DNA of 64,000 nt, taken from assembly GCF_025370775.1 (NCBI RefSeq), contig NZ_JAMXEX010000009.1, positions 1 to 64,000 on the forward strand, given 5' to 3'. This document shows, piece by piece, positions 1 to 64,000 of this stretch. This DNA comes from Ancylothrix sp. D3o. GTDB lineage: Bacteria; Cyanobacteriota; Cyanobacteriia; Cyanobacteriales; Oscillatoriaceae. The notes below the pieces were generated by a model, which saw only the letters and a list, made by a program, of their open reading frames with translations, had not been told where the DNA came from and searched no databases. The translations under genes were made by a program, and so were the position numbers. The stretch's first letter is position 1. The number at the start of each line of letters is the position of its first letter.

Positions 1-74
1 TGAATCACCCATCAAGTGCGATGGCTACGGCTGGCGGAGCGAGCGCGATTTTTCCTAACTTATTCAGCAAGCCC
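1..74 (-). mobile_element. Terminal end of an IS5/IS903-like insertion sequence (runs off the left edge)
   Basis: Read on the minus strand, the sequence starting at 74 is GGGCTTGCTGAATAAGTTAG. It resembles IS5-family (IS903-type) terminal inverted repeats, which start GGCTTTGTTGAATAA. It begins exactly where the adjacent DUF2243 reading frame loses its family sequence. The bases TTA just outside could be a TNA-type target site. Transposase and the second end lie outside the window, so the family call rests on one end only. Confidence 0.5.
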
Positions 75-402
75 TAATTAAACCTTCGATGAGGTTAAAT
101 AATCCTGCTCCTAGCAACAGAGAGCCGCCGAAAGTGTGGGGGGAAGCGGGTATTTTTTGACGCTGACCGGCCCGCCATAAAAAATAGACGCCGCTGGCGG
201 TAATGATATACATCAAGCCATTGAAAAGACCATCCCAATGAGTATTTATTTTCATTTGGGAGAGGCTGAGGGTGGGGACAGCGCTGGTGAGCATTTGATG
301 CCATTGTAGAATTTGGTGAAAGACAATGCCATCAAAAAAGCCGGCTCCTCCTATACCCAACAGGATGCCGGCGGTGATGATTGTTTTATGTTCTGTTTGC
401 AT
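64..402 (-). pseudogene. DUF2243 membrane protein, C-terminus lost to an insertion
   Basis: The 112-residue frame has at least three hydrophobic segments (about residues 8-35, 55-78 and 90-108) and the DUF2243 features FDGIVFHQILQWHQ and GLFNLIEGLI. Family members are usually about 150 residues and continue after this point with an IDHH-type segment. Here the frame reads three foreign residues (RAC) and stops inside the IS5-like terminal repeat that ends at 74. The product is therefore a truncated multi-pass inner-membrane protein of unknown function. It lies 11 bp downstream of the SDR gene on the same strand, so the two probably formed an operon. The rest of the gene may lie on the far side of the element. 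Confidence 0.7.
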
Positions 403-413
403 GGAATTTAGCT

Positions 414-1280
414 TTAGCCATTGACGACTTTACCACCATTGGGGTGTAGAATTTGGCCGGTCATATAGGACGCATCATCGGAGGCTAAAAAGACATAAGA
501 AGGGGCAACTTCTTCGGGTTGACCGGCCCGTTTCATGGGGACTTGTTGCCCGAAACTTGCGACTTTTTCTTCGGAGAATGTGGCGGGGATTAACGGTGTC
601 CAAATGGGGCCAGGGGCTACGCCATTGACACGGATATTTTTTTCCACCAAAGATTGAGATAGAGCGCGAGTAAAGGCAACAATTGCGCCTTTTGTGGAGG
701 AATAATCAAGCAGTTGGGGGTTGCCTTCGTAGGCGGTGACGGAGGTGGTGTTAATAATTGCGCTGCCTTCTTTGAAGTGGGGTAAAGCAGCTTTGGTTAG
801 GAAAAACATTGAGAAAATGTTAGTGCGAAAAGTACGCTCTAATTGTTCAGCAGTAATATCTTCTAAGCTGTTTTGGGGGTGTTGTTCAGCGGCGTTGTTG
901 ACGAGGATATCAAGTTTGCCGTAGGTGTCGATAGTTTGCTGAACAGCGAGTTTACAAAATTCTTCATCGCCCAGATCACCGGCAATTAATAAACAAGGCC
1001 GGCCTAGTTCTTGAACAAGGCGTTTTGTTTCGTTGGCGTCGTCATGTTCGTTGAGATAAACGATGGCAATTTTTGCGCCTTCTTTGGCATATAAAATAGA
1101 AACTGCACGACCAATTCCGCTATCGCCGCCGGTGATCAGGGCTACTTTATCGAGCAGTTTGGCGCTGCCTTTGTAGTTAAAATCATCAGATTTTGGCCGG
1201 GGGGTCATTTCTGATTCGATACCCGGTTGTTGGTTTTGATGCTGGGGTGGTTGCAGTTGTTCTTTATCTTTGGTTGGCAT
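414..1280 (-). CDS. SDR family oxidoreductase (YhdG/general-stress type)
   Basis: A classical short-chain dehydrogenase with an N-terminal extension, 288 residues. Visible features are the Rossmann cofactor motif TGGDSGIG (residues 50-57), NNAA (128-131), catalytic Ser180, Tyr193 and Lys197 (YSSTK), and a PG-loop near GVAPGPIWTPL. The roughly 40-residue polar Gln/Pro-rich N-terminal extension is typical of the bacterial stress-induced YhdG/GSP39/glucose-1-dehydrogenase-like subgroup, which is larger than basic SDRs. The enzyme would be cytosolic and NAD(P)-dependent; its substrate cannot be inferred. It lies just upstream of the truncated DUF2243 gene. Confidence 0.85.
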   Translation of the reverse strand: MPTKDKEQLQPPQHQNQQPGIESEMTPRPKSDDFNYKGSAKLLDKVALITGGDSGIGRAVSILYAKEGAKIAIVYLNEHDDANETKRLVQELGRPCLLIAGDLGDEEFCKLAVQQTIDTYGKLDILVNNAAEQHPQNSLEDITAEQLERTFRTNIFSMFFLTKAALPHFKEGSAIINTTSVTAYEGNPQLLDYSSTKGAIVAFTRALSQSLVEKNIRVNGVAPGPIWTPLIPATFSEEKVASFGQQVPMKRAGQPEEVAPSYVFLASDDASYMTGQILHPNGGKVVNG

Positions 1281-1531
1281 GAGGGAGTTTTTTGATTTTT
1301 TAATGTACTCTCTTATTAGAAATAATCTTTATTTCGCCTAGAGAAATCAGCCTTTTTGCATAACTCTATCTACGACTAAAGATAGCCTTTTATCTTGAGT
1401 TTGTTTGTTTAGCGATAGGGGAATGCTAACCGAAATTTTTCTAGGAAATGTATCCTTGATAACAAGGTTTTGAGGGCAACTGGGGAGGGGGCAACCACAA
1501 GAGAATTGCCCCGACTTTTGACAAATGACAA

Positions 1532-3076
1532 TTAATTGGCTTTTTTAGGTTGTAAACCGGCCAGAGGAGGGCCGTTTAAAACTTGGCCGGTGGGGCTATA
1601 CCGGCTACCATGACAAGGACAATCCCAGCTTTTTTCTGCTTTGTTCCAATGCACAACACAACCGGCATGAGCACAGATGGCACCTAAAGCATGAAGAGTG
1701 CCGGTTTCATCGCGATAGGCTGCGATTTTTTCGCCGTTGATATCAAGAATTTTGCCTTCATTAATGCCAACTTCCGAGAAATTCTTAGCATCAGATTTAA
1801 ACCGATCTGTAATTAAATGGGTGGCATAATCAAGGCTTTCTGTAAGGAGCCGGCCGGTGTCAGATAAAGGCATTCGGTTGGGGTCATAAATCTCACTCCA
1901 AGGGTTATTTTTCCCTTGAATTAAATCTGCTAAAAGCATGGCCGCAACGGTGCCAAAAGTTAAACCGTTACCAGAGTAGCCGGTGGCGAGATAAAGGTGA
2001 GAATGGGTGCTGGGTTTACCAATATAGGGTAATCCATCGATGGGTTCATAAAATTGGGCTGACCATTGATAAGGGATAGAATCAACGTCATAACGGCTGC
2101 GAGCATATTCTTCTAAGCGTTGAAAACAAGCTTCGGTATCAATATCTTGGCCGGTTTTGTGGTCTTCTCCGCCAATTATTAAAAGCGGGCCGGTTTCGTC
2201 GTGGTAGGTGCGGGTGTAATGATAGGGTTTATCGGTATCCCAAAATAAGCCGGTGGGGACGGGGGCTGTGGGCCCAAAGCGTTTTTCGACAAGTCTTATG
2301 CCCAAAACATAGGAGCGATAGGCGATAATTTTTGCCGTCATTGCTAACAAGTCTGGGAGATGAAATAAATCGTGAATGGGGGTATGGGTGGCGAGGACAA
2401 CGTTAGTAGCTTTGAGGCTGGCGTGATCGGTATAAACTTTGCAGGGGGTGCTGTCGCTGATGTCTAAAACTCGCGTTCTTTCAAAAATATGACTGCCGTT
2501 TCCTTCGATCAGTTCTGCTAGTTTTTGCAGATATTGCAAGGGGTTAAATTGGCCTTGATTGGGAAATAAAATTCCGCCGTGCGTGGCGAAGGGTAGGGGA
2601 ATTTGGGGGCTGAAACTGGCGTTTATTCCCAGCAAATTCGCCCTTTGAATTTCCTCTTGCAAGTAGTCAATATCTTGGCGAGTTTCTGTGTAAAGATAGC
2701 TGGGGACGCGCTGAAATTGGCAGTTAATATTTTCTTGGGCAATTATGGTGCTAATTTGTTCGATGGCGCGGCGGCGAGATTGGGCGACGAGTTGGGTTTT
2801 TTGTTGGCCAAAATAAGAAATGAGGGTTTGATAACCGGCGTCGGGAACTTCGCTGAGATGAGCGGTTGTTGAGCCGGTGGTGCCATGTCCAATTTTTTTG
2901 GCTTCGATGATGGCAATTTTTAAACCGGCCTGTTTTAGCAGGTATCCTAATGTTAAGCCGGTGATGCCAGCCCCGACAATGGCAACATCTACGCTTTCGT
3001 CGGTTATCAGTTGGGGATAGTGGGTTTCTGGGGTGTTTTGTCGCCAATAGGAGGCCGGTTTGTTAGGAAATTTCAT
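1532..3076 (-). CDS. FAD-dependent oxidoreductase with C-terminal Rieske domain
   Basis: A 514-residue fusion of a DadA/glycine-oxidase-like flavoprotein and a Rieske [2Fe-2S] domain. The N-terminus carries the dinucleotide-binding GAGITG (35-40), followed by a substrate-binding fold containing GLPYIGKP and ATGYSGNGLTFG. The last 75 residues are Rieske-like: ligands Cys468/His470 and Cys486/His489, in ICAHAGC and CPCHGS. The family is common in cyanobacteria and Gram-positives; its substrate is unknown. The iron-sulfur cluster presumably passes electrons to or from the flavin. An AGGAG sits just upstream of the ATG, supporting this start. The gene appears monocistronic, with about 250 bp to the SDR gene. 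Confidence 0.88.
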   Translation of the reverse strand: MKFPNKPASYWRQNTPETHYPQLITDESVDVAIVGAGITGLTLGYLLKQAGLKIAIIEAKKIGHGTTGSTTAHLSEVPDAGYQTLISYFGQQKTQLVAQSRRRAIEQISTIIAQENINCQFQRVPSYLYTETRQDIDYLQEEIQRANLLGINASFSPQIPLPFATHGGILFPNQGQFNPLQYLQKLAELIEGNGSHIFERTRVLDISDSTPCKVYTDHASLKATNVVLATHTPIHDLFHLPDLLAMTAKIIAYRSYVLGIRLVEKRFGPTAPVPTGLFWDTDKPYHYTRTYHDETGPLLIIGGEDHKTGQDIDTEACFQRLEEYARSRYDVDSIPYQWSAQFYEPIDGLPYIGKPSTHSHLYLATGYSGNGLTFGTVAAMLLADLIQGKNNPWSEIYDPNRMPLSDTGRLLTESLDYATHLITDRFKSDAKNFSEVGINEGKILDINGEKIAAYRDETGTLHALGAICAHAGCVVHWNKAEKSWDCPCHGSRYSPTGQVLNGPPLAGLQPKKAN

Positions 3077-3366
3077 TTAGGGTTTCTCCTGTTAAGGTTT
3101 TATTTTTATTATGGCTTTTATTTGGGGGCCGGTGGGGCTTCCGCCGCTTTTATTTTGGCTGTCATCGCCTGTTTTTGGCAAACAAGCATCTCCTAAAAGT
3201 TAGGAATTAAGGAATAACTTTCTCTGTCTTTAGGATTAATTTTCTAAGCTAATTAAATTGTGAGGCAGTTTGAGTCTAGGGGTAGATAGCACCGGTGCTT
3301 TAACTCGCTAATATCAACATTAAGCAATTTATTTGTTAAAAGTTTTGAACAGGAGTCGCTGAAATC

Positions 3367-3645
3367 ATGCTTAATTCAATGTTACTGGCTGTCATGCAGT
3401 CTACCTATACCTCTACGAATGCCAACGGAACTACCGAATTTATCGTTATGGGGGTTTGCAATCTTTTGGCTTTGTTTGTTCTCAGCCGTGTGATTTGGCA
3501 TCCTCATGTGGGCCCGAAAATGCCTTTGCCTTTTCCTTCTCTTTTTAATAATGTGAGTGTGCCGGCGTTTTTGGCTGCGATGAGTGCCGGTCATATTTTG
3601 GGTGCCCTAACAATTTTAACTTTAAGTACGGCAGGGGCAATTTAA
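3367..3645 (+). CDS. psaK: Photosystem I reaction centre subunit X (PsaK)
   Basis: PsaK is a small two-helix thylakoid protein at the periphery of photosystem I that binds chlorophyll and helps couple antennae to the core. The 92-residue product matches in size and has two hydrophobic helices (about 27-42 and 63-88) separated by the loop HPHVGPKMPLPFPSLFNN. The conserved SAGHILG stretch is in the second helix. The N-terminal 20 or so residues form a cleavable leader-like segment, as in other cyanobacterial PsaK. AGGAG at 3351-3355 supports the ATG. Two hairpins downstream (3661-3698 and 3753-3790) can terminate the transcript, so it is probably monocistronic. Confidence 0.93.
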   Translation: MLNSMLLAVMQSTYTSTNANGTTEFIVMGVCNLLALFVLSRVIWHPHVGPKMPLPFPSLFNNVSVPAFLAAMSAGHILGALTILTLSTAGAI

Positions 3646-3660
3646 CAAATGACTGTTTAT

Positions 3661-3698
3661 GTAGGTTGGGTTACATTACCTAACCTACTCTTATTTTG
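3661..3698 (+). terminator. Terminator-like hairpin downstream of psaK
   Basis: GTAGGTT (3661-3667) pairs with AACCTAC (3682-3688) across a 14-nt loop and is followed by a T-rich run (TCTTATTTTGTCTTT). It starts 15 bp after the psaK stop. Confidence 0.6.
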
Positions 3699-3752
3699 TC
3701 TTTAAATTTCAAATAAAATCTCATAGCTAAAATTTAAGATATAAAATCTCAA

Positions 3753-3790
3753 GGTTGGTTTGTACAAGCCAGCCTGGGTTTATTTTTTAT
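3753..3790 (+). terminator. Second hairpin downstream of psaK
   Basis: GGTTGGTTTG pairs with CAAGCCAGCC (3753-3774) with two G-U pairs and a tight loop, followed by TTTATTTTTTAT. It looks like a stronger back-up intrinsic terminator, and it also faces the end of the minus-strand gene at 3823. Confidence 0.6.
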
Positions 3791-3822
3791 ATAAAATTGG
3801 CAATTAATTGAGAGTTGAATTT

Positions 3823-4170
3823 TTAAAACCTCAACTCTAAAATTGCTTTTTGCTGTTGCCAAATTGCGGTTAGCCGGTTGATGCCTTCGAGGGAGTAGCG
3901 TTTGGCTTCTTTTTTAATGGCTTTCCAGAGGATGCTGAGTTGGTCGAGGTTTTGGGTTGCTTGTAGCAAGACTCGGCAAGCTGTAATCCATTGTTCGAGT
4001 TTGCGGTAGCTGATGAATAAGCCTCCGTAGTTTTTGATATGCACCCAGAGGACGTGGGGCCATTTTTCGTAGCGGAGGATGCGGTTGGGGTCGATTTTGA
4101 GGAATTTGGCAATTTGGTTGATGGTGATTACGAAGCTTTTGGGGTTAATTAGGCGACGGGGGAGTTTCAT
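3823..4170 (-). CDS. Hypothetical protein with HTH-like N-terminus
   Basis: A 115-residue basic protein that I do not recognise. The N-terminal 40 residues (NQIAKFLKIDPNRILRYEKW) look like a short helix-turn-helix of MerR/excisionase character, followed by Trp-rich helical sequence (WVHIKNYGGLF, WITACRVLLQ, LWKAIKKEAKRYS). There is no signal peptide or membrane segment. GAGG five bases before the ATG supports the start. It is transcribed away from the small Cro-like gene at 4290, with a 119-bp shared intergenic region, an arrangement often seen for a regulator and its target. A DNA-binding role is an inference from weak sequence character only. Confidence 0.55.
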   Translation of the reverse strand: MKLPRRLINPKSFVITINQIAKFLKIDPNRILRYEKWPHVLWVHIKNYGGLFISYRKLEQWITACRVLLQATQNLDQLSILWKAIKKEAKRYSLEGINRLTAIWQQQKAILELRF

Positions 4171-4289
4171 GGCGTCCTCTCGGTTGGGGAGATTTTTGTT
4201 TTGGTTTATGCTTTAATATTATCATGTTGAGTTCTAAATGTCAACACTTAATTTGCAATAAATTAATGTTAAACCTGGAGAAGGCTACT

Positions 4290-4508
4290 ATGTACCAAGT
4301 GAGAGTGAGAGTTAAAGAGTTATCTGAGGCCCAAGAGTGGAGTCTGCATGAGTTGAGTCGGCGTTCTGGTGTGACTTATGCAACGGTGCTTCGCTATTCC
4401 AAGCAGTTAATGCCGAAGGTTGATATGGATGCGGTATGCAGACTTAAGGATACTTTTGGTTGTACTTGGGATGAGTTGTTTGAAGTTCACGGCGATAGTA
4501 AGTTTTAA
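4290..4508 (+). CDS. Small Cro/C1-type helix-turn-helix protein
   Basis: A 72-residue protein consisting almost entirely of an XRE-family HTH (Pfam HTH_26-like): WSLHELSRRSGVTYATVLRY is the turn and recognition helix, and CRLKDTFGCTWDELFEV is the family's typical end. I chose the ATG at 4290 because CTGGAG lies 7 bases upstream and the fold begins at once; an earlier in-frame start at 4224 would add 22 residues without conserved features. It should bind DNA as a dimer. The divergent unknown gene at 3823-4170 is the obvious candidate target. Confidence 0.75.
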   Translation: MYQVRVRVKELSEAQEWSLHELSRRSGVTYATVLRYSKQLMPKVDMDAVCRLKDTFGCTWDELFEVHGDSKF

Positions 4509-4599
4509 ATCAATTTAACTATCAGTTTATGTGCCGGTGATCCGCCGGCACTTTATGGGGAGGAGGTGATAACCTGCCTGGGTTTGCTTCAAGTTAAGC

Positions 4600-7500
4600 T
4601 TACATTTGATCGGGATTTTTTAGCTGAAATTTCCACCGGCATTCTTGGCTTTGTTCTTTCGATTCCTGAAAGCGCGAGATAAAATTATTAATTATGCTTT
4701 CTAATGCTTGATAATTAAAGCTTACAGGTATATCCCAACCTAAAATTATCTCGATCTTTCCGGCGTTATTAGTGATAGCAGGCCAAGGTCTAACAAAGGC
4801 TTTTAATTGTTTTTCTAAGTCTATTACTAAGCCGATAATTTGCCCTTCTATCCAGCCGGCATAGATTTTTAAGTCTTGGGAATTTGTCGGGGTTACTGTG
4901 AGGATAATAAACTGCTGAGATTGTGTTATTAAAGAAGCCGGTTTAAACAAAGTTTCTCCACTTTTATCCTCAGCTAAAATAGCCTTCCCTCTTGCAAATT
5001 CCCGGCGGATAATTTCGGCGGTTGATCTTGTTACATTTCGGGCGGTATTTTGACAAGGTTCGAGAGTTGAAATAATTGGCAACCAATCAGGCGGTACTTT
5101 AACTTGATAGCACCGGCCCGCCTCACTCAGTGAGAGGGGGTTTTTCCAGTCATGGGCTGAAAGTGTTGTGAAAAAATGTGAGAGCAAATTTTCGAGGGTA
5201 ATTTCTTGGTGTTTCGGAAAATCTCTGCAACAAATCGCCGCCAATAATGCCCAGGAAAAATTGCCCAAAAATCCCCAAGCATTGCCGTGAATGCAGCGGA
5301 CTTTTGCCCAAGCCCGCACGATTCGCAAAAATTCCCGAAACTGGAAAACCGGCACTCTTTTTTCTACCTGTGATAGCAATTCGTCGGCTTCCCAGCAGCC
5401 TTTTAAAGATAGCGGTTGATGCTTTTCTCTAGGGTTTGAATTCGTGCAAGCACAAAGCAAATCAACGTCTAAGCCTTCGAGTTGTAAGCGCAAAGTTGGC
5501 AAGGTGCCCTCGACTAACCGGCATTCCTGAGATAAACCTTGCAACTTTTCCGCAACTTGTCTTAAAAATGAAGTCTCGGAAATTTTGGCGGGGATAACGC
5601 AAACTGCATCTATATCACTTTCGGGGGTTTCTACGCCTAAACGCGCTGAACCAAAAAGCTCTAACTTGGCACCGCTAAGGCATTCCTGACAAGCTTGTTG
5701 AATAATTGCCAGAATTAAGGAGCGGTTTTCTCGTTGTTGGTGGGTGAGTTCTGGTTCTATTTTGCGGATTATTTGCAACAACTGGCTGGCCGGTTGGCTT
5801 CCCAATTTCACGATCTGCTGCACTTGAAAAGGTTCATCGCCCCGCCGGGAAATTAAGGCTACCGACTCGACGCGAAAGGTGAGAGGATGCCAAACCGGCA
5901 GCAATGCTTGAGCTTCAGCGGGATTCTTAAATTGTCCGACGCTTAAATGGGGTGTAAAACCGGCCCTCGATTTGTTACTTTGTTCATTACATTGGGGGAA
6001 AAGTTGCTGAAGTGTTGCTTGTAATTGGTGAAGTGCTTGCGGGGGATTGGGGGCCGGTCGTAACCAAGCTGTGCAGTTTTGGCGGTGTTGGAAAGTGTCA
6101 AACTCACTCAGGGTAATTTCAAAGGGTTGTAGACTTTCTAAGTGGGGTTGAATTAATTGCACTGCTTCTGCAAAAAACTTTTCTGGGACAAAGCCATAAA
6201 TCAAGGTAATATGAGGCATCCACCGGCCTACTTTGCTGTCATACTTTTGGCGGATTTTTTGAATCACCGGCCATATTTCCATCGGGGGAATAAGCACAAT
6301 CGCACTTTGATAAACCGGCTTGACGGTTTGCACCGCTAACAGGGGTTTTTCTACATACTCCAAAATTGCTTTTAAGCCAAAATGATCCGATGGATAAAGG
6401 GTATTTTGGGTTTCGGGAATTGCTGTGGTGGCAAATAATTCGATGTTTTGCGGTTGCCAGTTTTTTTGATGACTTCGTAGCCAAATTTTATCGAGGCGCG
6501 ATGGGGTGCCGGTTTGACTGTTCACCGCAGCTAAAGCATTGGTTTGGGGGTCAAAAGTGTAGCCGGTTTCATTGGGGCGTAACCCTTGCCAGACATCGAA
6601 AAAATGATTTTCTCTTAAAGTTGCTTCTCGCACACCGGCATTATTAAAATCTCCAACTATCAGGCAATCTCCGGGGAGAGAGTTAAGATAACTCAGGATA
6701 ATTTTAAGCTGTTCTGTCTGTAATTCTGCGGCGTTATAAGCGCGGTTGCTGGTAAGATGCACAACTGCAACTTGCAGAGGTTGATTATTTATGGAAAAGC
6801 TGGCAACTAAAACTCGTTTATGAGAAGAAAAGCGATAATCTTTGAGGGTAAAAGGCAATCGAGAAATTAAGAGTAAACCGTAGGGGGTGAGTTGAGAAGT
6901 GTTGGCCGGTTCGCTGATAAAATAATCTCGTAGCCAGGTTTCGGATAACAAGGCTTGAAGTAAGGCCGGTGTTGCTTCTTGTAAGGCAATAATATCGGCG
7001 TTGCAATTTTTAATTTGCGAAATAATTGCCGGAATTCTCTTTGCCGTTTGGATGCGTTCGCTTTCGTGGGTATCGCAGAGCACGTTATAAGTTACGACTG
7101 TCAACTGAGACAGCGAGACAGACTCAACCTGATGCTGAGGTTGCCAAGATTGTGAGATATTTTGATAAACGGTAGCCTGGTTGAAAGTTGGGGGTGGAGG
7201 TAGCGGAGTTTCCGAAACCGTCTCGCTTACAAATGCCGCAGAGGGTAGCTGATTGGTAGAAAATAAATCAATATGCCGGTCACGTTCCCAAACCAGGATA
7301 TCAGCGCAACGAATATAACGAATGCGATGCCAAGGAATATCTGTCTGCGAAACCCATTGTAAAAAAGGCTTTTCTCGTATTTCGTTGCTTTGCTGGTTTT
7401 CTGGATGCCGCTGACGAACTGCATAACCAACGGTAAACGCCTCAGCATTGAGACGAGCATCCCATAAAATACGGTCGCATATACAGCGGCTTGTTTGCAT
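4600..7500 (-). CDS. MJ1316 / EEP nuclease / 2H phosphoesterase / poly(A) polymerase-like fusion, putative RNA-end repair protein
   Basis: A 966-residue protein with four recognisable domains. Residues 1-80 match the MJ1316 (former DUF504, PF04457) domain, proposed to recognise RNA cyclic-phosphate ends. Residues 132-380 are an endonuclease/exonuclease/phosphatase fold with Asn139, Glu175 (LQEATP), GDFNN (283-287), Asp337 and SDH (371-373). Residues 395-565 are a LigT-like 2H phosphoesterase with both HxT/S motifs: His430-Thr432 and His518-Ser520. Residues 585 to the end are a eukaryote-type poly(A) polymerase-like nucleotidyltransferase: GSARLG (617-622), SDID (628-631) and a third carboxylate in DVDLL (678-682), followed by an all-helical central part and an RNA-binding-like tail. 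All catalytic motifs look intact. The fusion implies removal of 2',3'-cyclic or 3'-phosphate ends followed by nucleotide addition. This functional reading is inference. It sits 64 bp upstream of glgA on the same strand, with no evident functional link. Confidence 0.85.
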   Translation of the reverse strand: MQTSRCICDRILWDARLNAEAFTVGYAVRQRHPENQQSNEIREKPFLQWVSQTDIPWHRIRYIRCADILVWERDRHIDLFSTNQLPSAAFVSETVSETPLPPPPTFNQATVYQNISQSWQPQHQVESVSLSQLTVVTYNVLCDTHESERIQTAKRIPAIISQIKNCNADIIALQEATPALLQALLSETWLRDYFISEPANTSQLTPYGLLLISRLPFTLKDYRFSSHKRVLVASFSINNQPLQVAVVHLTSNRAYNAAELQTEQLKIILSYLNSLPGDCLIVGDFNNAGVREATLRENHFFDVWQGLRPNETGYTFDPQTNALAAVNSQTGTPSRLDKIWLRSHQKNWQPQNIELFATTAIPETQNTLYPSDHFGLKAILEYVEKPLLAVQTVKPVYQSAIVLIPPMEIWPVIQKIRQKYDSKVGRWMPHITLIYGFVPEKFFAEAVQLIQPHLESLQPFEITLSEFDTFQHRQNCTAWLRPAPNPPQALHQLQATLQQLFPQCNEQSNKSRAGFTPHLSVGQFKNPAEAQALLPVWHPLTFRVESVALISRRGDEPFQVQQIVKLGSQPASQLLQIIRKIEPELTHQQRENRSLILAIIQQACQECLSGAKLELFGSARLGVETPESDIDAVCVIPAKISETSFLRQVAEKLQGLSQECRLVEGTLPTLRLQLEGLDVDLLCACTNSNPREKHQPLSLKGCWEADELLSQVEKRVPVFQFREFLRIVRAWAKVRCIHGNAWGFLGNFSWALLAAICCRDFPKHQEITLENLLSHFFTTLSAHDWKNPLSLSEAGRCYQVKVPPDWLPIISTLEPCQNTARNVTRSTAEIIRREFARGKAILAEDKSGETLFKPASLITQSQQFIILTVTPTNSQDLKIYAGWIEGQIIGLVIDLEKQLKAFVRPWPAITNNAGKIEIILGWDIPVSFNYQALESIINNFISRFQESKEQSQECRWKFQLKNPDQM

Positions 7501-7518
7501 TTTTTTTCACGCTTTAGC

Positions 7519-7551
7519 GAGACGGTGGGGCGGGCACAGGGGCACCGCCTC
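7519..7551. repeat. GC-rich inverted repeat between the RNA-end gene and glgA
   Basis: GAGACGGTG (7519-7527) is near-complementary to CACCGCCTC (7543-7551), with one mismatch. It resembles the dispersed GC-rich hairpin elements seen elsewhere in the window (for example 30201-30225 and 58937-58962). It has no T-tract on either strand adjacent to the stem on the minus side, so it may be a repeat rather than a terminator. Confidence 0.45.
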
Positions 7552-7564
7552 TACAGGGTACGGT

Positions 7565-9040
7565 TTATTTGTGGCGAATATGTTCGTAAATGCCCAAATA
7601 ATCAGTCCCCGGATGGTTCCAAGAATAATCATACTCCATCCCTTGCTGACGGAGTTTTTGGAACTCTTTGGGATAAACTTGGTACAAACCAATTGCCCGA
7701 TCCATCGCTGATTCTAAGGCTTGATCATCGGTTTGATAAAACACATAACCGTTACGTTCTTTTGTCGGCTTTGTTTTGTCATAATCACGATCAAAAACCG
7801 TATTCACCAAACCGCCAACGCCCCGGACAATCGGCACTGTACCATATTTTAACCCAATCATCTGCGTTAGGCCGCAGGGTTCATAATTACTCGGCACCAC
7901 TATCATATCAGCACCGGCATAAATCAAATGAGAAAGCTCTTCATTAAACCCAATTTCCAAATGACAATCCGGGTTATCATTAAGGAAATTTTTCTCATGC
8001 CAGAAACGGTCATTAATACTTTTTTCTGTTGCCGATCCCAGCAAAACAAATTGTGCGCCACGATTCAAGGCATAATAAATAGCATGATGTACCAAATGTA
8101 CACCTTTTTGGTCATCTAACCGGCCAATATAACAAATTAAAGGCTTTTTCCCATGAGCCAGCATTAAACGTTCCCGTAAAGCCTTTTTATTATATTCCTT
8201 GCCGGTCATATCATCCGCCTCATAATGATAAGGCAGATAACGGTCTACTGAGGGGTTCCACACATCATAATCAATGCCATTTAACACCCCACTAAACTTA
8301 TGTTCGTGTTGGTGGATCGTATGCCCTAAACCACAACCAACTTCTGTATAATGAGCTTCCCAGGCGTGATTTGGTGAAACCGTCGTTACATAATTCGAGT
8401 AAACAATTCCCCCCTTCATAAAATTAAGCGCAAAGGGGTTAAAATTATCCCGAAGCCGGTCATACTCAAAATAGTATTCAGGGCGGTTTAAGCCGGTGGC
8501 CTGCAAAATTTCTGCCCCGGCAATACCTTGGTGTTTAAAATTATGAATTGTGTAACAAACCCGCTGATATTCCATACCGTGATACTTGTACATTTCATAC
8601 AACATCACCGGCAGCAAACCGGTTTGCCAGTCGTGACAATGGATAACATCAGGACGTTTATTTGTGCGGTGTAAAAACTCCAAAGCCGCCTTGCTGAAAA
8701 AAGCAAAACGTATATTGTCATCATTGCAGCCATAATAACAACCGCGATTAAAAAAGATATCTGGAGATTGGGGGTCAATAAAAAAACATAACCGGCCATA
8801 AACCCAACCACAATAGACATTACAACTAATTGCCGCCCCATACCAAGGCACCGACAAATTGTTATAAGCCTCATGTAAACCCCAAATATGATCGTAACGC
8901 ATACAATCATATTTCGGCAAAATAATCTCCACAGTATGACCGCGAATTTCCAACTCACGAGTCAACCCATAAACCACATCACCCAAGCCTCCCACCTTGC
9001 AAACAGGGGCGCATTCTGAGGCAATTTGCACAATGTACAT
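7565..9040 (-). CDS. glgA: Glycogen synthase (ADP-glucose type)
   Basis: GT5 glycogen synthase that transfers glucose from ADP-glucose to the growing alpha-1,4-glucan in the cytosol. The 491-residue length and start are standard. The ADP-glucose motif KVGGLGDV is at 15-22; the second Rossmann domain contains YIGRLDDQKG and the donor-site motif NYEPCGLTQMIGLKYG. The ATG follows the first residues MYIVQIASE, as in family members. Many cyanobacteria carry two glgA paralogues; this one, with its YDCMRYD and DRYLPYHYEAD features, looks like the second (GlgA2-like) type, which is a tentative assignment. A GH13 enzyme at 40.3-42.0 kb may act on the same polymer. Confidence 0.92.
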   Translation of the reverse strand: MYIVQIASECAPVCKVGGLGDVVYGLTRELEIRGHTVEIILPKYDCMRYDHIWGLHEAYNNLSVPWYGAAISCNVYCGWVYGRLCFFIDPQSPDIFFNRGCYYGCNDDNIRFAFFSKAALEFLHRTNKRPDVIHCHDWQTGLLPVMLYEMYKYHGMEYQRVCYTIHNFKHQGIAGAEILQATGLNRPEYYFEYDRLRDNFNPFALNFMKGGIVYSNYVTTVSPNHAWEAHYTEVGCGLGHTIHQHEHKFSGVLNGIDYDVWNPSVDRYLPYHYEADDMTGKEYNKKALRERLMLAHGKKPLICYIGRLDDQKGVHLVHHAIYYALNRGAQFVLLGSATEKSINDRFWHEKNFLNDNPDCHLEIGFNEELSHLIYAGADMIVVPSNYEPCGLTQMIGLKYGTVPIVRGVGGLVNTVFDRDYDKTKPTKERNGYVFYQTDDQALESAMDRAIGLYQVYPKEFQKLRQQGMEYDYSWNHPGTDYLGIYEHIRHK

Positions 9041-9291
9041 TATTTACTCCTTACTTCAATTTAACCTTGATTTTTTATGGTAACTGTAACAGAAAAAATC
9101 CCCGAACTAAGCTAACACTCAGGTTAAATTTTGCTTTTCATGTTTTCATGCAAATCACCCTCAAGGAGCAAATAAGCGATCAAAAACTGCTACGCTTGGC
9201 AAAATACCAAACGCTCCGACTGTCAGACACAGAAATTTTCCGACCTGGCAAAACTTCCCAAAATTATCGTACTAGAAGCTAAACCTGTCAA

Positions 9292-9750
9292 ATGCCTCTT
9301 TATCTAAACCCCTCCCACCGCAGCATTCTCTATAACCAAGCCGAAAGCGTCTATCCTGAAGAATGTTGTGGTTTATTGATTGGCACGACAACCGGCCCCA
9401 ACAAAACCATCCTCGAAATTTGGCCCGCCCAAAACATCTGGAACAAGCAAACCGCAAGCGAACTCGGCGACACCAGCAACCGCACAATACAAACCCGCTA
9501 CGCCATCGCCCCAGAATTTATGCTCAAAGCCCAAAAACAAAGCCGAGAACTCAATCTCAGCATACTGGGAATCTATCACTCGCATACAGATAACCCAGCC
9601 ATTCCCTCGGAATGCGACCGGCTCTATGCGTGGCCTCAATATTCCTATATCATTATTTCAGTCAGTCAAGGCAAAGCAACAGACCTGCAAAACTGGACGC
9701 TAGACGACACCGGCCATTTCCAACCCGAAGAAATAGTCATTAGTCATTAG
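9292..9750 (+). CDS. JAMM/Mov34 (M67 family) metallopeptidase
   Basis: A 152-residue zinc peptidase of the bacterial Mec+/RadC-like JAB1 group. The metal centre is complete: Glu23/24 (YPEECCG), His96-x-His98, Ser106 and Asp109 (H-x-H-x7-S-x2-D). Such enzymes cleave the C-terminal Gly-Gly of ubiquitin-like sulfur carriers, as Mec+ does for CysO in Mycobacterium. The neighbour downstream (moeB with rhodanese, 127 bp away) supports a sulfur-carrier role. The last residues and the stop codon fall inside a heptameric repeat tract (9734-9840), so the C-terminus VISH is repeat-encoded. Confidence 0.88.
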   Translation: MPLYLNPSHRSILYNQAESVYPEECCGLLIGTTTGPNKTILEIWPAQNIWNKQTASELGDTSNRTIQTRYAIAPEFMLKAQKQSRELNLSILGIYHSHTDNPAIPSECDRLYAWPQYSYIIISVSQGKATDLQNWTLDDTGHFQPEEIVISH

Positions 9751-9840
9751 TCAAATGTCATTAGTCATTGGTCAAATGTCATTAGTCAAATGTCTTATGA
9801 CTAGGGACTAGGGACTAGGGACTATGGACATTTGACAAAT
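9734..9840. repeat. Short tandemly repeated repetitive (STRR) tract
   Basis: A run of degenerate 7-mers: TAGTCAT/TCAAATG units followed by three to four copies of AGGGACT, closing with GGACATTTGACAAAT. Heptamer STRRs of this type are characteristic of filamentous cyanobacteria. The tract begins inside the last codons of the JAMM gene. Similar TGACAAATGAC fragments recur near 1520, 3648, 11266 and 58971. Confidence 0.85.
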
Positions 9841-9877
9841 CTCGATAAAATAAAAAATCCCGCCATGAGCGAAAATT

Positions 9878-11050
9878 ATGTTAAACCCAAACTTGGATGA
9901 AATCCAACTAACAAAAGACGATTACGAACGCTACTCTCGACACCTGATTTTACCTGAAGTCGGAGTAGAGGGACAAAAACGCCTCAAAGCTGCCAGTGTC
10001 CTCTGTATTGGCACAGGCGGACTCGGTTCGCCTTTATTGCTATACCTCGCTGCTGCCGGTATTGGCAGAATTGGTATTGTAGACTTTGATGTGGTGGATA
10101 ACTCTAACCTCCAACGACAAGTTATTCATGGCACTTCTTGGGTAGGAAAACCCAAAATTGAATCGGCAAAAAGTCGGATTTTAGAAATTAATCCGTTTTG
10201 CAAAGTTGATCTTTACGAAACCCGTCTCACCGCTGACAACGCCCTCGATATTTTCCAAGCTTACGATGTTATTGTCGATGGCACTGATAATTTCCCAACT
10301 CGGTATTTAGTCAATGATGCTTGTGTTTTGTTGAATAAACCAAACGTCTATGGCTCAATTTTCCGCTTTGAAGGACAAGCTAGTGTTTTTAATTACCAAG
10401 ACGGGCCAAATTACCGCGATTTATACCCGGAACCACCACCGCCGGGAATGGTTCCTTCTTGTGCAGAAGGGGGAGTTTTAGGCATTTTACCGGGAATTAT
10501 TGGCTGCATTCAAGCGACAGAAACAATCAAAATTATTCTCGGTCAAGGCGCAACTTTAAGCGGTAGATTGTTGCTTTTTAATGCGTTGGATATGAAATTC
10601 CGCGAGTTGAAATTGCGTCCAAATCCTGTAAGGCCGGTGATTGATAAGTTGATTGATTACGAGTTTTTCTGTGGTGTGACGCAGGCAAAAGCTGAGGAGG
10701 AAAAACGTAAGATGGAACAGTCGGAAATGACGGTCACGGAGTTAAAAGAGTTGATTGATAGCGGTGCAAAAGATTTTGTGTTGCTTGATGTTCGCAATCC
10801 CAATGAGTATGATATTGCTAAAATTCCGGGTTCGGTTTTGGTGCCTTTGCCGGAAATTGAAAACGGGGATGGGGTGAAGAAAGTTAAGGAGTTGATGGAT
10901 GGAAAAAGGCTGATTGCTCATTGTAAAATGGGTGGCCGGTCGGCAAAAGCTTTAGGTATTTTGAAGGATGCCGGTATTGAGGGGACTAATGTTAAAGGCG
11001 GGATTACTGCTTGGAGTCGTGAAGTCGATTCTTCGGTGCCGGAGTATTAA
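9878..11050 (+). CDS. moeB: Molybdopterin-synthase adenylyltransferase MoeB with rhodanese domain
   Basis: An E1-like enzyme of the ThiF/MoeB/MoeZ family. The adenylation domain (1-265) has the nucleotide loop GTGGLGSP (45-52), the ND-x-x-R-type region DFDVVDNSNLQRQ and GTDNFPTRYLVND. A rhodanese domain (about 285-390) carries an active-site loop HCKMGGRSAKA with its cysteine. The protein would adenylate the Gly-Gly end of MoaD/ThiS-like carriers and convert it to a thiocarboxylate. Candidate carriers are the two MoaD-like genes at 59695 and 61565. Length (390) matches the cyanobacterial MoeBR type. The ATG has no strong Shine-Dalgarno. Confidence 0.92.
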   Translation: MLNPNLDEIQLTKDDYERYSRHLILPEVGVEGQKRLKAASVLCIGTGGLGSPLLLYLAAAGIGRIGIVDFDVVDNSNLQRQVIHGTSWVGKPKIESAKSRILEINPFCKVDLYETRLTADNALDIFQAYDVIVDGTDNFPTRYLVNDACVLLNKPNVYGSIFRFEGQASVFNYQDGPNYRDLYPEPPPPGMVPSCAEGGVLGILPGIIGCIQATETIKIILGQGATLSGRLLLFNALDMKFRELKLRPNPVRPVIDKLIDYEFFCGVTQAKAEEEKRKMEQSEMTVTELKELIDSGAKDFVLLDVRNPNEYDIAKIPGSVLVPLPEIENGDGVKKVKELMDGKRLIAHCKMGGRSAKALGILKDAGIEGTNVKGGITAWSREVDSSVPEY

Positions 11051-11070
11051 TTTGGGAAGTGTTTGTTATG

Positions 11071-11136
11071 CCTCCCTATCATAGGTGAAATGCCTGTGAT
11101 TATCGCGGGCTTTCCGGCCCGCGCTTCTGGGGAGGT
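11071..11136. repeat. Nested GC-rich inverted repeat
   Basis: GCGGGC (11105-11110) and GCCCGC (11117-11122) form a perfect 6-bp stem. An outer CCTCCC near 11071 can pair with GGGAGG near 11130. There is no T-tract. It lies 20-85 bp after moeB and could limit transcription into the MFS gene, or be a dispersed repeat. Confidence 0.45.
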
Positions 11137-11160
11137 GATATTTAATGGGGTTTAATAACC

Positions 11161-11186
11161 GCAGATTAACGCAGATTAACGCAGAT
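11161..11186. repeat. GCAGATTAAC direct repeats
   Basis: Three consecutive GCAGAT units spaced by TAAC (period 10). The CGCAGATTAACGCAGAT motif is a familiar dispersed extragenic repeat in cyanobacteria and other bacteria. Confidence 0.7.
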
Positions 11187-11288
11187 GTTTTTTTCTGGGT
11201 TTAGGTTAGTTTTTGGATAGGGAATTTACTGTGGGGGCTATCCCTTTGTGCCGGCCTTAGAGAATTCACAAATGACAAATGAGGAATT

Positions 11289-12512
11289 ATGAAAAGTTCG
11301 GATTTATCACCGGCAATTTCTTCTGGAAATGGCCGGGTTATTTTATGGCGCTGTGTTTTGGCTTTGGCGTTGGTACAAGGTGCTATTACTTTAAGTTGGG
11401 TAATTTATAAAGCTTATTTGCCAAAGTTATTGGGTCAATTTGGGTTTCCGGCGGCTTTTGCAGCTACGATTTTGTTGATTGAAAATATTTTAGCGGTGGG
11501 GATGGAACCGTTTTTTGGCGGGATGTCGGATCGGGGTAAACGCTTTATGGGAACAGGGTTTCCGTTGATTTCTTTGGGTGTGATTTTGTCTTCTGCTTTG
11601 TTTATTTTAATTCCTTGTTTTGTGATTTTTTTGCCGCCTAATGTAATTTGGAAATATCTATTGCCGGCTTTTTTAATTTTGTGGTCGTTGGCAATGACTA
11701 TGTTTCGTTCGCCGGTGATTGCTTTGTTGGGACAATATGCGGCGGTGCCGGCATTACCACAAGCTGCTAGTTTTTTGATGGTGGCTGGTGGTTTAATTGC
11801 GGCTTTTGCGCCGGTTTCTCAACAGTTTTTGCTGTCTTTGGGGCCGGTGGTGACGTTTGGGGCCGGTTCTATTGTATTATTGCTGGCGGTTCTGGTTTTG
11901 CGTTCGCTTCATCCACCGCTATCAGCCCCTCAAACGTCTCTCTCTGTTGCGTCACCTTTCCCTCTACCGGCTTTTGGATTAATTTTTCTGACGGGGATTT
12001 TTGTTAGTTTGGCTATCACTTTTGCGATGTCAACTTTGCCGAAATTACTCCGCACAAATATATCTCTTCAGTTGGATGTAAAATCGACGATGTTTGTGAT
12101 AGCAATTTTAATAGCGTTGGCGGCTTTGCCGGCGGGATGGCTGGCAACTCGTCTGGGAAGCAGGCGGGGAATTTTAACCGGCATGGTTGTAGCGGCCTGT
12201 GCTCTGTTATTGTGGTTGATACCGGCAGCCGGAATTTTGGGGCTAGTGGGAATGATTGCCGGTTTAAGTTTGGTGAATGTGGGTGTGTTTCCGTTTGCTT
12301 TGGGGTTAATGCCGGCTTCGCGTGCTGGTTTGGCCATAGGAGGTTATTTTGGCGGTGTTGGGGCTGGGGCTAGTTTGCTGCCGGTGGTGTTTGGGCCGGT
12401 TGATAAAATTCCCGCTGTTGGAGGTGCGATGTTGGGAGTGTTGATGTTTGTGCTGGCCGGTGCTTGTGTTGTTCTCAGCGGAAATGTACAGGCAAGTCGT
12501 AACAATTTTTAA
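11289..12512 (+). CDS. MFS transporter
   Basis: A 407-residue very hydrophobic protein with about 11-12 predicted transmembrane helices and a central break near residues 215-225 (Pro/Ser-rich loop), the usual 6+6 layout of the major facilitator superfamily. A GGMSDRGKRFMGTGFP loop after the second helix is the MFS motif-A region (normally GxLaDRxGRR), partly degenerate, and ATRLGSRRG after the eighth helix repeats it. The substrate is not evident. GAGG five bases before the ATG supports the start. It appears monocistronic. Confidence 0.8.
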   Translation: MKSSDLSPAISSGNGRVILWRCVLALALVQGAITLSWVIYKAYLPKLLGQFGFPAAFAATILLIENILAVGMEPFFGGMSDRGKRFMGTGFPLISLGVILSSALFILIPCFVIFLPPNVIWKYLLPAFLILWSLAMTMFRSPVIALLGQYAAVPALPQAASFLMVAGGLIAAFAPVSQQFLLSLGPVVTFGAGSIVLLLAVLVLRSLHPPLSAPQTSLSVASPFPLPAFGLIFLTGIFVSLAITFAMSTLPKLLRTNISLQLDVKSTMFVIAILIALAALPAGWLATRLGSRRGILTGMVVAACALLLWLIPAAGILGLVGMIAGLSLVNVGVFPFALGLMPASRAGLAIGGYFGGVGAGASLLPVVFGPVDKIPAVGGAMLGVLMFVLAGACVVLSGNVQASRNNF

Positions 12513-12672
12513 ATCATTTCTAAAAGTGTTTACTTTGATCCCTATTAGGTTTAATACAATTTGTTGCAATTTTTGCTTGCTCCCCAAAAATCAGTCAAAA
12601 TAGTAAGAAGGGGAGCAATTGCACAACCCCCCGTGCAAACTCCCCCCCAAGAACCCCTTTGAGGATAAAGTC

Positions 12673-12882
12673 ATGTTTGGCCCGATGATGGAAGTCAGAC
12701 TCCATAAATCTACTTCTTCACCCATCCAACTACCTTGGGAACACACCCGCAGTCGAGTTTCCAGACAGCAGGTAATTTGTGAACGAAACAGCAAAACCTG
12801 CCAAGAAGACTCGGAACTGGCATCAAAGTTAGAAGGCTTACCCACACTAGATGGGAATTTTCAAAAATTTGGGGAAATTTGA
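12673..12882 (+). CDS. Hypothetical small protein
   Basis: A 69-residue frame, MFGPMMEVRLHK at the start, polar, with two cysteines and no membrane segment. I do not recognise it. The ATG at 12673 has GAGG at 12661-12664, a good distance; the frame can be extended upstream to a TTG at 12619 but the added residues look random. It stands alone between the MFS gene and the convergent TPR gene. Coding status is plausible but unproven. Confidence 0.4.
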   Translation: MFGPMMEVRLHKSTSSPIQLPWEHTRSRVSRQQVICERNSKTCQEDSELASKLEGLPTLDGNFQKFGEI

Positions 12883-12903
12883 GTTTTAAACAATAACTTT
12901 ATT

Positions 12904-14871
12904 CTATTTCTCCCAAAGCTGAATAGCTTGATTATTAGCCTCCATTGCTTCTTCAAAACGTCCTAGACTTCTTAAGACATCTGCTTTTTTTAACCAAATT
13001 TCTCGCACGTTTGGTTTAAGTTCTAGGGTTTTATTTAAGCATAAGAGTGCTTCATCAAGGAGATTTAATTCTCCAAGCACATTGCTTTTTTCATACCAAG
13101 AAATGCTATCTGCCGGTTCAATGTGGATAGCTTGGTTATAGGCTTCCAGGGATTCTTCCAAATGCCCTAAATCTTTTAAAACATTGCCCTTGCTATTCCA
13201 GGCAATATGAAAATCAGGTTGCAATTCTAAGGCTTTATTATAACATTCTAGGGCTTGGTAATTTTCCCCTTGTTCTTTCAACACATTACCTTTGGCATTC
13301 CAGGCAAAGTGATAGGTGGGGTCTATTTCTAAAGCTTTGTTGAAACATTCTAAAGCTTCAGAAATTTGTCCTAAGTAAAATAATACAACGCCTTTGCCAT
13401 TCCAGGCAAAATGATAGGTAGGCTGTATTTCTATGGCGCGGTTGTAGGCGTCAAGGGCTGGTTGAATTTGTCCTAAGTCTTTGAGGACGTTGCCTTTTCC
13501 ATTCCAAGCATCATAATAGTTGGGTTGGATTTTGAGGGCGCTTTCAAATAAGATTAATGCGGATTCTATTTCGCCGGTATAATATAATTTTACGCCTTCA
13601 TTGTAAAGGTTTGCTGCTTCTGTTTCGCTTAAGTCTGGTTGCGGTTCGAGGCTGGGGATATTTCGGGAGATGGTGATGGCTTTTTTGTTAGCGGCGATGG
13701 CTTCGTTATAGTTTCCTAAATGTTGATAGGCAACTCCTTTGTTAATCCAGGCATCCTCTAAATTCGGTTGAAGTTCGAGGGCTTTGTCCCAACTTTGTAT
13801 GGCTTCTTCCCACCGGCTTAAGGCTGCCAAGGCGATGCCATGATTAAACCAGGTTTCGTAATCTTTGGAATTGATTTCTAAGGCTTTATTCCAGCTTTGA
13901 AGGGCTTGTTCCCAATCGTTTAATCCTCGTCCTAATGCCATGCCGCGATTATACCAGGTTTCGGCATTTTCGGGTGGTAATTGTAGGGCGCGGTCGTAAC
14001 TTTCTATGGCATCTTTGTAGCGTTGAGCATCAAATAAAACGTCGCCGCGATTATTCCAAGCGGCTCGAAAATCTGGTTTAATTGTTAGGGCTTGATCGTA
14101 GGATTGGATGGCTTCTTCTAACCGGCCTAAGTTGGCTAAAACATTGCCTCGGTTTGTCCAAGCGCGGTGGTGGTTGGCGTCGAGTTCGATGGTGCGATCA
14201 AAAAATTGGAGGGCTGTTTGATTATTGTCGGCTTCGAGTTCTTTTACGCCTAGATTAAAACAGTCTTCGGCGCTGTTTTTATTGTCGTGAATGATTAATT
14301 TGCCGCTGATTCCCCATTCTTTCTGTGGTTCTTGTGGGGGTTCAGTTTGAATTTCGTTTTCTGGGGGTGGGGGAGTTTGGGAATTTGTGGTTGTCACGGT
14401 TTGCCATTGTTTGGGTAGAGACGTTTCGTCGGAACGTCTGTACTGTGGTGGGGGTTCTACCGGCACGATTTGTTGGGCGACGATGGCAATGCCGGTGGTG
14501 CGAATGTTTTCTGCGAGAATTTGTTTGCTGTTAATTGCTGCGAGTTTTTCTCCACATAATGTCATCCGCCGCCCTAATTCATAATTTGGGGTTGTGGAGG
14601 TTTCTAATTGTTGGCGAAATTGCTGCACCCATTCTTCCCAGTCTTGCTGGGTGGCGCGTGGTTCGAGGGCTTTAAAAAATCGCTCTATTTGCTCTGACTG
14701 CCAGCCGGTTTCTATGCCGTTTAGCAGTTCCAAGAAAAAGTGTTCGTATTCTGTGCTGCTGAGGGGTTGGGGGAGTTTCGTGGCGGGGGGTGGAGAATTT
14801 TTTGACCTGCCGAAGATTTGTTTTAACCAGTTTAGGAACTTGTGCCAAAGTTTTTTGAGCATCAGCCGCAC
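12904..14871 (-). CDS. Tetratricopeptide repeat protein
   Basis: A protein of about 655 residues. The N-terminal 140 residues are an unrecognised helical region after a basic amphipathic start; about 140-200 is a Pro/Gln/Thr-rich linker; the remainder is roughly a dozen TPR units of 34 residues (repeating AWxNRGxxLxxLGxxxEALxxYdxALeixP), first in a block at 205-390 and, after a short break at 390-415, to the C-terminus. The second block is so regular that the DNA itself shows a 102-bp period (AATGGCAAAGG/CATTCCAGGCAA-like units at 13190-13510). TPR arrays are protein-binding scaffolds; no partner is visible. The GTG at 14871 and ATG at 14862 are both possible starts. Confidence 0.88.
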   Translation of the reverse strand: MRLMLKKLWHKFLNWLKQIFGRSKNSPPPATKLPQPLSSTEYEHFFLELLNGIETGWQSEQIERFFKALEPRATQQDWEEWVQQFRQQLETSTTPNYELGRRMTLCGEKLAAINSKQILAENIRTTGIAIVAQQIVPVEPPPQYRRSDETSLPKQWQTVTTTNSQTPPPPENEIQTEPPQEPQKEWGISGKLIIHDNKNSAEDCFNLGVKELEADNNQTALQFFDRTIELDANHHRAWTNRGNVLANLGRLEEAIQSYDQALTIKPDFRAAWNNRGDVLFDAQRYKDAIESYDRALQLPPENAETWYNRGMALGRGLNDWEQALQSWNKALEINSKDYETWFNHGIALAALSRWEEAIQSWDKALELQPNLEDAWINKGVAYQHLGNYNEAIAANKKAITISRNIPSLEPQPDLSETEAANLYNEGVKLYYTGEIESALILFESALKIQPNYYDAWNGKGNVLKDLGQIQPALDAYNRAIEIQPTYHFAWNGKGVVLFYLGQISEALECFNKALEIDPTYHFAWNAKGNVLKEQGENYQALECYNKALELQPDFHIAWNSKGNVLKDLGHLEESLEAYNQAIHIEPADSISWYEKSNVLGELNLLDEALLCLNKTLELKPNVREIWLKKADVLRSLGRFEEAMEANNQAIQLWEK

Positions 14872-14965
14872 CTACAGATTGGTTTTATGGTTATTTTAAT
14901 AAGGTTTTTTTATTATTTCATTGTTTAAATGAAATTTGCTTAAAAAGTTAACAAATGCTGGGTTA

Positions 14966-15625
14966 TTAAGTTGAGGCTAGGTGATCTGCCCAGCGTGTGG
15001 TTTCTGGTAGCCGGTATTTGGGGGTGCAATTTAATACATATTCGATGGCGGTTGTCAAGCTGATTTTGTGGCCGGTGGAGATGTAGAGGGGGTTGGTAGC
15101 GGTGCGGGTTCGCAATACGGCACCAATAATTTCACTTTGATGATGCAATGGTTGCCAGCTTCCGCGTGGTTCAGAGAGGGGTTCGTGTTCTCCAATAAAG
15201 CGGGTTTTGGCAACTCCGATGGCGGGAATATTTGTTAATACTCCTATATGACAGGCTAACCCAAATCGGCGCGGGTGGGCGATTCCTTGCCCGTCACAAA
15301 GTAATAAGTCTGGGAGAATATTGAGTTTTTCTAGGGCTTCTAAAATGGCGGGAATTTCTCGAAATGAAAGGTATCCGGGGATGTAGGGAAATGTGGTTTC
15401 TATTTGGGCGATAGCGTGTTCTTGTTTTTGTAATTCTGGAAAATTTAAGACTGCTACTGCGGCTTTTGTGATGTTGTTTTTTGTGTCGTATCCTACGTCG
15501 ATGCCGGCTACATATTTGATTTGGTTGAGTTGGTCTTCTGTGATTACTTGGGAGCGCAATTCTTCTTGAATTTTTCTGGCTTCTGCTGTTGTATTTGGCC
15601 AGGGATGCAGTTGGCTAAATTTCAT
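14966..15625 (-). CDS. nfi: Endonuclease V (deoxyinosine 3'-endonuclease)
   Basis: A repair nuclease that nicks DNA one phosphodiester 3' to deoxyinosine (and RNA at inosine in some homologues). The 219-residue size is normal. Diagnostic are AGIDVGYD (catalytic Asp), a PGYLSFREIP strand-separating motif (PYxP wedge region), and LLLCDGQGIAHPRRFGLA with the second catalytic Asp and the conserved His. Transcribed alone from the minus strand; the convergent TPR gene is downstream on the same strand 94 bp away, so co-transcription is possible. Confidence 0.93.
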   Translation of the reverse strand: MKFSQLHPWPNTTAEARKIQEELRSQVITEDQLNQIKYVAGIDVGYDTKNNITKAAVAVLNFPELQKQEHAIAQIETTFPYIPGYLSFREIPAILEALEKLNILPDLLLCDGQGIAHPRRFGLACHIGVLTNIPAIGVAKTRFIGEHEPLSEPRGSWQPLHHQSEIIGAVLRTRTATNPLYISTGHKISLTTAIEYVLNCTPKYRLPETTRWADHLAST

Positions 15626-15777
15626 AAGTTTAAAGTTTTATGTTTTTTGTTCGGCTGGGCTGGGGGTTGGCTGTTTTACTGATTATAATAATTTTTACGG
15701 AAAGCCGGTAAGAGGATGTGTGGGATAATTTAGGTTTAAGATATTCAGGGATCAATTTGTTTTGAAGGAAAGAAGAT

Positions 15778-16620
15778 ATGAGAAGTACATCATCAAGTTC
15801 TGATTTTGGTTTGCTGAAATTTGGTTTTTATGCAGCCGGTGGGTTAATTTTTTTGTTTTTGGCAATTTTGTTTAAGCCGTTTGAGATTGTGAATGCCGGT
15901 GAGCGGGGTGTGGTGATGCAGTTTGGAAAGGTGCAAAATCGAGTTTTAGATGAGGGGATACATTTAATTATACCGGTGGTGACAAGGGTGGAAAAAACGA
16001 GTGTGAGGGTGCAGAAAAATGATGTGAAAGCCGAAGCTGCATCGAAAGATTTACAAGATGTGAAAACCGAGGTGGCGGTGAATTGGCACGTTGATCCAAA
16101 ACGGGTAAATGAGGTTTATCAAAGGGTGGGTGATCAAGGGCAAATTATTACCAGAATTATTAATCCGGCGGTGTCGGAGGTGGTGAAGGCGGCGACGGCG
16201 AAAAAAACGGCTGAGGAGATTATTACAAAGCGCACGGAGTTGAAACAAGAAATTGATAATGATTTGAAAAATCGCTTGGCTTCTTATGGGGTGATGGTGG
16301 ATGATGTCTCTTTGGTGGATGTGACGTTTTCGGCGGAGTTTGCTAAGGCAATTGAGGCCAAACAAATTGCGGAACAAGACGCTAAGCGTGCTGAGTTTAT
16401 TGCTCTGAAGGCTGAAAAAGAAGCTCAAGGTGAAATTAACCGTGCTAAGGGTCAAGCGGAGGCTCAAAGATTGCGCCGGCAAACGTTAAATCCGGAGTTG
16501 TTACAACAGCAGGCGATTGAGAAATGGAATGGTCAATTCCCTCTGGTAATGGGGGGAGAAACGGTTCCTTTTATTAATATTAATCCGGCTGATTTGAATT
16601 CGACTCAGCAAAAAAGATAG
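15778..16620 (+). CDS. Prohibitin / SPFH (band 7) membrane protein
   Basis: A 280-residue protein with one N-terminal transmembrane helix (about 13-32), followed by the SPFH domain (VNAGERGVVMQFGKV to about 215) and an Ala/Glu/Lys-rich coiled coil (about 195-250) ending with the prohibitin-type stretch near NPELLQQQAIEKWNG. Prohibitin homologues form ring assemblies in the cytoplasmic or thylakoid membrane and modulate proteases such as FtsH; Synechocystis Slr1106 is the closest type I can name. GAAGGAAAGAAG directly before the ATG serves as ribosome-binding site. A strong terminator follows at 16769-16808. Confidence 0.9.
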   Translation: MRSTSSSSDFGLLKFGFYAAGGLIFLFLAILFKPFEIVNAGERGVVMQFGKVQNRVLDEGIHLIIPVVTRVEKTSVRVQKNDVKAEAASKDLQDVKTEVAVNWHVDPKRVNEVYQRVGDQGQIITRIINPAVSEVVKAATAKKTAEEIITKRTELKQEIDNDLKNRLASYGVMVDDVSLVDVTFSAEFAKAIEAKQIAEQDAKRAEFIALKAEKEAQGEINRAKGQAEAQRLRRQTLNPELLQQQAIEKWNGQFPLVMGGETVPFININPADLNSTQQKR

Positions 16621-16768
16621 GAGGAGTAAACAGGGGAATATTTTGGAAATAAAAGGCTATTTTGGATGCTTGGAGGTGAAAAAGCTTAAAATCTTGTTAA
16701 ATTTGAGCGATTTTGCTATTTTTTATGGCTCAATAAGAGCTATAAGATACCTCCTAACTGCGTCCTTG

Positions 16769-16808
16769 GCCCCTTAAGTGCTTTCAGCACTGGGGCTTCT
16801 TATTTTTT
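16769..16808 (+). terminator. Strong intrinsic terminator after the SPFH gene
   Basis: GCCCC-TTA-AGTGCT-TTC-AGCACT-GGGGC forms a two-segment stem (16769-16796), followed by TTCTTATTTTTTT. It separates the SPFH transcript from the P450 gene. Confidence 0.9.
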
Positions 16809-16864
16809 TGGGGTGCAATTTGGGGTTATGATGGAGGGTGTTAGTTTGTGTGGAGATGTGGGTT

Positions 16865-18178
16865 ATGGATAACAAACGATTGCCGCCTGGGGAGTTGGGT
16901 TTGCCGGTGATTGGTGAGACTCTGAGTTTTGTTTTTGATCGGCAATACATTAAGAGTAAATATGATAAATATGGGGCGATTTTTAAGACGCGGTTATTGG
17001 GAAGACCTGCGGTTTTTTTGGTGGGCCCGGAGGCAAATGAGTTTGTGCTTTCTTCGGGAATGGAGTATTTTTCTTGGCGTTCTGGTTGGCCGGAGACGTT
17101 TAAGGTTTTGTTGGGGGAGTCTTTGTTTTTGCAGGATGGGGAGGAACATAAGCGAAATCGCCGTTTAATGATGCCGGCTTTGCATGGTGCGGCGCTTCCC
17201 CGCTATGTTTCGACAATGGAAGAAATTACGCAAAAATATTTAAAAATCTGGGAGGAAAAAGGGGAGTTTGTTTGGTTTGAGGAGATGAAAAAGTTAACGT
17301 TTGAAATTGCGACGGTTTTGTTGTTGGGGGCAAATCCTGGGGCAGAAGTTGACCGGCTGAGTGGGTTGTTTACTACGCTGACAAATGGGTTGTTTTCGCT
17401 GTTGCCGGTGCGCTTGCCGGTGACGGGGTTCGGGAGGGCAATTGCGGCGCGAAATGAGTTGTTAAAACATTTAGAAAGGGTGGTGAAAGAGCGTCAAGAA
17501 AATCCGACTAATGATGTGTTGAGTTTGTTGATTGAGGCGCGGGATGAGGAGGGTAATAAGTTAAGTTTAGAAGAGTTGACGGCTCAGGCGATGTTGTTGT
17601 TGTTTGCCGGCCATGAAACGACGACTTCGATGTTAACTTGGTTGTGTTTGGAGTTGGGCCGCTATCCAGAGGTTTTGGAGCGGGCGAGAAAGGAACAAAA
17701 ACAACTGGAATTGATGGGTGATTTGAGTTTGGAACAGTTGGGGCAAATGTCTTATCTTGACCAAATTTTGTTAGAAATTGAGCGGATGCACCCACCAGTG
17801 GGAGGTGGTTTTCGTGGGGTGGTTAAACCCTTTGAGTTTAATGGGTTTTATGTGCCGGCGGGTTGGTTGGCTTTGTATTCAATTAAGATGACTCATTATT
17901 TGCCTGATGTTTATCCAAATCCGCAAAATTTTGACCCGGATCGTTTTAGTTTGGAACGTCAAGAACATAAAAAACGTCCGATGAGTTTGGTGGGGTTTGG
18001 TGGCGGTTCTCGGATTTGTATTGGGTTTGCTTTTGCTAAGTTGGAAATGAAGATTGTGGCGGCTTATTTGTTGCGAAATTATGCTTGGGAAATTTTGCCA
18101 AATCAAAGTTTGGAGGTGGTTGAGATTCCAACACGCCGGCCTAAAGATGGGTTGCGCGTAAAATTTGAAAAGTTGTGA
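16865..18178 (+). CDS. Cytochrome P450 (CYP120-like)
   Basis: A 437-residue soluble P450. It shows the proline-rich start LPPGELGLPVIGET, the I-helix oxygen-binding FAGHETTTS, the K-helix E-x-x-R in EIERMHPP, and the haem loop FGGGSRICIGFAFA with the thiolate cysteine. Gene size and the N-terminal sequence resemble cyanobacterial CYP120, whose Synechocystis member hydroxylates retinoic acid; that substrate is only a guess here. The ATG at 16865 has GGAG about 10 bases upstream, whereas the upstream GTG at 16838 adds nine non-conserved residues. No redox partner is nearby. Confidence 0.92.
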   Translation: MDNKRLPPGELGLPVIGETLSFVFDRQYIKSKYDKYGAIFKTRLLGRPAVFLVGPEANEFVLSSGMEYFSWRSGWPETFKVLLGESLFLQDGEEHKRNRRLMMPALHGAALPRYVSTMEEITQKYLKIWEEKGEFVWFEEMKKLTFEIATVLLLGANPGAEVDRLSGLFTTLTNGLFSLLPVRLPVTGFGRAIAARNELLKHLERVVKERQENPTNDVLSLLIEARDEEGNKLSLEELTAQAMLLLFAGHETTTSMLTWLCLELGRYPEVLERARKEQKQLELMGDLSLEQLGQMSYLDQILLEIERMHPPVGGGFRGVVKPFEFNGFYVPAGWLALYSIKMTHYLPDVYPNPQNFDPDRFSLERQEHKKRPMSLVGFGGGSRICIGFAFAKLEMKIVAAYLLRNYAWEILPNQSLEVVEIPTRRPKDGLRVKFEKL

Positions 18179-18396
18179 TTGGTTGAGGATAAATAGCGCC
18201 GGTTGAAACCAAAACGGCGATGCAGTTTAGGGATTCGATGAGGCCGGGGAGGATATTATTTATAGGTGGATAAGGGCTGTTGACAAATTCCTCTCAAACT
18301 GAGATAATATTAAGATATCTATCCTCAGTCCAGCAACTTCCTCACAGTTTTATTGATATTGATGAGATTTCTTTATGCAAATTAAAATTAAAAGAA

Positions 18397-18696
18397 ATGC
18401 ACTTAATATCGATTCGCAATCTACGGGCGGCTGCTAATCAGTATCCCGATGTCAAAAAACAAATTGATGACTGGTATGCAAATGTTAAGCAAGCAGAATG
18501 GCAAAATTTGGAGGATGTTCGCCAGATTTACCGAGATGCTGAAGCGGTAGGAAACTTCACCGGTTTTAATATCAAAGGCAATGATTATCGCCTGATTGTT
18601 GGGATTAACTACGAAAAGCAAACTGTTTACTACAAATATTTCCTTACCCACGCTGAATACGACAAAAATAAATGGAAAAATGACGATTACTTTTGA
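18397..18696 (+). CDS. higB: HigB-type mRNA interferase toxin
   Basis: A 99-residue RelE-superfamily toxin of the HigB_toxin family. It has the family features WYANVKQAEWQNLEDVRQ, VGNFTGFNIKGNDYRLIV and the C-terminal THAEYDKNKW, which includes the His and Tyr residues expected near the active site. Such toxins cleave mRNA on the ribosome. The ATG at 18397 gives the standard length; a TTG 117 bp upstream would add a non-homologous extension. It overlaps the antitoxin gene by 17 bp, the inverted toxin-first order typical of hig loci. An AT-rich block with GATAATATT/GATATC words upstream may hold the operator. Confidence 0.88.
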   Translation: MHLISIRNLRAAANQYPDVKKQIDDWYANVKQAEWQNLEDVRQIYRDAEAVGNFTGFNIKGNDYRLIVGINYEKQTVYYKYFLTHAEYDKNKWKNDDYF

Positions 18697-19081
18697 CCGA
18701 GTTACTTATAGCAAACTCCTGTCAGAAATTGCTCCCCAAGCGATTGAGACTGAAGAGGAATACGCTCGCCTCCTGAAAGTAGCAGAGCGGCTAACTTTTG
18801 CGAAAAACACCACTCCAGAGGAGACAGCTTTACATAAATTGTTAGTAACGCTGATAGAAGTCTATGAGACAGAACACTATCCGATGGATAAAAGTTTGCC
18901 TCACGAGATTTTGCAACATATTCTCGAATCTAGCGGCCTTAGTCAAGCGGATTTAGCAGACATTATGAAGTCTTCGAGTGATGTTGTGTCTGAAGTTATC
19001 AACGGTAAACGGGCGGTTAGCAAAGCACAGGCTAAAGCACTTGGTGATTACTTTAAGGTGTCGCCTAGTTTGTTTATCTGA
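18680..19081 (+). CDS. higA: HigA-type antitoxin with HTH domain
   Basis: A 133-residue partner of the toxin just upstream. The N-terminal half is helical and acidic (IAPQAIETEEEYARLLKVAERL), a toxin-binding part seen in the large HigA subgroup. The C-terminal half is an XRE-type HTH: HILESSGLSQADLADIMKSS then VVSEVINGKRAVSKAQAKAL. It would neutralise HigB and repress the operon. The ATG at 18680 lies in the last codons of higB, indicating translational coupling. A start further upstream exists in frame but would overlap the toxin almost entirely. Confidence 0.9.
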   Translation: MTITFDRVTYSKLLSEIAPQAIETEEEYARLLKVAERLTFAKNTTPEETALHKLLVTLIEVYETEHYPMDKSLPHEILQHILESSGLSQADLADIMKSSSDVVSEVINGKRAVSKAQAKALGDYFKVSPSLFI

Positions 19082-19331
19082 TATCAAATCCGCTTACATT
19101 GGAATTATCAAGTAGTGGAAGCCGGAGATATCTCTTTGATAGCTAGGGATCTTTCCGGTTAGCACTACGCCAAACCCTGTAGAGCAAATATAGTGGGATT
19201 TTTAAATGTCTTTACAAAATTAAATAATATCCGGGCTGAAATAGTAGCAAATGATTGGGAATTTTGTTTTAATTGGGTGATGTTAAAACAGTAAAAGTCT
19301 GTGGGTTATTCTGGAATGATTGGCAAAGTAT

Positions 19332-19910
19332 ATGGGGAATCAATTAACTTTAGAGTGGAAAGAGTGCGGTGCGGTGAAATTTCATGTTATTGATGACCGG
19401 CACTCAAGTAAAAATCCGGGTACTGTTCGTCTTGGACGCGATCCAAATAAGTGCGATATCGTGCTGGCTAACCCAACGGTTTCGGGGCTGCATATTGAGA
19501 TTTTTTTTAATGAGCAAGATAATAAGTTTTGGCTGCGGAATTTGCGGGAAAGTAACCCGCCGGTTGTTGATCAAAAGCGTTTGATTTCGGGGGAAGTTCC
19601 GCTGGATGAAGATAGCGTGATTTATTTGGGAGATTTGCAGCTAGTTGTAAAGACAATTTCTGTGGATTGTACGATTGCGCCGACAATTTTAGTTCCGCCG
19701 CCGGTGCCGGGAATATCTCCCTCAAAATCTCCCCAAATATCTCCCCAATCATCTCCTCAAATATCGGTGGCGGCTACTAAACCTCCGAGTAATAATTATG
19801 GCTTAGAGTGTCCTTGTTGTCATCGCGTTTCGCCTTATGAACGTTTAGATTTAGGATGTCCTTGGTGTGGAACTTCTCTGGCGGCGGCTCATAGTGTGGT
19901 TATGCCATGA
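19332..19910 (+). CDS. FHA domain protein with C-terminal zinc ribbon
   Basis: A protein of about 192 residues. Residues 20-110 form a forkhead-associated domain: VRLGRDPNKCDIVL, then TVSGLHIEIFF (the Ser-x-x-His core) and a DSVIYLGDLQLVV end strand. A Ser/Pro/Gln linker (about 120-160) follows, then a four-cysteine zinc ribbon, CPCCHR...CPWCG. FHA domains bind phosphothreonine peptides, so this protein should read out a Ser/Thr kinase signal. The next gene (19947) also starts with an FHA domain, 36 bp away, suggesting a functional pair. The ATG at 19332 is preferred over a TTG at 19320. Confidence 0.82.
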   Translation: MGNQLTLEWKECGAVKFHVIDDRHSSKNPGTVRLGRDPNKCDIVLANPTVSGLHIEIFFNEQDNKFWLRNLRESNPPVVDQKRLISGEVPLDEDSVIYLGDLQLVVKTISVDCTIAPTILVPPPVPGISPSKSPQISPQSSPQISVAATKPPSNNYGLECPCCHRVSPYERLDLGCPWCGTSLAAAHSVVMP

Positions 19911-19946
19911 TTGAGGATGGGAAAAGGTTAATAATTATAGGTTAAT

Positions 19947-21896
19947 ATGATGCAAATTCGCTTAGTTTTAGAAGATGCGGCGACGGGGGAAAGACGCGAG
20001 CCGGTGTTTAATGTACCGATTGCAATGGGACGGGATTTTGCGGGAATGCCGGTGGAATTAAATCAACGTAGAGTGTCGCGTTTGGTGTTGAATAGTGGCG
20101 AAATTTCGCGGTTTCATGCGTTAATTGATGAGGAAAATGGCGGGTTGGTTGTTGTTGACCAAAATAGCCGCAATGGAATTTTTGTTAATGGCAACCGGCA
20201 GACTCGTTCTGCTTTGGCAAATGGGGATATTTTACAAATTGGCCCTTATCAAATAACTGTTTCTTTTGCTCCAATCACAACTCAGCCAACGCTGGCGGCT
20301 AATTCGCAAATTTTCTTTAATCCTAATACAAATATTCCTGATCCAAGGGTGGCGGAGCCGGTGGTGGGGGGTGAGTTTCCCCCGGCTAGTTTTGTGGAGA
20401 AACAAGTGGTGGGGGTGCAAGATATTTATGCGATGAAGTTGCCGGTGGATGAGGTTGATTATGGGGCAATTGGGGCCGGTTTGGGTAGTTTTATTTGGGT
20501 GGATTTTTTAAGAATATTTGGGGTAAAACCTGAGCAAATTATAGCGCTGGGAATGGAAAAAGAACCCTATGCAAGATATCGCCGGCTTTGTTTAAATTCC
20601 CAGATTCCTTTGCATGAAAGATTGCGGTCTAATTCTGATTCTTGTCCTGATAATATTTGGGGATGGCCGAGTTATGCGTTGCGGGAAGCTTGGCGGGATT
20701 TTTTTAAGGGTAATTTTGCGGGAAGTTTGAAGTATTTATGGCAGGTTTTTGCGGAACCAACTTTTGCCGAAACTTATACACCTCGCAGTGGTAATGTTTT
20801 TGATTCAATAGATAGGGAAAGCCAGCGAATTAATTGGGAGCAAATTTATCGTTATGGACGGGTGAGGGGGATTCGGAAAACGGATGATGGGCGGTATGCG
20901 ATTGCTTATTCTCGTTCGAGTTCTGAACACAGAGAACACGCTTTTTTAATTGCTCGTTATGTGCATTTGGCACCTGGTTATCCGGCGATTCAGTTTTTGC
21001 CTGATTTGCAAGAATATCGCCAAAAAACAAATGATTTTAAAGCGGTGGTGAATGCTTATGAAGACCACCACCATATTTATGAACATTTAGAGCGAAAAGG
21101 TGGGACAATTTTGTTGCGAGGTCGGGGAATTGTAGCATCAAGAATTGTGCAGAGAGTTTATGAGGCGCGGTTGCGAAATCCTAATATTTCTTTGCTACAT
21201 TTAATGCGTTCGCCAAAACCGCAAGGTAATCGTTTTGGGAAGGCTCAAAGAAAGGTGGTGAATCATTATGAGTTGCAGCCTTTTAACTGGCCTAAAGCAA
21301 ATTGGGGGGGTGATTTGCGCCGGGTTTTGGAGTTAGCTACTCCTGAACAACGCAAGCAATTATTAACAGATTGGGGGGGTACAACGACGGCGGAAAGAGG
21401 CGATTGGCAGCATATTGTTGAGGAGGGTTTGAGTCGGGGATGGTATAAAATTGAGTTTGGGGAAGTGAAAAAGGTTGAGCAGGAAAATGATAGGGTTGTG
21501 ACTTATATTCAAGAGAAACAGTTTAATGGTGAGGTGCGTTTGCAGGCGGATTTTGTGATTGATGCAACGGGTCTTGATGCTCATGTGAAGGCAAATCCTT
21601 TGTTAGATGATTTGGTTAGTTGTTATCAGTTGCCGTTGAATCATTTGGGCCGGTTGTGTGTGAGTAATGAGTTTGAGTTGGTGGAAATGCGGACAAATAA
21701 GGGGCGAATGTATGCGGCGGGTGCTGTTACTTTGGGTGGGCCTTATGCGCCGGTTGATAGTTTTTTGGGGTTGCAATATGCGGCGCTTTGTTGTGTGGAT
21801 AGTTTGGCTTTTATAAGGGCACCGGGTGTGAAAAAAATCAATGGTTTTAGGTCTTTTGTTGAGTGGGTGAAATGGGTTTTTAATCAATCGCCTTAA
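19947..21896 (+). CDS. FHA domain fused to a flavin-monooxygenase-like oxidoreductase
   Basis: A 649-residue fusion. The N-terminal FHA domain (about 22-108) has MGRDFAGMPVEL, SGEISRFHALIDE and NSRNGIFVNG, the canonical phosphothreonine-binding loops. After a linker, residues 165-640 look like a two-dinucleotide-binding oxidoreductase: a first Rossmann loop AIGAGLGSF, a second GRGIVASRIVQR preceded by a strand, and FVIDATGLDAH, the ATG motif of flavin N-hydroxylating monooxygenases; the C-terminal region YAAGAVTLGGPYAP is a flavin-capping strand. Substrate unknown. The pairing suggests phosphorylation-dependent docking of a redox enzyme; that is inference. It is in an apparent operon with the FHA/zinc-ribbon gene upstream. 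Confidence 0.78.
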   Translation: MMQIRLVLEDAATGERREPVFNVPIAMGRDFAGMPVELNQRRVSRLVLNSGEISRFHALIDEENGGLVVVDQNSRNGIFVNGNRQTRSALANGDILQIGPYQITVSFAPITTQPTLAANSQIFFNPNTNIPDPRVAEPVVGGEFPPASFVEKQVVGVQDIYAMKLPVDEVDYGAIGAGLGSFIWVDFLRIFGVKPEQIIALGMEKEPYARYRRLCLNSQIPLHERLRSNSDSCPDNIWGWPSYALREAWRDFFKGNFAGSLKYLWQVFAEPTFAETYTPRSGNVFDSIDRESQRINWEQIYRYGRVRGIRKTDDGRYAIAYSRSSSEHREHAFLIARYVHLAPGYPAIQFLPDLQEYRQKTNDFKAVVNAYEDHHHIYEHLERKGGTILLRGRGIVASRIVQRVYEARLRNPNISLLHLMRSPKPQGNRFGKAQRKVVNHYELQPFNWPKANWGGDLRRVLELATPEQRKQLLTDWGGTTTAERGDWQHIVEEGLSRGWYKIEFGEVKKVEQENDRVVTYIQEKQFNGEVRLQADFVIDATGLDAHVKANPLLDDLVSCYQLPLNHLGRLCVSNEFELVEMRTNKGRMYAAGAVTLGGPYAPVDSFLGLQYAALCCVDSLAFIRAPGVKKINGFRSFVEWVKWVFNQSP

Positions 21897-21912
21897 CAAC
21901 GCACCGAAGAAA

Positions 21913-21934
21913 GCGACGGGTTAAAACCCGCCGC
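21913..21934. repeat. Dispersed palindromic repeat
   Basis: GCGACGGGTT-AA-AACCCGCCGC, a 10-bp near-perfect palindrome, followed by AGTCCTACGGACT (a second palindrome). This is a common cyanobacterial interspersed hairpin; it may stabilise the 3' end of the FHA-flavoprotein transcript. Confidence 0.65.
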
Positions 21935-22005
21935 TACATGAACAAAGTCCTACGGACTAATATTTGTTTTTTGCTCATTAGTTCTATCTAAAATTTACAA
22001 TCAAT

Positions 22006-22434
22006 ATGACTCCTACTTTATTTGGCCGGTGGCAAACTCGTTTATTACTTTTGTTGACGGTTGCTGTTTTGATTACTTTGCCTTTTTTCTGGGGAAAAGT
22101 TGGGGGGAAGTCGGGGCCGGTTTTTTATTTTATTCTTGTTTATGTGGCGGTTTTTGGGGTTGGTTGGGATTGGGTTTATAATTATTTGCAAAAATTTCGC
22201 TGGGATTCTGATTGGCCGGCTGTTTTTCAGCTTTTGGCCGGTGTTTGGGAAGGGGTGTTTTTAGGCGGGTTGTTTTCGCTTTTTGAATTGCCTGGCGTTC
22301 CCCGTCAAGAGTTCAGTTTAGGCGTGTTTATTGGGCATTACAGTTGTGTGTGGTTGGGGGTTTTTATTGTTTCTCAATCTTTGATGAGAATTTTGTTTCC
22401 GCGTTGGCGGTTTAAAGGTGGGCAATGGTTATAA
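22006..22434 (+). CDS. Hypothetical multi-pass membrane protein
   Basis: A 142-residue protein with about four hydrophobic segments (14-29, 40-57, 80-97 and 110-130), Trp- and Phe-rich. It is unrecognised. It lies 109 bp after the FHA-flavoprotein gene on the same strand and could share its transcript, although a palindromic repeat sits between them. Its last six bases overlap the stop region of the convergent glycosyltransferase gene at 22429. Confidence 0.65.
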   Translation: MTPTLFGRWQTRLLLLLTVAVLITLPFFWGKVGGKSGPVFYFILVYVAVFGVGWDWVYNYLQKFRWDSDWPAVFQLLAGVWEGVFLGGLFSLFELPGVPRQEFSLGVFIGHYSCVWLGVFIVSQSLMRILFPRWRFKGGQWL

Positions 22435-23595
22435 GTTTTTAGACAGTAAAATTTGTTGATAAATTTGGATGGTTTTTTGAGCAATATTATCCCAGTTATA
22501 ATGTTTTAAAGCATACTGTTGGGCATTTAAACCTCGCTGTTTTCTTTCGGCAGGATCTTGTAACGCTAAACGTAGCACACCGGCCAAAGATTCCACATCA
22601 CAATTTGCTACCCAACCGGCTTTTGCTTTTTCCACATCTTGCCAAATATAAACTTGATTAGAAATCACCACCGGCAACCCAGATACCATAGCTTCGGCAA
22701 CCGCAATACCAAAGTTTTCGTAATAGGAAGGCAAGACAAAAATATCGGATTCTTGCAAAAATTTCGCTTTAATTTCCCCAGAAACAAATCCCGTGATGGT
22801 AGTGTGATTAGCAAGAGTAGATTCTTCAATTTGCAGCCGGATTTTTGTTTCGTATTCCGCATCTTGGGGATTATTGCCGGCCAGGATAAAATGAAAATTT
22901 ATGTTTTCTGATAACAGTTTTTCTAAAGCAGGAATCAGTATATTTAAGCCTTTTTTTGGTTCTATTCGAGACATGAATAAAATGCACGGTGAGGAAGTTT
23001 CGAGTGTTTGTTTTGGTGACACCGGCGCCGGTGCATTCACCCCCAAAGGAATAATTAAATCTTGGGTTGATAAACCAAAGTGTGCTGAAACTTTTGCTTC
23101 TTGATGACTGGTAAAATGAATGGCCGCTGCACCGGCTAAGTTGGGTTTTTCAAACAAAGCAATATAAGCTTTTTTTAAAACTTTTTTCTTTTCTAAATCT
23201 GCCGGATCAAGCGTTCCCAAAGGCCGCAAAATATAAGGCAATTTTCGATTCCTACAAATCATCGCGCTTGCGGTACTTACAGGAGAAAATAAAGCATGAA
23301 TATGAGCAATATCAAACTCTTTTGTGTGTTGATATAACCACTGCAATAACTCCGCAGAAAACTTATACCGGCGAAACGGAGAACACCGAAAATATCGCAC
23401 TTGATAACCGTCTTGAAAAACCGGTTGATCGAGGGGTACATCCAGCGGTGGTTGACCCTGATCGCCATTAGAATTAGTAGTTAAAATCGTGACATCAATT
23501 CCTTGACGGGCAAGGGCAGCAGCAAAGCCTAAAATCATTTGACTTGGCCCGCCATAAACAAGAGAAATTGAGGGAATAATTTGTAAGATTTTCAT
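22429..23595 (-). CDS. Glycosyltransferase family 4 (GT-B fold)
   Basis: A 388-residue GT4-type enzyme that moves a sugar from a nucleotide donor with retention. The N-terminal half begins MKILQIIPSISLVYGGPSQ (acceptor domain with the GG loop). The C-terminal half has ILFMSRIEPKKGLNIL and the donor-site block SYYENFGIAVAEAMVSGLPVV, containing the E-x7-E motif of GT4. Start and stop codons abut the upstream glycosyltransferase gene (1 bp apart), so the two are translated together and probably act on one surface glycan. Confidence 0.9.
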   Translation of the reverse strand: MKILQIIPSISLVYGGPSQMILGFAAALARQGIDVTILTTNSNGDQGQPPLDVPLDQPVFQDGYQVRYFRCSPFRRYKFSAELLQWLYQHTKEFDIAHIHALFSPVSTASAMICRNRKLPYILRPLGTLDPADLEKKKVLKKAYIALFEKPNLAGAAAIHFTSHQEAKVSAHFGLSTQDLIIPLGVNAPAPVSPKQTLETSSPCILFMSRIEPKKGLNILIPALEKLLSENINFHFILAGNNPQDAEYETKIRLQIEESTLANHTTITGFVSGEIKAKFLQESDIFVLPSYYENFGIAVAEAMVSGLPVVISNQVYIWQDVEKAKAGWVANCDVESLAGVLRLALQDPAERKQRGLNAQQYALKHYNWDNIAQKTIQIYQQILLSKNL

Positions 23596-23596
23596 T

Positions 23597-24763
23597 TTAA
23601 AACAGGCTTTTATAGAAGTTTAATTGTTGTTGAGCGAGAGATTTATTAGTATAATAATTTATGGCCCGTTTATAACCTCTTTCAGCAACATTTCTAGCGA
23701 TTTCCGGGCTTTTTATCAATTCAAGTAAGCAAGTTTTAAGCGCTTCTGCGTTGCCTTCTGGAAAAATAAAACCGGCATTTTCAATTACATTAGGAATTTC
23801 CCCAGAATTAGACCCAATCACCGGAACCCCACAAGCCATTGCCTCAATTAAAACATGACCAAATTGCTCTTTCCACCCCACCGCCGTTAAAGTTTTAAAC
23901 TTCTCGGTAGTTTGCGATGGCAACACTAACACATTCATTAAATTAATATACCGGCTAACTTGTTCATGGGGTACACTTTCCACAAAAATTAACCTACTTT
24001 CGAGATTATTTTCTTTTGCCCAAATTATCAAAGTTTCCTGCAACTCACCACGCCCGACTAATAACCATTTCCATTCATACTTACTCAACATTGTCAAGGT
24101 TTTAGCAAGAGTTAATAAGCCTTTTTCTTCAACAAATCTCCCCACAAAACCGACAACAAAATCATTTTCTTTAATTCCTAACTGCTGACGTAATTCTGGC
24201 TGAGGTTGGGGGCAAAATAATGTTTCATCTACCCCCAACTGTGGCATCACTTTTACAGCGCCTTTGTAACCGCGTTTTTGCAAAATTTCCGCTGCATCCT
24301 GATTACCGGCAATTAATCCATCCGTGTGTTGCAAATTATAAGATTCCAACCAAGAAATCGGAAATTTTAATTGATAAGGCAAATTCCACCATGTAAAAAA
24401 TACATTTTTAGCCTGAAGATTTAACAGCCGGTTGAGAGTAATTAACTGGGCATAAGCAAGCGATCTTGAACCTTGTTCAACTTGGATAATTTGCGGTTGA
24501 AAATCTCGCAACAACTTAATTAAATCTGCCCCAAAAGTTAATAAACCTTGATGATTTTGGCTGAAATTAGAAACCGGCACCACTTTAAAATTACCTTCGT
24601 CTAAAAATTGCGTTTCAATTACCTGATTTTGCACCCCCCCAGGCTTCCACCGGCGCGGTACCACAACTATCACTTCAATTCCCGGTTCCAAACTTGCCAA
24701 AATTCGCAATTTTTGGCGGTTAAGATCAACAATATAAGTGTGACTGACAACCAAAACTTTCAT
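23597..24763 (-). CDS. Glycosyltransferase family 4 (GT-B fold)
   Basis: A 388-residue GT4-type enzyme. Recognisable are the N-terminal Rossmann start VLVVSHTYIVDL, VGFVGRFVEEKGLLTL in the second domain, and the donor-binding EQFGHVLIEAMACGVPVIGS with both glutamates of the E-x7-E motif. I use the ATG at 24763 rather than the TTG one codon before. It is placed between a secreted retropepsin-like gene and a second glycosyltransferase with spacings of 12 and 1 bp, so all three are probably one transcript. The acceptor glycan is unknown. Confidence 0.9.
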   Translation of the reverse strand: MKVLVVSHTYIVDLNRQKLRILASLEPGIEVIVVVPRRWKPGGVQNQVIETQFLDEGNFKVVPVSNFSQNHQGLLTFGADLIKLLRDFQPQIIQVEQGSRSLAYAQLITLNRLLNLQAKNVFFTWWNLPYQLKFPISWLESYNLQHTDGLIAGNQDAAEILQKRGYKGAVKVMPQLGVDETLFCPQPQPELRQQLGIKENDFVVGFVGRFVEEKGLLTLAKTLTMLSKYEWKWLLVGRGELQETLIIWAKENNLESRLIFVESVPHEQVSRYINLMNVLVLPSQTTEKFKTLTAVGWKEQFGHVLIEAMACGVPVIGSNSGEIPNVIENAGFIFPEGNAEALKTCLLELIKSPEIARNVAERGYKRAINYYTNKSLAQQQLNFYKSLF

Positions 24764-24775
24764 CAAACCACCCCC

Positions 24776-25924
24776 TTATAAACGAGTCAAAGACAAACTC
24801 CCCACATCAGGATAACCCAATTGATTACGCTTACCAAAACGCCAATGTTGCTGATATTGATTGAGGAAATTTTGCCCGACAATGCCATCAACACCAAGAA
24901 ACTGTAACACCTTACTTTCTAACACCACAGCTTCCAGATTTTGAGTTTGATATTGCTGGATAGAAAATTGTTCTAAGGCCATTTTTTTACCCATTTCTTT
25001 GCCGCAAAAACCCTTTACTTCTATCGGTTCAGCCTTTGATAAATCAAGGGAAATTTTTGGGGCAACCTTATCAGAAAGCACCATCATTTCAGCGCCGGTG
25101 TCTATTAAAAAAGTAAAGGGCCCCTGACCATTAATTTTAACTTCTGCCGTCATAATTCCCATATTTCCTGTGAGGGGAATGGCATCTGATGTGGGAGTTG
25201 TTGAAGGTAAAAATTGCAATTCCAAAGTTTTAGGGTTTAAAATCATATCAAAACCGCTGATAAAATCCATTCCCAAAACCCCCCCAACCTTCGCAGGAAT
25301 GGCAGTTTGTGGTAATGCCATTCCCGTCACACCTTCAACTTTTGCCGCCTCCACCGCTAACACCGGCAACGGGTGAATTGTTGCGTTTATTTCTGCACAA
25401 TTTTCGCCCACCACCATAAACGCTAATAACTCTTTAGGAATGGGGGTTCCTTTCACATTCAATTGCTCAACAATTTTCGCATCCACAACAGAATTAGAAG
25501 CGCCGGTATCAAGTAAAAAACTGGCCGGTTTTCCGCCTAAATTCACCGGCACAGTTAACAATTTTTGCTCAGGAACAGGCTGCATTGTGATAGTTGCTTG
25601 TCCCTGACTGGAAGGTTGCGGTAAAGTAATTCCCGTTGTTTTTACAATAGCAATCATTCGCTCTTTTGCATCGCGGCGAATACTGCCATCGGGGGCTAAC
25701 ATTACAACTTTAAATATACATTGGGTAGAAGCAGTTTCTATGGCTTCAAGCGAGCCGGTTTGTTCAGGAGAAATGCTATTTTTAACGCAGTTTACAACTT
25801 CTTCTAAAATTGCTTCACCGGCAGGAGGAGTTGGCGTTTGAGCAAAATTCGGCAGACTGATTAAAGTCAGAGTGCCGGTGGATAAAAAACCAATGCTTAG
25901 GGCAACTTTCCAGAAACGTTTCAT
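24776..25924 (-). CDS. Secreted double retropepsin-like aspartic protease
   Basis: A 382-residue protein with a signal peptide (MKRFWKVALSIGFLSTGTLT, cleavage near FAQTP) and two retropepsin-type active-site loops, ASFLLDTGASNSVVDAK (about 135-151) and FTFLIDTGAEMMVLSDK (about 271-287). Each is followed by the expected hydrophobic-Gly strand (GGVLGMDFI and VDGIVGQNFL). Retropepsins normally dimerise with one Asp-Thr-Gly each; two copies in one chain could form an intramolecular active site like pepsin. Gene context (glycosyltransferases downstream, small secreted proteins upstream) suggests a periplasmic or cell-surface role. Substrate unknown. Confidence 0.85.
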   Translation of the reverse strand: MKRFWKVALSIGFLSTGTLTLISLPNFAQTPTPPAGEAILEEVVNCVKNSISPEQTGSLEAIETASTQCIFKVVMLAPDGSIRRDAKERMIAIVKTTGITLPQPSSQGQATITMQPVPEQKLLTVPVNLGGKPASFLLDTGASNSVVDAKIVEQLNVKGTPIPKELLAFMVVGENCAEINATIHPLPVLAVEAAKVEGVTGMALPQTAIPAKVGGVLGMDFISGFDMILNPKTLELQFLPSTTPTSDAIPLTGNMGIMTAEVKINGQGPFTFLIDTGAEMMVLSDKVAPKISLDLSKAEPIEVKGFCGKEMGKKMALEQFSIQQYQTQNLEAVVLESKVLQFLGVDGIVGQNFLNQYQQHWRFGKRNQLGYPDVGSLSLTRL

Positions 25925-25975
25925 TTTTCTATCTCATAGTTGCTAGACTTTCCCTATTATAAACCCCGTTTCAAT

Positions 25976-26689
25976 TTAATCAACACATAACCCATCTTGC
26001 TGAGGGTCTTCATAAAGTTTTTGGCGGGAAATTTCCTTAACTTCCCCATTTTTTGTGACTTCATACTCAACCGCAAAATAGGGATGGGGCCCACAGCCGC
26101 AAACTTGATAATCAAACAAGCGAACTTGATAGCCATTCTTTATTTTTTTTACCTCCGTATCCTTAATTTTAGAGACATAAACCCGGTATCCTTTCGGAGG
26201 TTTAACATTATAAGCAGCATAAGAATTTGTCAGAGCAACCCCAAAGCTTAACGCCTCTTCGGCTGTATCCACCGGCCCGAAAAACTTGCGAAACTCATCA
26301 GCATTTTTCAAAGCTTTAAATTCCCCCTTTGTGTACACAATATACTGATTATATAAAGGTAAACGGCAACCTTTGCGAGAAATACCTTGAGCAGCATCAC
26401 CCCTACTTACAAACCGGCATTCAGCAATTGAAACTTTAGGAGAAACACCCCCTAGAGCCTTCGAGGGAATCAGAATTTCTTGGCAGCCAAATTTTTCATT
26501 TAACTGAATTTTAGAACAATTTAACTGCTCACCTTCCTGCACACACCCCGCCTTAAGAAAACTCGAAATATCAGCCCTTAAATTCTGTCCATTTGAGGCA
26601 GAACTATTAACATGAGAACTCCCGGCAACAGCCACAAAAATAAATCCAAAAATCAGGCAGAGCCAAAACCGACTTTTTTTAAAAAACAT
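25976..26689 (-). CDS. Secreted cysteine-rich hypothetical protein
   Basis: A 237-residue exported protein of unknown function. The signal peptide covers MFFKKSRFWLCLIFGFIFVA to about residue 30; the mature part has about nine cysteines (GCVQEGEQLNC, FGCQEIL, AECRF, GCRLPL, CGCGPHPYF, GLCVD), suggesting disulfides in the periplasm. I start at 26689 because GAGGAAAGTTATG provides a near-ideal ribosome-binding site; the 39-bp longer frame would overlap the previous gene. Not recognised as a known family. Member of the apparent operon running from 29375 to 22429. Confidence 0.7.
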   Translation of the reverse strand: MFFKKSRFWLCLIFGFIFVAVAGSSHVNSSASNGQNLRADISSFLKAGCVQEGEQLNCSKIQLNEKFGCQEILIPSKALGGVSPKVSIAECRFVSRGDAAQGISRKGCRLPLYNQYIVYTKGEFKALKNADEFRKFFGPVDTAEEALSFGVALTNSYAAYNVKPPKGYRVYVSKIKDTEVKKIKNGYQVRLFDYQVCGCGPHPYFAVEYEVTKNGEVKEISRQKLYEDPQQDGLCVD

Positions 26690-26699
26690 AACTTTCCTC

Positions 26700-27197
26700 T
26701 TAATGTGTTTGGGGGCTATCTTGCTCAATTTGTTGGCGTTTTGCCGTAAACTCTAATGGTTTTTTCAAACCAAGCAACATCATTTTACCTTTCAGCCTAT
26801 CCTCTTTCATTTCCGCCAAAATCGTTACTTCATACCACTTATTTTCTTTTTGCAGCCGGCAAAACTTAGCACCCTCCACCAAACCAGATAACCCCAAATT
26901 TTGACCCTCCAACTTTCCCGCCAGTTCCGGTTTTTCCTCAATTCTAACTGGTTCTTGCAAGCCTGTTTCTTCCGCCAAAGAAGCCGTTAAATAAATTCCC
27001 GATTGGTGAATTGTCAAAATTGCTTTATCCGAACCACAACCAGCCAAACTTTTAAGCGGAATCTGATAACGACCTCCAATGGCCGGCGGTGCCTTAAGAG
27101 CAGTTTCTCCATAAACACTAACCCCCTTAAACAAAGCCACTACCGAACCAATTGCCACTGCATAAAAAGACAAAGACTTTAAATTGAAATGAGACAT
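26700..27197 (-). CDS. Secreted hypothetical protein
   Basis: A protein of about 165 residues, with a hydrophobic N-terminus (LSFYAVAIGSVVALFKGVSV) that is either a signal peptide or a membrane anchor. The mature part contains two cysteines and beta-rich sequence (AILTIHQSGIYLTASL, KWYEVTILAEM) ending in a charged tail. I do not recognise a family. GAGG nine bases before the ATG at 27197 favours that start over a longer one at 27215. It sits 10 bp upstream of the cysteine-rich secreted gene and 30 bp downstream of the antiporter gene, so all three are likely cotranscribed. Confidence 0.65.
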   Translation of the reverse strand: MSHFNLKSLSFYAVAIGSVVALFKGVSVYGETALKAPPAIGGRYQIPLKSLAGCGSDKAILTIHQSGIYLTASLAEETGLQEPVRIEEKPELAGKLEGQNLGLSGLVEGAKFCRLQKENKWYEVTILAEMKEDRLKGKMMLLGLKKPLEFTAKRQQIEQDSPQTH

Positions 27198-27227
27198 TTT
27201 TTTGATTCCTCTCAAGCAACCTTATAA

Positions 27228-29375
27228 TTACAAATTAACAGCAGGAGACTGCTTTATAAACGCCCCAGCGAGGTGAGAAGCCACCTGAGAATAGCGCCGC
27301 GTAATTAACAAAGATGACTCACAGCGAATCACCAACTCATCCGTATAACGTCCTAAAGTTTGCCGCTCAATTCCCCAAGCACGACTCGTTCCAGCAATTG
27401 TCAAATCAACCTTTTTAGAAGCCTCTACCACCGCAGAAATTGGCTCTGAAGATTGCACAGTTTTTACCTCAATGCGCTCACGAACATTCTCCCCTAACTG
27501 CTCCATAACCGAGCGAAATTCATAACTAAAATCACCCGTCATCTGCTCAGTTTCCAGCACCTTTAAAACCACTAAGCTGCGATTTTCATCATTAATTAAA
27601 AGCCGCAAAGCAATTTCAAAAGCCAAATCATCGTGATTATTAGACGAATAAGGTACCAACAAAGAATTTAAGCGATTATGTCCACGATCCACAAACACCG
27701 CCACATCCACCGGCGCACTACTAAGAATTTGCCCAACTCTTCCCCCCAAACGATTTTGAGTAAAAGCCGGCCGGTGCCATCCCACCAAAATTAAATCCAC
27801 CTGATCATTTTTAGAAATCAGCGAAGTTTCCCGCGCCACATCATTAGAAATTCGCACAATTGGACGCACCACCTCCCGCATTTCTGGCGGTTCCAAAGTA
27901 GCAATTAACTCATCCAAACGTTGATGCCTTTCTCGAATTAAACGATCCGCTTCTATCGGCATACTTTGAAATAAATAATCCTCTTCCAACTCAATTAAAC
28001 TCAACGGATAAACCGCCGCCAGTTGTAATTTATTGCCAGCAATTCCTAACGCCAACTGTAATAAACCTTTTTGAGTTCTCGGATTCGCCACCGGCACCAA
28101 AACTTGATAACTTGGCTCAACTTCACCCTGCTGCGGTTCCACCATATCCAATTTAATTAAATGCTTCGGATAAGTCCATTCCAAAAGCGGCGAAGTCATA
28201 AAAGTAGTCACCAGCGCCATAATTACCAACATCGTAAACAAAAGCGGCGAAATCACCCCAAAATTCAACCCAATATTCAACACAATCAACTCAGTTAAAC
28301 CGCGAGTATTCATCATCCAACCAAGCGCCGAAGCCTCGCGTTCCTCAATCCCACAAACCCGCGCCGCCACATAAGTACCCACATATTTGCCAATAATTGC
28401 CACCGCTAAAACTGCCCCACACAATAACCATAATTCAGGCCGGTTTAACAAACCGATTTCAGTCCGCAACCCACTGTAAGCAAAGAAAATTGGCAGCAAA
28501 AAAATCAAAACAAAATCTTCCGTCTTCTCTGCGATATCCCGCGTCAAATTACCCGTTTTTGGCATTACAGATCCAACCAAAAACGCCCCAAATATCAAAT
28601 GAATTCCAATTAATTCTGTAATCAAAGCCGAAGCCACAACTGTAATATAAATACCCGCCAACATAAACTGAGTTAGCCGGCCTGTTCGCTTATAATATTT
28701 CCCAAATTTAGCAGCCACCCAACGCCCTACCGTAAACATAAAACCAATATAAAGCAACGCCTCAAAAATCGTCGGCAAAGCCCCAACAAAACTATTAGTT
28801 CTCGTCACCGCAATAGCCACAGCCAACAAACACCAAGCCGTCACATCATCCACCGCCGCACAAGTAAGCGCCAAAGTACCTAAACGAGTTCCTTGCAAAT
28901 TATTTTCTGTAATAATTCTTGCCAAAACCGGAAACGCCGTAATCGACATAGCCGCCCCTAAAAACAGAGCAAAAGCCGTAAAAGAAACACTCGAATTCGA
29001 CACCAGCGGATAAAGCCCCAACGCCAGCAAACTCCCCAAAGAAAACGGCGTTAAAATACTAACGTGCGAAGTTAAAATAGCAATATCTAAATTTCCTTTT
29101 AGATATTTTGGGTCGAGTTCTAACCCAATTAAAAACATAAAAAATATCAACCCAACCTCCGATAAAACATCCAAAAAAGGTAGAGTTTTTGCTGGGAATA
29201 AAAACCCCGCCAAATCAGGAGCAATCAACCCAAATAAAGAAGGGCCAAGCATAATCCCGGCAACAATTTCTCCAATCACCAAAGGTTGCTTCAGCCAGCG
29301 AAACCCTATCCCCATCAAACGAGAAAAAGCAATAACAATCAAAACTTCAACTAAAACTAAAACAACTGTCGGCAT
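27228..29375 (-). CDS. CPA2-type cation/proton antiporter with C-terminal universal-stress-like domains
   Basis: A 715-residue protein. Residues 1-405 are a Na+/H+ exchanger (KefB/NapA type) with about 12-13 membrane helices, including the double-Asp-like region LTCAAVDDVTAWCLL (the conserved DD pair of CPA2 antiporters) and LGWMMNTRGLTELIVL. Residues 415-700 are two soluble universal stress protein-like modules (YQVLVPVANPRTQKG; LNSLLVPYSSNNHDD with a terminal TIAGTSRAWG block), which usually bind nucleotide and could regulate transport. It would sit in the cytoplasmic or thylakoid membrane and exchange Na+ or K+ for H+. First gene of an apparent six-gene minus-strand operon. Confidence 0.9.
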   Translation of the reverse strand: MPTVVLVLVEVLIVIAFSRLMGIGFRWLKQPLVIGEIVAGIMLGPSLFGLIAPDLAGFLFPAKTLPFLDVLSEVGLIFFMFLIGLELDPKYLKGNLDIAILTSHVSILTPFSLGSLLALGLYPLVSNSSVSFTAFALFLGAAMSITAFPVLARIITENNLQGTRLGTLALTCAAVDDVTAWCLLAVAIAVTRTNSFVGALPTIFEALLYIGFMFTVGRWVAAKFGKYYKRTGRLTQFMLAGIYITVVASALITELIGIHLIFGAFLVGSVMPKTGNLTRDIAEKTEDFVLIFLLPIFFAYSGLRTEIGLLNRPELWLLCGAVLAVAIIGKYVGTYVAARVCGIEEREASALGWMMNTRGLTELIVLNIGLNFGVISPLLFTMLVIMALVTTFMTSPLLEWTYPKHLIKLDMVEPQQGEVEPSYQVLVPVANPRTQKGLLQLALGIAGNKLQLAAVYPLSLIELEEDYLFQSMPIEADRLIRERHQRLDELIATLEPPEMREVVRPIVRISNDVARETSLISKNDQVDLILVGWHRPAFTQNRLGGRVGQILSSAPVDVAVFVDRGHNRLNSLLVPYSSNNHDDLAFEIALRLLINDENRSLVVLKVLETEQMTGDFSYEFRSVMEQLGENVRERIEVKTVQSSEPISAVVEASKKVDLTIAGTSRAWGIERQTLGRYTDELVIRCESSLLITRRYSQVASHLAGAFIKQSPAVNL

Positions 29376-29434
29376 TATTCTTTCCCAAACCCTTGTGGAT
29401 AACCTTAAATTTTATAGTCTAAATTCCCAACAGT

Positions 29435-30160
29435 TTAAAATTTTCTAAAAATCTTTAGCTTTCCCCATACCCAAACCAAACACGCCCCAAAAATCAACCC
29501 TACCCCATGCACCCAATACCCCACACCAGCCGCATTTACCCCCCCTTCCACCGCCAAAGAACCAATACCATAAAACCACTGCTGAATAAACCACCAAACC
29601 CCATAGAAAAGCACCGGCAACTCCACCGGCACAAACACCACAACCATCGGTAAAATCGTCTCAATTTTCGCCCTCGGAAACCGCAATAAATAACCACCCA
29701 AAACCCCCGCCATAGCCCCATTTGCCCCCACCAAAGGCACATTTAAACTCGGTTCCGCAAAAATCTGAACCAACCCCACACTCACACCACAAATCACATA
29801 AAATAGTAAAAACTTCCCGCCTCCTAAAACCTCCTCAACCCGCTTTCCAAAAACCCACAAAAACAACATATTTCCCAAAATTTGAGCAAAACTACCGTGC
29901 AAAAATATCCCCCCCAACAAAGAACGGACAGCCATAAAAATTAAGATAATCGCCGCCGCCGGATTTTGTTGATAAATCGCATCCCCAGCCACCCTAGCAA
30001 AATTCGCCGGCACCACACCCCAATTTTGCAAAAACTCCGTTAACTCCCCCGTTAACTCTAACTTCAACTCCCCCAAAAAAACCGCCACCGTCAAACCAAT
30101 TAAAAATAAAGTAACAACCGGCTTTTGTTGAGATTGAATATTATCTGCAATAGGAATCAT
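29435..30160 (-). CDS. Rhomboid family membrane protein, catalytic serine replaced
   Basis: A 241-residue six-helix rhomboid-like protein. The first cytosolic segment (MIPIADN) and the helix FLHGSFAQILGNMLFLWVFG with its HxxxxHxxxN-like pattern are typical. The active-site loop, normally G-x-S-G, reads VGANGAMAG: codon AAT gives Asn at the serine position. The partner His is retained in YWVHGVGLIFG. So the protein has the rhomboid fold but probably no protease activity, unless Asn-type cyanobacterial members work differently. It is on the minus strand, 60 bp upstream of the antiporter gene. Confidence 0.85.
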   Translation of the reverse strand: MIPIADNIQSQQKPVVTLFLIGLTVAVFLGELKLELTGELTEFLQNWGVVPANFARVAGDAIYQQNPAAAIILIFMAVRSLLGGIFLHGSFAQILGNMLFLWVFGKRVEEVLGGGKFLLFYVICGVSVGLVQIFAEPSLNVPLVGANGAMAGVLGGYLLRFPRAKIETILPMVVVFVPVELPVLFYGVWWFIQQWFYGIGSLAVEGGVNAAGVGYWVHGVGLIFGACLVWVWGKLKIFRKF

Positions 30161-30200
30161 AGGATGTTAAATTTATGACTATAAACTACCCATTCCTGTA

Positions 30201-30225
30201 GGGGCTGTGTACCCGTGCCAGCCCC
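30201..30225. repeat. GC-rich hairpin repeat
   Basis: GGGGCTG (30201-30207) and CAGCCCC (30219-30225) form a perfect 7-bp stem with an 11-nt loop, between hemW and the rhomboid gene. There is no T-tract. It resembles the element at 58937-58962, so a dispersed repeat is likely. Confidence 0.55.
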
Positions 30226-30257
30226 CACCTAAAAACCCAACCAGCCAAAAAATCCCC

Positions 30258-31523
30258 CTAACTAAACTGCGTCAGTAAGTCCGACAAAATCGTATTAGAA
30301 AACAAAAAACCTTCTGGATCACTTAAGCGCAACCAACCGGCAGCCGGTAAAAATTCCACCTCAACCGGCACTCGTTTTTCATCCAAAACCTGCACCCAAC
30401 CACAGCGATAATATCGCTCTAAACAACGCCAAATTTTATCCAGCGTATCTCCACCAAACTTGCCGGCTAAACTTGCCAAATTCACACCATCTGCCAACCG
30501 CAAACCCAACATCAAACATTCAAACAATTGATCATTTTCCTCAGCCTTATTTTCCTCTTCCTTACATCCCTCCTTCACCCACTCGTAATATTCCCAAGTT
30601 TTACGCGGACGAGCAAACCGCTCACCAAACACATAACTTGTCGCCCCCATACCAAAACCATAATACGATTTATTTTGCCAATAAACCCGATTATGCCGGC
30701 ACTCAAAACCCGCCTTTGCATAATTAGAAATCTCATAATGATCATATCCCCCAGTCGTCAAAACTTTTTGCGCCAAACGATACATATCCGCCGCCATTTC
30801 ATCACTTGGCAAAGGCTCACTCCCCGGCGCATAAAACCGATAAAACGGCGTTTTTTCCTCCACAATCAAATCATAACTAGAAACGTGAGCAGGCCCAATT
30901 TCCACCGCCTTCTCAAGACTCATTTGCCACTGTTCCAAACTTTGATGAGGCAAACCCGAAATCAAATCAATACTAAAATTTTTGATCCCCACTTGCTTTA
31001 TCAAATCCACCGCCGCATAAACATCACCAACCGTATGAGAACGCCCACACAAACGCAACAACTCCTCATCAAAAGATTGCACCCCCAAACTAAACCGATT
31101 AACCCCAACCTTTGCATATCCCCGCAACTGTTCTAAACTAAAAGTACCGGGGTCAATTTCCATAGAAATTTCCGCATTTTTAGTAATACCAAAATGCCGA
31201 TCAAGCGCCTCCAAAATTCGCTCCACCTGACTCACCGACAACAGCGACGGCGTACCCCCACCAAAAAACACCGTTTCCAGAGCCCCCCTGTCCGCCCCAA
31301 TCCTCGCCCCCGCCTCTTGACAAAAATTTGAAGTTATGCTTATTTCCTGCAACAAAACTTCAACATAATGCTGAATCGAGTTAGAATTCTCGCCGTGCTT
31401 GCGATCCCCCACCACAGAGACAGGAAAATCGCAATAAAAACACCGGCGCCGGCAGAAAGGAATATGAAGATAAGCAGAAGTTGGCATACCCGCCGCACGG
31501 GTTGCAGAGTCAGAAACAACCAT
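30258..31523 (-). CDS. hemW: Radical SAM protein HemW (HemN-like)
   Basis: A radical SAM enzyme of the HemN/HemW family. The cluster motif is CRRRCFYC (C-x3-C-x2-C) in HIPFCRRRCFYCDF, followed by a glycine-rich SAM site FFGGGTPSLL and LGVQSFDEELLRLCGRSH, as in HemW. The C-terminal part is shorter than in HemN. HemW is thought to insert haem into target proteins rather than act as a coproporphyrinogen oxidase; earlier annotations call it CPO-like. Start: ATG at 31523 is one of three (GTG 31544; ATG 31487); the radical SAM motif is 12 residues after the last of these. Confidence 0.88.
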   Translation of the reverse strand: MVVSDSATRAAGMPTSAYLHIPFCRRRCFYCDFPVSVVGDRKHGENSNSIQHYVEVLLQEISITSNFCQEAGARIGADRGALETVFFGGGTPSLLSVSQVERILEALDRHFGITKNAEISMEIDPGTFSLEQLRGYAKVGVNRFSLGVQSFDEELLRLCGRSHTVGDVYAAVDLIKQVGIKNFSIDLISGLPHQSLEQWQMSLEKAVEIGPAHVSSYDLIVEEKTPFYRFYAPGSEPLPSDEMAADMYRLAQKVLTTGGYDHYEISNYAKAGFECRHNRVYWQNKSYYGFGMGATSYVFGERFARPRKTWEYYEWVKEGCKEEENKAEENDQLFECLMLGLRLADGVNLASLAGKFGGDTLDKIWRCLERYYRCGWVQVLDEKRVPVEVEFLPAAGWLRLSDPEGFLFSNTILSDLLTQFS

Positions 31524-31705
31524 AGAAGTAAAAAAATCTGGCACGATGGGGAAAACTAGAAAAATATTTAAGGGTTATTGGGGAATAGAGTAAAAAAGAC
31601 CGACAGGATATAATAGAAAAAAGCGCTAATTGTGAAACAAGTAACAATTAATCGCCCAGAATTCCAAAAAACGGAATTCAAACCGCAATTTATCCCCCCA
31701 AAACA

Positions 31706-32788
31706 ATGCTTGATGTCATCATTATAGTTTCATTCATCCTAGCAGTCGCAGGAATTGGTTATTACGGCGTAGAACTTCTACCGAGCAGCGCCATGCAGCA
31801 AGTAACAAACATCTCAGGGTTGCGCCTTGTCACCGCCGGTTTTGGCGGCATAATTGGCTTAGCCTTTGGCTTGTCGGCGCAAACCACCTACCGGCGCATT
31901 CAAACCCAAGTCCGGCAAATGCCGGTCGAAGTCTTACTTACCCGCGCCGTCGGCTTGGTCATCGGCCTTTTAGTTGCCAACTTAATGTTAGCACCGATAT
32001 TTTTATTTCCCATTCCTTCAGAGTTGAACTTCATTAAACCCTTAGTGGCGGTGGTGGGAAGTATTTTATTTTCCTTCACCGGCATCAACTTAGCCGACAC
32101 TCACGGACGCGCTTTTTTGAGATTAATTAATCCCAGCAGCGTCGAAACCCTATTAGTCGCCGAAGGAACCCTCAAACCGGTAGCAACAAAAGTCTTAGAT
32201 ACCAGTTGCATAATTGACGGCAGAATTGAACAATTATTAGGCACCGGCTTCGTCGAAGGCCAAATATTAGTACCCCAATTTGTCCTCCAAGAATTGCAAC
32301 TTGTCGCCGACTCCTCCAACGATCAAAAACGAGTCAGAGGCCGCAGAGGATTAGACATCTTAAACCGGCTCATGGAAGCCTATCCAGACCGCATCACCAT
32401 CCACCCCGCCGACTACGAAGACATCCACACCGTAGACGCAAAATTAGTGCGTTTAGCGCAAGAAATTGATGGAACCTTGCTCACAAACGACTACAATTTA
32501 AGCAAAGTTGCCACAGTTCAAAAAGTGCCGGTTTTAAATATCAACGACCTCACCCAAGCCATTCGTCCCCACTACTTACCAGGAGACACAATCGAGCTAA
32601 AAATCGTCAAAGAAGGCAAAGAACCGGCCCAAGGAGTCGGCTACTTAGAAGACGGCACAATGGTAGTAGTAGAAGAAGCAGGAACTCACATCGGTGCAGA
32701 AATGCGAGTAACAGTAACATCTGCCTTACAAACCTCTGCCGGTCGGATGATTTTCGCTCGTCCCCACGCATCAGTTATAACAGGATAA
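31706..32788 (+). CDS. PIN-TRAM membrane protein (YacL type)
   Basis: A 360-residue protein. Residues 1-130 contain about four transmembrane helices (ILDVIIIVSF-like start, LMLAPIFLFPIP, PLVAVVGSILFSF). A PIN nuclease domain follows (about 162-280), with its acidic residues in LDTSCIIDGRI, FVLQELQLV and LLTNDYNLSK. A TRAM domain (about 288-350, PGDTIELKIVKEGKEP and VVVEEAGTHIG) ends the protein. YacL-type proteins are widespread in Gram-positives and cyanobacteria; PIN is a Mg-dependent RNase fold, and TRAM binds RNA, so a membrane-tethered RNase is likely. The next small zinc-ribbon gene starts 10 bp after the stop. Confidence 0.9.
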   Translation: MLDVIIIVSFILAVAGIGYYGVELLPSSAMQQVTNISGLRLVTAGFGGIIGLAFGLSAQTTYRRIQTQVRQMPVEVLLTRAVGLVIGLLVANLMLAPIFLFPIPSELNFIKPLVAVVGSILFSFTGINLADTHGRAFLRLINPSSVETLLVAEGTLKPVATKVLDTSCIIDGRIEQLLGTGFVEGQILVPQFVLQELQLVADSSNDQKRVRGRRGLDILNRLMEAYPDRITIHPADYEDIHTVDAKLVRLAQEIDGTLLTNDYNLSKVATVQKVPVLNINDLTQAIRPHYLPGDTIELKIVKEGKEPAQGVGYLEDGTMVVVEEAGTHIGAEMRVTVTSALQTSAGRMIFARPHASVITG

Positions 32789-32798
32789 AAAGGCGACA

Positions 32799-32984
32799 AT
32801 GGCTCGCACAAACAGAGTAAAAAATTGTCACCAATGCAATCAACCAGCCCCAGTTCTTTATCGCGTCAAAGCAGAAGAATTGGGGCCTTGGATTTTTATA
32901 TGCCCGCAATGTTGGCCCCACATTTCCCACAACAACCCTCATTACATTTATGGCGGAACATGGAAAGCCAACAAGAAGGGATAG
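32799..32984 (+). CDS. Small four-cysteine zinc-ribbon protein
   Basis: A 61-residue microprotein with C10-x2-C13 and C35-x2-C38 pairs (NCHQCNQ; FICPQCWPH), a typical zinc ribbon, and a basic tail ending in KKG. It is conserved next to PIN-TRAM genes in cyanobacteria, as far as I can recall; I cannot name a function. It is translationally close (10 bp) to the PIN-TRAM stop codon, so the two are probably one transcript. A role in RNA binding is possible but only guessed from the zinc ribbon and the neighbour. Confidence 0.75.
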   Translation: MARTNRVKNCHQCNQPAPVLYRVKAEELGPWIFICPQCWPHISHNNPHYIYGGTWKANKKG

Positions 32985-33115
32985 GGGGCAGTACCACACC
33001 CAATATAGTAAAATGATTAGTTAATAAGGAAGCAGCAGCAAGCGGCATAAGAGTCGATATCACACCGAGAAACTATTGAGGGCGTTTTGTGGCCTTATCT
33101 TCAAGGAGAAAATGA

Positions 33116-34459
33116 ATGTGGGTCAAAAAAATTAGTCTTGAAAACATCAAAGGCTTTCGAGAACAGGAGTTATCCTTCACTCGCAACAAAAGAGGGGACA
33201 AACCTTACTACTGGATTACTCTCTTAGGAGAAAACGGAGTTGGAAAAACCACATTCCTGCAAGCAATGGCACTCCTTTTAGCAGGGCCAGAAGCGGCTAA
33301 AGAACTTTTGTCAGATACAATCGGCTGGGTGCGCGACTCCTCAAAACCAGGCAAGCTCAAGGCTGTGTTATATCAAGAAGATGTAGATGCTGGAACCTTA
33401 CGAAATAATAATGGTAACAAGGTATTATCCCCTACCTATTCCTATTTCCTTACGGGTAACAATCGTCTCAAAATTGGCAAAGAAACTTATCCCCCTCGAA
33501 CACTGATTGAGGAAGAATCAGAAATTCTCAGCCAGTTACGAACAAATGCCTTTGCGTCAACAACTCAAGGATGGTTTGCTGTCGGTTATGGTGCCTTTCG
33601 TAGACTTTCACGAGAAGACATACGTCGCATACCACGACTAGACCAACCAAAGCGATCCAGCAATTTTGCAACACAGTTTAATGATAATAGACCTTTGAGT
33701 TCATTTGAAGAATGGATGATTCATTTAGACTACCGCATTGCTAAAGATGTTAATGACACCAAGGCCCGACAAATGCGGACTGTAGGAGAAGCGGCTATTA
33801 TCAAACTTATCCCCGGAAATGTAAGAATTTCTGAGATTACTACGGATGGTTTGATCATGTTTTCAGTAGACGAGCAACAAGTTCCAACCATTAGCTTGTC
33901 TGATGGTTTTCGCAGTATCATAGCCTTGGCGGGTGACTTAATATGGCGTTTACTTCAAGCCTTTCCCAACCTTGACGATCCCACTCAGGCATCTGGAGTT
34001 GTCTTGATCGATGAGCTAGATATTCATTTACATCCATCTTGGCAAAGATATATAGCTGGTTGGCTGCGGGAAGTATTTCCGAATCTCCAATTTTTCGTCG
34101 CTACCCACAGTCCTTTAGTAGCTGCTGGCGCGGGAGAAGATGCTCTAACTTTACGCTTCGATATGATTAATGGGGAAGTTGAGGTTACGCCAGTAAAAGA
34201 TATTTCAGCTTATGATGCTGATTATATTTTGAGAAGTCCTGCATTTGGTTTAACATCCACCTATTCTCCAGCCACGCAAGAGAAAATTGAACGATACAAC
34301 GAACTGACAAGAAAGATAAATGATTTGATTGGCGAAGAACGCAAAGAATACGAAACACTCAGAAAATTTATGAAAGAAGCGCAGCCCATAGGAGGCCCAC
34401 CCGAACCAGGAAGCTTAGAGGCGCGAACCCAGGCTTTTTTGGAGGCTCATCTACCGTGA
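33116..34459 (+). CDS. ptuA: AAA family ATPase, Septu PtuA-like
   Basis: A 447-residue SMC/OLD-like ATPase of the AAA_15/AAA_21 type. Walker A is GENGVGKTT (38-46), the signature-like helix LSDGFRSIIAL (261-271), Walker B VVLIDELD (295-302) and the H-loop ATHSPLVA (329-336). A charged coiled-coil-like tail follows (about 380-430). The following gene is an HNH nuclease whose GTG overlaps this stop codon by 4 bp (GTGA). This ATPase/HNH pair is the composition of the Septu anti-phage system. AAGGAG at 33103-33108 supports the ATG. The PtuA identity rests on the pair and on architecture, not on a database search. Confidence 0.85.
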   Translation: MWVKKISLENIKGFREQELSFTRNKRGDKPYYWITLLGENGVGKTTFLQAMALLLAGPEAAKELLSDTIGWVRDSSKPGKLKAVLYQEDVDAGTLRNNNGNKVLSPTYSYFLTGNNRLKIGKETYPPRTLIEEESEILSQLRTNAFASTTQGWFAVGYGAFRRLSREDIRRIPRLDQPKRSSNFATQFNDNRPLSSFEEWMIHLDYRIAKDVNDTKARQMRTVGEAAIIKLIPGNVRISEITTDGLIMFSVDEQQVPTISLSDGFRSIIALAGDLIWRLLQAFPNLDDPTQASGVVLIDELDIHLHPSWQRYIAGWLREVFPNLQFFVATHSPLVAAGAGEDALTLRFDMINGEVEVTPVKDISAYDADYILRSPAFGLTSTYSPATQEKIERYNELTRKINDLIGEERKEYETLRKFMKEAQPIGGPPEPGSLEARTQAFLEAHLP

Positions 34460-35298
34460 TTTCTGTCTCTAAACCCAGAACTCCTGCTATTTTACAAAGA
34501 AATGGCGCTAAGTGGTTGTCTGAATTACAGGCAGCAAAAAAAAATTTAGACGCAATCCAAGCTAATCCTAAAGCAACGCCGCAAGAGATTGCTAAGACGA
34601 AGAAAAAACACGATGATGCTATAAACAAATATCGCCACAAAAACATTAAATCTGAGCTAGAAACCATATTTAATGGAAAATGTGCCTATTGTGAAAGCAA
34701 AGTTACAACCACAGGCTATGGTCATATCGAACACTTTTTCCCAAAAGGAGACCCCCAATATCTACACCTAACCTTTGATTGGCAAAATCTTTTACTTTCA
34801 TGCGAAATCTGCAACAATGCTCAACATAAAGGAACAAACTTTCCCCTCGACTCTAGTGGCAATCCCTTGCTGATCAATCCAAGCGATGGGGTTACAGAGA
34901 TCAATAAGCATCTAAAATTTTCTTGGGATCAAGTGGATGGTGCGAAAATAGAAGGTCGTGATGACAGGGGTAAGAAAGTTGTAGAGATCTTTGACCTCAA
35001 TAGCACTAGCGGCACCCGCAAGGAGTTATTTAAGCACCGGAAAAAGATAGTCAAAGATATGCTCTGCGTGTTAACATTTTCTCAAACAATTGCTGACCCT
35101 CACCACAAATCAGAAGCCATCCAATTGTTAACAGAATACTGCCAGCCTACTGCTGAGTATAGTGCATTTGCTCTGGTGTATATTCTCCCTTACCTAGCTC
35201 ATCACTTTCGCATTCCAGAGGCAATTATCCTTTTAAAACAAGTTAGCCAGCGCAGTCCCGCCTATGGTGAGTGGGCTCGTGTTGACGCTCTGCCTTAA
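34456..35298 (+). CDS. ptuB: HNH endonuclease, TIGR02646/Septu PtuB-like
   Basis: A 280-residue HNH nuclease. The nuclease core has CAYC (76-79), HIEHFFPKG (90-98), DWQNLLLSCEICN (108-120) and a following basic His-Lys (NAQHKG), so zinc-structuring cysteine pairs and the HNH histidines are all present. The N-terminus (about 20-65) is a basic helical segment. The C-terminal 130 residues are helical without a known motif. TIGR02646-type proteins are the HNH components of Septu and of retron-associated defence cassettes. Translation is coupled to the ATPase gene by a 4-bp GTGA overlap. No retron reverse transcriptase is present nearby. Confidence 0.87.
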   Translation: MISVSKPRTPAILQRNGAKWLSELQAAKKNLDAIQANPKATPQEIAKTKKKHDDAINKYRHKNIKSELETIFNGKCAYCESKVTTTGYGHIEHFFPKGDPQYLHLTFDWQNLLLSCEICNNAQHKGTNFPLDSSGNPLLINPSDGVTEINKHLKFSWDQVDGAKIEGRDDRGKKVVEIFDLNSTSGTRKELFKHRKKIVKDMLCVLTFSQTIADPHHKSEAIQLLTEYCQPTAEYSAFALVYILPYLAHHFRIPEAIILLKQVSQRSPAYGEWARVDALP

Positions 35299-35317
35299 CA
35301 GCCAACACCAGATCATA

Positions 35318-35338
35318 GGGTGGGCCTTTCACCCACCC
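35318..35338. terminator. Bidirectional hairpin between the Septu-like genes and the VWA gene
   Basis: GGGTGGG (35318-35324) pairs with CCCACCC (35332-35338) across CCTTTCA, 20 bp after ptuB and 7 bp before the convergent VWA stop. There is no long T-tract, so function as a terminator is plausible but unproven. Confidence 0.55.
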
Positions 35339-35345
35339 GACAAAA

Positions 35346-36584
35346 CTATTGCAAAACTGTCTTAGAAACAATTCGAGTTTTCTTGCGATCCGCCTCAGAA
35401 AGGTCTTGTCCCGCCTGTAAACGAGTCGCACTTGTTTGTAAAACCGTAGCACCCCCCTTATCACCCATTTGCAAAGCAGTTTTCGCCGCAGTTTGTAACA
35501 TCGTTGCAGCCCCCGCACGATCACCCTGCTGTAATTTTGCCTCAGCAATTTGAGTTTGCCGGTATTTAGCCAAAGCCAAAATATGCTGCTGAACCTCCGC
35601 ATTAGGCGCCGGCACATAACTCGTCAAAACATTAATATCCACCGGCACAACATCCGACAAAACATTTTGCCTTCCCGCCGTCGGATCATCATAACGAACC
35701 TGCACATTAGTCAACAACTGCCGGCCCGCCGGAAACTGACCCACATACATATTCGCCACAATAATACGCGGCGAATCCTTCATCAAATCCCCCAAACGAA
35801 CCATATACTTATTCCCATCTTGTTGCACCGGCAACTCAATCGTTTCGGGAGCCACCTGAGCCACCGGCTTAAGTTCAGCCAAACGCACCTTTGGCATCAA
35901 CTCAAACAACAAATAAGCATCAGTCAAACCCACAGACTGAATCCGATTAAACACCAAAGAAAACTTTTCCGTCGCCTGATCAGGACGCTCAATATAAGAA
36001 AGAGAACCCCCCGCCGCATCAGAAATTTTCTCCAAAACATTTTGATTCCAATGATCACCAAACCCCAAAGTATTCAGCGTCATCTTAAACTCCGCCGCCA
36101 AACCAGCCAACTTTAAACAACGGTCATTATCACCATGCTCATTTTCCCCATCCGTCAGCAAAAACGCTTGAGAAACCGTATCCTTTTTCCCCTTTGCCAA
36201 CTCATCAATCCCCTGTTTCAACCCCTCATCAATAGCAGTACCGCCTTCCGCATGAAGCTTCTCAATTTGCTTTTTAATACGCTCCTTATCCTCTATAATT
36301 TGATTAGAAACAATCACCTTTGCGCGGTGATCAAACGCCACAACCGAAAGCCGATCCCCAGGATTAAGCCTATCAACTAGCCGGTAAGCCGCCTGCTTCA
36401 CCGTATCCAAAGGCCGGCCCCCCATCGAACCACTGTGATCCAAAATCAAACACAAATTCAGAGGCACACTGCGATCCATCGAATCCGCTATCGCAGACAC
36501 AGAAATCGAAAGTTGCCGTTGACTGCTTGATTGGGACGCATCCAAATTGCCATCATTCCAAGCCGGTTGCAAATTCACTCGCAT
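35346..36584 (-). CDS. VWA domain protein
   Basis: A 412-residue protein. A von Willebrand factor A domain (about 45-225) has the metal-site motif DHSGSMGG (D-x-S-x-S) and the later Thr/Asp residues in LLTDGENEHGDN. The C-terminal part (about 230-412) is a beta-rich then helical tail (QILALAKYRQTQIAEAKLQQGDRA), with no membrane segment. Such proteins bind partners through Mg at the MIDAS. The ATG at 36584 was chosen since family proteins begin MRVNLQPAW-like; the frame extends 34 codons upstream without conserved residues. It is divergent from clpR, with 395 bp between. Confidence 0.82.
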   Translation of the reverse strand: MRVNLQPAWNDGNLDASQSSSQRQLSISVSAIADSMDRSVPLNLCLILDHSGSMGGRPLDTVKQAAYRLVDRLNPGDRLSVVAFDHRAKVIVSNQIIEDKERIKKQIEKLHAEGGTAIDEGLKQGIDELAKGKKDTVSQAFLLTDGENEHGDNDRCLKLAGLAAEFKMTLNTLGFGDHWNQNVLEKISDAAGGSLSYIERPDQATEKFSLVFNRIQSVGLTDAYLLFELMPKVRLAELKPVAQVAPETIELPVQQDGNKYMVRLGDLMKDSPRIIVANMYVGQFPAGRQLLTNVQVRYDDPTAGRQNVLSDVVPVDINVLTSYVPAPNAEVQQHILALAKYRQTQIAEAKLQQGDRAGAATMLQTAAKTALQMGDKGGATVLQTSATRLQAGQDLSEADRKKTRIVSKTVLQ

Positions 36585-36979
36585 AATCAGACCAATTCCT
36601 GCAAAATCAACATTTATAAAAAAAACAACAGCAGCAAATGTCCCCCTTCCGCAGAAGTTTCCAGACATCCCACTACTACTCAGCATAAATTAGCCAACCC
36701 AGAACTGACCAAAAAAGCCGACTCCCATCTTCCCCCCCCTACTCCCAGACTCAGCAACCTCAGCAAGCTCAAAAAATCGACTCAGGCTGAGAACCAGACT
36801 CAGGAACCTTTGCCTGCTTCAATTCCAGTTAAAGCCTCCCTACTTCTAAGCACTCACCACACAACCATCGGCCATCCAAAAAGCCGGTCGTGAAATTACG
36901 CCCTTACCCAGCCGCAATGCCTATCCCAACCACGCTACTATGTAAAAGATAAAGACATTATATTAGGTAGCGATTCCCC
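36585..36979. other. Divergent intergenic region (VWA / clpR)
   Basis: A 395-bp spacer between two genes transcribed apart. It must contain both promoters. It is rich in CTCAG/CTGAG words at about 36745-36810. I see no terminator and no credible ORF; an overlapping plus-strand frame (36531-36893) is of low complexity. AGGTAGCGATTCCCC precedes the clpR ATG. Confidence 0.6.
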
Positions 36980-37669
36980 ATGAACTCACCCATAAAGGCC
37001 GTTCAATCAGGCTACTCTTACGGCGATGCCTACTACCGCACCCCCCCTCCAGACCTAGAATCGCTACTTTTAAAAGAGCGCATAGTTTATCTGGGGATGC
37101 CCTTATTTTCTTCCGACGACGTAAAGCGAAGTGTCGGCTTAGATGTCACCGAATTAATTATCGCCCAACTGCTTTATCTTCAATTTGAAGACGCCGACAA
37201 ACCCATATATTTTTATATCAACTCCACCGGCACATCTTGGTATGGCGGCGAAGCAATTGGCTTTGAAACAGAAGCCTTCGCAATATGCGATACCCTCAGC
37301 TACATTAAACCTCCCGTCCACACCATTTGTATTGGTCAAGCAATGGGAACCGCCGCCATGATCTTAGCCTCCGGCACCAAAGGACATCGCGCCAGTTTAC
37401 CCCACGCCACCATCGTTTTAAACCAATCAAAAACCGGTGCCAGAGGGCAAGCAACCGACATCCAAATTCGAGCAAAAGAAGTTTTAGCCAACAAACAAAC
37501 CATGCTCGAAATACTCTCAAAAAACACCGGCCAGTCAATGGAAAAAATCTCCAAAGATACCGACCGGATGTTTTACCTGACCCCTGCTCAAGCCAAAGAA
37601 TATGGCCTCATCGACCGGGTTTTAGAAAGTCCCCAAGACCTACCAAAACCCCTCGCAGCAGTCTCCTAA
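36980..37669 (+). CDS. clpR: ClpP-like subunit ClpR (catalytically inactive)
   Basis: A 229-residue ClpP paralogue. The serine position of the GQAxSMGA motif is missing: the loop reads IGQAMGTAAMILASG. The histidine loop reads ATIVLNQSK, where active subunits have RIMIHQP, so His is replaced by Asn. The rest of the fold is intact, including [17 protein letters not shown]. This is the cyanobacterial ClpR signature; ClpR combines with ClpP3 in a mixed core partnered by ClpC. The next gene, 45 bp downstream, is the active clpP3, as expected for the conserved clpR-clpP3 operon. Confidence 0.93.
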   Translation: MNSPIKAVQSGYSYGDAYYRTPPPDLESLLLKERIVYLGMPLFSSDDVKRSVGLDVTELIIAQLLYLQFEDADKPIYFYINSTGTSWYGGEAIGFETEAFAICDTLSYIKPPVHTICIGQAMGTAAMILASGTKGHRASLPHATIVLNQSKTGARGQATDIQIRAKEVLANKQTMLEILSKNTGQSMEKISKDTDRMFYLTPAQAKEYGLIDRVLESPQDLPKPLAAVS

Positions 37670-37714
37670 AACTTGTTAAAATCAACAGCAAACCCCCACA
37701 AAAAATAAACTCCT

Positions 37715-38308
37715 ATGCCTATTGGTGTTCCTAGCGTTCCTTACAGACTTCCCGGCAGTACATACGAGCGGTGGATTGATATTTACACCCGCCTAAGTCA
37801 AGAACGAATTATTTTCCTTGGCCAAGAAGTAACCGACTCCTTAGCAAATCGAATAGTCGCCTATTTGCTATATCTTAATTCCGACGACTCCAGCAAACCA
37901 ATCTACATTTATATCAACTCTCCTGGGGGTTCCGTCACCGCTGGCATGGCAATTTATGACACCATGCAATATATCAAAGCCGAAATCGTCACCATTTGTG
38001 TTGGTCAAGCAGCCTCAATGGGAGCATTTTTGTTAGCCTCCGGCAGCAAAGGCAAACGATTAGCCCTACCCCACGCCCGCATTATGATTCACCAACCGCT
38101 AGGGGGAGCACGCGGACAAGCCACCGATATTGATATCGAAGCAAAAGAAATTTTGCGTGTGCGTCAAAACCTCAATGAAATATTAGCTCAACGCACCGGC
38201 CAAACCATCGAAAAAATCCAAAAAGATACCGACCGCGACTATTTCATGTCTGCGGCGGAAGCAAAAGAATATGGCTTAATTGATCAAGTCATCGAAGAAC
38301 AACGTTAA
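37715..38308 (+). CDS. clpP3: ATP-dependent Clp protease proteolytic subunit (ClpP3)
   Basis: A 197-residue active ClpP serine protease subunit. The catalytic Ser is in [14 protein letters not shown], His in [10 protein letters not shown], and the Asp is expected near the conserved [10 protein letters not shown]. It assembles with ClpR into the heptameric ring and works with a Clp ATPase. It lies 45 bp after clpR; the terminator at 38324-38366 closes the operon. I call it clpP3 by synteny with clpR; sequence alone would say only clpP. Confidence 0.92.
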
Positions 38309-38323
38309 CATTCTCGAAAACTC

Positions 38324-38366
38324 AAACCCCACCCGCCGGAAAATCTGGAGGGTGGGGTTTATTATT
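38324..38366 (+). terminator. Terminator of the clpR-clpP3 operon
   Basis: AAACCCCACCC (38324-38334) pairs perfectly with GGGTGGGGTTT (38350-38360), 11 bp with a 15-nt loop, followed by ATTATTGCTAAAT. It starts 16 bp after the clpP3 stop. Confidence 0.88.
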
Positions 38367-38451
38367 GCTAAATATTAAGTTTTTGACGTTTTACAGAAAT
38401 TGCCGACAGCATTGATGTGGTTTGAGGAAAGCAAACAGCCAACTTAAAACC

Positions 38452-39498
38452 ATGCAAATTCGCTGTCTTACCCTTAAAAAAAGCTTCACCATCACCTTTA
38501 TCACTCTCACATTTATCAGCCTCCCTGCCACCGCCCTCACCGTCGAAGAAGTACCCAATTCCAGGCGTATTAATGGAGGGTGGGTAACAGATACGGCAAA
38601 TATCCTCACCCCCGAAACTGAAGCCCAACTCAATGAAATGATTTCCCAATTAGAAGCAAAAAATGGCTCCGAAATTGCCGTTGTCACAGTCTCAGATACA
38701 GCACCTTCCGCTACCACCAAACAATTCGCTACAGCCCTATTTAATCGCTTAAAAATCGGTAAAGCCGGTCAAAATAACGGCGTTCTTTTCTTAATCTCCA
38801 CCGGCAATCGTCGCGTTGAAATTGAAACCGGCACCGGCCTCCAAACCATTTTACCTAACTTTTTTGTCACCAACATCATCAAACAACAAATCACCCCCAG
38901 ATTTAAGCAAAACGACTATAACGGCGGAACTATTGCCGGCACAAAAGCCTTAGTTGTTACCTTGCAAAATTATCAGCCGGTTAATAACGTGCCGATTTCC
39001 TCCGCACCCCTGCAACAAACTCAGCCGGTGCCGGTTCAAACTTACTCAAATTCAAGCGACTCTGATTGGATAGAGTTAGGATTTTTGTTGGTCGTTATTC
39101 TTTTGATAATTTTGGTAATGATTTTTTTATATCGGGTTTTGAACTTAATAATAAAAAACTTAATAATTCAACGCCAAAAAATTCAAAAAAAATTTGAATT
39201 TAGGGGAAATTTTAGTGATGCCATAACCTCTACTTACGAGGACGAATATGCTCTTAACGACTCGATTTTAAATACTTATGTAAATATAGCAAAAGAAATC
39301 AATTGCGGTAGCTCTGAAAGCAATAACAGGAGCGATGTTTCTAAGCCTAGCAACAGTCCTGAAAGTAGTAATAGCTGGTGGAGTTCAGATAATAGCAGTA
39401 GTTCCGAAAGCAGCAGTAGCAGCAGCTATGAAAGTAGCAGTAGCAGCGACTATGGCGGAGGAAGCAGTAGTGGCGATGGAGGCGGCGACAGTTGGTAA
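38452..39498 (+). CDS. TPM domain protein (YgcG family)
   Basis: A protein of about 348 residues. A signal peptide (LKKSFTITFITLTFISLPATA) precedes a TPM domain (about 35-165, with GWVTDTANILTPETEAQLNEM, GSEIAVVTV and NNGVLFLIST); a transmembrane helix sits at about 205-230; the C-terminus is a low-complexity Ser-rich tail ending GGGSSSGDGGGDSW, as usual for this family. TPM proteins act in photosystem II repair (TLP18.3) or at membrane surfaces with phosphatase-like folds. The domain would face the lumen or periplasm. Start at the ATG 38452; a TTG ten codons earlier is possible, since a GAGGAAA follows it. Confidence 0.85.
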   Translation: MQIRCLTLKKSFTITFITLTFISLPATALTVEEVPNSRRINGGWVTDTANILTPETEAQLNEMISQLEAKNGSEIAVVTVSDTAPSATTKQFATALFNRLKIGKAGQNNGVLFLISTGNRRVEIETGTGLQTILPNFFVTNIIKQQITPRFKQNDYNGGTIAGTKALVVTLQNYQPVNNVPISSAPLQQTQPVPVQTYSNSSDSDWIELGFLLVVILLIILVMIFLYRVLNLIIKNLIIQRQKIQKKFEFRGNFSDAITSTYEDEYALNDSILNTYVNIAKEINCGSSESNNRSDVSKPSNSPESSNSWWSSDNSSSSESSSSSSYESSSSSDYGGGSSSGDGGGDSW

Positions 39499-39518
39499 AA
39501 ACACCTAACCCCCCTTCC

Positions 39519-39563
39519 CTACAAGGAAAATAGGCATAAAAGTTAGTCTTGCTTTCCTTGTAG
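39519..39563. repeat. Perfect 11-bp inverted repeat downstream of the TPM gene
   Basis: CTACAAGGAAA (39519-39529) and TTTCCTTGTAG (39553-39563) form an 11-bp stem with a 23-nt loop. No T-tract follows on the plus strand. It may be a processing or stabilising element, or a small mobile-type palindrome. Confidence 0.65.
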
Positions 39564-39682
39564 CACTCCCCACCCCAAACTTTAGAAATTTTAGAGCCTA
39601 ATTTAATCTCAGAATACAATCTCAGAAAACTTTGTGCCAAAATTATTATTAAAAATGGTTCTCCCCTCTCTCCCAAAAAAAG

Positions 39683-40279
39683 ATGAACATAGCGGACTGC
39701 TACCGACTATTACAATTAAAATCCGATGCCCGCCTTGCCGACATCAAAGCATCCTACCGGCGTCTAGCAAGACTGTACCATCCCGACGCCAACCCCCAAA
39801 ACCCCCAAGCCCACGAAAAATTTATCCAACTTAATCAAGCCTATAAACTAATACTTGAAAGCATCCCCCCAGAAGAACCGGCACCACAGCAACCAAAAAA
39901 AGAACCCGTGCAAACCCAACCCACCAAAACTAAAGTTACCCGCAAATCACCCAACTTTCAACAAAACCCCAACCTATCCGACATAGAAAAACAATTAAAA
40001 CAACAGTCATACTTACAACTACAACATCACCTAAAATCGAAAAAATTTCCCCGCGCCATCGCCCTCATAGAAGGCTTAGCCCAACGCATCCCCCAAGATC
40101 CAGAAGTCAGACAATGGCAAGCCATCACCTATCAACGTTGGGCAAGACAACTCATCGAAGAAAAACAAATCGAAAAAGCCAGAATTTACCTCAAAAAAGC
40201 CCTCAGAACCGACCCCCATAACCGCACCCTGTGGTCAGAAGTAGAACGCGATTTTCGCCGGCTAGAAAGCATATTTTAA
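39683..40279 (+). CDS. J-domain protein with C-terminal TPR
   Basis: A 198-residue protein. The N-terminal J-domain (1-65) has the HPD motif in YHPDANPQNPQAHEKF and a helix-IV NQAYKLI; this lets it stimulate DnaK ATPase. A charged low-complexity linker (70-105, PAPQQPKKEPVQTQ) follows, and the C-terminus (about 115-195) has TPR-like helices (QRWARQLIEEKQIEKARIYL). It lacks the Gly/Phe and zinc domains of DnaJ. Several cyanobacterial paralogues of this shape exist. Its 3' end is followed by a hairpin that overlaps the convergent GH13 gene. Confidence 0.85.
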   Translation: MNIADCYRLLQLKSDARLADIKASYRRLARLYHPDANPQNPQAHEKFIQLNQAYKLILESIPPEEPAPQQPKKEPVQTQPTKTKVTRKSPNFQQNPNLSDIEKQLKQQSYLQLQHHLKSKKFPRAIALIEGLAQRIPQDPEVRQWQAITYQRWARQLIEEKQIEKARIYLKKALRTDPHNRTLWSEVERDFRRLESIF

Positions 40280-40287
40280 CCTTATTT

Positions 40288-40314
40288 GGTTGGGTTATTC
40301 AAGCCAACCCAACC
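40288..40314. terminator. Convergent-gene hairpin overlapping the GH13 stop
   Basis: GGTTGGGTT (40288-40296) pairs perfectly with AACCCAACC (40306-40314). The right arm lies in the last codons of the minus-strand GH13 gene (stop at 40299), so it can serve both transcripts. Confidence 0.65.
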
Positions 40315-41951
40315 AACACCAAAGCCTCCAATTCTTTCACATCTAAAACTAACCTATCACCCTCAGATTTTACTTCCTTACCCGTCAATAAATCCCGCCA
40401 ACTTCCCTCTAGCGAAACCTCATATCCCCGCAAAACCTGATTTGAAAAATTTGCCACCACAGCCACCCGCGAAGCCTCGCCACACCAACGCAAATAACCC
40501 AACACCTGCGCCTCCTCATCTTCACAGAAAAACTCGATATTATCAGACTTGATTGCCGGCTCATTTTTCCGCAAATCAATTAACCTTTTATAAAACTCAA
40601 ACAAATCGCGATGAGGCTGATAATTTAACAACTGCCAATTCAGCTTATTTTCTTGATTTGGCAAATGGCAAGTTACCTCCCCAAACTCTTCACCCATCGA
40701 CAACATCGGTACACCCATCGCCGTCATCAACAAAACAGCCCCTAACTTTGCCCGTTTAAAAGCCTCCACCTTATCAGCCGTCCGAAAAGCCTCCTCAGCC
40801 ATCAAATGATCTCTATCGTGACTGGCAAGATAATTAATCACACTGGTACAGCCCGGATACCCATGAATTTTTGCATCTAAACTGCCTTTTATCTTATCCA
40901 AATCAAACGTATCCCCCGCAATATTTTCTAAACCATAAATCCGAAAACTCTCACGCCAGCAGCCATCAAACTCGCCATCTTTCCCCACAATATCAACCAC
41001 CTCTGGGATATATTCAGCAATATTATAAAAAGGCTTATTTCCCGCCGCTTTTTTTGCCTCTTCCCCAAGCCAGCGCAAAAACTTACGATTTGCCAATTGA
41101 CGCACCGCATCATAGCGAATGCCATCAAAATGAAACTCCTTTACCCAAAAGCGCACCACATCCCCAATAAACTGCCAAGCCGGGTAAATTTGCAACTTTT
41201 GATCATAATTATCGTAATTAAATTCTGGCCCCCAATAATTCGCAGGATCATCAGGATAGTGCATATATTCGTAATACCAATAATTCCGATCTATCAACAG
41301 TAAAGGGCATTCTTCCTCACAGTGATTATAAATACCATCCAAAAACACTCGAATCCCGCGATAATGGCACTCATCAATAAAACGCTTTAAATTTTCACTG
41401 CTGCCATAGCCATTTCTCAAAGCAAGGAAATAACGCACTTTATAGCCCCAATAATATTGTTTTGGCGCTTCATAAATTGGCATCAATTCAATGGCATTTA
41501 TCCCCAATTCACAGAGGTAATCTAACTTGCTAAGCAAAAAAGCAAACTTATCCTCATTTTCAGCTTGATCGCCACAAAAATCAGGAATTTGCATTTCATA
41601 AATCACTAACTCGTTATTTTGCGGCAAAACTTGATCATCATATTGCCAGACATAAGTATCAAGAATTTTTGCTCCATCTTTGAGACGCAACACACTAATT
41701 TCTCTATCAGGCTCAATTTCAGTGGTATATGGATCATTAACCTCCACCCATTGATCCGGCTGAAAATTGCTGCTTTGGGTTTGGATGCGAAATTTGTAGC
41801 GATAAACACCATCTTCTAAATCAATTACTGCCCGAAAATAACCATCCTCACCCTTATTCATGGTGATTTCTTGCCAGTCTGAGAAACAGCCGATCAGACT
41901 TGCAGCTTTATTATTCGGTGCAAACAACTTAAACTCAATCGCGTGTCTCAT
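40299..41951 (-). CDS. GH13 alpha-glucan enzyme with N-terminal CBM48-like domain
   Basis: A 550-residue enzyme. The N-terminal 95 residues resemble a CBM48-type glucan-binding module (EFKLFAPNNKAASLIGCFSDW, YRYKFRI). The catalytic (beta/alpha)8 barrel has the GH13 blocks: VFLDGIYNHC (region I), GIRYDAV (nucleophile Asp), FYNIAEYIPE (acid/base Glu) and INYLASHDRDH (third Asp). The C-terminal 80 residues are a beta-sandwich. This layout fits branching/isoamylase-like or alpha-amylase enzymes; exact specificity is not decided. Possibly acts on glycogen. The long 581-bp intergenic region upstream contains its promoter. Confidence 0.85.
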   Translation of the reverse strand: MRHAIEFKLFAPNNKAASLIGCFSDWQEITMNKGEDGYFRAVIDLEDGVYRYKFRIQTQSSNFQPDQWVEVNDPYTTEIEPDREISVLRLKDGAKILDTYVWQYDDQVLPQNNELVIYEMQIPDFCGDQAENEDKFAFLLSKLDYLCELGINAIELMPIYEAPKQYYWGYKVRYFLALRNGYGSSENLKRFIDECHYRGIRVFLDGIYNHCEEECPLLLIDRNYWYYEYMHYPDDPANYWGPEFNYDNYDQKLQIYPAWQFIGDVVRFWVKEFHFDGIRYDAVRQLANRKFLRWLGEEAKKAAGNKPFYNIAEYIPEVVDIVGKDGEFDGCWRESFRIYGLENIAGDTFDLDKIKGSLDAKIHGYPGCTSVINYLASHDRDHLMAEEAFRTADKVEAFKRAKLGAVLLMTAMGVPMLSMGEEFGEVTCHLPNQENKLNWQLLNYQPHRDLFEFYKRLIDLRKNEPAIKSDNIEFFCEDEEAQVLGYLRWCGEASRVAVVANFSNQVLRGYEVSLEGSWRDLLTGKEVKSEGDRLVLDVKELEALVLVGLA

Positions 41952-42532
41952 AAATTTTGCTTTTTTTCTCAGATTTGAAAACGGTTTTTCTCAGAAATGT
42001 AATGAAATTTTACGCAACAGAATTTTCAGAATTATTCAAAGCCTCTACTGTTAAGCGTTGCGCCGGCCTGAGAATGAAGAACTTTAAACTTATTGGTAGT
42101 TTTTGTTACAAACGCTCCACTAAAAAGCTTTTAAATTCGCAGACAATCTATGTTGTTCGAGGTCACATACAGCCTGCATCCCTCTAAAGAAATAGAGAGA
42201 TTTTCGCTTTTTTGTTGTTTGTTTTACAAAACTTAACAAACGTAACAAAAATAACAGCCGAGGTTGTGACTTTAGAAACATTTAATCACCCAATGAGATG
42301 AAGCTACAGAGGGAGGTATAGCGAAACAAAACAAGAGAAAATGAAGTCAAGAGCAGCAAGGACTGAGGGGCAAACCCATAAAGAAGCCCTCAAAAACCTA
42401 CTGAAAGCCAACCGCAATACTTTCTGACAATCAAGCCTAAAAATACGGATTGTTAGTTAAAGTATTGAAAATAAGAAGCAGGGAAGCATCCAAACTGCCC
42501 AATTCCTCTAACAATAGATTAAGGAGTTTATC
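41952..42532. other. Intergenic region upstream of GH13 and of the 77-residue gene
   Basis: A 581-bp AT-rich spacer with short plus-strand frames that do not look coding. It contains a small imperfect repeat with T-run near 42180-42225 (CTCTAAAGAAATAGAGAG followed by CGCTTTTTT) and the start of the next gene's leader, which ends in AAGGAG. I see nothing else. Confidence 0.55.
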
Positions 42533-42766
42533 ATGGTTAAAGAAATGTGCTGGTTATCCGCAATGGGAAACGACGGCCAAAAAATTTTACACTTGCGAAC
42601 TCAAGCCAACCAACCCTGGCGTCCCTATACATCTTTCCCTCAATTTTCTGTACCCGACTACCGCATTCCTGGGGGTTCAAAAGGTTGGGCAACATATCAA
42701 AAACTCAGAAATGAAGGCTGGGCTTTAATTTCAAGCATTCCCAATCAACAGCAACAAGCTGCCTAA
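42533..42766 (+). CDS. Hypothetical small cyanobacterial protein
   Basis: A 77-residue protein of unknown function. The start is firm because AAGGAG at 42521-42526 lies 6 bases before the ATG. It is Trp-, Tyr- and Pro-rich (MCWLSAMGNDGQ, PYTSFPQFSVPDYRIPGG) with no signal peptide. I do not recognise the family, though the pattern looks conserved. It is followed by a long-loop terminator (42786-42859), so it is monocistronic. Confidence 0.75.
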   Translation: MVKEMCWLSAMGNDGQKILHLRTQANQPWRPYTSFPQFSVPDYRIPGGSKGWATYQKLRNEGWALISSIPNQQQQAA

Positions 42767-42785
42767 ACCGTGCAACTATCAATTA

Positions 42786-42859
42786 TAAAAGCGCCTTTGT
42801 GGGTCAATCACAACCATTCAAAAAACTATTACACACTCTCATCCAAAAAGGCGCTTTTT
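42786..42859 (+). terminator. Long-loop terminator after the 77-residue gene
   Basis: AAAAGCGCCTTT (42786-42797) pairs over 12 bp with AAAGGCGCTTTT (42847-42858); the loop is 49 nt. The right arm is followed by TTCCCCTATTTT. Such a large loop is unusual for a simple terminator. Confidence 0.75.
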
Positions 42860-43082
42860 CCCCTATTTTATTAGGCTTTACCAAGTTTTTTATCACCAAC
42901 TAAATACCCGTTTAAATTTCCCATAAATAGTAAAAAAAATCTATATAAAAACCTGCTCGGCGATAAAGTTACCGGGTTTTTCTCTCCCACAGTCATACAT
43001 AAAAAAACTGCTATATCTGCTGATCCTGTGCCGCCATCCACTAGGAAAATCTACCCTTAAATAAAAAACCTAAAATTTCCAT

Positions 43083-43115
43083 AAAAAAAACCCCTTTCCC
43101 AAAGTGAAAGAGGTT
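43083..43115 (-). terminator. Terminator of cphB
   Basis: On the minus strand AACCTCTTTC pairs with GAAAGGGGTT (one mismatch), followed by TTTTTT. It begins 20 bp past the cphB stop. Confidence 0.85.
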
Positions 43116-43133
43116 AATAAACAATACAAAAAC

Positions 43134-43976
43134 CTATCCAACAGCCGCTACCGCCGGCATCGTCCCATTCTCCAAAATAGGCTTACGCTTTTTCAAATCA
43201 AACCCATAACCATTTGGCAAAATGTGAAGTTTGACGCCACAAACCGCAATTGGCTCATCCTTCAAAACCCCCTCAACATTATCGTGGGTACTTTCAGTTT
43301 GATCAATCACCGTCACCGCACCTTCACCAACCACTTCAAAACGCTCTCCACTGACAATAACAGAGGTATTTTCATCAATACCAATTCCTAAAACCGCCGT
43401 GTGTTGTAGCAACGCGGAAACCAACCGGCCCAACCGGCCCCGCTGAGCAAAATGCTGATCCACAACAATTCCAGGTAAAAAGCCCATTCCGGGGCCCATC
43501 GCCACCGTATTAACACGCGGGTTTGTTTCAGAATCGCCTTCAATAATCATCACATCTGGCATCATCGCCGCACCGGCAGAAGTTCCGCCCACCACAGCAC
43601 CTTCATTAAAACGCCGGTGGATAGCGGCATCAAGTTCAGTATCTTTAATTAAACTCGTAATCCGAGCCTGATCGCCGCCTGTAAAAAAGATGCCGGTTGC
43701 CTGATTAATCATCTCCACCCAACGCGAATCACTCGAATCTTCCCGACGCTCTGTATCCACCACCCGCACAGTTTCGGCACCCAAGCGCTCAAACACACGA
43801 GTATAAGTCTCCCCCACTTCTCGCGGTAAACTGGTGGCAGCCGTCATAATTGCGATGTGAGCCTTTACCCCGCCGGCACGTCGCACAAACTCTCGTAAAA
43901 TCTTGCAGTCGCCTTCCTTATCTTCAGCACCGCCAATAATAACTAACTGCCCTTTTTGTGTACCGTTATCCGTCAT
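43134..43976 (-). CDS. cphB: Cyanophycinase
   Basis: A serine peptidase (S51 family) that degrades cyanophycin to beta-Asp-Arg dipeptides in the cytosol. The nucleophile serine is in VVGGTSAGAAMM; other family motifs are the start QLVIIGGAEDKEGDC and FFTGGDQARITSL. The 280-residue length is right. The CphA2-type gene is 657 bp away and divergent, with a small unknown gene between them. A GTA-N8-TAC NtcA-type palindrome at 43999-44012 lies 23 bp before the ATG, and an 11-bp inverted repeat further upstream (44068-44118). Confidence 0.93.
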   Translation of the reverse strand: MTDNGTQKGQLVIIGGAEDKEGDCKILREFVRRAGGVKAHIAIMTAATSLPREVGETYTRVFERLGAETVRVVDTERREDSSDSRWVEMINQATGIFFTGGDQARITSLIKDTELDAAIHRRFNEGAVVGGTSAGAAMMPDVMIIEGDSETNPRVNTVAMGPGMGFLPGIVVDQHFAQRGRLGRLVSALLQHTAVLGIGIDENTSVIVSGERFEVVGEGAVTVIDQTESTHDNVEGVLKDEPIAVCGVKLHILPNGYGFDLKKRKPILENGTMPAVAAVG

Positions 43977-43998
43977 ATTTTTTTAACCTTAAAGTCTT

Positions 43999-44012
43999 GT
44001 AATTTCTATTAC
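43999..44012. promoter_or_regulatory. Candidate NtcA binding site upstream of cphB
   Basis: GTAATTTCTATTAC matches the NtcA consensus GTA-N8-TAC exactly. It is centred about 30 bp upstream of the cphB ATG. At this position it would not fit the usual -41.5 activator geometry unless the TSS is inside the gene or the real start is further downstream, so it could also be a repressor site. A match of this length is expected several times per 64 kb by chance. Confidence 0.45.
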
Positions 44013-44067
44013 GCCGAACAATACCTAACTCTGAAACCTGTCAAAAGGTATATTTTTATACAGATTT

Positions 44068-44118
44068 TTTCTGTCTGCCCCCAAGATTTTTTTTAAGGCA
44101 AAAGGAAGCAGACAGAAA
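44068..44118. repeat. Perfect 11-bp inverted repeat upstream of cphB
   Basis: TTTCTGTCTGC (44068-44078) and GCAGACAGAAA (44108-44118) are exact reverse complements with a 29-nt spacer. It lies about 95-145 bp upstream of the cphB ATG and about 115 bp from the small gene's stop, so it may be an operator or a terminator of the small gene (minus strand). Confidence 0.6.
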
Positions 44119-44234
44119 CACCGGGGTACTCGCTTAGTCTTGGCGATGTTCGCGCTAAAGCGAGGCCCGCCTCTTAGCCCAACTCCATACGCCCCTAAAG
44201 CTTGCCTGGGAGGGGATCGCCACTAGATACTGGT

Positions 44235-44432
44235 TTAGTTGGCTTGATGAATCATTTTCCGCAAGAAGCTACGGGCATATTCTAAATTAAAATGCCGGGG
44301 TTTCCCTTCACAAACAATCTGATATTCGTTGCCATCAGGCCCATCTCCATAACCCGAAATTAACTTACGGTGAAAAGCTTCTTCAGCTAAATGATGAACT
44401 TCTTCCCTTATGGCAGCTTGGTTGTAAATCAT
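44235..44432 (-). CDS. Hypothetical small protein in the cyanophycin locus
   Basis: A 65-residue frame, MIYNQAAIREEVHHLAEEAFHRK at the start, mixed charge, no membrane segment. It lies between cphB and cphA2 on the cphB strand. A longer frame (from TTG 44504) exists, with an AGGAGG inside it, so the true start is uncertain. I do not recognise the family, although sequences like HFNLEYARSFLRKMIHQ occur in short cyanobacterial proteins. Confidence 0.55.
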   Translation of the reverse strand: MIYNQAAIREEVHHLAEEAFHRKLISGYGDGPDGNEYQIVCEGKPRHFNLEYARSFLRKMIHQAN

Positions 44433-44632
44433 AATTTTTTGGCTGCTCCCTAATGTTTTGCTCCATAATTTTAACTCTATAAAAAACCTCCTGTTACCTC
44501 TCAAAAGTTATAGCTTTCCAACTTCCTAGTACCCAATCTCCCCTCCTACAAACAGCCTATTCCTTTAGATAGCTGAAATTTTTACACCATTAGCGTTACT
44601 CTCGATCTGTTGAGCTAGATTACAGAATATCT

Positions 44633-46543
44633 ATGGTGCAAGAAACTCTTACGCAAACTCTACGCATTAATGCCAGAAGAACTGATGCTTTTGATATCTT
44701 TAACCTCAAGCATTATAGCGGCCCCAACCCTTACTTAAATCAAGCTGCTCTCGTTTTTGATTTTGCTCTGACCGGCCACCTGCAACCTCTCGCTTTGGTT
44801 GATTATGTTAGCAAAATTACTCAATTTTACCCCCATCTGGCCGGGGAAACTTATCAGTCGTACGCTCATCTGTTTGCCCGAACGGTTACAGAAGTTGGCA
44901 AACTCGACATGGATTTACACCTCGATCAAAGCAGTGTAAAACCCTACGCTCATTATGTCAGAATCGCAGTTCAAACTCTCCACGCTCGCACGGGCCGGTC
45001 GGTAATTTATTTTGTTTGGGATTGGTTTGAGGCGATGACTCAAAACCAAGAATTTGAGTTAGATTCTCAAATCAAAATTTTACAAAATATTTTCCGCACT
45101 TCTGCCTATGGTGGCCCTACCGTGTACACACTATGGCGCACCGCTTATGAGAAAAAAATTCCTGTTTTTTATCTCTGGGATGAAGGTTTAGTACAATATG
45201 GTTATGGCAAAAAACAAGTGCGGGGAATCGCCACAACTTTTGATGGTGACAGCCATTTAGATTCGGATTTTACAACCCGCAAAGATGATTGTAAATCAGT
45301 GCTGGCAACACTAGGGTTTCCCGTTCCGAAGGGCGAAATTGTTAGCACCCAAAGCCAAGCCATAACTGCTGCTCAAGAAATAGGTTTTCCGGTGGCTGTT
45401 AAGCCGGTGGCCGGTCATAAAGGTATTGGTGTTACAGCCGGTGTCCAAGACACAGATGAGTTAATTTTTGCTTTTGAACGCGCCGAAGAAGCAATTCCTG
45501 AAGGTCAGCCGGTGCGTATCATTGTTGAAAAAAGTTTATCCGGCGCCGATTTTCGTTTACTCTGTGTTAATGGCCGGTTTGTTGCAGCCACAGAACGTCG
45601 CCCCGCTTCGGTGACTGGTGATGGTCGTTCCAGCATTTCGGAATTAATAGAACGCGAAAATCGCACCCCCGCACGTCTGGATACTCCCACTTCTCCCCTG
45701 AGTAAAATTCAGTCCGATGCAGCAATGCAAATGTATCTCGAAGAGCAAAATTTAACCCTCGATAGCGTCATTGAAAAAAACCGCACTGTTTATCTGCGAA
45801 AAGTTGCCAACCTTTCCGCCGGCGGTGTTAGTATTGACGCTACCCGCACCGTTCACCCCGATAACATTATCCTTGCCCAAGACATTGCCCAATATTTCCG
45901 CCTCACTTGTTTAGGCATTGATATCATGGCACCGAGTCTTTCTCAGTCTTGGAAAGAAGGCAATTTCGGCATTTTAGAAATCAACTCCGCACCGGGTATC
46001 TCCATGCACTTGAGACCGGCAATTGGAGAAAGCGTTCATGTCGGTGAAGAAATTTTAAAAACTTTCTTTGCTTCAGAAAAAGATGCCCGCATTCCGATTC
46101 TTACTTTTAACCGCATTTCACTTGAACAACTGCAAGAAGTTATCGACCACATTCTTTTGCAACATCCCGAATGGACAATTGGTGCTGTTTGTCAGCAAGG
46201 CGCTTTTGTCAATCGTTCCCTTAAAAATCTTGCCAAGGATTACAACACAAAAGTACAAAGTTTACTGCGTCATCCCAAGCTTGATTTGTTGATTGCTGAA
46301 TATCCCGATGAAATTTTGGAAAATGATGGGATGTTTTATGAGTACAGCAATATGGTTGTGCTAGATAAGCCCACAGAAACCGAAATGATGCTAACACGAG
46401 ATTTGCCTGATGATGCAACCCTAATCATCAAAAACGAAAATAATGTCTCGATTCGTCGCAAGGGCTTAATAGAACAATATCAGCTTGGCGAAAATGAACC
46501 GTTTAGTCGGGTTTATTTAAAGGAAATTGGCACGATTATCTAA
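44633..46543 (+). CDS. cphA2: Cyanophycin synthetase CphA2-type (beta-Asp-Arg polymerising)
   Basis: A 636-residue protein. Residues 1-160 are the CphA N-domain; 215-470 is an ATP-grasp domain (VAVKPVAGHKGIGVTAG, RRPASVTGDGRSS, GILEINSAPGISMHL). The C-terminal 160 residues are a shortened Mur-ligase-like remnant lacking the second ATP-binding site of normal CphA1 (about 870-900 residues). That size and loss match CphA2, described in N2-fixing cyanobacteria, which joins beta-Asp-Arg dipeptides using one ATP each. So with cphB nearby the locus could recycle cyanophycin breakdown products. It is divergent from the small gene and cphB, with a 200-bp shared leader. Confidence 0.88.
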   Translation: MVQETLTQTLRINARRTDAFDIFNLKHYSGPNPYLNQAALVFDFALTGHLQPLALVDYVSKITQFYPHLAGETYQSYAHLFARTVTEVGKLDMDLHLDQSSVKPYAHYVRIAVQTLHARTGRSVIYFVWDWFEAMTQNQEFELDSQIKILQNIFRTSAYGGPTVYTLWRTAYEKKIPVFYLWDEGLVQYGYGKKQVRGIATTFDGDSHLDSDFTTRKDDCKSVLATLGFPVPKGEIVSTQSQAITAAQEIGFPVAVKPVAGHKGIGVTAGVQDTDELIFAFERAEEAIPEGQPVRIIVEKSLSGADFRLLCVNGRFVAATERRPASVTGDGRSSISELIERENRTPARLDTPTSPLSKIQSDAAMQMYLEEQNLTLDSVIEKNRTVYLRKVANLSAGGVSIDATRTVHPDNIILAQDIAQYFRLTCLGIDIMAPSLSQSWKEGNFGILEINSAPGISMHLRPAIGESVHVGEEILKTFFASEKDARIPILTFNRISLEQLQEVIDHILLQHPEWTIGAVCQQGAFVNRSLKNLAKDYNTKVQSLLRHPKLDLLIAEYPDEILENDGMFYEYSNMVVLDKPTETEMMLTRDLPDDATLIIKNENNVSIRRKGLIEQYQLGENEPFSRVYLKEIGTII

Positions 46544-47311
46544 GCTGATTTTCTTGCCGTTGGGCTATGGCTTTTCTTTGTTCGCACAACTTGGCTTTAG
46601 CCCACAATCTACCCTCCTAAATGGGAGATATCAGATTTGAGCTTTTAATTTCGATAGCAGAAATGTAAAGGCTTAAATTTCACTCTGTAGAGGCGAGATT
46701 TACGCCCGCCTATCAATGAAACGTTTTTAGACGCGATCAAAATTATTTTAGTTGCCGGTCTCGGCTCACAGATAAATAATTTCTTTTGCCCTTCCAAATT
46801 CGCTTTAAAAAAGCTTATCTACTTTTTGGCATTCTCCCCTCTTAACTTTTCCTGGCCTGCATCTATCCCAGGAATGGAAAATAAAAATTTTTATCCAGAT
46901 GAAACCGCTTTTAACATCTATCTTTAGATAGACTCTAACAAAAGTCAACAGCATTATATTCTTATTAACTAAGCCTTTAGATTGAAACTTTTTTGTCGAT
47001 GCGGACTGCCCGGTGCATGGGAACTTTTAAACGGTCGTTCTCGTCTTATTAGTAAGGCCGGCCTTTCCTTCTTGGGATTTCTAATTCCGGCTCTCCAATT
47101 TAATAATAATTCCGGCTTTCGGTTGCCCGCTGTTGTCTGTTTTCTAAGCAGCCAACCCTTAAGCCGCAAAAAACATCACCTCCCAACTATTAATGCCAGT
47201 CATTGATAGCTGATTTCTCTCAAAGAAATATTTAAGTAAGCAAAATATTGACTAACTTTATATTTCTTAAAAAATTTAAAAATAAGTTACTACTGGGGGG
47301 AGATGAAGGTT

Positions 47312-47337
47312 TTAACGATAGTCATTATTATCGTTAA
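47312..47337. repeat. Palindrome in the leader region
   Basis: TTAACGATA (47312-47320) and TATCGTTAA (47329-47337) are perfect 9-bp inverted arms with an 8-nt spacer, AT-rich and typical of a regulator binding site. It lies about 300 bp upstream of the response regulator start. Confidence 0.6.
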
Positions 47338-47440
47338 TAGAGTCAATTTATTTAACTGGAGAAAAATTGATGAAATTCTCAAATTGCCTGAAAAATTTTT
47401 GCCAAACCCTGCCAAATTTTCAGAAAATTGAGTGATCTAG

Positions 47441-47570
47441 GTAACTTTTAAAAATAGCAACCGGGCGAGTCAGCTAGACAAAGCCAATGCAAAAGTTACA
47501 CAAAACTAGGTAGAGAATTTCGCTCTTCAAAAACGCTCAAATTAAAAACATTATGATTAAACAGTGCCGC
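47441..47570 (+). ncRNA. Possible structured leader RNA (GEMM-like signature)
   Basis: GTAACTTTT (47441-47449) pairs perfectly with AAAAGTTAC (47491-47499), enclosing AGCAACC-GGGCGAGTCAGCTAG-ACAAAGCCAATGC. Segments AGCAACC and GACAAAGCC resemble the c-di-GMP-I (GEMM) pattern GGCAAACC ... GACGCAAAGCC, and ACTAGGTAGAGAATTTC recalls its 3' half. The match is incomplete (missing CG in the core). It precedes a GTG-started response regulator by about 70-200 bp. The stem is seen; the class is a guess. Confidence 0.4.
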
Positions 47571-47641
47571 CGGGCTGCTTTAAAAATTAGCCAAGACTGA
47601 AACAGGCATCTCAAGTGTACCTAAAAAGGAGGCATTTCATT

Positions 47642-48067
47642 GTGGTCACTCACACATCATCCGCACCATTTCTTGTTTTAGAAGGCTTGCGTGTACTTGT
47701 TGTTGAAGACGAAGTAGATATTGTTGAATTGTTTAGTTTCGTGTTAGAAGAAAGTGGCGCTGAAGTAAAAGCAGGTTTTTCCGTCCAAGAAGCAGTGCAA
47801 ATTGCCAAACAGTTTAAACCCGACATTTTGATCAGTGACATGACTTTACCCGATGGCGACGGATACGCACTCATTGAAACCTTAAAAAGCCACACCACAA
47901 AAGAAGGTAAAGCCATTCGCGCCATAGCCGTCACCGGCGCCGCTGGAGATGAAAATCGCACATCTGCATTATCCGCCGGTTATGAAGAACACATCTGCAA
48001 GCCGGTAGACTTAGATAATTTAGTTCAAGTTGTGGCCACCATTGCTGAGCGAAGGATATCTCTTTAA
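47642..48067 (+). CDS. Single-domain response regulator
   Basis: A 141-residue receiver protein of CheY type. The acidic pair is in VVEDEVDIV, the phosphoacceptor Asp in DILISDMTLPDGDGY, and the Thr/Lys switch residues in AVTGAAGDENRT and CKPVDLDNLV. The start is the GTG at 47642, because AAAGGAGG (47625-47632) lies 9 bases before it; the frame continues upstream to another GTG. There is no output domain, so it acts by protein interaction. A hairpin (48126-48151) follows the gene. A LuxR-type regulator (minus strand) and a hybrid-like sensor kinase are next to it. Confidence 0.92.
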   Translation: MVTHTSSAPFLVLEGLRVLVVEDEVDIVELFSFVLEESGAEVKAGFSVQEAVQIAKQFKPDILISDMTLPDGDGYALIETLKSHTTKEGKAIRAIAVTGAAGDENRTSALSAGYEEHICKPVDLDNLVQVVATIAERRISL

Positions 48068-48125
48068 ATAATTAAAGAAAAAACCAACTACCCTAAAAAA
48101 ATCAGACCTAAAACAAAATAAAACA

Positions 48126-48151
48126 GAAGGGTTCAGTAAACTCAACCCTTC
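48126..48151 (+). terminator. Hairpin after the response regulator
   Basis: GAAGGGTT (48126-48133) and AACCCTTC (48144-48151) form an 8-bp stem with a 10-nt loop. The T-tract is poor (ATTCCTCCTCTT), so efficiency may be moderate. It also lies 108 bp before the stop of the convergent regulator. Confidence 0.6.
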
Positions 48152-48258
48152 ATTCCTCCTCTTAATTTTCGTGAAACAACCGGCTTTTTTAAATCAATCT
48201 TAAAAGATAGTTAGAAAGACATTTCTGCCCAAATCTTTCTACCTAAAGATAGATGCGC

Positions 48259-48978
48259 TCAACCAACCAACCCTGAACGCAGAGCCAAAACAGCAGCCTG
48301 AGTGCGGTCATCGGCAGATAATTTATTCAAGATATTACGAACATGAGTTTTAACAGTTCCCACCGTAATATAAAGCTTCTCAGCAATGGCCGCATTGCTA
48401 TAACCTTGCACGATTAGCTCCAAAACTTCTAACTCCCGCTCAGTCAGAGGATAAGCCTCAATAAGCTGGCTATACTCAGGATCAGCCGCACTAATTGTCA
48501 CCGTTGCCGTCAAAGATTTGTCCTCAACCGGCGTCGAAGGAGTCGTGCGAGCTTGACGTAAAACAATCCCCGCAATCGCCGGATCAATCCAAGAATTCCC
48601 CTCAAAAGTCGCCCGAATTGCCTCAAGCAACTGTTCAAAACGAATATCCTTCATGCAGTAAGAATCAGCCCCAGCCGCAAAAGCCGCCAGCACCTCTTGC
48701 TCACTATCTTGAAAAGTCAAAATTAAAACCTTCGTCGGCGAATCTGAGGGGCTCATCGATTCTTTAAAGCGTTGCGTCACCTCGATGCCATCAATATCCG
48801 GCAAACCAATATCCACAATAGCAATATCCGGCTTAAGCGATTTAAGCATTTTTAAGCCATCCATACCATTTGCGGCATCACCCACCACTTTAATACCCTC
48901 ACGCTGTTGTAAAGCCGTGCGGATACCGATCCGGGTCAAATCGTGGTCTTCAATTAAAACTACGCGAATTTCGCTCAT
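48259..48978 (-). CDS. NarL/LuxR-type response regulator
   Basis: A 239-residue two-domain regulator. The receiver has VLIEDHDLTRIG, the Asp in IAIVDIGLPDIDG and Lys in YCMKDIRFEQL. A linker of about 35 residues leads to the LuxR HTH (LTERELEVLELIVQGYSN and AEKLYITVGTVKTHVRNIL). It binds DNA as a dimer when phosphorylated. It is divergent from the 1.1-kb-long sensor kinase gene (226-bp shared region), so the pair may be functional partners; NarL-type regulators however usually pair with HisKA_3 kinases, while the neighbour has a HisKA domain. Confidence 0.93.
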   Translation of the reverse strand: MSEIRVVLIEDHDLTRIGIRTALQQREGIKVVGDAANGMDGLKMLKSLKPDIAIVDIGLPDIDGIEVTQRFKESMSPSDSPTKVLILTFQDSEQEVLAAFAAGADSYCMKDIRFEQLLEAIRATFEGNSWIDPAIAGIVLRQARTTPSTPVEDKSLTATVTISAADPEYSQLIEAYPLTERELEVLELIVQGYSNAAIAEKLYITVGTVKTHVRNILNKLSADDRTQAAVLALRSGLVG

Positions 48979-49204
48979 CTTTCTTTGGCCTTACCTATTT
49001 TGGTTTCACTATTAAAAAAATACTCTAAAAGCAGTTGAAGATTTTGCGAGGAATCCATCTATGGGTAGCTGTAGATAGCCGGCTTATCCATATAAATTAA
49101 GGTTATAAAATCTGCTTACTTTTGACCACCCCTTTAAAAGCCTCTTAGACTCACCACCAAGCTGCGCCTGTAACAGGGTGACGATTGGATTGGATAAAAA
49201 TGCT

Positions 49205-52200
49205 ATGAACCATACCCGTCCTCCACAAGCATCAGAGGCGCAGTGGCACAAAAAAGAGCAAGCCGTCACTGATAGCCAAGGGTTTCCCCTGGATCTGCCC
49301 CAGTCGGCCACGCGCCCACAGCGCCAACAGCCTCATCCCGACAGCATCCCACAAATCATCTGGAGTGGTAGCAGTGCTTCGGGAATTGCCTATTTTAATT
49401 GCCGGTGGTATGACTTTACAGGACTCAGCGAAGCCCAATCTCTCGGCTTTAGCTTTCTGGCTGTCATTCACCCAGAAGACCGCGACCGCTGGAGAGCCTG
49501 TTTCCAGCAGCCGGCCACTGTCGAGGAAATAGAATTTCGGCTTTTAGGGCGCGATGACATCTATAAATGGTTTGTTGCCCATATTCAAGTTAATCACGGC
49601 CCAGAGTCCCTGCTCACCGGCACCTGCACCAACATCGACAAATTTAAAAAAACCGAAACTGCCTTAGAAAAACAGCAACAGCTTCTCCAAGCTCTCTGGA
49701 CAAAAGCCTCAGAGGGTATCGTTCTCTGCGATAGTGAGGGAGCAATTATCGCTATTAACCCGGCTGCTAAACAATTGCACGGCATACCGGCCAACGAACC
49801 GGCCCCACAAGAAGCAAATTTTTTCGAGCAAAATAAACCGGGCATTGATTCGGGGCAAACTACCCTTCAATCCCTGGAATATTCATACTACGAGGCAGAC
49901 GGCAAAACCCCCATCAAGCGCGACGAAAGCCCCCTCTTGCGAGCCTTAAACGGCGAAGTAGTCAGCGAAGTGGAAATGAGGGTGGTATCCGCCGACGGCA
50001 GCAGACGCTCATTGCTGGCCACCGGCACCGCCATTGTCAACAACAGGGGAGACAAACTCGGTGCCTTGGTGACGCTGCGCGACATTACTGCACAAAAGCA
50101 AAAAGAAGAATTATGGCTACAGACGCAAGAACGCTATCAATTGATAGCCGAAAATTCCAGTGAATTAATATGCAGGTTGCGGGCCGGCATCTACCTCTAT
50201 GTTTCGCCGGCAGCGCTACGGTTACTCGGCTATGCGCCGACTGAACTGATAGGACGCGATGCTCTGGAGTTGATCCACCCGGAACAGCGAACAGAAATTC
50301 AAAAAATTTATCAAAGCATTTTTTCTGAAAGGGCCAGCACGACCCTAACAAACCGCCTGCGCCGCAAAGACGGCAATTACATCTGGGTAGAAACAACGCT
50401 GTTGCCGCGTTTCAAAGCAGCCGGCTTTGGCGGTGAAGAAATTATTTCTATCACCCGCGAGATCACAGTTCGCAAACAACTGGAAGCGGAAATTGGGAAT
50501 CTCTACCGGGAAATTGACCGGCTCACCCGCAAACACAGTATTCATTTGCAAGCTGCAAATCAATTAAAAGACGAATTGTTAGGACGTGAGTTAGCCGTGC
50601 GAGCTAATCTGATTGCCACACAAGAACACTACCGCACAGAGCAACAACGAATGATCGGCGCCATGCACTTGCTTATAGAAGCCAGTTCACTTTTTGCCAG
50701 TTCGCTAGATAGCGAGACGGTGCTGGTAAGTTTGGCGCAGTTGATTGTGCCTTATTTAGGCGACTGGTGTGTTATTAATGCAGTCGATGCCTACCAAACT
50801 TGCCGGTGTGTTGCTGTTGCCCATAAAGACCCCGCCAAAGAAAATTTAATTTGGCAATTGCAGCAGCGCTATCCTGTCGAAGCCGATGGATCTTATAGCT
50901 ATTTAAAGCCTTTGAATAGCGGTGGCATCAACAAGTCGGATGAAATTTATGTGGAGTTTGGGATTTCGGATCAACAACTTCAAACTCTGGCCGTTGATGC
51001 GGAACATTTCGCCTTGTTGAAAAAGCTAAATTTTCGCTCGTATATTTGTTTGCCGTTGCGTTTAGGTCAGCAAAGTTTTGGCTCAATATTGTTTGTGCTT
51101 TCTGACAAAAACCGCCGTTATTCTCCAGCCGATTTAACATTGGCTGAAGACTTAGGCCATCGCACGGCTTCGGCGCTGGAAAAAGTGCAACTCTACCGCG
51201 AAGCACAACAAACGAGCAAGAATTTATCTCAGGTGATTTTGGTGTTAGACCAACAGCAACAGCAACTACGAACCCTGCAACGGCTGACGAATTTGCTTAA
51301 TCAAAGCCTGACTGATTTGCCTGGGTTGTTGCAGGTAATGGTAGATGCCGTTTGTGAGTCGGTTCCGGGGGCGATGTTTTGCTTGATTGTTTTGCATAAC
51401 CCTGCAACAAATCGCCTGGAGTTGGTGGCGACTGCGGGCACCGGCACTGAACATTTACCGCTGAGAATGCCGCTTTATACCGAAGATGGTTTACTCTCAA
51501 CGGTGTTTTCTACCGGCGCGTCTAGTCTTTTGCGCCATTCGGAACCGGGAGACGATGGAGAGGGTGTGGAGTTGCCGGCGGCGGTGTATGGTGTGCCGAT
51601 TGAATCTGCCCAGGCGGGCCGGTTGGGAGTCTTGGCAACGGGGAACTGGAATGATCCGCAGGCGTTTGATTATGAAATGTGGCAGCAATTGTTAGTAGCG
51701 GTGGGAGAACAAGCAGCTATTGCGATTAATAATGCCCGTTTAATTCATATTTTGGAAGAACGCGAAGAATTAGTTGCTGAGCAAAATCATATTCTGGCGT
51801 CTCAAAATAAAGAACTTGCCCACCAGCGCGAACATATTCAATTACAAAATTTACAATTGTTGCAAGCAGCCCGCTTAAAAACGCAGTTTTTGGCAACGAT
51901 GTCGCACGAACTCCGCACGCCATTAAATGCCATTATTGGCTTTGCTCAATTGCTGTTACGCAACCGTAGCTACGAATTACCGGCGCCACAACAGGACATG
52001 GCGCAGCGGATTTTGAATAATGGCAAGAGTTTGTTGATGCTTATTAATGATATTCTCGATTTGTCAAAAATTGAGGCCGGTATTCGGGATGTGAAACCCG
52101 AAACTTTTGAAATTACGCACCTAATAAATGCCACTGTTCAGCAATTTAAACCCCAAGCGGAAGAAAAAAATTTAACCTTGGCATTCCGCAGCGAAAATTT

Positions 52201-52561
52201 ACAAAATCATTGGGTGTTTTTAGACAAATCTTGTTTGCGACAGGTGTTAATTAATTTGGTTTCTAATGCTATTAAGTTTACGGATGCTGGCTCGGTTGAA
52301 GTTGAAGTCAGCGATCTTGAACCGAACCGCGTAGAAATTTTGGTCAAGGATACCGGCATTGGTATTTCTGAAACGGAGTTAAAGCACATTTTTGAGGCTT
52401 TTCGTCAGGTAGACCAAACTTTAACGCGCCGGTTTCCGGGGACTGGTTTAGGATTGGCAATTACTGATTCTTTGGTACAGCTTATGCGGGGGACGATTTC
52501 TTTAGAAAGTACGCTGGGAAAAGGTTCTCTTTTTAAGATTATCTTACCGCGTCACAGTTAA
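49205..52561 (+). CDS. Multi-PAS/GAF sensor histidine kinase
   Basis: A protein of about 1118 residues without membrane helices. Visible in order: PAS1 (about 50-150, DSIPQIIWSGSS, WYDFTGLSEA), PAS2 (about 165-300, LWTKASEGIVLCDS), PAS3 (about 320-430, NSSELICRLRAGIYLYVSPA), coiled coil, GAF1 (about 500-660, VSLAQLIVPYLGDW), GAF2 (about 690-850), HisKA with the phospho-His in MSHELRTPLNAI (about 905) and HATPase (NLVSNAIKFTDAG, DTGIGIS, GTGLGLAI). It senses cytosolic or light signals; GAF1 lacks a bilin Cys clearly assignable by eye. Start at ATG 49205; a GTG at 49178 is also possible. Confidence 0.9.
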   Translation: MNHTRPPQASEAQWHKKEQAVTDSQGFPLDLPQSATRPQRQQPHPDSIPQIIWSGSSASGIAYFNCRWYDFTGLSEAQSLGFSFLAVIHPEDRDRWRACFQQPATVEEIEFRLLGRDDIYKWFVAHIQVNHGPESLLTGTCTNIDKFKKTETALEKQQQLLQALWTKASEGIVLCDSEGAIIAINPAAKQLHGIPANEPAPQEANFFEQNKPGIDSGQTTLQSLEYSYYEADGKTPIKRDESPLLRALNGEVVSEVEMRVVSADGSRRSLLATGTAIVNNRGDKLGALVTLRDITAQKQKEELWLQTQERYQLIAENSSELICRLRAGIYLYVSPAALRLLGYAPTELIGRDALELIHPEQRTEIQKIYQSIFSERASTTLTNRLRRKDGNYIWVETTLLPRFKAAGFGGEEIISITREITVRKQLEAEIGNLYREIDRLTRKHSIHLQAANQLKDELLGRELAVRANLIATQEHYRTEQQRMIGAMHLLIEASSLFASSLDSETVLVSLAQLIVPYLGDWCVINAVDAYQTCRCVAVAHKDPAKENLIWQLQQRYPVEADGSYSYLKPLNSGGINKSDEIYVEFGISDQQLQTLAVDAEHFALLKKLNFRSYICLPLRLGQQSFGSILFVLSDKNRRYSPADLTLAEDLGHRTASALEKVQLYREAQQTSKNLSQVILVLDQQQQQLRTLQRLTNLLNQSLTDLPGLLQVMVDAVCESVPGAMFCLIVLHNPATNRLELVATAGTGTEHLPLRMPLYTEDGLLSTVFSTGASSLLRHSEPGDDGEGVELPAAVYGVPIESAQAGRLGVLATGNWNDPQAFDYEMWQQLLVAVGEQAAIAINNARLIHILEEREELVAEQNHILASQNKELAHQREHIQLQNLQLLQAARLKTQFLATMSHELRTPLNAIIGFAQLLLRNRSYELPAPQQDMAQRILNNGKSLLMLINDILDLSKIEAGIRDVKPETFEITHLINATVQQFKPQAEEKNLTLAFRSENLQNHWVFLDKSCLRQVLINLVSNAIKFTDAGSVEVEVSDLEPNRVEILVKDTGIGISETELKHIFEAFRQVDQTLTRRFPGTGLGLAITDSLVQLMRGTISLESTLGKGSLFKIILPRHS

Positions 52562-52566
52562 TTACA

Positions 52567-52600
52567 AAACCCCAGTTTTGCAGAAAAACCGGGGTTTAAA
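52567..52600 (+). terminator. Terminator of the histidine kinase gene
   Basis: AAACCCC (52567-52573) pairs with GGGGTTT (52591-52597), with AAAAAGGCGTTTTT following. It begins 6 bp after the kinase stop. It faces the convergent 69-residue gene. Confidence 0.75.
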
Positions 52601-52613
52601 AAGGCGTTTTTAA

Positions 52614-52823
52614 TTAATCGCGGATGAAGTCATCGCGTAAGTTATTGGGTGTATCATCTGGCATTTGGGGAGCAACGGCGGGGTTAGACAATATTTCTCT
52701 GGGATCTCCCAAATAACCACCGGAATAAACTAAATCAAGGGGATCGATAATCCGAGGTTCCGATGAGTCTGGTTCGGTTTGTTTATTTTCTTTTTCAGCC
52801 GGTTTGTCTGATTTTTTCGGCAT
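52614..52823 (-). CDS. Hypothetical short acidic protein
   Basis: A 69-residue polar protein, Lys/Glu/Pro/Asp-rich with no hydrophobic core (MPKKSDKPAEKENKQTEPDS at the start, ending NLRDDFIRD). It is probably disordered, conserved in some cyanobacteria, with no known function. AGAGGT eight bases before the ATG supports the start. It is convergent with the histidine kinase gene. Confidence 0.6.
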   Translation of the reverse strand: MPKKSDKPAEKENKQTEPDSSEPRIIDPLDLVYSGGYLGDPREILSNPAVAPQMPDDTPNNLRDDFIRD

Positions 52824-52926
52824 GGTTTTTACCTCTATTTAAAAAATCTCTATTTTTGAGTTTAGAGGGCTTTTGAGGCGATTCTACACTCCCAAAAGAA
52901 AGAGATTGCAGCAGGGGCCGGTTATT

Positions 52927-54288
52927 TTAACCTTTGATTTGAGTCGAGATTATGTCTAATTCTTGAACAGATGACTTGGCTGCATAAAGGCAAAAGTTGT
53001 TAATTTTTTCCGAAGGTTTTGATATGTTGTCACTGTTTTGGCTGAGTTCATCAGCATTAAATAGAGATAACTGTTGAGGTTCTTGATCAGATTGATTAGA
53101 AAGCTTAGATTTATTTTGGCTGACAAAATCTCCCATCCGCTCGCAGCCTTTGGCAAAACGTCGTAAAATTGTTGAAATAGCTTCGGGACTATTATCTATT
53201 CCTATCCACCGGCGTTCTAACTGCGAGGCTACTGCTAAGGTAGTTCCCGAACCACAAAAACAATCCAAAACCAAATCCCCAGGGTTTGAGGATGCTTGAA
53301 TAATTCGAGCCAGTAAATCTGGGTTCTTTTCTGTAGGATAGCCGGTGATTTTAATATTTTGATTGTGAGCATCTCGAAACTCAAGCCAAATATCTTGGAC
53401 GGCAATTCCGTTACTTTCATCCAGGTAAATTTTCCTTCGCGGATTGCCATTACTTGACCAGTAAATTTCCCCGCGTGCGTCCATTTCATCTAGGGTTTTT
53501 GGCATAAATTGCCAGTGTTTGCCTGGGGGTGGATTCATTCCTCGCCAAGGTTTGCCGGTTTCCCCATTTCTTACGCCTGGCGCATGGAGGGGAACTTTTT
53601 TATATCTTCTGCCGGTTTCTTTTTCGACATATTCATATTCTTTGAGTGCTCGTTCTTCCGTCCACTGGTCGAGAGGCCGGTTCCAAACATAGTTATCTGA
53701 TTTTGTGTAAAATAAGATAAAATCAGATATATTTCCATAAGTTTTGCGGGTGTAGTTTTTGGGATTACATTTCTTGCGGGTAATCCAATTACGAAAATTA
53801 CGAGAACCAAAAACCTCATCCATAATGATCTTGATGTGAAAAGCCATGTTTTCATCAAGATGGACATAAATCGAGCCATCCTCAGCTAATAACTCTCGCA
53901 AGAAAATCAATCTTTCTCGCATAAATTCAATGTAATGAGAGCCTTTTAGCAAATCTGAATAAGCATTCATTTGAGAGCGAGATTGAAAGATACTGTTGGT
54001 AGCGAAAGGCGGATCAATGTAAATTAGTCTGACTTGGCCGCGAACTGTAGTATCGTTAAATAAAGATGCCAAAATCGGTAAATTGTCACCAAAGTAAAGT
54101 CGGTTTTCTAACTCGTCATCTTTTCTTTGATTTTCTAGCCATATCCTCACACATTCCGCCGGCGCTGTTGCCAAAATTTCCGACTCAGAAAGTTTCCCAG
54201 CATAGGAAAGGCAGACATCTAAATTATTCGGTGAAAGGCTTTCCGAAATATTGCCGTAACCTTGTGTTTTGGGGATGCCGGTTGCCAT
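52927..54288 (-). CDS. DNA methyltransferase (N6-adenine/N4-cytosine type)
   Basis: A 453-residue Mod-type methyltransferase. The catalytic motif IV is DPPF (about 92-95) in LIYIDPPFATNSI; the SAM-binding motif I, VLDCFCGSGTTLAVA, is near residue 350, with RRWIGIDNSP after it. This order (IV before I) marks the beta group, which includes many N6-adenine MTases. AAGGAG six bases before the ATG at 54288 favours this start over the longer frame. It lies 14 bp after the stop of the putative restriction nuclease, so the two form a Type II-like R-M operon. Target sequence unknown. Confidence 0.88.
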   Translation of the reverse strand: MATGIPKTQGYGNISESLSPNNLDVCLSYAGKLSESEILATAPAECVRIWLENQRKDDELENRLYFGDNLPILASLFNDTTVRGQVRLIYIDPPFATNSIFQSRSQMNAYSDLLKGSHYIEFMRERLIFLRELLAEDGSIYVHLDENMAFHIKIIMDEVFGSRNFRNWITRKKCNPKNYTRKTYGNISDFILFYTKSDNYVWNRPLDQWTEERALKEYEYVEKETGRRYKKVPLHAPGVRNGETGKPWRGMNPPPGKHWQFMPKTLDEMDARGEIYWSSNGNPRRKIYLDESNGIAVQDIWLEFRDAHNQNIKITGYPTEKNPDLLARIIQASSNPGDLVLDCFCGSGTTLAVASQLERRWIGIDNSPEAISTILRRFAKGCERMGDFVSQNKSKLSNQSDQEPQQLSLFNADELSQNSDNISKPSEKINNFCLYAAKSSVQELDIISTQIKG

Positions 54289-54302
54289 TTTAACTCCTTG
54301 TT

Positions 54303-55184
54303 TTAAGAACGAAGCCACTCAAGGGTAATTCGTTCAGGAACCATTCGCAGCGTTAAGACTATAATTTTATCAGGCGAACTTCTCTCGATATTGGCGTAAT
54401 CATTCCACATTGACCCTAACAAAAGACCAGGCCCATCGTTCAAAAAAATTATCTTAGTTTTTAAGTTATGTTGTTCTGTATATCTAAAAATTTCATCTGC
54501 ACAACTGCGATAACCTCCAGTTCTATCATCTTCTTGAGCGCCACCTCGATCCGAATCATATCTCGCTAATCCGATTGCTAAAATTTCGCGCCCATTAACA
54601 TCATAAATCACAAAATCGACTGGCCGTGTGGGATTAGGATAATCTTTAAAAATCTTTCCCATAAAAATATCTTTTCCTGCTCGTTCTGGGCCTCGAATTG
54701 GTAATTCAGGAAAGTGCAAACGAAATAAAGAAAAAAATCTTTCTGTCAAGTCATATCCTTTTTGTCCGCGACTTTTATATTCCCATAATAAAGCACACAT
54801 CGCTTCATCTGGAATTGGCCGACTCATAAAAGCCGCTTGCACTTCTTGCACCGGCCTAAATCTGCCTCCAAATTGCTTAGATATATCGGTTGCTTTTTTC
54901 TTTCGTCTGAGCATTTCCACAGGGATTTCAGGGCTGACATATTTGCGAAAAACTCGATATAGTTGCACCCGCATCCATGCGTTAGGAACCTCAGAAATCT
55001 GGAGGAACAAGCGCACCGATGATTCAGAAGTTCTCAGCAATTGGCCAAACATTACCAAAACTGGCTCGTAAAGTTGGCAAGCTACTTGCAAAATATCTGG
55101 ATAATATTCTCCTGTCGTCAACGTTACCCAGTTGTGTCCATCCACTTTATAATCTGCAAAGGAATTACGCGGGCCTGAAGTCAT
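54303..55184 (-). CDS. Putative restriction endonuclease, partner of the methyltransferase
   Basis: A 293-residue protein of no family I can name with confidence. Its placement directly upstream of a DNA methyltransferase suggests a Type II restriction enzyme. A possible PD-(D/E)xK-like core is PVDFVIYDVNGREILAIGL (Asp190, Glu200) followed by the conspicuous LARYDSDRGGAQEDDRTGG, which is rich in acidic residues and could bind metal. There is no signal peptide or membrane segment. The N-terminal 90 residues look helical. The assignment is inference from operon context; the core is only suggestive. Confidence 0.6.
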   Translation of the reverse strand: MTSGPRNSFADYKVDGHNWVTLTTGEYYPDILQVACQLYEPVLVMFGQLLRTSESSVRLFLQISEVPNAWMRVQLYRVFRKYVSPEIPVEMLRRKKKATDISKQFGGRFRPVQEVQAAFMSRPIPDEAMCALLWEYKSRGQKGYDLTERFFSLFRLHFPELPIRGPERAGKDIFMGKIFKDYPNPTRPVDFVIYDVNGREILAIGLARYDSDRGGAQEDDRTGGYRSCADEIFRYTEQHNLKTKIIFLNDGPGLLLGSMWNDYANIERSSPDKIIVLTLRMVPERITLEWLRS

Positions 55185-55222
55185 CTTTTGTTTTTATTCC
55201 AAATCTTTTTAAATTCTATCCC

Positions 55223-55879
55223 CTACGGCATCCACTCAAAAACCACACCCACCCGACTATCCTTTTCTTCTGGTGCATTTTGTTTTTGAATATCGGCAGA
55301 AATGCGGAAATTTTTCGTCACCGCATACCCCACAGAAAGCGTTGTTATCCCCACATCTTCGCCACTCCCCGGTTTCACCCAAGTTTGAGTCAAAGACAAA
55401 TCCGCCGCACCTCCCCGCGACAAAACCACCATTAACCGGCCACCCAAATTCACCCCATCTCGCTCATAACTATCGGTTTGTAAATTTCTATATCCCACCA
55501 CCGGCCCAAAATTTACATAACTCCCCAAAGGACGTAAATAATATTGCAAACTTGCCCCAAAACTTCTATATTCCCCATCAAAAGAACCCTGAAAATCGCC
55601 ACTCAAACTTAACCCAGACTTGCCAATAAAAACATCCTCAACCCCAACATTAAAACCGGCTCTTTCCCCAGCAGGAAACTCAGAAAAACCCAACCTCAAA
55701 CGAGTCTTAAAACTCGGATCATTCTCGATATCTTCCAAAACATCTGGCACCTTATCCAACCACCGCTGCAAAACCGGACTACTCTCTATCGTTTCTGCCG
55801 GCAAACCCAAATCTTCCGCTAAACACCGCCCCTGCCATCCCAAAACCACCCAACCCACAACAACCATCCAAAACCGCAT
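55223..55879 (-). CDS. Putative outer-membrane/exported beta-rich protein
   Basis: A 218-residue protein with a signal peptide (MRFWMVVVGWVVLGWQGRCLA, cleavage about residue 21). The mature part has alternating beta strands ending in aromatic residues (RLGFSEFPAG, GASLQYYLRPLG, VGVVFEWMP with C-terminal Phe/Trp), like a small outer-membrane barrel. A GGGAGGGG ribosome-binding site precedes the ATG at 55879. I do not recognise the family. It is 39 bp upstream of the restriction nuclease gene but is probably transcribed from its own promoter. Confidence 0.65.
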   Translation of the reverse strand: MRFWMVVVGWVVLGWQGRCLAEDLGLPAETIESSPVLQRWLDKVPDVLEDIENDPSFKTRLRLGFSEFPAGERAGFNVGVEDVFIGKSGLSLSGDFQGSFDGEYRSFGASLQYYLRPLGSYVNFGPVVGYRNLQTDSYERDGVNLGGRLMVVLSRGGAADLSLTQTWVKPGSGEDVGITTLSVGYAVTKNFRISADIQKQNAPEEKDSRVGVVFEWMP

Positions 55880-55916
55880 AATCCCCTCCCAAAGCGTCAA
55901 AAACCCCTCAATACCA

Positions 55917-55948
55917 CAAAAAAAACGGTTCTACCCAAAGCAGAACCG
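55917..55948 (-). terminator. Terminator of acsF
   Basis: On the minus strand CGGTTCT and AGAACCG form a 7-bp stem with a 9-nt loop followed by eight T residues. It lies about 60 bp after the acsF stop and upstream of the exported-protein gene. Confidence 0.88.
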
Positions 55949-56007
55949 CAAGACGAACTAACAGAGGAGCGAAACCGGAAACCTAACGAACTACCTCCTG
56001 CAACGTG

Positions 56008-57081
56008 CTACCGCACAGTTGCTACCGGAGCGGATTCAATCGGCTTCATGAAGTAAAGCCGTCCTAACTGCCAGACGTTAGAGAGGTAGCAGGGCAGTTT
56101 TTGGCAAAACTTCACAATTGTAGGCGCATCCGATTTAGCAATCTCCGACAGTTTAGCATTATTTGCCACACAAGTGTCGAGACGCTGGTAGAATTCAGGA
56201 TTCTCCACATCTAAAACTACGGGGAAAACACGAGATGCAGTATCATTCGTTTTCTTAATTACTTCGATATCATAATCACGGGCATTCAAACCAATCGACT
56301 CATAAAACCCGTAACGCTGAATATCATTTAGATACATTGTTGCAAACACAGACAGCAAGAAGAACCGGCTCCAAAGTTTAGCCGTCCAATCATTCAACAT
56401 TTGCGGCTGTGCTCGCATGATTGCATCAAAGAAATCGCCGTGCCGGTTTTCATCTTGGCACCAATTTTCAAAGAAACGGAAAATAGGGTAAATACGATTT
56501 TCAGGGTGTGCTTCCAAATGCCGATAAATCGTGATATACCGCCAATAACCAATTTTCTCAGACAGATAAGTTGCGTAGAAAATAAACTTGGGCTGGAAGA
56601 AAGTATATTTCTTATTTTTCGTCAAAAAGCCCAAATCCAAACAAATATTAAAATCCGACATTGCTTTATTCAAAAAGCCGGCGTGACGAGCTTCATCACG
56701 AGACATCAAATTAAAGCACTCTGCCAAAAGCGGACTTTTATCTTTGATCCGCCGTCCGAGTTCTTTATAAAGCAAGAAACCCGAAAACTCCGCCGTACAG
56801 GAACGCTCTAAAAACTCAACGAACAGTCGGCGAGTTTCCCCATCAATATGATCCCAAGATGTCTCAAACTCGGCATCGCGTACAAAGTGATTGCGGTTAT
56901 AGTCAGCGCGGAACTCTTCGAGAATGGCTCTCAGTTCGTCTTCATTGGCCGAGATATCCATCTTGGCCATTGCGTCAAAGTCAGTCGTGTAGAACCGAGG
57001 AGTCAAAATCGTATCTTTGGCTGGGATTTTTACTCCGGGCCGCAGTTCTTCATAGCCTGGTTTTTTGAGGGAATCTACCAT
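56008..57081 (-). CDS. acsF: Mg-protoporphyrin IX monomethyl ester oxidative cyclase
   Basis: The aerobic di-iron cyclase that forms the fifth ring of chlorophyll (also called ChlA/ChlE/CHL27). The 357-residue product has the di-iron ligand motifs DEARHAGF and DENRHGDFF (E-x2-H) plus the earlier glutamates in [16 protein letters not shown]; it starts [16 protein letters not shown], as in cyanobacterial members. It is thylakoid/envelope-associated. Cyanobacteria may carry a second microoxic copy; this one looks like the standard type. Terminator at 55917-55948. A 368-bp spacer upstream is shared with the divergent kinase gene. Confidence 0.95.
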
Positions 57082-57449
57082 AACTGTGTTTGGGCTCTTA
57101 TTAAGTGTTTTTTGCCTTGAGTTGAGTGTGGCCAGATGGCTTGTGCGACTTTGCGTGTCTATCCTACGAAATATAGCTTACCAGTGGTTCTAGGTGCAAA
57201 GACTTTTAATTTCGTTAAGAGTTAATACACGCTGTTAAGTTTTGTAAAAATTTTGCTGTCAACGGCCCCAGCGCTCACAACAGTGAGAAACATAGAATAG
57301 CAAGAAACCTCTCACCTTTTGACGGTTTCCCTATCGCGGTCTTTTTCAGCTTATGTCACCATAAAACAAGAACCTCAGCAAACACAAGAGTCATCCCAAA
57401 GCCCTTAATTCCCAAACTTAAATCCGCTAATCTAAAATCTAAAATCGTT
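57082..57449. promoter_or_regulatory. Divergent promoter region acsF / kinase
   Basis: A 368-bp spacer containing both promoters. A short operator-like hairpin, CTCAC-AACA-GTGAG (57274-57287), is present, and a CTAATCTAAAATCTAAAATCG duplication immediately precedes the kinase ATG. I see no terminator and no ORF of substance. Confidence 0.45.
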
Positions 57450-58862
57450 ATGTCCTATTGCCTCAACGCCCACTGCCAAAAACCCCAGAACCCCACCGGC
57501 GCTGTATTTTGTCAAACTTGCGGCAGCAAAATGCTTTTAGCCGACCGTTATCGTGCCTTAAAACTCATTGGCAGCGGTGGTTTTGGCAGAACCTTTTTAG
57601 CACAAGACGAATATAAACCCTCAAAACCCCGCTGCGCCATTAAACAATTTTCTGCCAGCGATCTCGGCACCGGCACCCTCAAAAAAGCCACCGAACTATT
57701 TCATCAAGAAGCCAAACAACTCGAACAACTCGGCAGCCATCCCCAAATCCCGCAATTACTAGCGCATTTTGAACAAGAAGGACGATTGTACCTTGTTCAA
57801 GAATACATCGCCGGCCTCACCCTCGCCCAAGAACTCGACCAACACGGGCCCTTTAATGAAACGCAAATCAAAGCTTTATTAAATGACCTCTTGCCGGTTA
57901 TCCAATTTATCCACAGTCACAACATCATCCACCGCGATATCAAACCCGAAAATATCATCCGGAGATTACATGACAATAAACTTGTCTTAGTAGACTTTGG
58001 CGGCGCAAAACACCTCACCGGCACATCTTTAAACCGCACCGGCACCAGTATCGGGTCTGCCGGTTATGCTTCCCCAGAACAAAACTTTGGCAAAGCCGTA
58101 TTTGCCAGCGATATTTATAGTTTAGCCGTTACCTGCATTCACCTCCTCACACAAATTCCGCCCTTTGACTTATTTGATAGTCGAGAAGGCGAATGGGTAT
58201 GGCGCGATTATTTAGTTAATAATTCTGTCAGTCCAAAACTCGGACAAATTCTCGATAAAATGCTGCAAACTGCCATTAGCCGGCGCTATCAAACCCCAGG
58301 CGAAGTTTTAGCAGACTTAAACGCAAAACCTGTTCTTTCCCCCCCGCCGCCGCCACAAATTACAGCCTTGCCAGCCATACCCCAAGAAAACCGTCAAACC
58401 CGCATCGGTGTTAGCTATGCTCTTTGGGCGGCTGGGTTTGTTGGCTTCGGCGGACTGCATCGATTTTATAACGGTAAAGTTTTCAGCGGTATTGTTTGGT
58501 TTTGCACTTGGAATTTATTCGGATTAGGTCAAATTATTGATGCGTTTTTAATCCCCGAAATTGTCGATCAATACGATCACAAAATGCGTGAAAAAATTGG
58601 CTTATCCTCTGGCGGCGTTCCTCTAAATCAACCCATAGGAATTGCCCAAACTTATAAAGTTTCTAATCGTCAAGAAACAATTGTAAAAATTCTCAAAGCC
58701 GCCAGTGCTAGAGGAGGCAAACTATCAGTAACTCAAGCCGTTATGGACACCGGCCTTGATTTTCTCGAAGTGGAAAACTTATTAAAAGAAATGGCAGTTG
58801 CCGGTTATGCCAAAGTTTCTAACGACCGAGGTGTGGTTATTTACCGTTTTACAGAATTATAA
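57450..58862 (+). CDS. Ser/Thr protein kinase with zinc-ribbon, TM2 and winged-helix-like domains
   Basis: A 470-residue fusion. An N-terminal zinc ribbon has C4/C9 and C21/C24; the kinase domain (about 33-295) shows GSGGFGRTF (P-loop), Lys in CAIKQF, HRDIKPENII, the DFG-type DFGGA and APE-like SPEQ. After a Pro linker (about 300-312) a TM2 domain (about 320-375) provides two membrane helices joined by NGKVFSGIVWFC. The last 65 residues look like a winged helix (KILKAASARGGKLSVTQAVM, EMAVAGYAKVSND). The protein would be membrane-anchored. The TM2-kinase combination is known in cyanobacteria; the winged-helix end is my reading. Confidence 0.85.
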   Translation: MSYCLNAHCQKPQNPTGAVFCQTCGSKMLLADRYRALKLIGSGGFGRTFLAQDEYKPSKPRCAIKQFSASDLGTGTLKKATELFHQEAKQLEQLGSHPQIPQLLAHFEQEGRLYLVQEYIAGLTLAQELDQHGPFNETQIKALLNDLLPVIQFIHSHNIIHRDIKPENIIRRLHDNKLVLVDFGGAKHLTGTSLNRTGTSIGSAGYASPEQNFGKAVFASDIYSLAVTCIHLLTQIPPFDLFDSREGEWVWRDYLVNNSVSPKLGQILDKMLQTAISRRYQTPGEVLADLNAKPVLSPPPPPQITALPAIPQENRQTRIGVSYALWAAGFVGFGGLHRFYNGKVFSGIVWFCTWNLFGLGQIIDAFLIPEIVDQYDHKMREKIGLSSGGVPLNQPIGIAQTYKVSNRQETIVKILKAASARGGKLSVTQAVMDTGLDFLEVENLLKEMAVAGYAKVSNDRGVVIYRFTEL

Positions 58863-58936
58863 AAAATTCTCACTTGTCCTTTGTCTCTTAGTTGAGATTT
58901 TTTCGCCTAACTTAATAACAATTACCAATGAAGGTA

Positions 58937-58962
58937 GGGGCCGCTGATTTTGTGACGGCCCC
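58937..58962. repeat. GC-rich dispersed hairpin
   Basis: GGGGCCG (58937-58943) and CGGCCCC (58956-58962) form a perfect 7-bp stem with a 12-nt loop, downstream of the kinase gene. Similar to 30201-30225 and followed by the heptamer repeats at 58971. Confidence 0.6.
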
Positions 58963-58970
58963 CAAACCAA

Positions 58971-58998
58971 TGACTTTTGACTTTTGACCAATGACAAT
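58971..58998. repeat. Heptamer repeat remnant
   Basis: CAATGACTTTTGACTTTTGACC and CAATGACAATT, related to the STRR at 9734-9840. It lies just before the DUF2996 stop. Confidence 0.6.
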
Positions 58999-59002
58999 TA
59001 AA

Positions 59003-59644
59003 CTAATTCAAAGCCAGCCATTTTTGAGCATTGAGACGCTGAACAACGCCAAACACCATCAGATCGAGAGTAATTCTACGTTCATCAATTAAAAATGGCT
59101 CAACCGTGCTAGGTTTAGAACCGCTATCCGAGCAAGAAAACCCACGCGGCCCATTAATATCAGCCTTCGGGAAATAAAGGTTAAACTGACGCTTGCCATT
59201 TTGCCACCGGCCTATCACTTGCCAGCAGTCCTCAGCACTCATACCGACAACCGGAATTTTTTGCTTTTCCAAACTTACGAAAGCATCATCTAACCCTTGT
59301 TTAGCCAAAGCATTTTTCAGAGCCGGCAAATAATCTTGCTGGATAAACTCTTCAAAAGGCTTATCCTCCAGCGCGGGTGCTTTTTCTTTTTTCGCTTTGG
59401 CCGGTGCAGCTTCCCCGTCTGCCGGTTTAGCTGCTGCTGCTTTCTTCGCTGCTGCCGGTTTGGCTGCGTTTACATTCGTTTCAGAAGAAACAGCGGTGGG
59501 ATCTGGTGCATTTGCAGAAGGTAGAGCCGAAGCTTCTGGAGAGTCCGAAGAAGGCGCATTTTCCAGCGAAACACTGGGGGCCGTTTGGTCTGCCGTTGTT
59601 GGTGGTTGCTCAGGGGTGCCCTGATCTTTCGTTTCTTCTGACAT
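59003..59644 (-). CDS. DUF2996 family protein
   Basis: A 213-residue protein. The first 85 residues are a low-complexity Ala/Pro/Ser/Glu tail, followed by a DUF2996 domain (about 90-213; DYLPALKNALAKQGL, WQVIGRWQNGKRQFNLYFPK, GVVQRLNAQKW). DUF2996 is found in cyanobacteria and plastids and has no well-established function. The ATG at 59644 is chosen because the longer frame to 59698 overlaps the sulfur carrier gene just upstream. It is probably cotranscribed with that gene. Confidence 0.82.
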   Translation of the reverse strand: MSEETKDQGTPEQPPTTADQTAPSVSLENAPSSDSPEASALPSANAPDPTAVSSETNVNAAKPAAAKKAAAAKPADGEAAPAKAKKEKAPALEDKPFEEFIQQDYLPALKNALAKQGLDDAFVSLEKQKIPVVGMSAEDCWQVIGRWQNGKRQFNLYFPKADINGPRGFSCSDSGSKPSTVEPFLIDERRITLDLMVFGVVQRLNAQKWLALN

Positions 59645-59694
59645 TTTTTTTGCCTGAGTTGTGAGATGAGTTCTGTTTTGAGATCCTACCAGGA

Positions 59695-59970
59695 TCAACC
59701 GCCGGCCACCGCAGGAACGATGCTCACTTCATCCCCATCTTTAAGCGCGGTATCGGTGCCTTCCAAAAAGCGGATATCTTCGCTATTTACATACCAATTA
59801 ACAAACCGGCGCGGTTGACCGCTTTCGTCACAAAGTCTGGCTTTAATCCCCGGACAAGTTTGTTCAAGAGTTTCGATCAATTCCGAAATTGTACCCGCGC
59901 TACAGTCCACAGTGGCTTGATTGTTAGTTAAGTTTTGCAGAGGTGTGGGAATTAAAACTTTAATAGACAT
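59695..59970 (-). CDS. MoaD/ThiS-like ubiquitin-fold sulfur carrier
   Basis: A 91-residue beta-grasp protein with the functional C-terminal Gly-Gly ([10 protein letters not shown]). Features are [15 protein letters not shown]-like strand 1, [14 protein letters not shown] and a Cys-rich mid part. The Gly-Gly end would be adenylated by a MoeB-like enzyme and thiocarboxylated. It sits 92 bp downstream of thrC on the same strand. The exact role (MoaD, ThiS, or a CysO-like amino-acid carrier) cannot be decided from sequence. Confidence 0.85.
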
Positions 59971-60062
59971 GGTAATGATCAGTGGTTAGGGTTGTGTTTT
60001 TGCCGGCAGGCGTCTTTTTGCTTTTGCATTATCAACGCCTACCGCCGCTTTGTTGTTTGAAA

Positions 60063-61376
60063 TTAAACTAAAACTTGTTGCCATTCGAGGCGGTCGAGGG
60101 TGCGTGAGCGTTCCCAGGCGCGCTCAAAGCTGTCCAGTTTTGGCTCAATCGTAAGCGGTTCGCCAATGTAGCCATGTACGGCTTCTTGGGTTTTGAGGCC
60201 GTTGCCGGTGATATAAACAACGGTGGTTTCTTCGGGGTCAATTTTACCAGCTTCCACCAATTTTTTGAGGGTGGCGATGGTGGTTCCACCGGCAGTTTCG
60301 GTAAAAATGCCTTCAGTTTCGGCTAATAATTTAATGCCTTCAATAATTTCGGCATCGGTGACAGATTCAATATTGCCGCCGGTTTTCTTGGCAATTTCTA
60401 CAGCATAAATTCCATCAGCGGGGTTGCCAATAGCAATCGATTTTGCAATGGTGCTGGGTTTGACCGGCTTGATAAAGTCTTTGTTTTCGCGGAAGGCGGT
60501 GGCGATGGGTGAGCAGCCTTCGGCTTGAGCACCTGAAAAACGCACGGCTTTGTCTTCTACTAAGCCAACTTTGACGAATTCTTGGAAGCCTTTATAAATT
60601 TTGGTGAACAGCGAACCAGAAGCCAAGGGCGCAACGATATGATCTGGCAATTTCCAGCCTAGTTGTTCGGCGACTTCGTAGCCAAGGGTTTTTGAGCCTT
60701 CGGAATAATAAGGGCGTAAATTAATATTGACAAATCCCCAACCTTGTGTATTTGCTACTTCACAGCAGAGTCGGTTTACTTGGTCATAGTTACCATGTAC
60801 AGCCATAACCGTAGGGCCGTAGATCAGGGTTCCTAAGACTTTACCGGCTTCGAGGTCTGAGGGGATAAATACGCAGCATTCGAGGCCGGCGTGGGCGGCG
60901 ATAGCGGCGGTGGAGTTGGCGAGGTTGCCGGTGCTGGCGCAGGATACGGTGGTAAAGCCTAGCTCTTTGGCGCGGGTGAGGGCGACTGAAACCACCCGGT
61001 CTTTAAAGCTGAGGGTTGGCATATTGACGGCATCGTTTTTGATGTAGAGGTTTTTGATGCCGAGGCGACGGGCGAGGCGGTTAGCTTTTACCAGAGGCGT
61101 CATGCCGGTGCCGACGTCGATGGGGTTGTCGGTTTGCACCGGCAAAAAGTCACGATAACGCCAGATCGAGTTGGGGCCGGCTTGGATGGTTTCGCGGCTA
61201 ACGCGAGAGCGGATACGTTCGTAGTCATATTTCACTTCCAGAGGCCCAAAACACAATTCGCAGACATGGGTAGCTGCGGCTTCGTATTCCGCTCCACATT
61301 CTTTACATTGCAGGCCGGTGAAACAAGCTGCGGTGGTGCCGGTGTGTTGGGTTTGTTTTTCAGTCGCCAGTGTCAT
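60063..61376 (-). CDS. thrC: Threonine synthase
   Basis: A PLP enzyme that converts O-phosphohomoserine to threonine. The 437-residue length is that of the plant/cyanobacterial type. An N-terminal zinc-ribbon-like segment (CKECGAEYE ... CELCFGPLEV) precedes the catalytic core; the PLP Lys is in LSFKDRVV and the phosphate-binding glycine loop in CASTGNLANS. It is flanked on both sides by MoaD/ThiS-like genes on the same strand, with 92 and about 190 bp gaps, an arrangement that recurs in cyanobacteria as far as I recall. Confidence 0.93.
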   Translation of the reverse strand: MTLATEKQTQHTGTTAACFTGLQCKECGAEYEAAATHVCELCFGPLEVKYDYERIRSRVSRETIQAGPNSIWRYRDFLPVQTDNPIDVGTGMTPLVKANRLARRLGIKNLYIKNDAVNMPTLSFKDRVVSVALTRAKELGFTTVSCASTGNLANSTAAIAAHAGLECCVFIPSDLEAGKVLGTLIYGPTVMAVHGNYDQVNRLCCEVANTQGWGFVNINLRPYYSEGSKTLGYEVAEQLGWKLPDHIVAPLASGSLFTKIYKGFQEFVKVGLVEDKAVRFSGAQAEGCSPIATAFRENKDFIKPVKPSTIAKSIAIGNPADGIYAVEIAKKTGGNIESVTDAEIIEGIKLLAETEGIFTETAGGTTIATLKKLVEAGKIDPEETTVVYITGNGLKTQEAVHGYIGEPLTIEPKLDSFERAWERSRTLDRLEWQQVLV

Positions 61377-61564
61377 TGGTGAAACCTCTGTCAGTGTAAT
61401 AGCTCTACGGTTTTGGGGGGTAACCCAATCTCAAGACAAAAAGATAGTAACACAGCCTACCAATCGCGTCAAACATACCCGACTTTTTTTGTCGGGATTT
61501 GTCCATTGCTGATTAGTCAAAGAAAAAAAACGGGAGTTTGGGGGGTGGGGAAAAAATTTTTGGC

Positions 61565-61825
61565 TTATCCCCCACTCACCGGCGGAATAAGAACAACCTC
61601 ATCACCTTCTTGTAGTAGAGTTTCAGGGCAAACAAATTCCAAATTAACCCCGAAACGAGTAACGCTGCGCCATTTTTCGAGATCGGGGTGTTCGCGGAGG
61701 ATGTAGTCAAGAACAGCTTCCACTGGACTACCGGCCGGTAGTTGCAGCTTTATTTCCGGTACTCCGTAGGCTTCTTGATAAGCCGCAAAAAGTTTAACCG
61801 TCAGGGAAATTAAATTTTCCGACAT
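61565..61825 (-). CDS. MoaD/ThiS-like ubiquitin-fold sulfur carrier
   Basis: An 86-residue beta-grasp protein ending in Gly-Gly (VVLIPPVSGG), like molybdopterin synthase small subunit MoaD: LTVKLFAAYQEAYG, SPVEAVLDYILREHP and the final GDEVVLIPPV strand. The ATG at 61825 removes eight extra residues. It is 188 bp upstream of thrC. It resembles MoaD more than the carrier at 59695 does, because of the LFA-type first strand. Confidence 0.85.
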   Translation of the reverse strand: MSENLISLTVKLFAAYQEAYGVPEIKLQLPAGSPVEAVLDYILREHPDLEKWRSVTRFGVNLEFVCPETLLQEGDEVVLIPPVSGG

Positions 61826-61911
61826 ATTAATACACCAATAACAAAGCAATCTTATATTAAGTTTTCTGCGGCTACCAACTCACAGAACTATACTCCAGCT
61901 TTGAATTGATT

Positions 61912-64000
61912 TTAATTTTGCCCTTTTGTGCCTTGTAGCAAACAGCGCAAAGTTCCTAAATTAATAAACTGTTCTTCCAAAGCCGGCACCTCAATTTCAA
62001 AGCGGCAAAAACCCTCTTGATATTTCACCTCAGCATTATACTTTCCTGGGAGAATATTCTCTAAATAAAATTCTCCCAAATTGCCTAAAGGCGACATCAT
62101 TTCCTTATCCCCAACTTTTACCCGTAATTCTCCATAGCTGGGAGAAATTGATTTGCCTGTAGCATCTTCAATCAAAATTTTACCCACAAAATTTTGTACT
62201 TTAACTAAACCAAATTCAACAATTCCCCCAGCGCGCGTAGGAACCGCCACATTTTGAGAGGATTTATCAATCGTATAATTTAAAGGGATATCCTCAGTAG
62301 TAATACTAATGCGATTACTGTAATAAGGCAGCAAATTTGTTACGACTAAATTTCCCTGGGAATTAGTCCTGCCAACTTCATTATTATTTAAGTAAACTCG
62401 CACTCCCTCAATACCGGGTACTCTCACCAGCACATAGCTATTTTCTAAAGGACGAGATAAGAAAGGAGAACCCCCAATCCATGCCACACCTCCAGCAGCA
62501 TTCAGCGATAGAGAATTATTATCACCCGCATTGTAGTAATTCAATTCATAGCGTCCGAAATTCGTCTGATAAAGCAATGTAGCATCGTTTGTATTCACCT
62601 CATTTTGAGTTTGGGCGCGCAAGCGATAACCAAAACCATTATTACTAGAAAGCGGGTTTTCTAAACTGGCAGTAATTGTAGCCTGATCATTTTGATTTTG
62701 ATAACCAATACTGCCGCTCGTGTTATTTCCAAAAAAGTAAGATAATCCCACATAAAGGCTATTATCTAATCCTTGGCTCGGCTGGTTAGCCTGACTTGCA
62801 GAAATAAACACATTCATCTTAGGAGCAACACGAATGCTGCTGAATAAAGACAAGCGATTACGAAACTCGTCTTCATCCCTAAGTTTACTAGCGGAATACT
62901 GGGCTGTTAAACTCCCAATATTACCCAAGGGTAAACCAACTTGGACGCTAGTTTCTAACAGCGGTCTATCTGTAGTTGTATCCAAGCTAGAATGAGCATA
63001 ATGGCTGCTAAAAGTGCGAACAGCCCCACTAAAACTAAACCCCGTTGCTATATAAGAATAACCCAATAAACCGGCATAACCATTCAATCCTTCTGAGCTA
63101 CTAGCGGCGGCTGCTAAATCAAAAGTACCTAGAGAAGTTCTAAGCGTCATATCTCCGCCGCCACTGATTAAATTAGATGTCGCTTCCAGACGCATCCCAG
63201 CCGTCAAAGAGTCTGTTAAACCTTGGCGATAGCGGCTCGAAAAAGCCAAGGAATCATAACTAAAACTCTCATTGAGGCTGTTTCTAATAAAACCCAAATT
63301 AAAGCTATAATCAGAAAGCCCGACTTGGAGAATCCCCGGCGAAAAATAAAACGGGGTTGTAATTTCTTGTTCTCTGCCAAAAGCATCACGGATAATTAAC
63401 CGCGTTGTACTGCTACCGGCAGGAATTGGTAAATTTCTCAGTTCAAATTGTCCGGGGGGTAGTTGTTCACGACGTAACAAAACTCCATTAGAATAAACTT
63501 CAACAGTAGAAGGCGTTGTCACCGCACCTTGTAAGCCAAAGGGCTGTGTGGTAGTCAAATAAGGATCGAGACTAAAATCACGGGTAAAACTGATTCCCCC
63601 AATTAAAGAACTACCTCCTAAATTTCCCATTTGAGTGAAAGTATCTCCGACAACCCAGCGGTTGAGAGCATCGGGATTTCTGAGGGTTAAATTTGTTAAG
63701 CCTCGTGTAAAATTGCCTTCGGAACTGCCAGAAAAACTGCTATAAAGCAAGTTATTTTTGCTTGCTAAACCAATCTCACCAAACGCCGAAAGGCTCCTCG
63801 TGTTTTCCTGTAAATCGCGGGCGTTGATAGAGTAGTTTAAGAAGGCGCTGGTGTCTTGGGTATAAATGACGCCGGTGGGGCGTTTTTGCTGGACATCGCG
63901 GATAGTTGTACCTAGTAAACCACTGGCTGCTGTTATTCGCAACGCTAAGGCTTTTTCGTCTAATTCATAAGTGATAGTCGGGGCAAGAGAAGCAAGGGAA
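61912..64000 (-). CDS. Fimbrial outer-membrane usher protein (FimD/PapC type), 5' end cut
   Basis: A partial usher of at least 695 residues that continues off the right edge (the frame is open past a TTG at 63942 and reads PTITYELDEKALALRITAAS upstream). It has the usher beta-barrel pattern (GLTNLTLRNPDALNRWVVGD, TFTQMGNLGG), the plug-like VYSNGVLLRREQLPPGQFEL, SSFSGSSEGNF, long runs of amphipathic strands, and C-terminal beta-sandwich domains (GVRVYLNNNEVGRTNSQGN, RFEIEVPALEEQF). Ushers export chaperone-bound pilins. No chaperone or pilin is within the window; they would be outside on the right. The MoaD-like gene lies downstream. Confidence 0.85.
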   Translation of the reverse strand, partial: SLASLAPTITYELDEKALALRITAASGLLGTTIRDVQQKRPTGVIYTQDTSAFLNYSINARDLQENTRSLSAFGEIGLASKNNLLYSSFSGSSEGNFTRGLTNLTLRNPDALNRWVVGDTFTQMGNLGGSSLIGGISFTRDFSLDPYLTTTQPFGLQGAVTTPSTVEVYSNGVLLRREQLPPGQFELRNLPIPAGSSTTRLIIRDAFGREQEITTPFYFSPGILQVGLSDYSFNLGFIRNSLNESFSYDSLAFSSRYRQGLTDSLTAGMRLEATSNLISGGGDMTLRTSLGTFDLAAAASSSEGLNGYAGLLGYSYIATGFSFSGAVRTFSSHYAHSSLDTTTDRPLLETSVQVGLPLGNIGSLTAQYSASKLRDEDEFRNRLSLFSSIRVAPKMNVFISASQANQPSQGLDNSLYVGLSYFFGNNTSGSIGYQNQNDQATITASLENPLSSNNGFGYRLRAQTQNEVNTNDATLLYQTNFGRYELNYYNAGDNNSLSLNAAGGVAWIGGSPFLSRPLENSYVLVRVPGIEGVRVYLNNNEVGRTNSQGNLVVTNLLPYYSNRISITTEDIPLNYTIDKSSQNVAVPTRAGGIVEFGLVKVQNFVGKILIEDATGKSISPSYGELRVKVGDKEMMSPLGNLGEFYLENILPGKYNAEVKYQEGFCRFEIEVPALEEQFINLGTLRCLLQGTKGQN

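Follow-up and report, generated by a model that had tools for sequence, protein, structure and literature searches.

A bacterial fusion of MJ1316, EEP, 2H and eukaryote-type poly(A) polymerase domains as a likely 3'-end partner of an ATP-dependent RNA ligase

Results and Discussion

Gene and domain organization

The window analyzed here comprises 64,000 nucleotides of contig NZ_JAMXEX010000009.1 of the cyanobacterium Ancylothrix sp. D3o. A gene on its minus strand encodes a fusion protein with the following features.

4600..7500, minus strand: whole gene, MJ1316-EEP-2H-PAP fusion (ATG start, 966-aa ORF; homologues)
7282..7500, minus strand: MJ1316 domain, residues 1-73 (Pfam E 1.3e-15; conserved residues)
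6382..7095, minus strand: EEP (exonuclease-endonuclease-phosphatase) domain, residues 136-373, TDP2-like (Pfam Exo_endo_phos E 6e-13)
5833..6288, minus strand: 2H phosphoesterase domain, residues 405-556 (Pfam 2_5_RNA_ligase2 E 3.8e-38)
5437..5700, minus strand: poly(A)-polymerase-type nucleotidyltransferase domain, residues 601-688, with D629, D631 and D680 (Pfam, PDB sequences)
4954..5343, minus strand: poly(A) polymerase central domain, residues 720-849 (Pfam PAP_central E 1.2e-21)
4603..4953, minus strand: C-terminal region, residues 850-966, possibly the PAP RNA-binding domain (profile alignment)

All six Pfam matches in the protein exceed the curated cut-offs; two of them, NTP_transf_2 at residues 601-641 (E 1.8e-7) and PAP_NTPase at residues 610-688 (E 5.8e-7), make up the nucleotidyltransferase. 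The original prediction had placed the MJ1316, EEP, 2H and PAP domains in that order in one chain, a claim that the loss of any one from a profile search would have undone; Pfam finds all four and confirms the order. It had also described the catalytic motifs as intact, and the core residues, catalytic in the EEP, 2H and PAP families, are identical in 9/9 aligned proteins. The alignment adds five cyanobacterial and three actinomycete proteins to that of the window. All eight align over all four domains, the cyanobacterial five as expected had the order been kept in other cyanobacteria, and Pfam run on three of the eight relatives (L033, L034 and L035) returns MJ1316, EEP, 2H and PAP_central in the same sequence. 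This conservation in nine proteins indicates that the order of the domains is not a matter of chance.

glgA, on the same strand, precedes the gene by 64 bp. A housekeeping operon with glgA was rejected, since the gene follows glgA in none of the five same-family genomes in which the glgA flank was read (about 2.6 kb of it in L074), and the link to glgA thus looks incidental. The window holds no tRNAs and no structured RNAs at the gathering threshold. A known defence gene was likewise rejected, as PADLOC gave weak and partial matches (E 0.003 or worse) both for the protein and for those partners examined.

The MJ1316 and 2H domains

The MJ1316 domain (PF04457) scores 58.2 bits against a curated cut-off of 26.3, and residues W13-D14, P56-W57-H58-R59 and W71 are identical in all nine aligned proteins. 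It matches no PDB sequence at E values up to 10. Recognition of cyclic-phosphate RNA ends by MJ1316, a predicted function, is stated in a passage of PMC6514570 with two references, one of which is the 2016 survey of Burroughs and Aravind. In the 2H domain, H430 and H518 are invariant among the nine, and the Ancylothrix protein has both HxT/S motifs (HIT at 430-432, HLS at 518-520). The first is HxN in all eight relatives, which therefore fit the two-motif pattern in part. Against the RNA 2',3'-cyclic phosphodiesterase ThpR (TIGR02258) the domain scores 31.8 bits, below the equivalog cut-off of 65.7.

The EEP domain and its similarity to TDP2

EEP residues N139, E175, D284, N286, D372 and H373 are identical in all nine proteins, in agreement with membership of the superfamily. 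Among the matches listed, the closest PDB relatives are TDP2 enzymes, by profile search (8.7e-17) and by Foldseek (TM 0.78 on the target, best 50 of 158 hits at E ≤ 0.001). The AlphaFold model of the whole protein, built from 6 sequences, is poor (mean pLDDT 53.7, pTM 0.34), and the Foldseek match was made with its better-modelled EEP domain. The EEP fold is shared with TDP2, and the N, E, HLxS, GDxN and SDH positions line up between the two, as does a YT[WF]D stretch. The differences are that identity is about 20-24% in the Foldseek rows and that the present EEP is fused to RNA 3'-end domains. The match to CCR4-NOT6/6L in the PDB search is confined to a short stretch, and ANGEL is absent among the matches listed in the EEP searches of the PDB. 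TDP2 is a 5'-end enzyme. With this as the nearest relative, and with the genes mostly unlinked in cyanobacteria (see below), the assignment of reaction steps is unproven; the EEP may remove the phosphate that remains after 2H action, but this too is unproven. According to a title cited in PMC9525292, a 2',3'-cyclic phosphatase has been reported in ANGEL, another EEP branch.

The similarity to TDP2 also suggests a different function, in which the EEP would be central and would remove protein or other adducts from DNA or RNA 5' ends as part of a damage response. A similar role has been proposed for the ligase-PARG-HD-kinase operon of Deinococcus: a passage of PMC11833690 describes that operon as damage-induced with a proposed role on RNA and/or DNA, an excerpt of PMC1274311 predicts a double-strand-break repair complex, and a passage of PMC1997131 has its ligase upregulated by radiation. 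Against adduct removal, three of the four domains here (MJ1316, 2H and PAP) come from RNA 3'-end families, and a two-domain form on two Streptomyces plasmids consists of MJ1316 and 2H without the EEP (Pfam on L037, tblastn for L038). We regard this function as quite unlikely. The Streptomyces form fits a 3'-end unit.

The poly(A) polymerase part

The polymerase was originally predicted to be eukaryote-like, and this is borne out: it matches PAP gamma (1.3e-32) and PAP alpha (7e-32) best in the PDB, whose sequences were the ones used for the eukaryotic comparison. It has the nucleotidyltransferase and central domains of a canonical PAP by PF20750 (30.0 bits against 27) and PF04928 (77.4 bits against 27.1), and no CCA-adding enzyme is among the matches listed for this part. 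G617-S618, D629, D631 and D680 are identical in the nine aligned proteins, and the likeness to eukaryotic poly(A) polymerases alpha and gamma extends over the GS motif, the three catalytic Asp residues and the central domain; the difference is that the PAP here is part of a fusion. In a sequence alignment, bovine PAP K228, Y237 and V247, which we presume to be functional positions together with N239, are replaced by R729, H738 and F748, whereas N239 is retained (N740). At these four positions the actinomycete copies, three in number, carry K, D, L and A.

Beyond the central domain, Pfam reports no domain for residues 850-966. The family profile alignment with bovine PAP extends to chain residue 453, and the low-confidence model shows alternating strands and helices in this region, which is possibly the PAP RNA-binding domain.

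The domain families would also be compatible with turnover of a nucleotide signal, e.g. 2'-5' oligoadenylate or cyclic oligonucleotides. Both the 2H and EEP families include 2',5'-phosphodiesterases: some 2H domains degrade 2'-5' oligoadenylate, as described in a passage of PMC5512222, and an excerpt of PMC9525292 gives PDE12, of the CCR4 family, as a 2',5'-phosphodiesterase. Cyclases that make signals are relatives of the PAP fold, and the PAP part has very weak similarity to CBASS cyclases (E 0.17 and 0.0064) and to a CdnC entry (E 0.0045). Its similarity to PAP is far stronger (1e-32), and the gene partners described below are RNA-repair enzymes, which makes signal turnover very improbable.

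Linkage to RNA ligase and kinase genes

All three four-domain records found in actinomycetes, which come from a plasmid collection, have a fused RNA ligase-kinase directly upstream with a 1-base overlap; the last base of the upstream gene (8001) is the first base of the four-domain ATG in each, and in L034 and L036 an alternative start is possible one codon earlier. One of the records is 11.85 Mb long and may be a chromosome. Pfam, run on the upstream proteins of two records, identifies RNA_ligase PF09414 (8e-33 in L035, 2.8e-34 in L034) and AAA_33 (4e-21 and 3.8e-21, respectively); the upstream protein of L036 is 78% identical to that of L035. In the cyanobacterium G038, a ligase frame that lacks about 25 N-terminal residues, an HD-AAA_33 gene and the four-domain gene follow one another on one strand, the first two with a 4-base ATGA overlap and the third after 119 bp. 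The 5' kinase, a predicted activity, is an AAA_33 domain, which is joined to the ligase in L034 and L035 or else part of HD-AAA_33. These adjoining genes uphold the RNA-repair link of the original prediction.

In Ancylothrix the ligase and HD-AAA_33 genes lie 81 kb away on the window's own contig (C9:88494-90494). Strict matches to the HD-kinase and the ligase (E < 1e-100, a cut-off chosen at a visible gap after the hits were seen) occur in the same 10 of 386 same-phylum genomes. The MJ1316 fusion is rare in cyanobacteria (4/386), and all four genomes that have it are within these ten (p 2.3e-7, ignoring shared ancestry); counted by genus, three of three fall within 5 of 143 (p 2.1e-5, likewise ignoring shared ancestry). 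All three genes are also present in G038 and in the Richelia MAG G408, both outside this sample, so that every cyanobacterial genome with the four-domain gene (6/6) carries the ligase pair. In G408 the HD gene reads in two frames. Conversely, 6/10 genomes with the pair lack the four-domain gene, which is therefore an optional addition.

Only one of the six cyanobacterial genomes has the four-domain gene near the ligase pair. That it is unlinked in 5/6 can be counted for another reading, namely that blocked 3' ends are converted to 3'-OH, given an A-rich tail and passed to 3' exonucleases, so that damaged RNA is disposed of. In bacteria 3' tails promote decay, the polymerase is nearest to true poly(A) polymerases, and a CCA-adding enzyme is missing among the matches listed. 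Tailing for decay would, however, need neither the ligase/kinase gene arrangement nor the co-occurrence, and we consider it rather unlikely.

Other occurrences show reduced forms. Another cyanobacterial copy (G362, L043), the sixth besides that of the window, ends after the 2H domain; as it and the Streptomyces two-domain proteins are without PAP, the rebuilding step is dispensable there. A scan of genome contigs yielded one relative, from Richelia; the named relatives include Calothrix and Richelia. On the Calothrix plasmid that bears the four-domain gene, a search with the Embleya ligase-kinase found no match; the same query also missed the G038 ligase. A phage origin was rejected: neither the window protein nor its Embleya homologue had a match in 50,697 phage records, and viral contigs gave none by protein or alignment in scans seeded from few short peptide patterns.

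Proposed role in RNA repair

The four-domain protein probably heals and rebuilds 3' ends within a repair system based on an ATP-dependent RNA ligase. Sealing and 5'-end work would fall to separate proteins, in cyanobacteria an HD-kinase and a single-domain RNA ligase that is ATP-dependent, in actinomycetes the fused ligase-kinase. The original prediction held that one protein could run an entire repair cycle. Its domains, order, residues, PAP type and link to RNA repair stand; the single-protein cycle is not supported, because Pfam finds no ligase or kinase domain in the chain and the ligase and 5' kinase are encoded separately, beside the gene or elsewhere.

From the observed domains, conserved catalytic residues, gene arrangements and co-occurrence we infer the following reaction steps. 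The broken 3' end would be held by MJ1316, as the literature predicts, and its 2',3'-cyclic phosphate opened to a monophosphate by the 2H domain, judging from its family. The remaining phosphate could then be removed to leave a 3'-OH by the EEP or, in cyanobacteria, by the partner kinase through its HD domain; alternatively, the EEP could clean 5' ends. The PAP would add at least one nucleotide without a template in place of those lost. Finally, the kinase would phosphorylate the 5' end and the ligase would seal, as their families suggest. The HD-kinase is predicted to heal 3' ends and may already do so, in which case 2H and EEP would be partly redundant in cyanobacteria.

More speculatively, the captive eukaryote-type PAP might refill nucleotides lost at a break before the ligase seals, for example after wobble-base excision, with the four-domain protein as an exchangeable end-cleaning cassette. 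We advance this route tentatively and think it somewhat doubtful; if it is true, repaired RNAs would carry non-templated nucleotides.

The proposed role gives a specific, testable path from a blocked 3' end to a refilled, ligatable one. A single chain would recognize the 3' end, open the cyclic phosphate, act as a second phosphoesterase and add nucleotides, and gene arrangement and co-occurrence tie this chain to a sealing system. It shows a canonical PAP core in bacteria that probably serves repair and not bulk polyadenylation. With three genes in one cyanobacterium and two in actinomycetes, the sets are small and could be reconstituted in vitro.

Comparison with known systems

In a literature search that covered few subscription papers and did not include the 2016 survey, no title or abstract start dealt with a four-domain bacterial protein of this kind. 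Burroughs and Aravind reportedly described, in 2016, RNA-repair systems with an ATP-grasp ligase, kinase, 2H or phosphatase and nucleotidyltransferase, and the four-domain architecture may already appear there. Plant and fungal tRNA ligase Trl1 is a ligase-kinase-2H protein whose three activities work together. Compared by description, the actinomycete two-gene arrangement also holds ligase, kinase and 2H, but splits them over two proteins and adds EEP, PAP and MJ1316.

Ligase, kinase, 2H, phosphatase and nucleotide-restoring enzymes form a general repair logic in section 21 of PMC7824862, where the RlaP systems of jumbo phages have the same predicted ligase, kinase, cyclic-phosphate-opening, phosphatase and nucleotide-restoring activities. 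A passage of PMC5512222 assigns the processing of cyclic ends to 2H domains that accompany ATP-grasp ligases. Two features set the present system apart from the ATP-grasp and RlaP systems: a single chain combines four end-processing domains by fusion, and its polymerase is of the canonical eukaryote-like PAP type instead of RlaP or a CCA enzyme.

The ligase and HD-kinase are of the same kind as those of Deinococcus radiodurans DRB0100-DRB0099-DRB0098 (ligase, PARG macrodomain, HD-kinase). Residues 21-223 of the Embleya ligase are 56% identical to a ligase on Deinococcus plasmid MP1, after which a TIGR02452 protein and then an AAA-family ATPase are encoded; judged by order, these genes are taken to be DRB0100-0099-0098. 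The Ancylothrix HD-kinase has matches in 18 Deinococcus records. In Deinococcus a PARG-type end-cleaning enzyme lies between the ligase and the HD-kinase, whereas the bacteria described here have the four-domain protein, whose gene is within the operon in some and outside it in others. The PARG enzyme can be likened to the proposed cassette, as both would plug into ligase/HD-kinase operons.

Domain composition and conserved residues

The four-domain protein is real, rare, and conserved in its core residues. Pfam places MJ1316, Exo_endo_phos, 2_5_RNA_ligase2, nucleotidyltransferase and PAP_central on the chain in that order, all over cut-off. The original prediction of MJ1316, EEP (exonuclease-endonuclease-phosphatase), 2H (phosphoesterase) and PAP (poly(A) polymerase) domains was correct.

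Features of the window
4600-7500, minus strand: four-domain gene, 966 codons, ATG start
4224-4508, plus strand: small HTH_26 regulator, just downstream of the four-domain gene
3823-4170, minus strand: 115-aa protein, just downstream of the four-domain gene, no Pfam match over cut-off
33116-35298, plus strand: two genes with a 4-base overlap and matches to the Septu defence proteins PtuA (E 4.5e-175) and PtuB (9.5e-51; HNH domain)
52927-55184, minus strand: DNA methyltransferase (PADLOC MTase_II 3.8e-147, N6_N4_Mtase) and overlapping 293-aa protein

For the C-terminal half, the PDB sequences that match best are human PAP gamma (1.3e-32) and bovine PAP alpha (7e-32), and for the EEP domain TDP2 (4.4e-11); with a nine-homologue profile, the PAP and TDP2 matches reach 5.8e-61 and 8.7e-17. 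The 2H part has one weak PDB match (annotated BSU11850, E 0.014), and the MJ1316 part matches no PDB sequence at E up to 10. The catalytic residues of these families are identical in nine aligned proteins, except in the first 2H motif, which is HxT in the window protein versus HxN in all eight others.

The 293-aa protein has no Pfam or PADLOC match at the limits used and may be the restriction partner of the methyltransferase.

Distribution of the fusion

Eighteen of 386 genomes of the same phylum match the window protein at E <= 0.001, with at most two candidates scored per genome. The match is confined to the EEP domain or its surroundings in 14 of these and takes in the MJ1316 end in four: the window genome (G000), G039, G376 and G362. 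Scanning with the MJ1316 family model, and scoring every candidate shown, returned precisely these four, so the MJ1316 domain is not found apart from the four-domain protein in this sample. Additional full-length copies are present in G038, in a Richelia MAG (L028) and in Calothrix brevissima NIES-22, where the gene lies on a conjugative plasmid (L033). Within the window's own family, none of the other seven genomes shows the fusion; one of the seven, G006, is just 66% complete. Elsewhere in the same order (L004, L005, L006, L007), there are frames that encode only an EEP domain, about 290-320 codons long and roughly 35% identical to that of the window; those of L005 and L006 have one internal stop each.

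In a plasmid collection, all four domains align at 28-31% identity in Nonomuraea gerenzanensis and two Embleya records (Pfam on two of these three actinomycete proteins). A short protein limited to MJ1316 and 2H is encoded on two Streptomyces plasmids. Searches of phage and viral sequences found no match to the four-domain protein.

L037:4001-4864 and L038 about 4001-4900: two-domain MJ1316-2H protein (Pfam on L037; the PLSDB table lists no gene there)
L043:5539-10269 (G362): truncated four-domain gene and PAP remnant

The G362 copy has 558 residues. It breaks off behind the 2H domain, and about 2.8 kb further along, past ORFs resembling transposases (labeled by eye), there is a short PAP remnant, so its PAP part seems to have been lost by insertion.

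Gene neighborhoods

In the window, glgA precedes the four-domain gene by 64 bp; the neighbors of glgA differ in the five same-family genomes read. On the Calothrix plasmid (L033:12967-16290) the gene adjoins a 184-aa protein without a Pfam match, followed by a large dynamin-family protein (Dynamin_N 9.2e-17).

In the three actinomycete records (L034, L035, L036), base 8001 is both the last of the upstream gene and the first of the four-domain ATG; L034 and L036 have an alternative possible start one codon upstream. By Pfam (L034 and L035), the product of the upstream gene combines an RNA_ligase domain (PF09414) with an AAA_33 P-loop domain at its C-terminus. In G038, an HD-AAA_33 gene ends 119 bp ahead of the four-domain gene, and upstream of it is an RNA ligase frame (L041:5713-6420), with an ATGA overlap if HD-AAA_33 starts there. 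This frame is 64% identical to the window genome's ligase over residues 26-257. Some 25 residues are missing from its N-terminus, and it may be defective or a product of misassembly. On the window's contig, the ligase (258 aa, PF09414, 3.9e-37) adjoins HD-AAA_33 (359 aa) at C9:88494-90494. A complete repair cycle on a single protein, as first proposed, is therefore overstated: the RNA ligase and AAA_33 kinase domains sit in separate genes.

Co-occurrence with the ligase and HD-kinase

The G038 HD-kinase has some match in 94 of the 386 genomes, ten of them at E < 1e-100 (next about 1e-9, partial). The ligase matches 13, ten below 1e-100 (next 7.8e-18). The cut-off was set at the visible gap in the match list; both queries pick out the same ten genomes. 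All four sample genomes with the four-domain gene fall within them (hypergeometric p 2.3e-7 by genome; 2.1e-5 by genus, 3 of 3 within 5 of 143; shared ancestry ignored in both). In 11 of 12 genomes (the ten, G038 and the Richelia MAG G408, whose HD gene reads in two frames), ligase and HD-kinase share a strand and lie <= 0.5 kb apart; the exception, G155, has them on different contigs. Of six cyanobacterial genomes, only one has the four-domain gene close to this pair. The Embleya ligase-kinase matched nothing on the Calothrix plasmid record; this query missed the G038 ligase too. Gene arrangement and co-occurrence tie the four-domain protein to RNA repair.

A Band_7/SPFH gene divergent to the RNA ligase adjoins it in four genomes and was not seen beside the ligase among the ORFs listed for the window genome. 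The abstract of a 2016 survey reportedly names SPFH modules among RNA-repair scaffolds.

L058:8706-9575, L059:8765-9658, L061:8796-9656 and L060:5762-6715: Band_7/SPFH genes, divergent to the RNA ligase

Possible role in RNA end processing

According to section 21 of PMC7824862, ATP-grasp ligases require 5'-phosphate and 3'-OH ends, the ends left by metal-independent nucleases need a kinase and phosphoesterases, cyclic ends are likely cleared by 2H enzymes, and lost bases are restored by nucleotidyltransferases. The actinomycete ligase-kinase has no 3'-end enzyme by Pfam, and the four-domain protein is a candidate source of these activities: judged from its domains, 2H would open the cyclic phosphate, EEP would remove a phosphate, and PAP would add nucleotides.

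PMC9525292 deals with ANGEL2, an EEP-domain protein with a phosphatase activity that mitochondrial RNA processing requires; a section heading names hydrolysis of 3'-terminal phosphates and the reference list 2',3'-cyclic phosphatase activity. ANGEL2 is a functional precedent for the EEP step, but from another EEP branch. The window EEP is nearest TDP2 by sequence, including the HLxS, YT[WF]D, R[LF]D and SDH stretches, and by Foldseek (among the best 50 of 158 matches listed). Because of this relationship, the EEP domain could possibly act at the 5' end.

Bovine PAP K228, Y237, N239 and V247, which we take to bear on nucleotide choice, align with R729, H738, N740 and F748 of the window protein (PDB sequence alignment); at these positions the actinomycete proteins, three in number, carry K, D, A and L.

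Comparison with known systems

MJ1316 fusions to RNA-repair domains are reported across eukaryotic lineages in PMC6514570, so the theme itself is already known. A literature search, with the main 2016 survey outside it, found no account of the bacterial four-domain protein and its gene partners. The ligase and HD-kinase belong to the same type as DRB0100 and DRB0098 of Deinococcus radiodurans. One strand of the D. radiodurans record carries the matching ligase, then a TIGR02452 protein, then an AAA-family ATPase, which is the order described for DRB0100-DRB0099-DRB0098. This operon is described as induced after DNA damage, with a proposed role in RNA and/or DNA repair (PMC11833690), as a predicted double-strand-break repair complex (PMC1274311), and as having its DRB0100 upregulated by radiation (PMC1997131). 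The four-domain protein and PARG could be alternative end-cleaning partners for one ligase/HD-kinase core.
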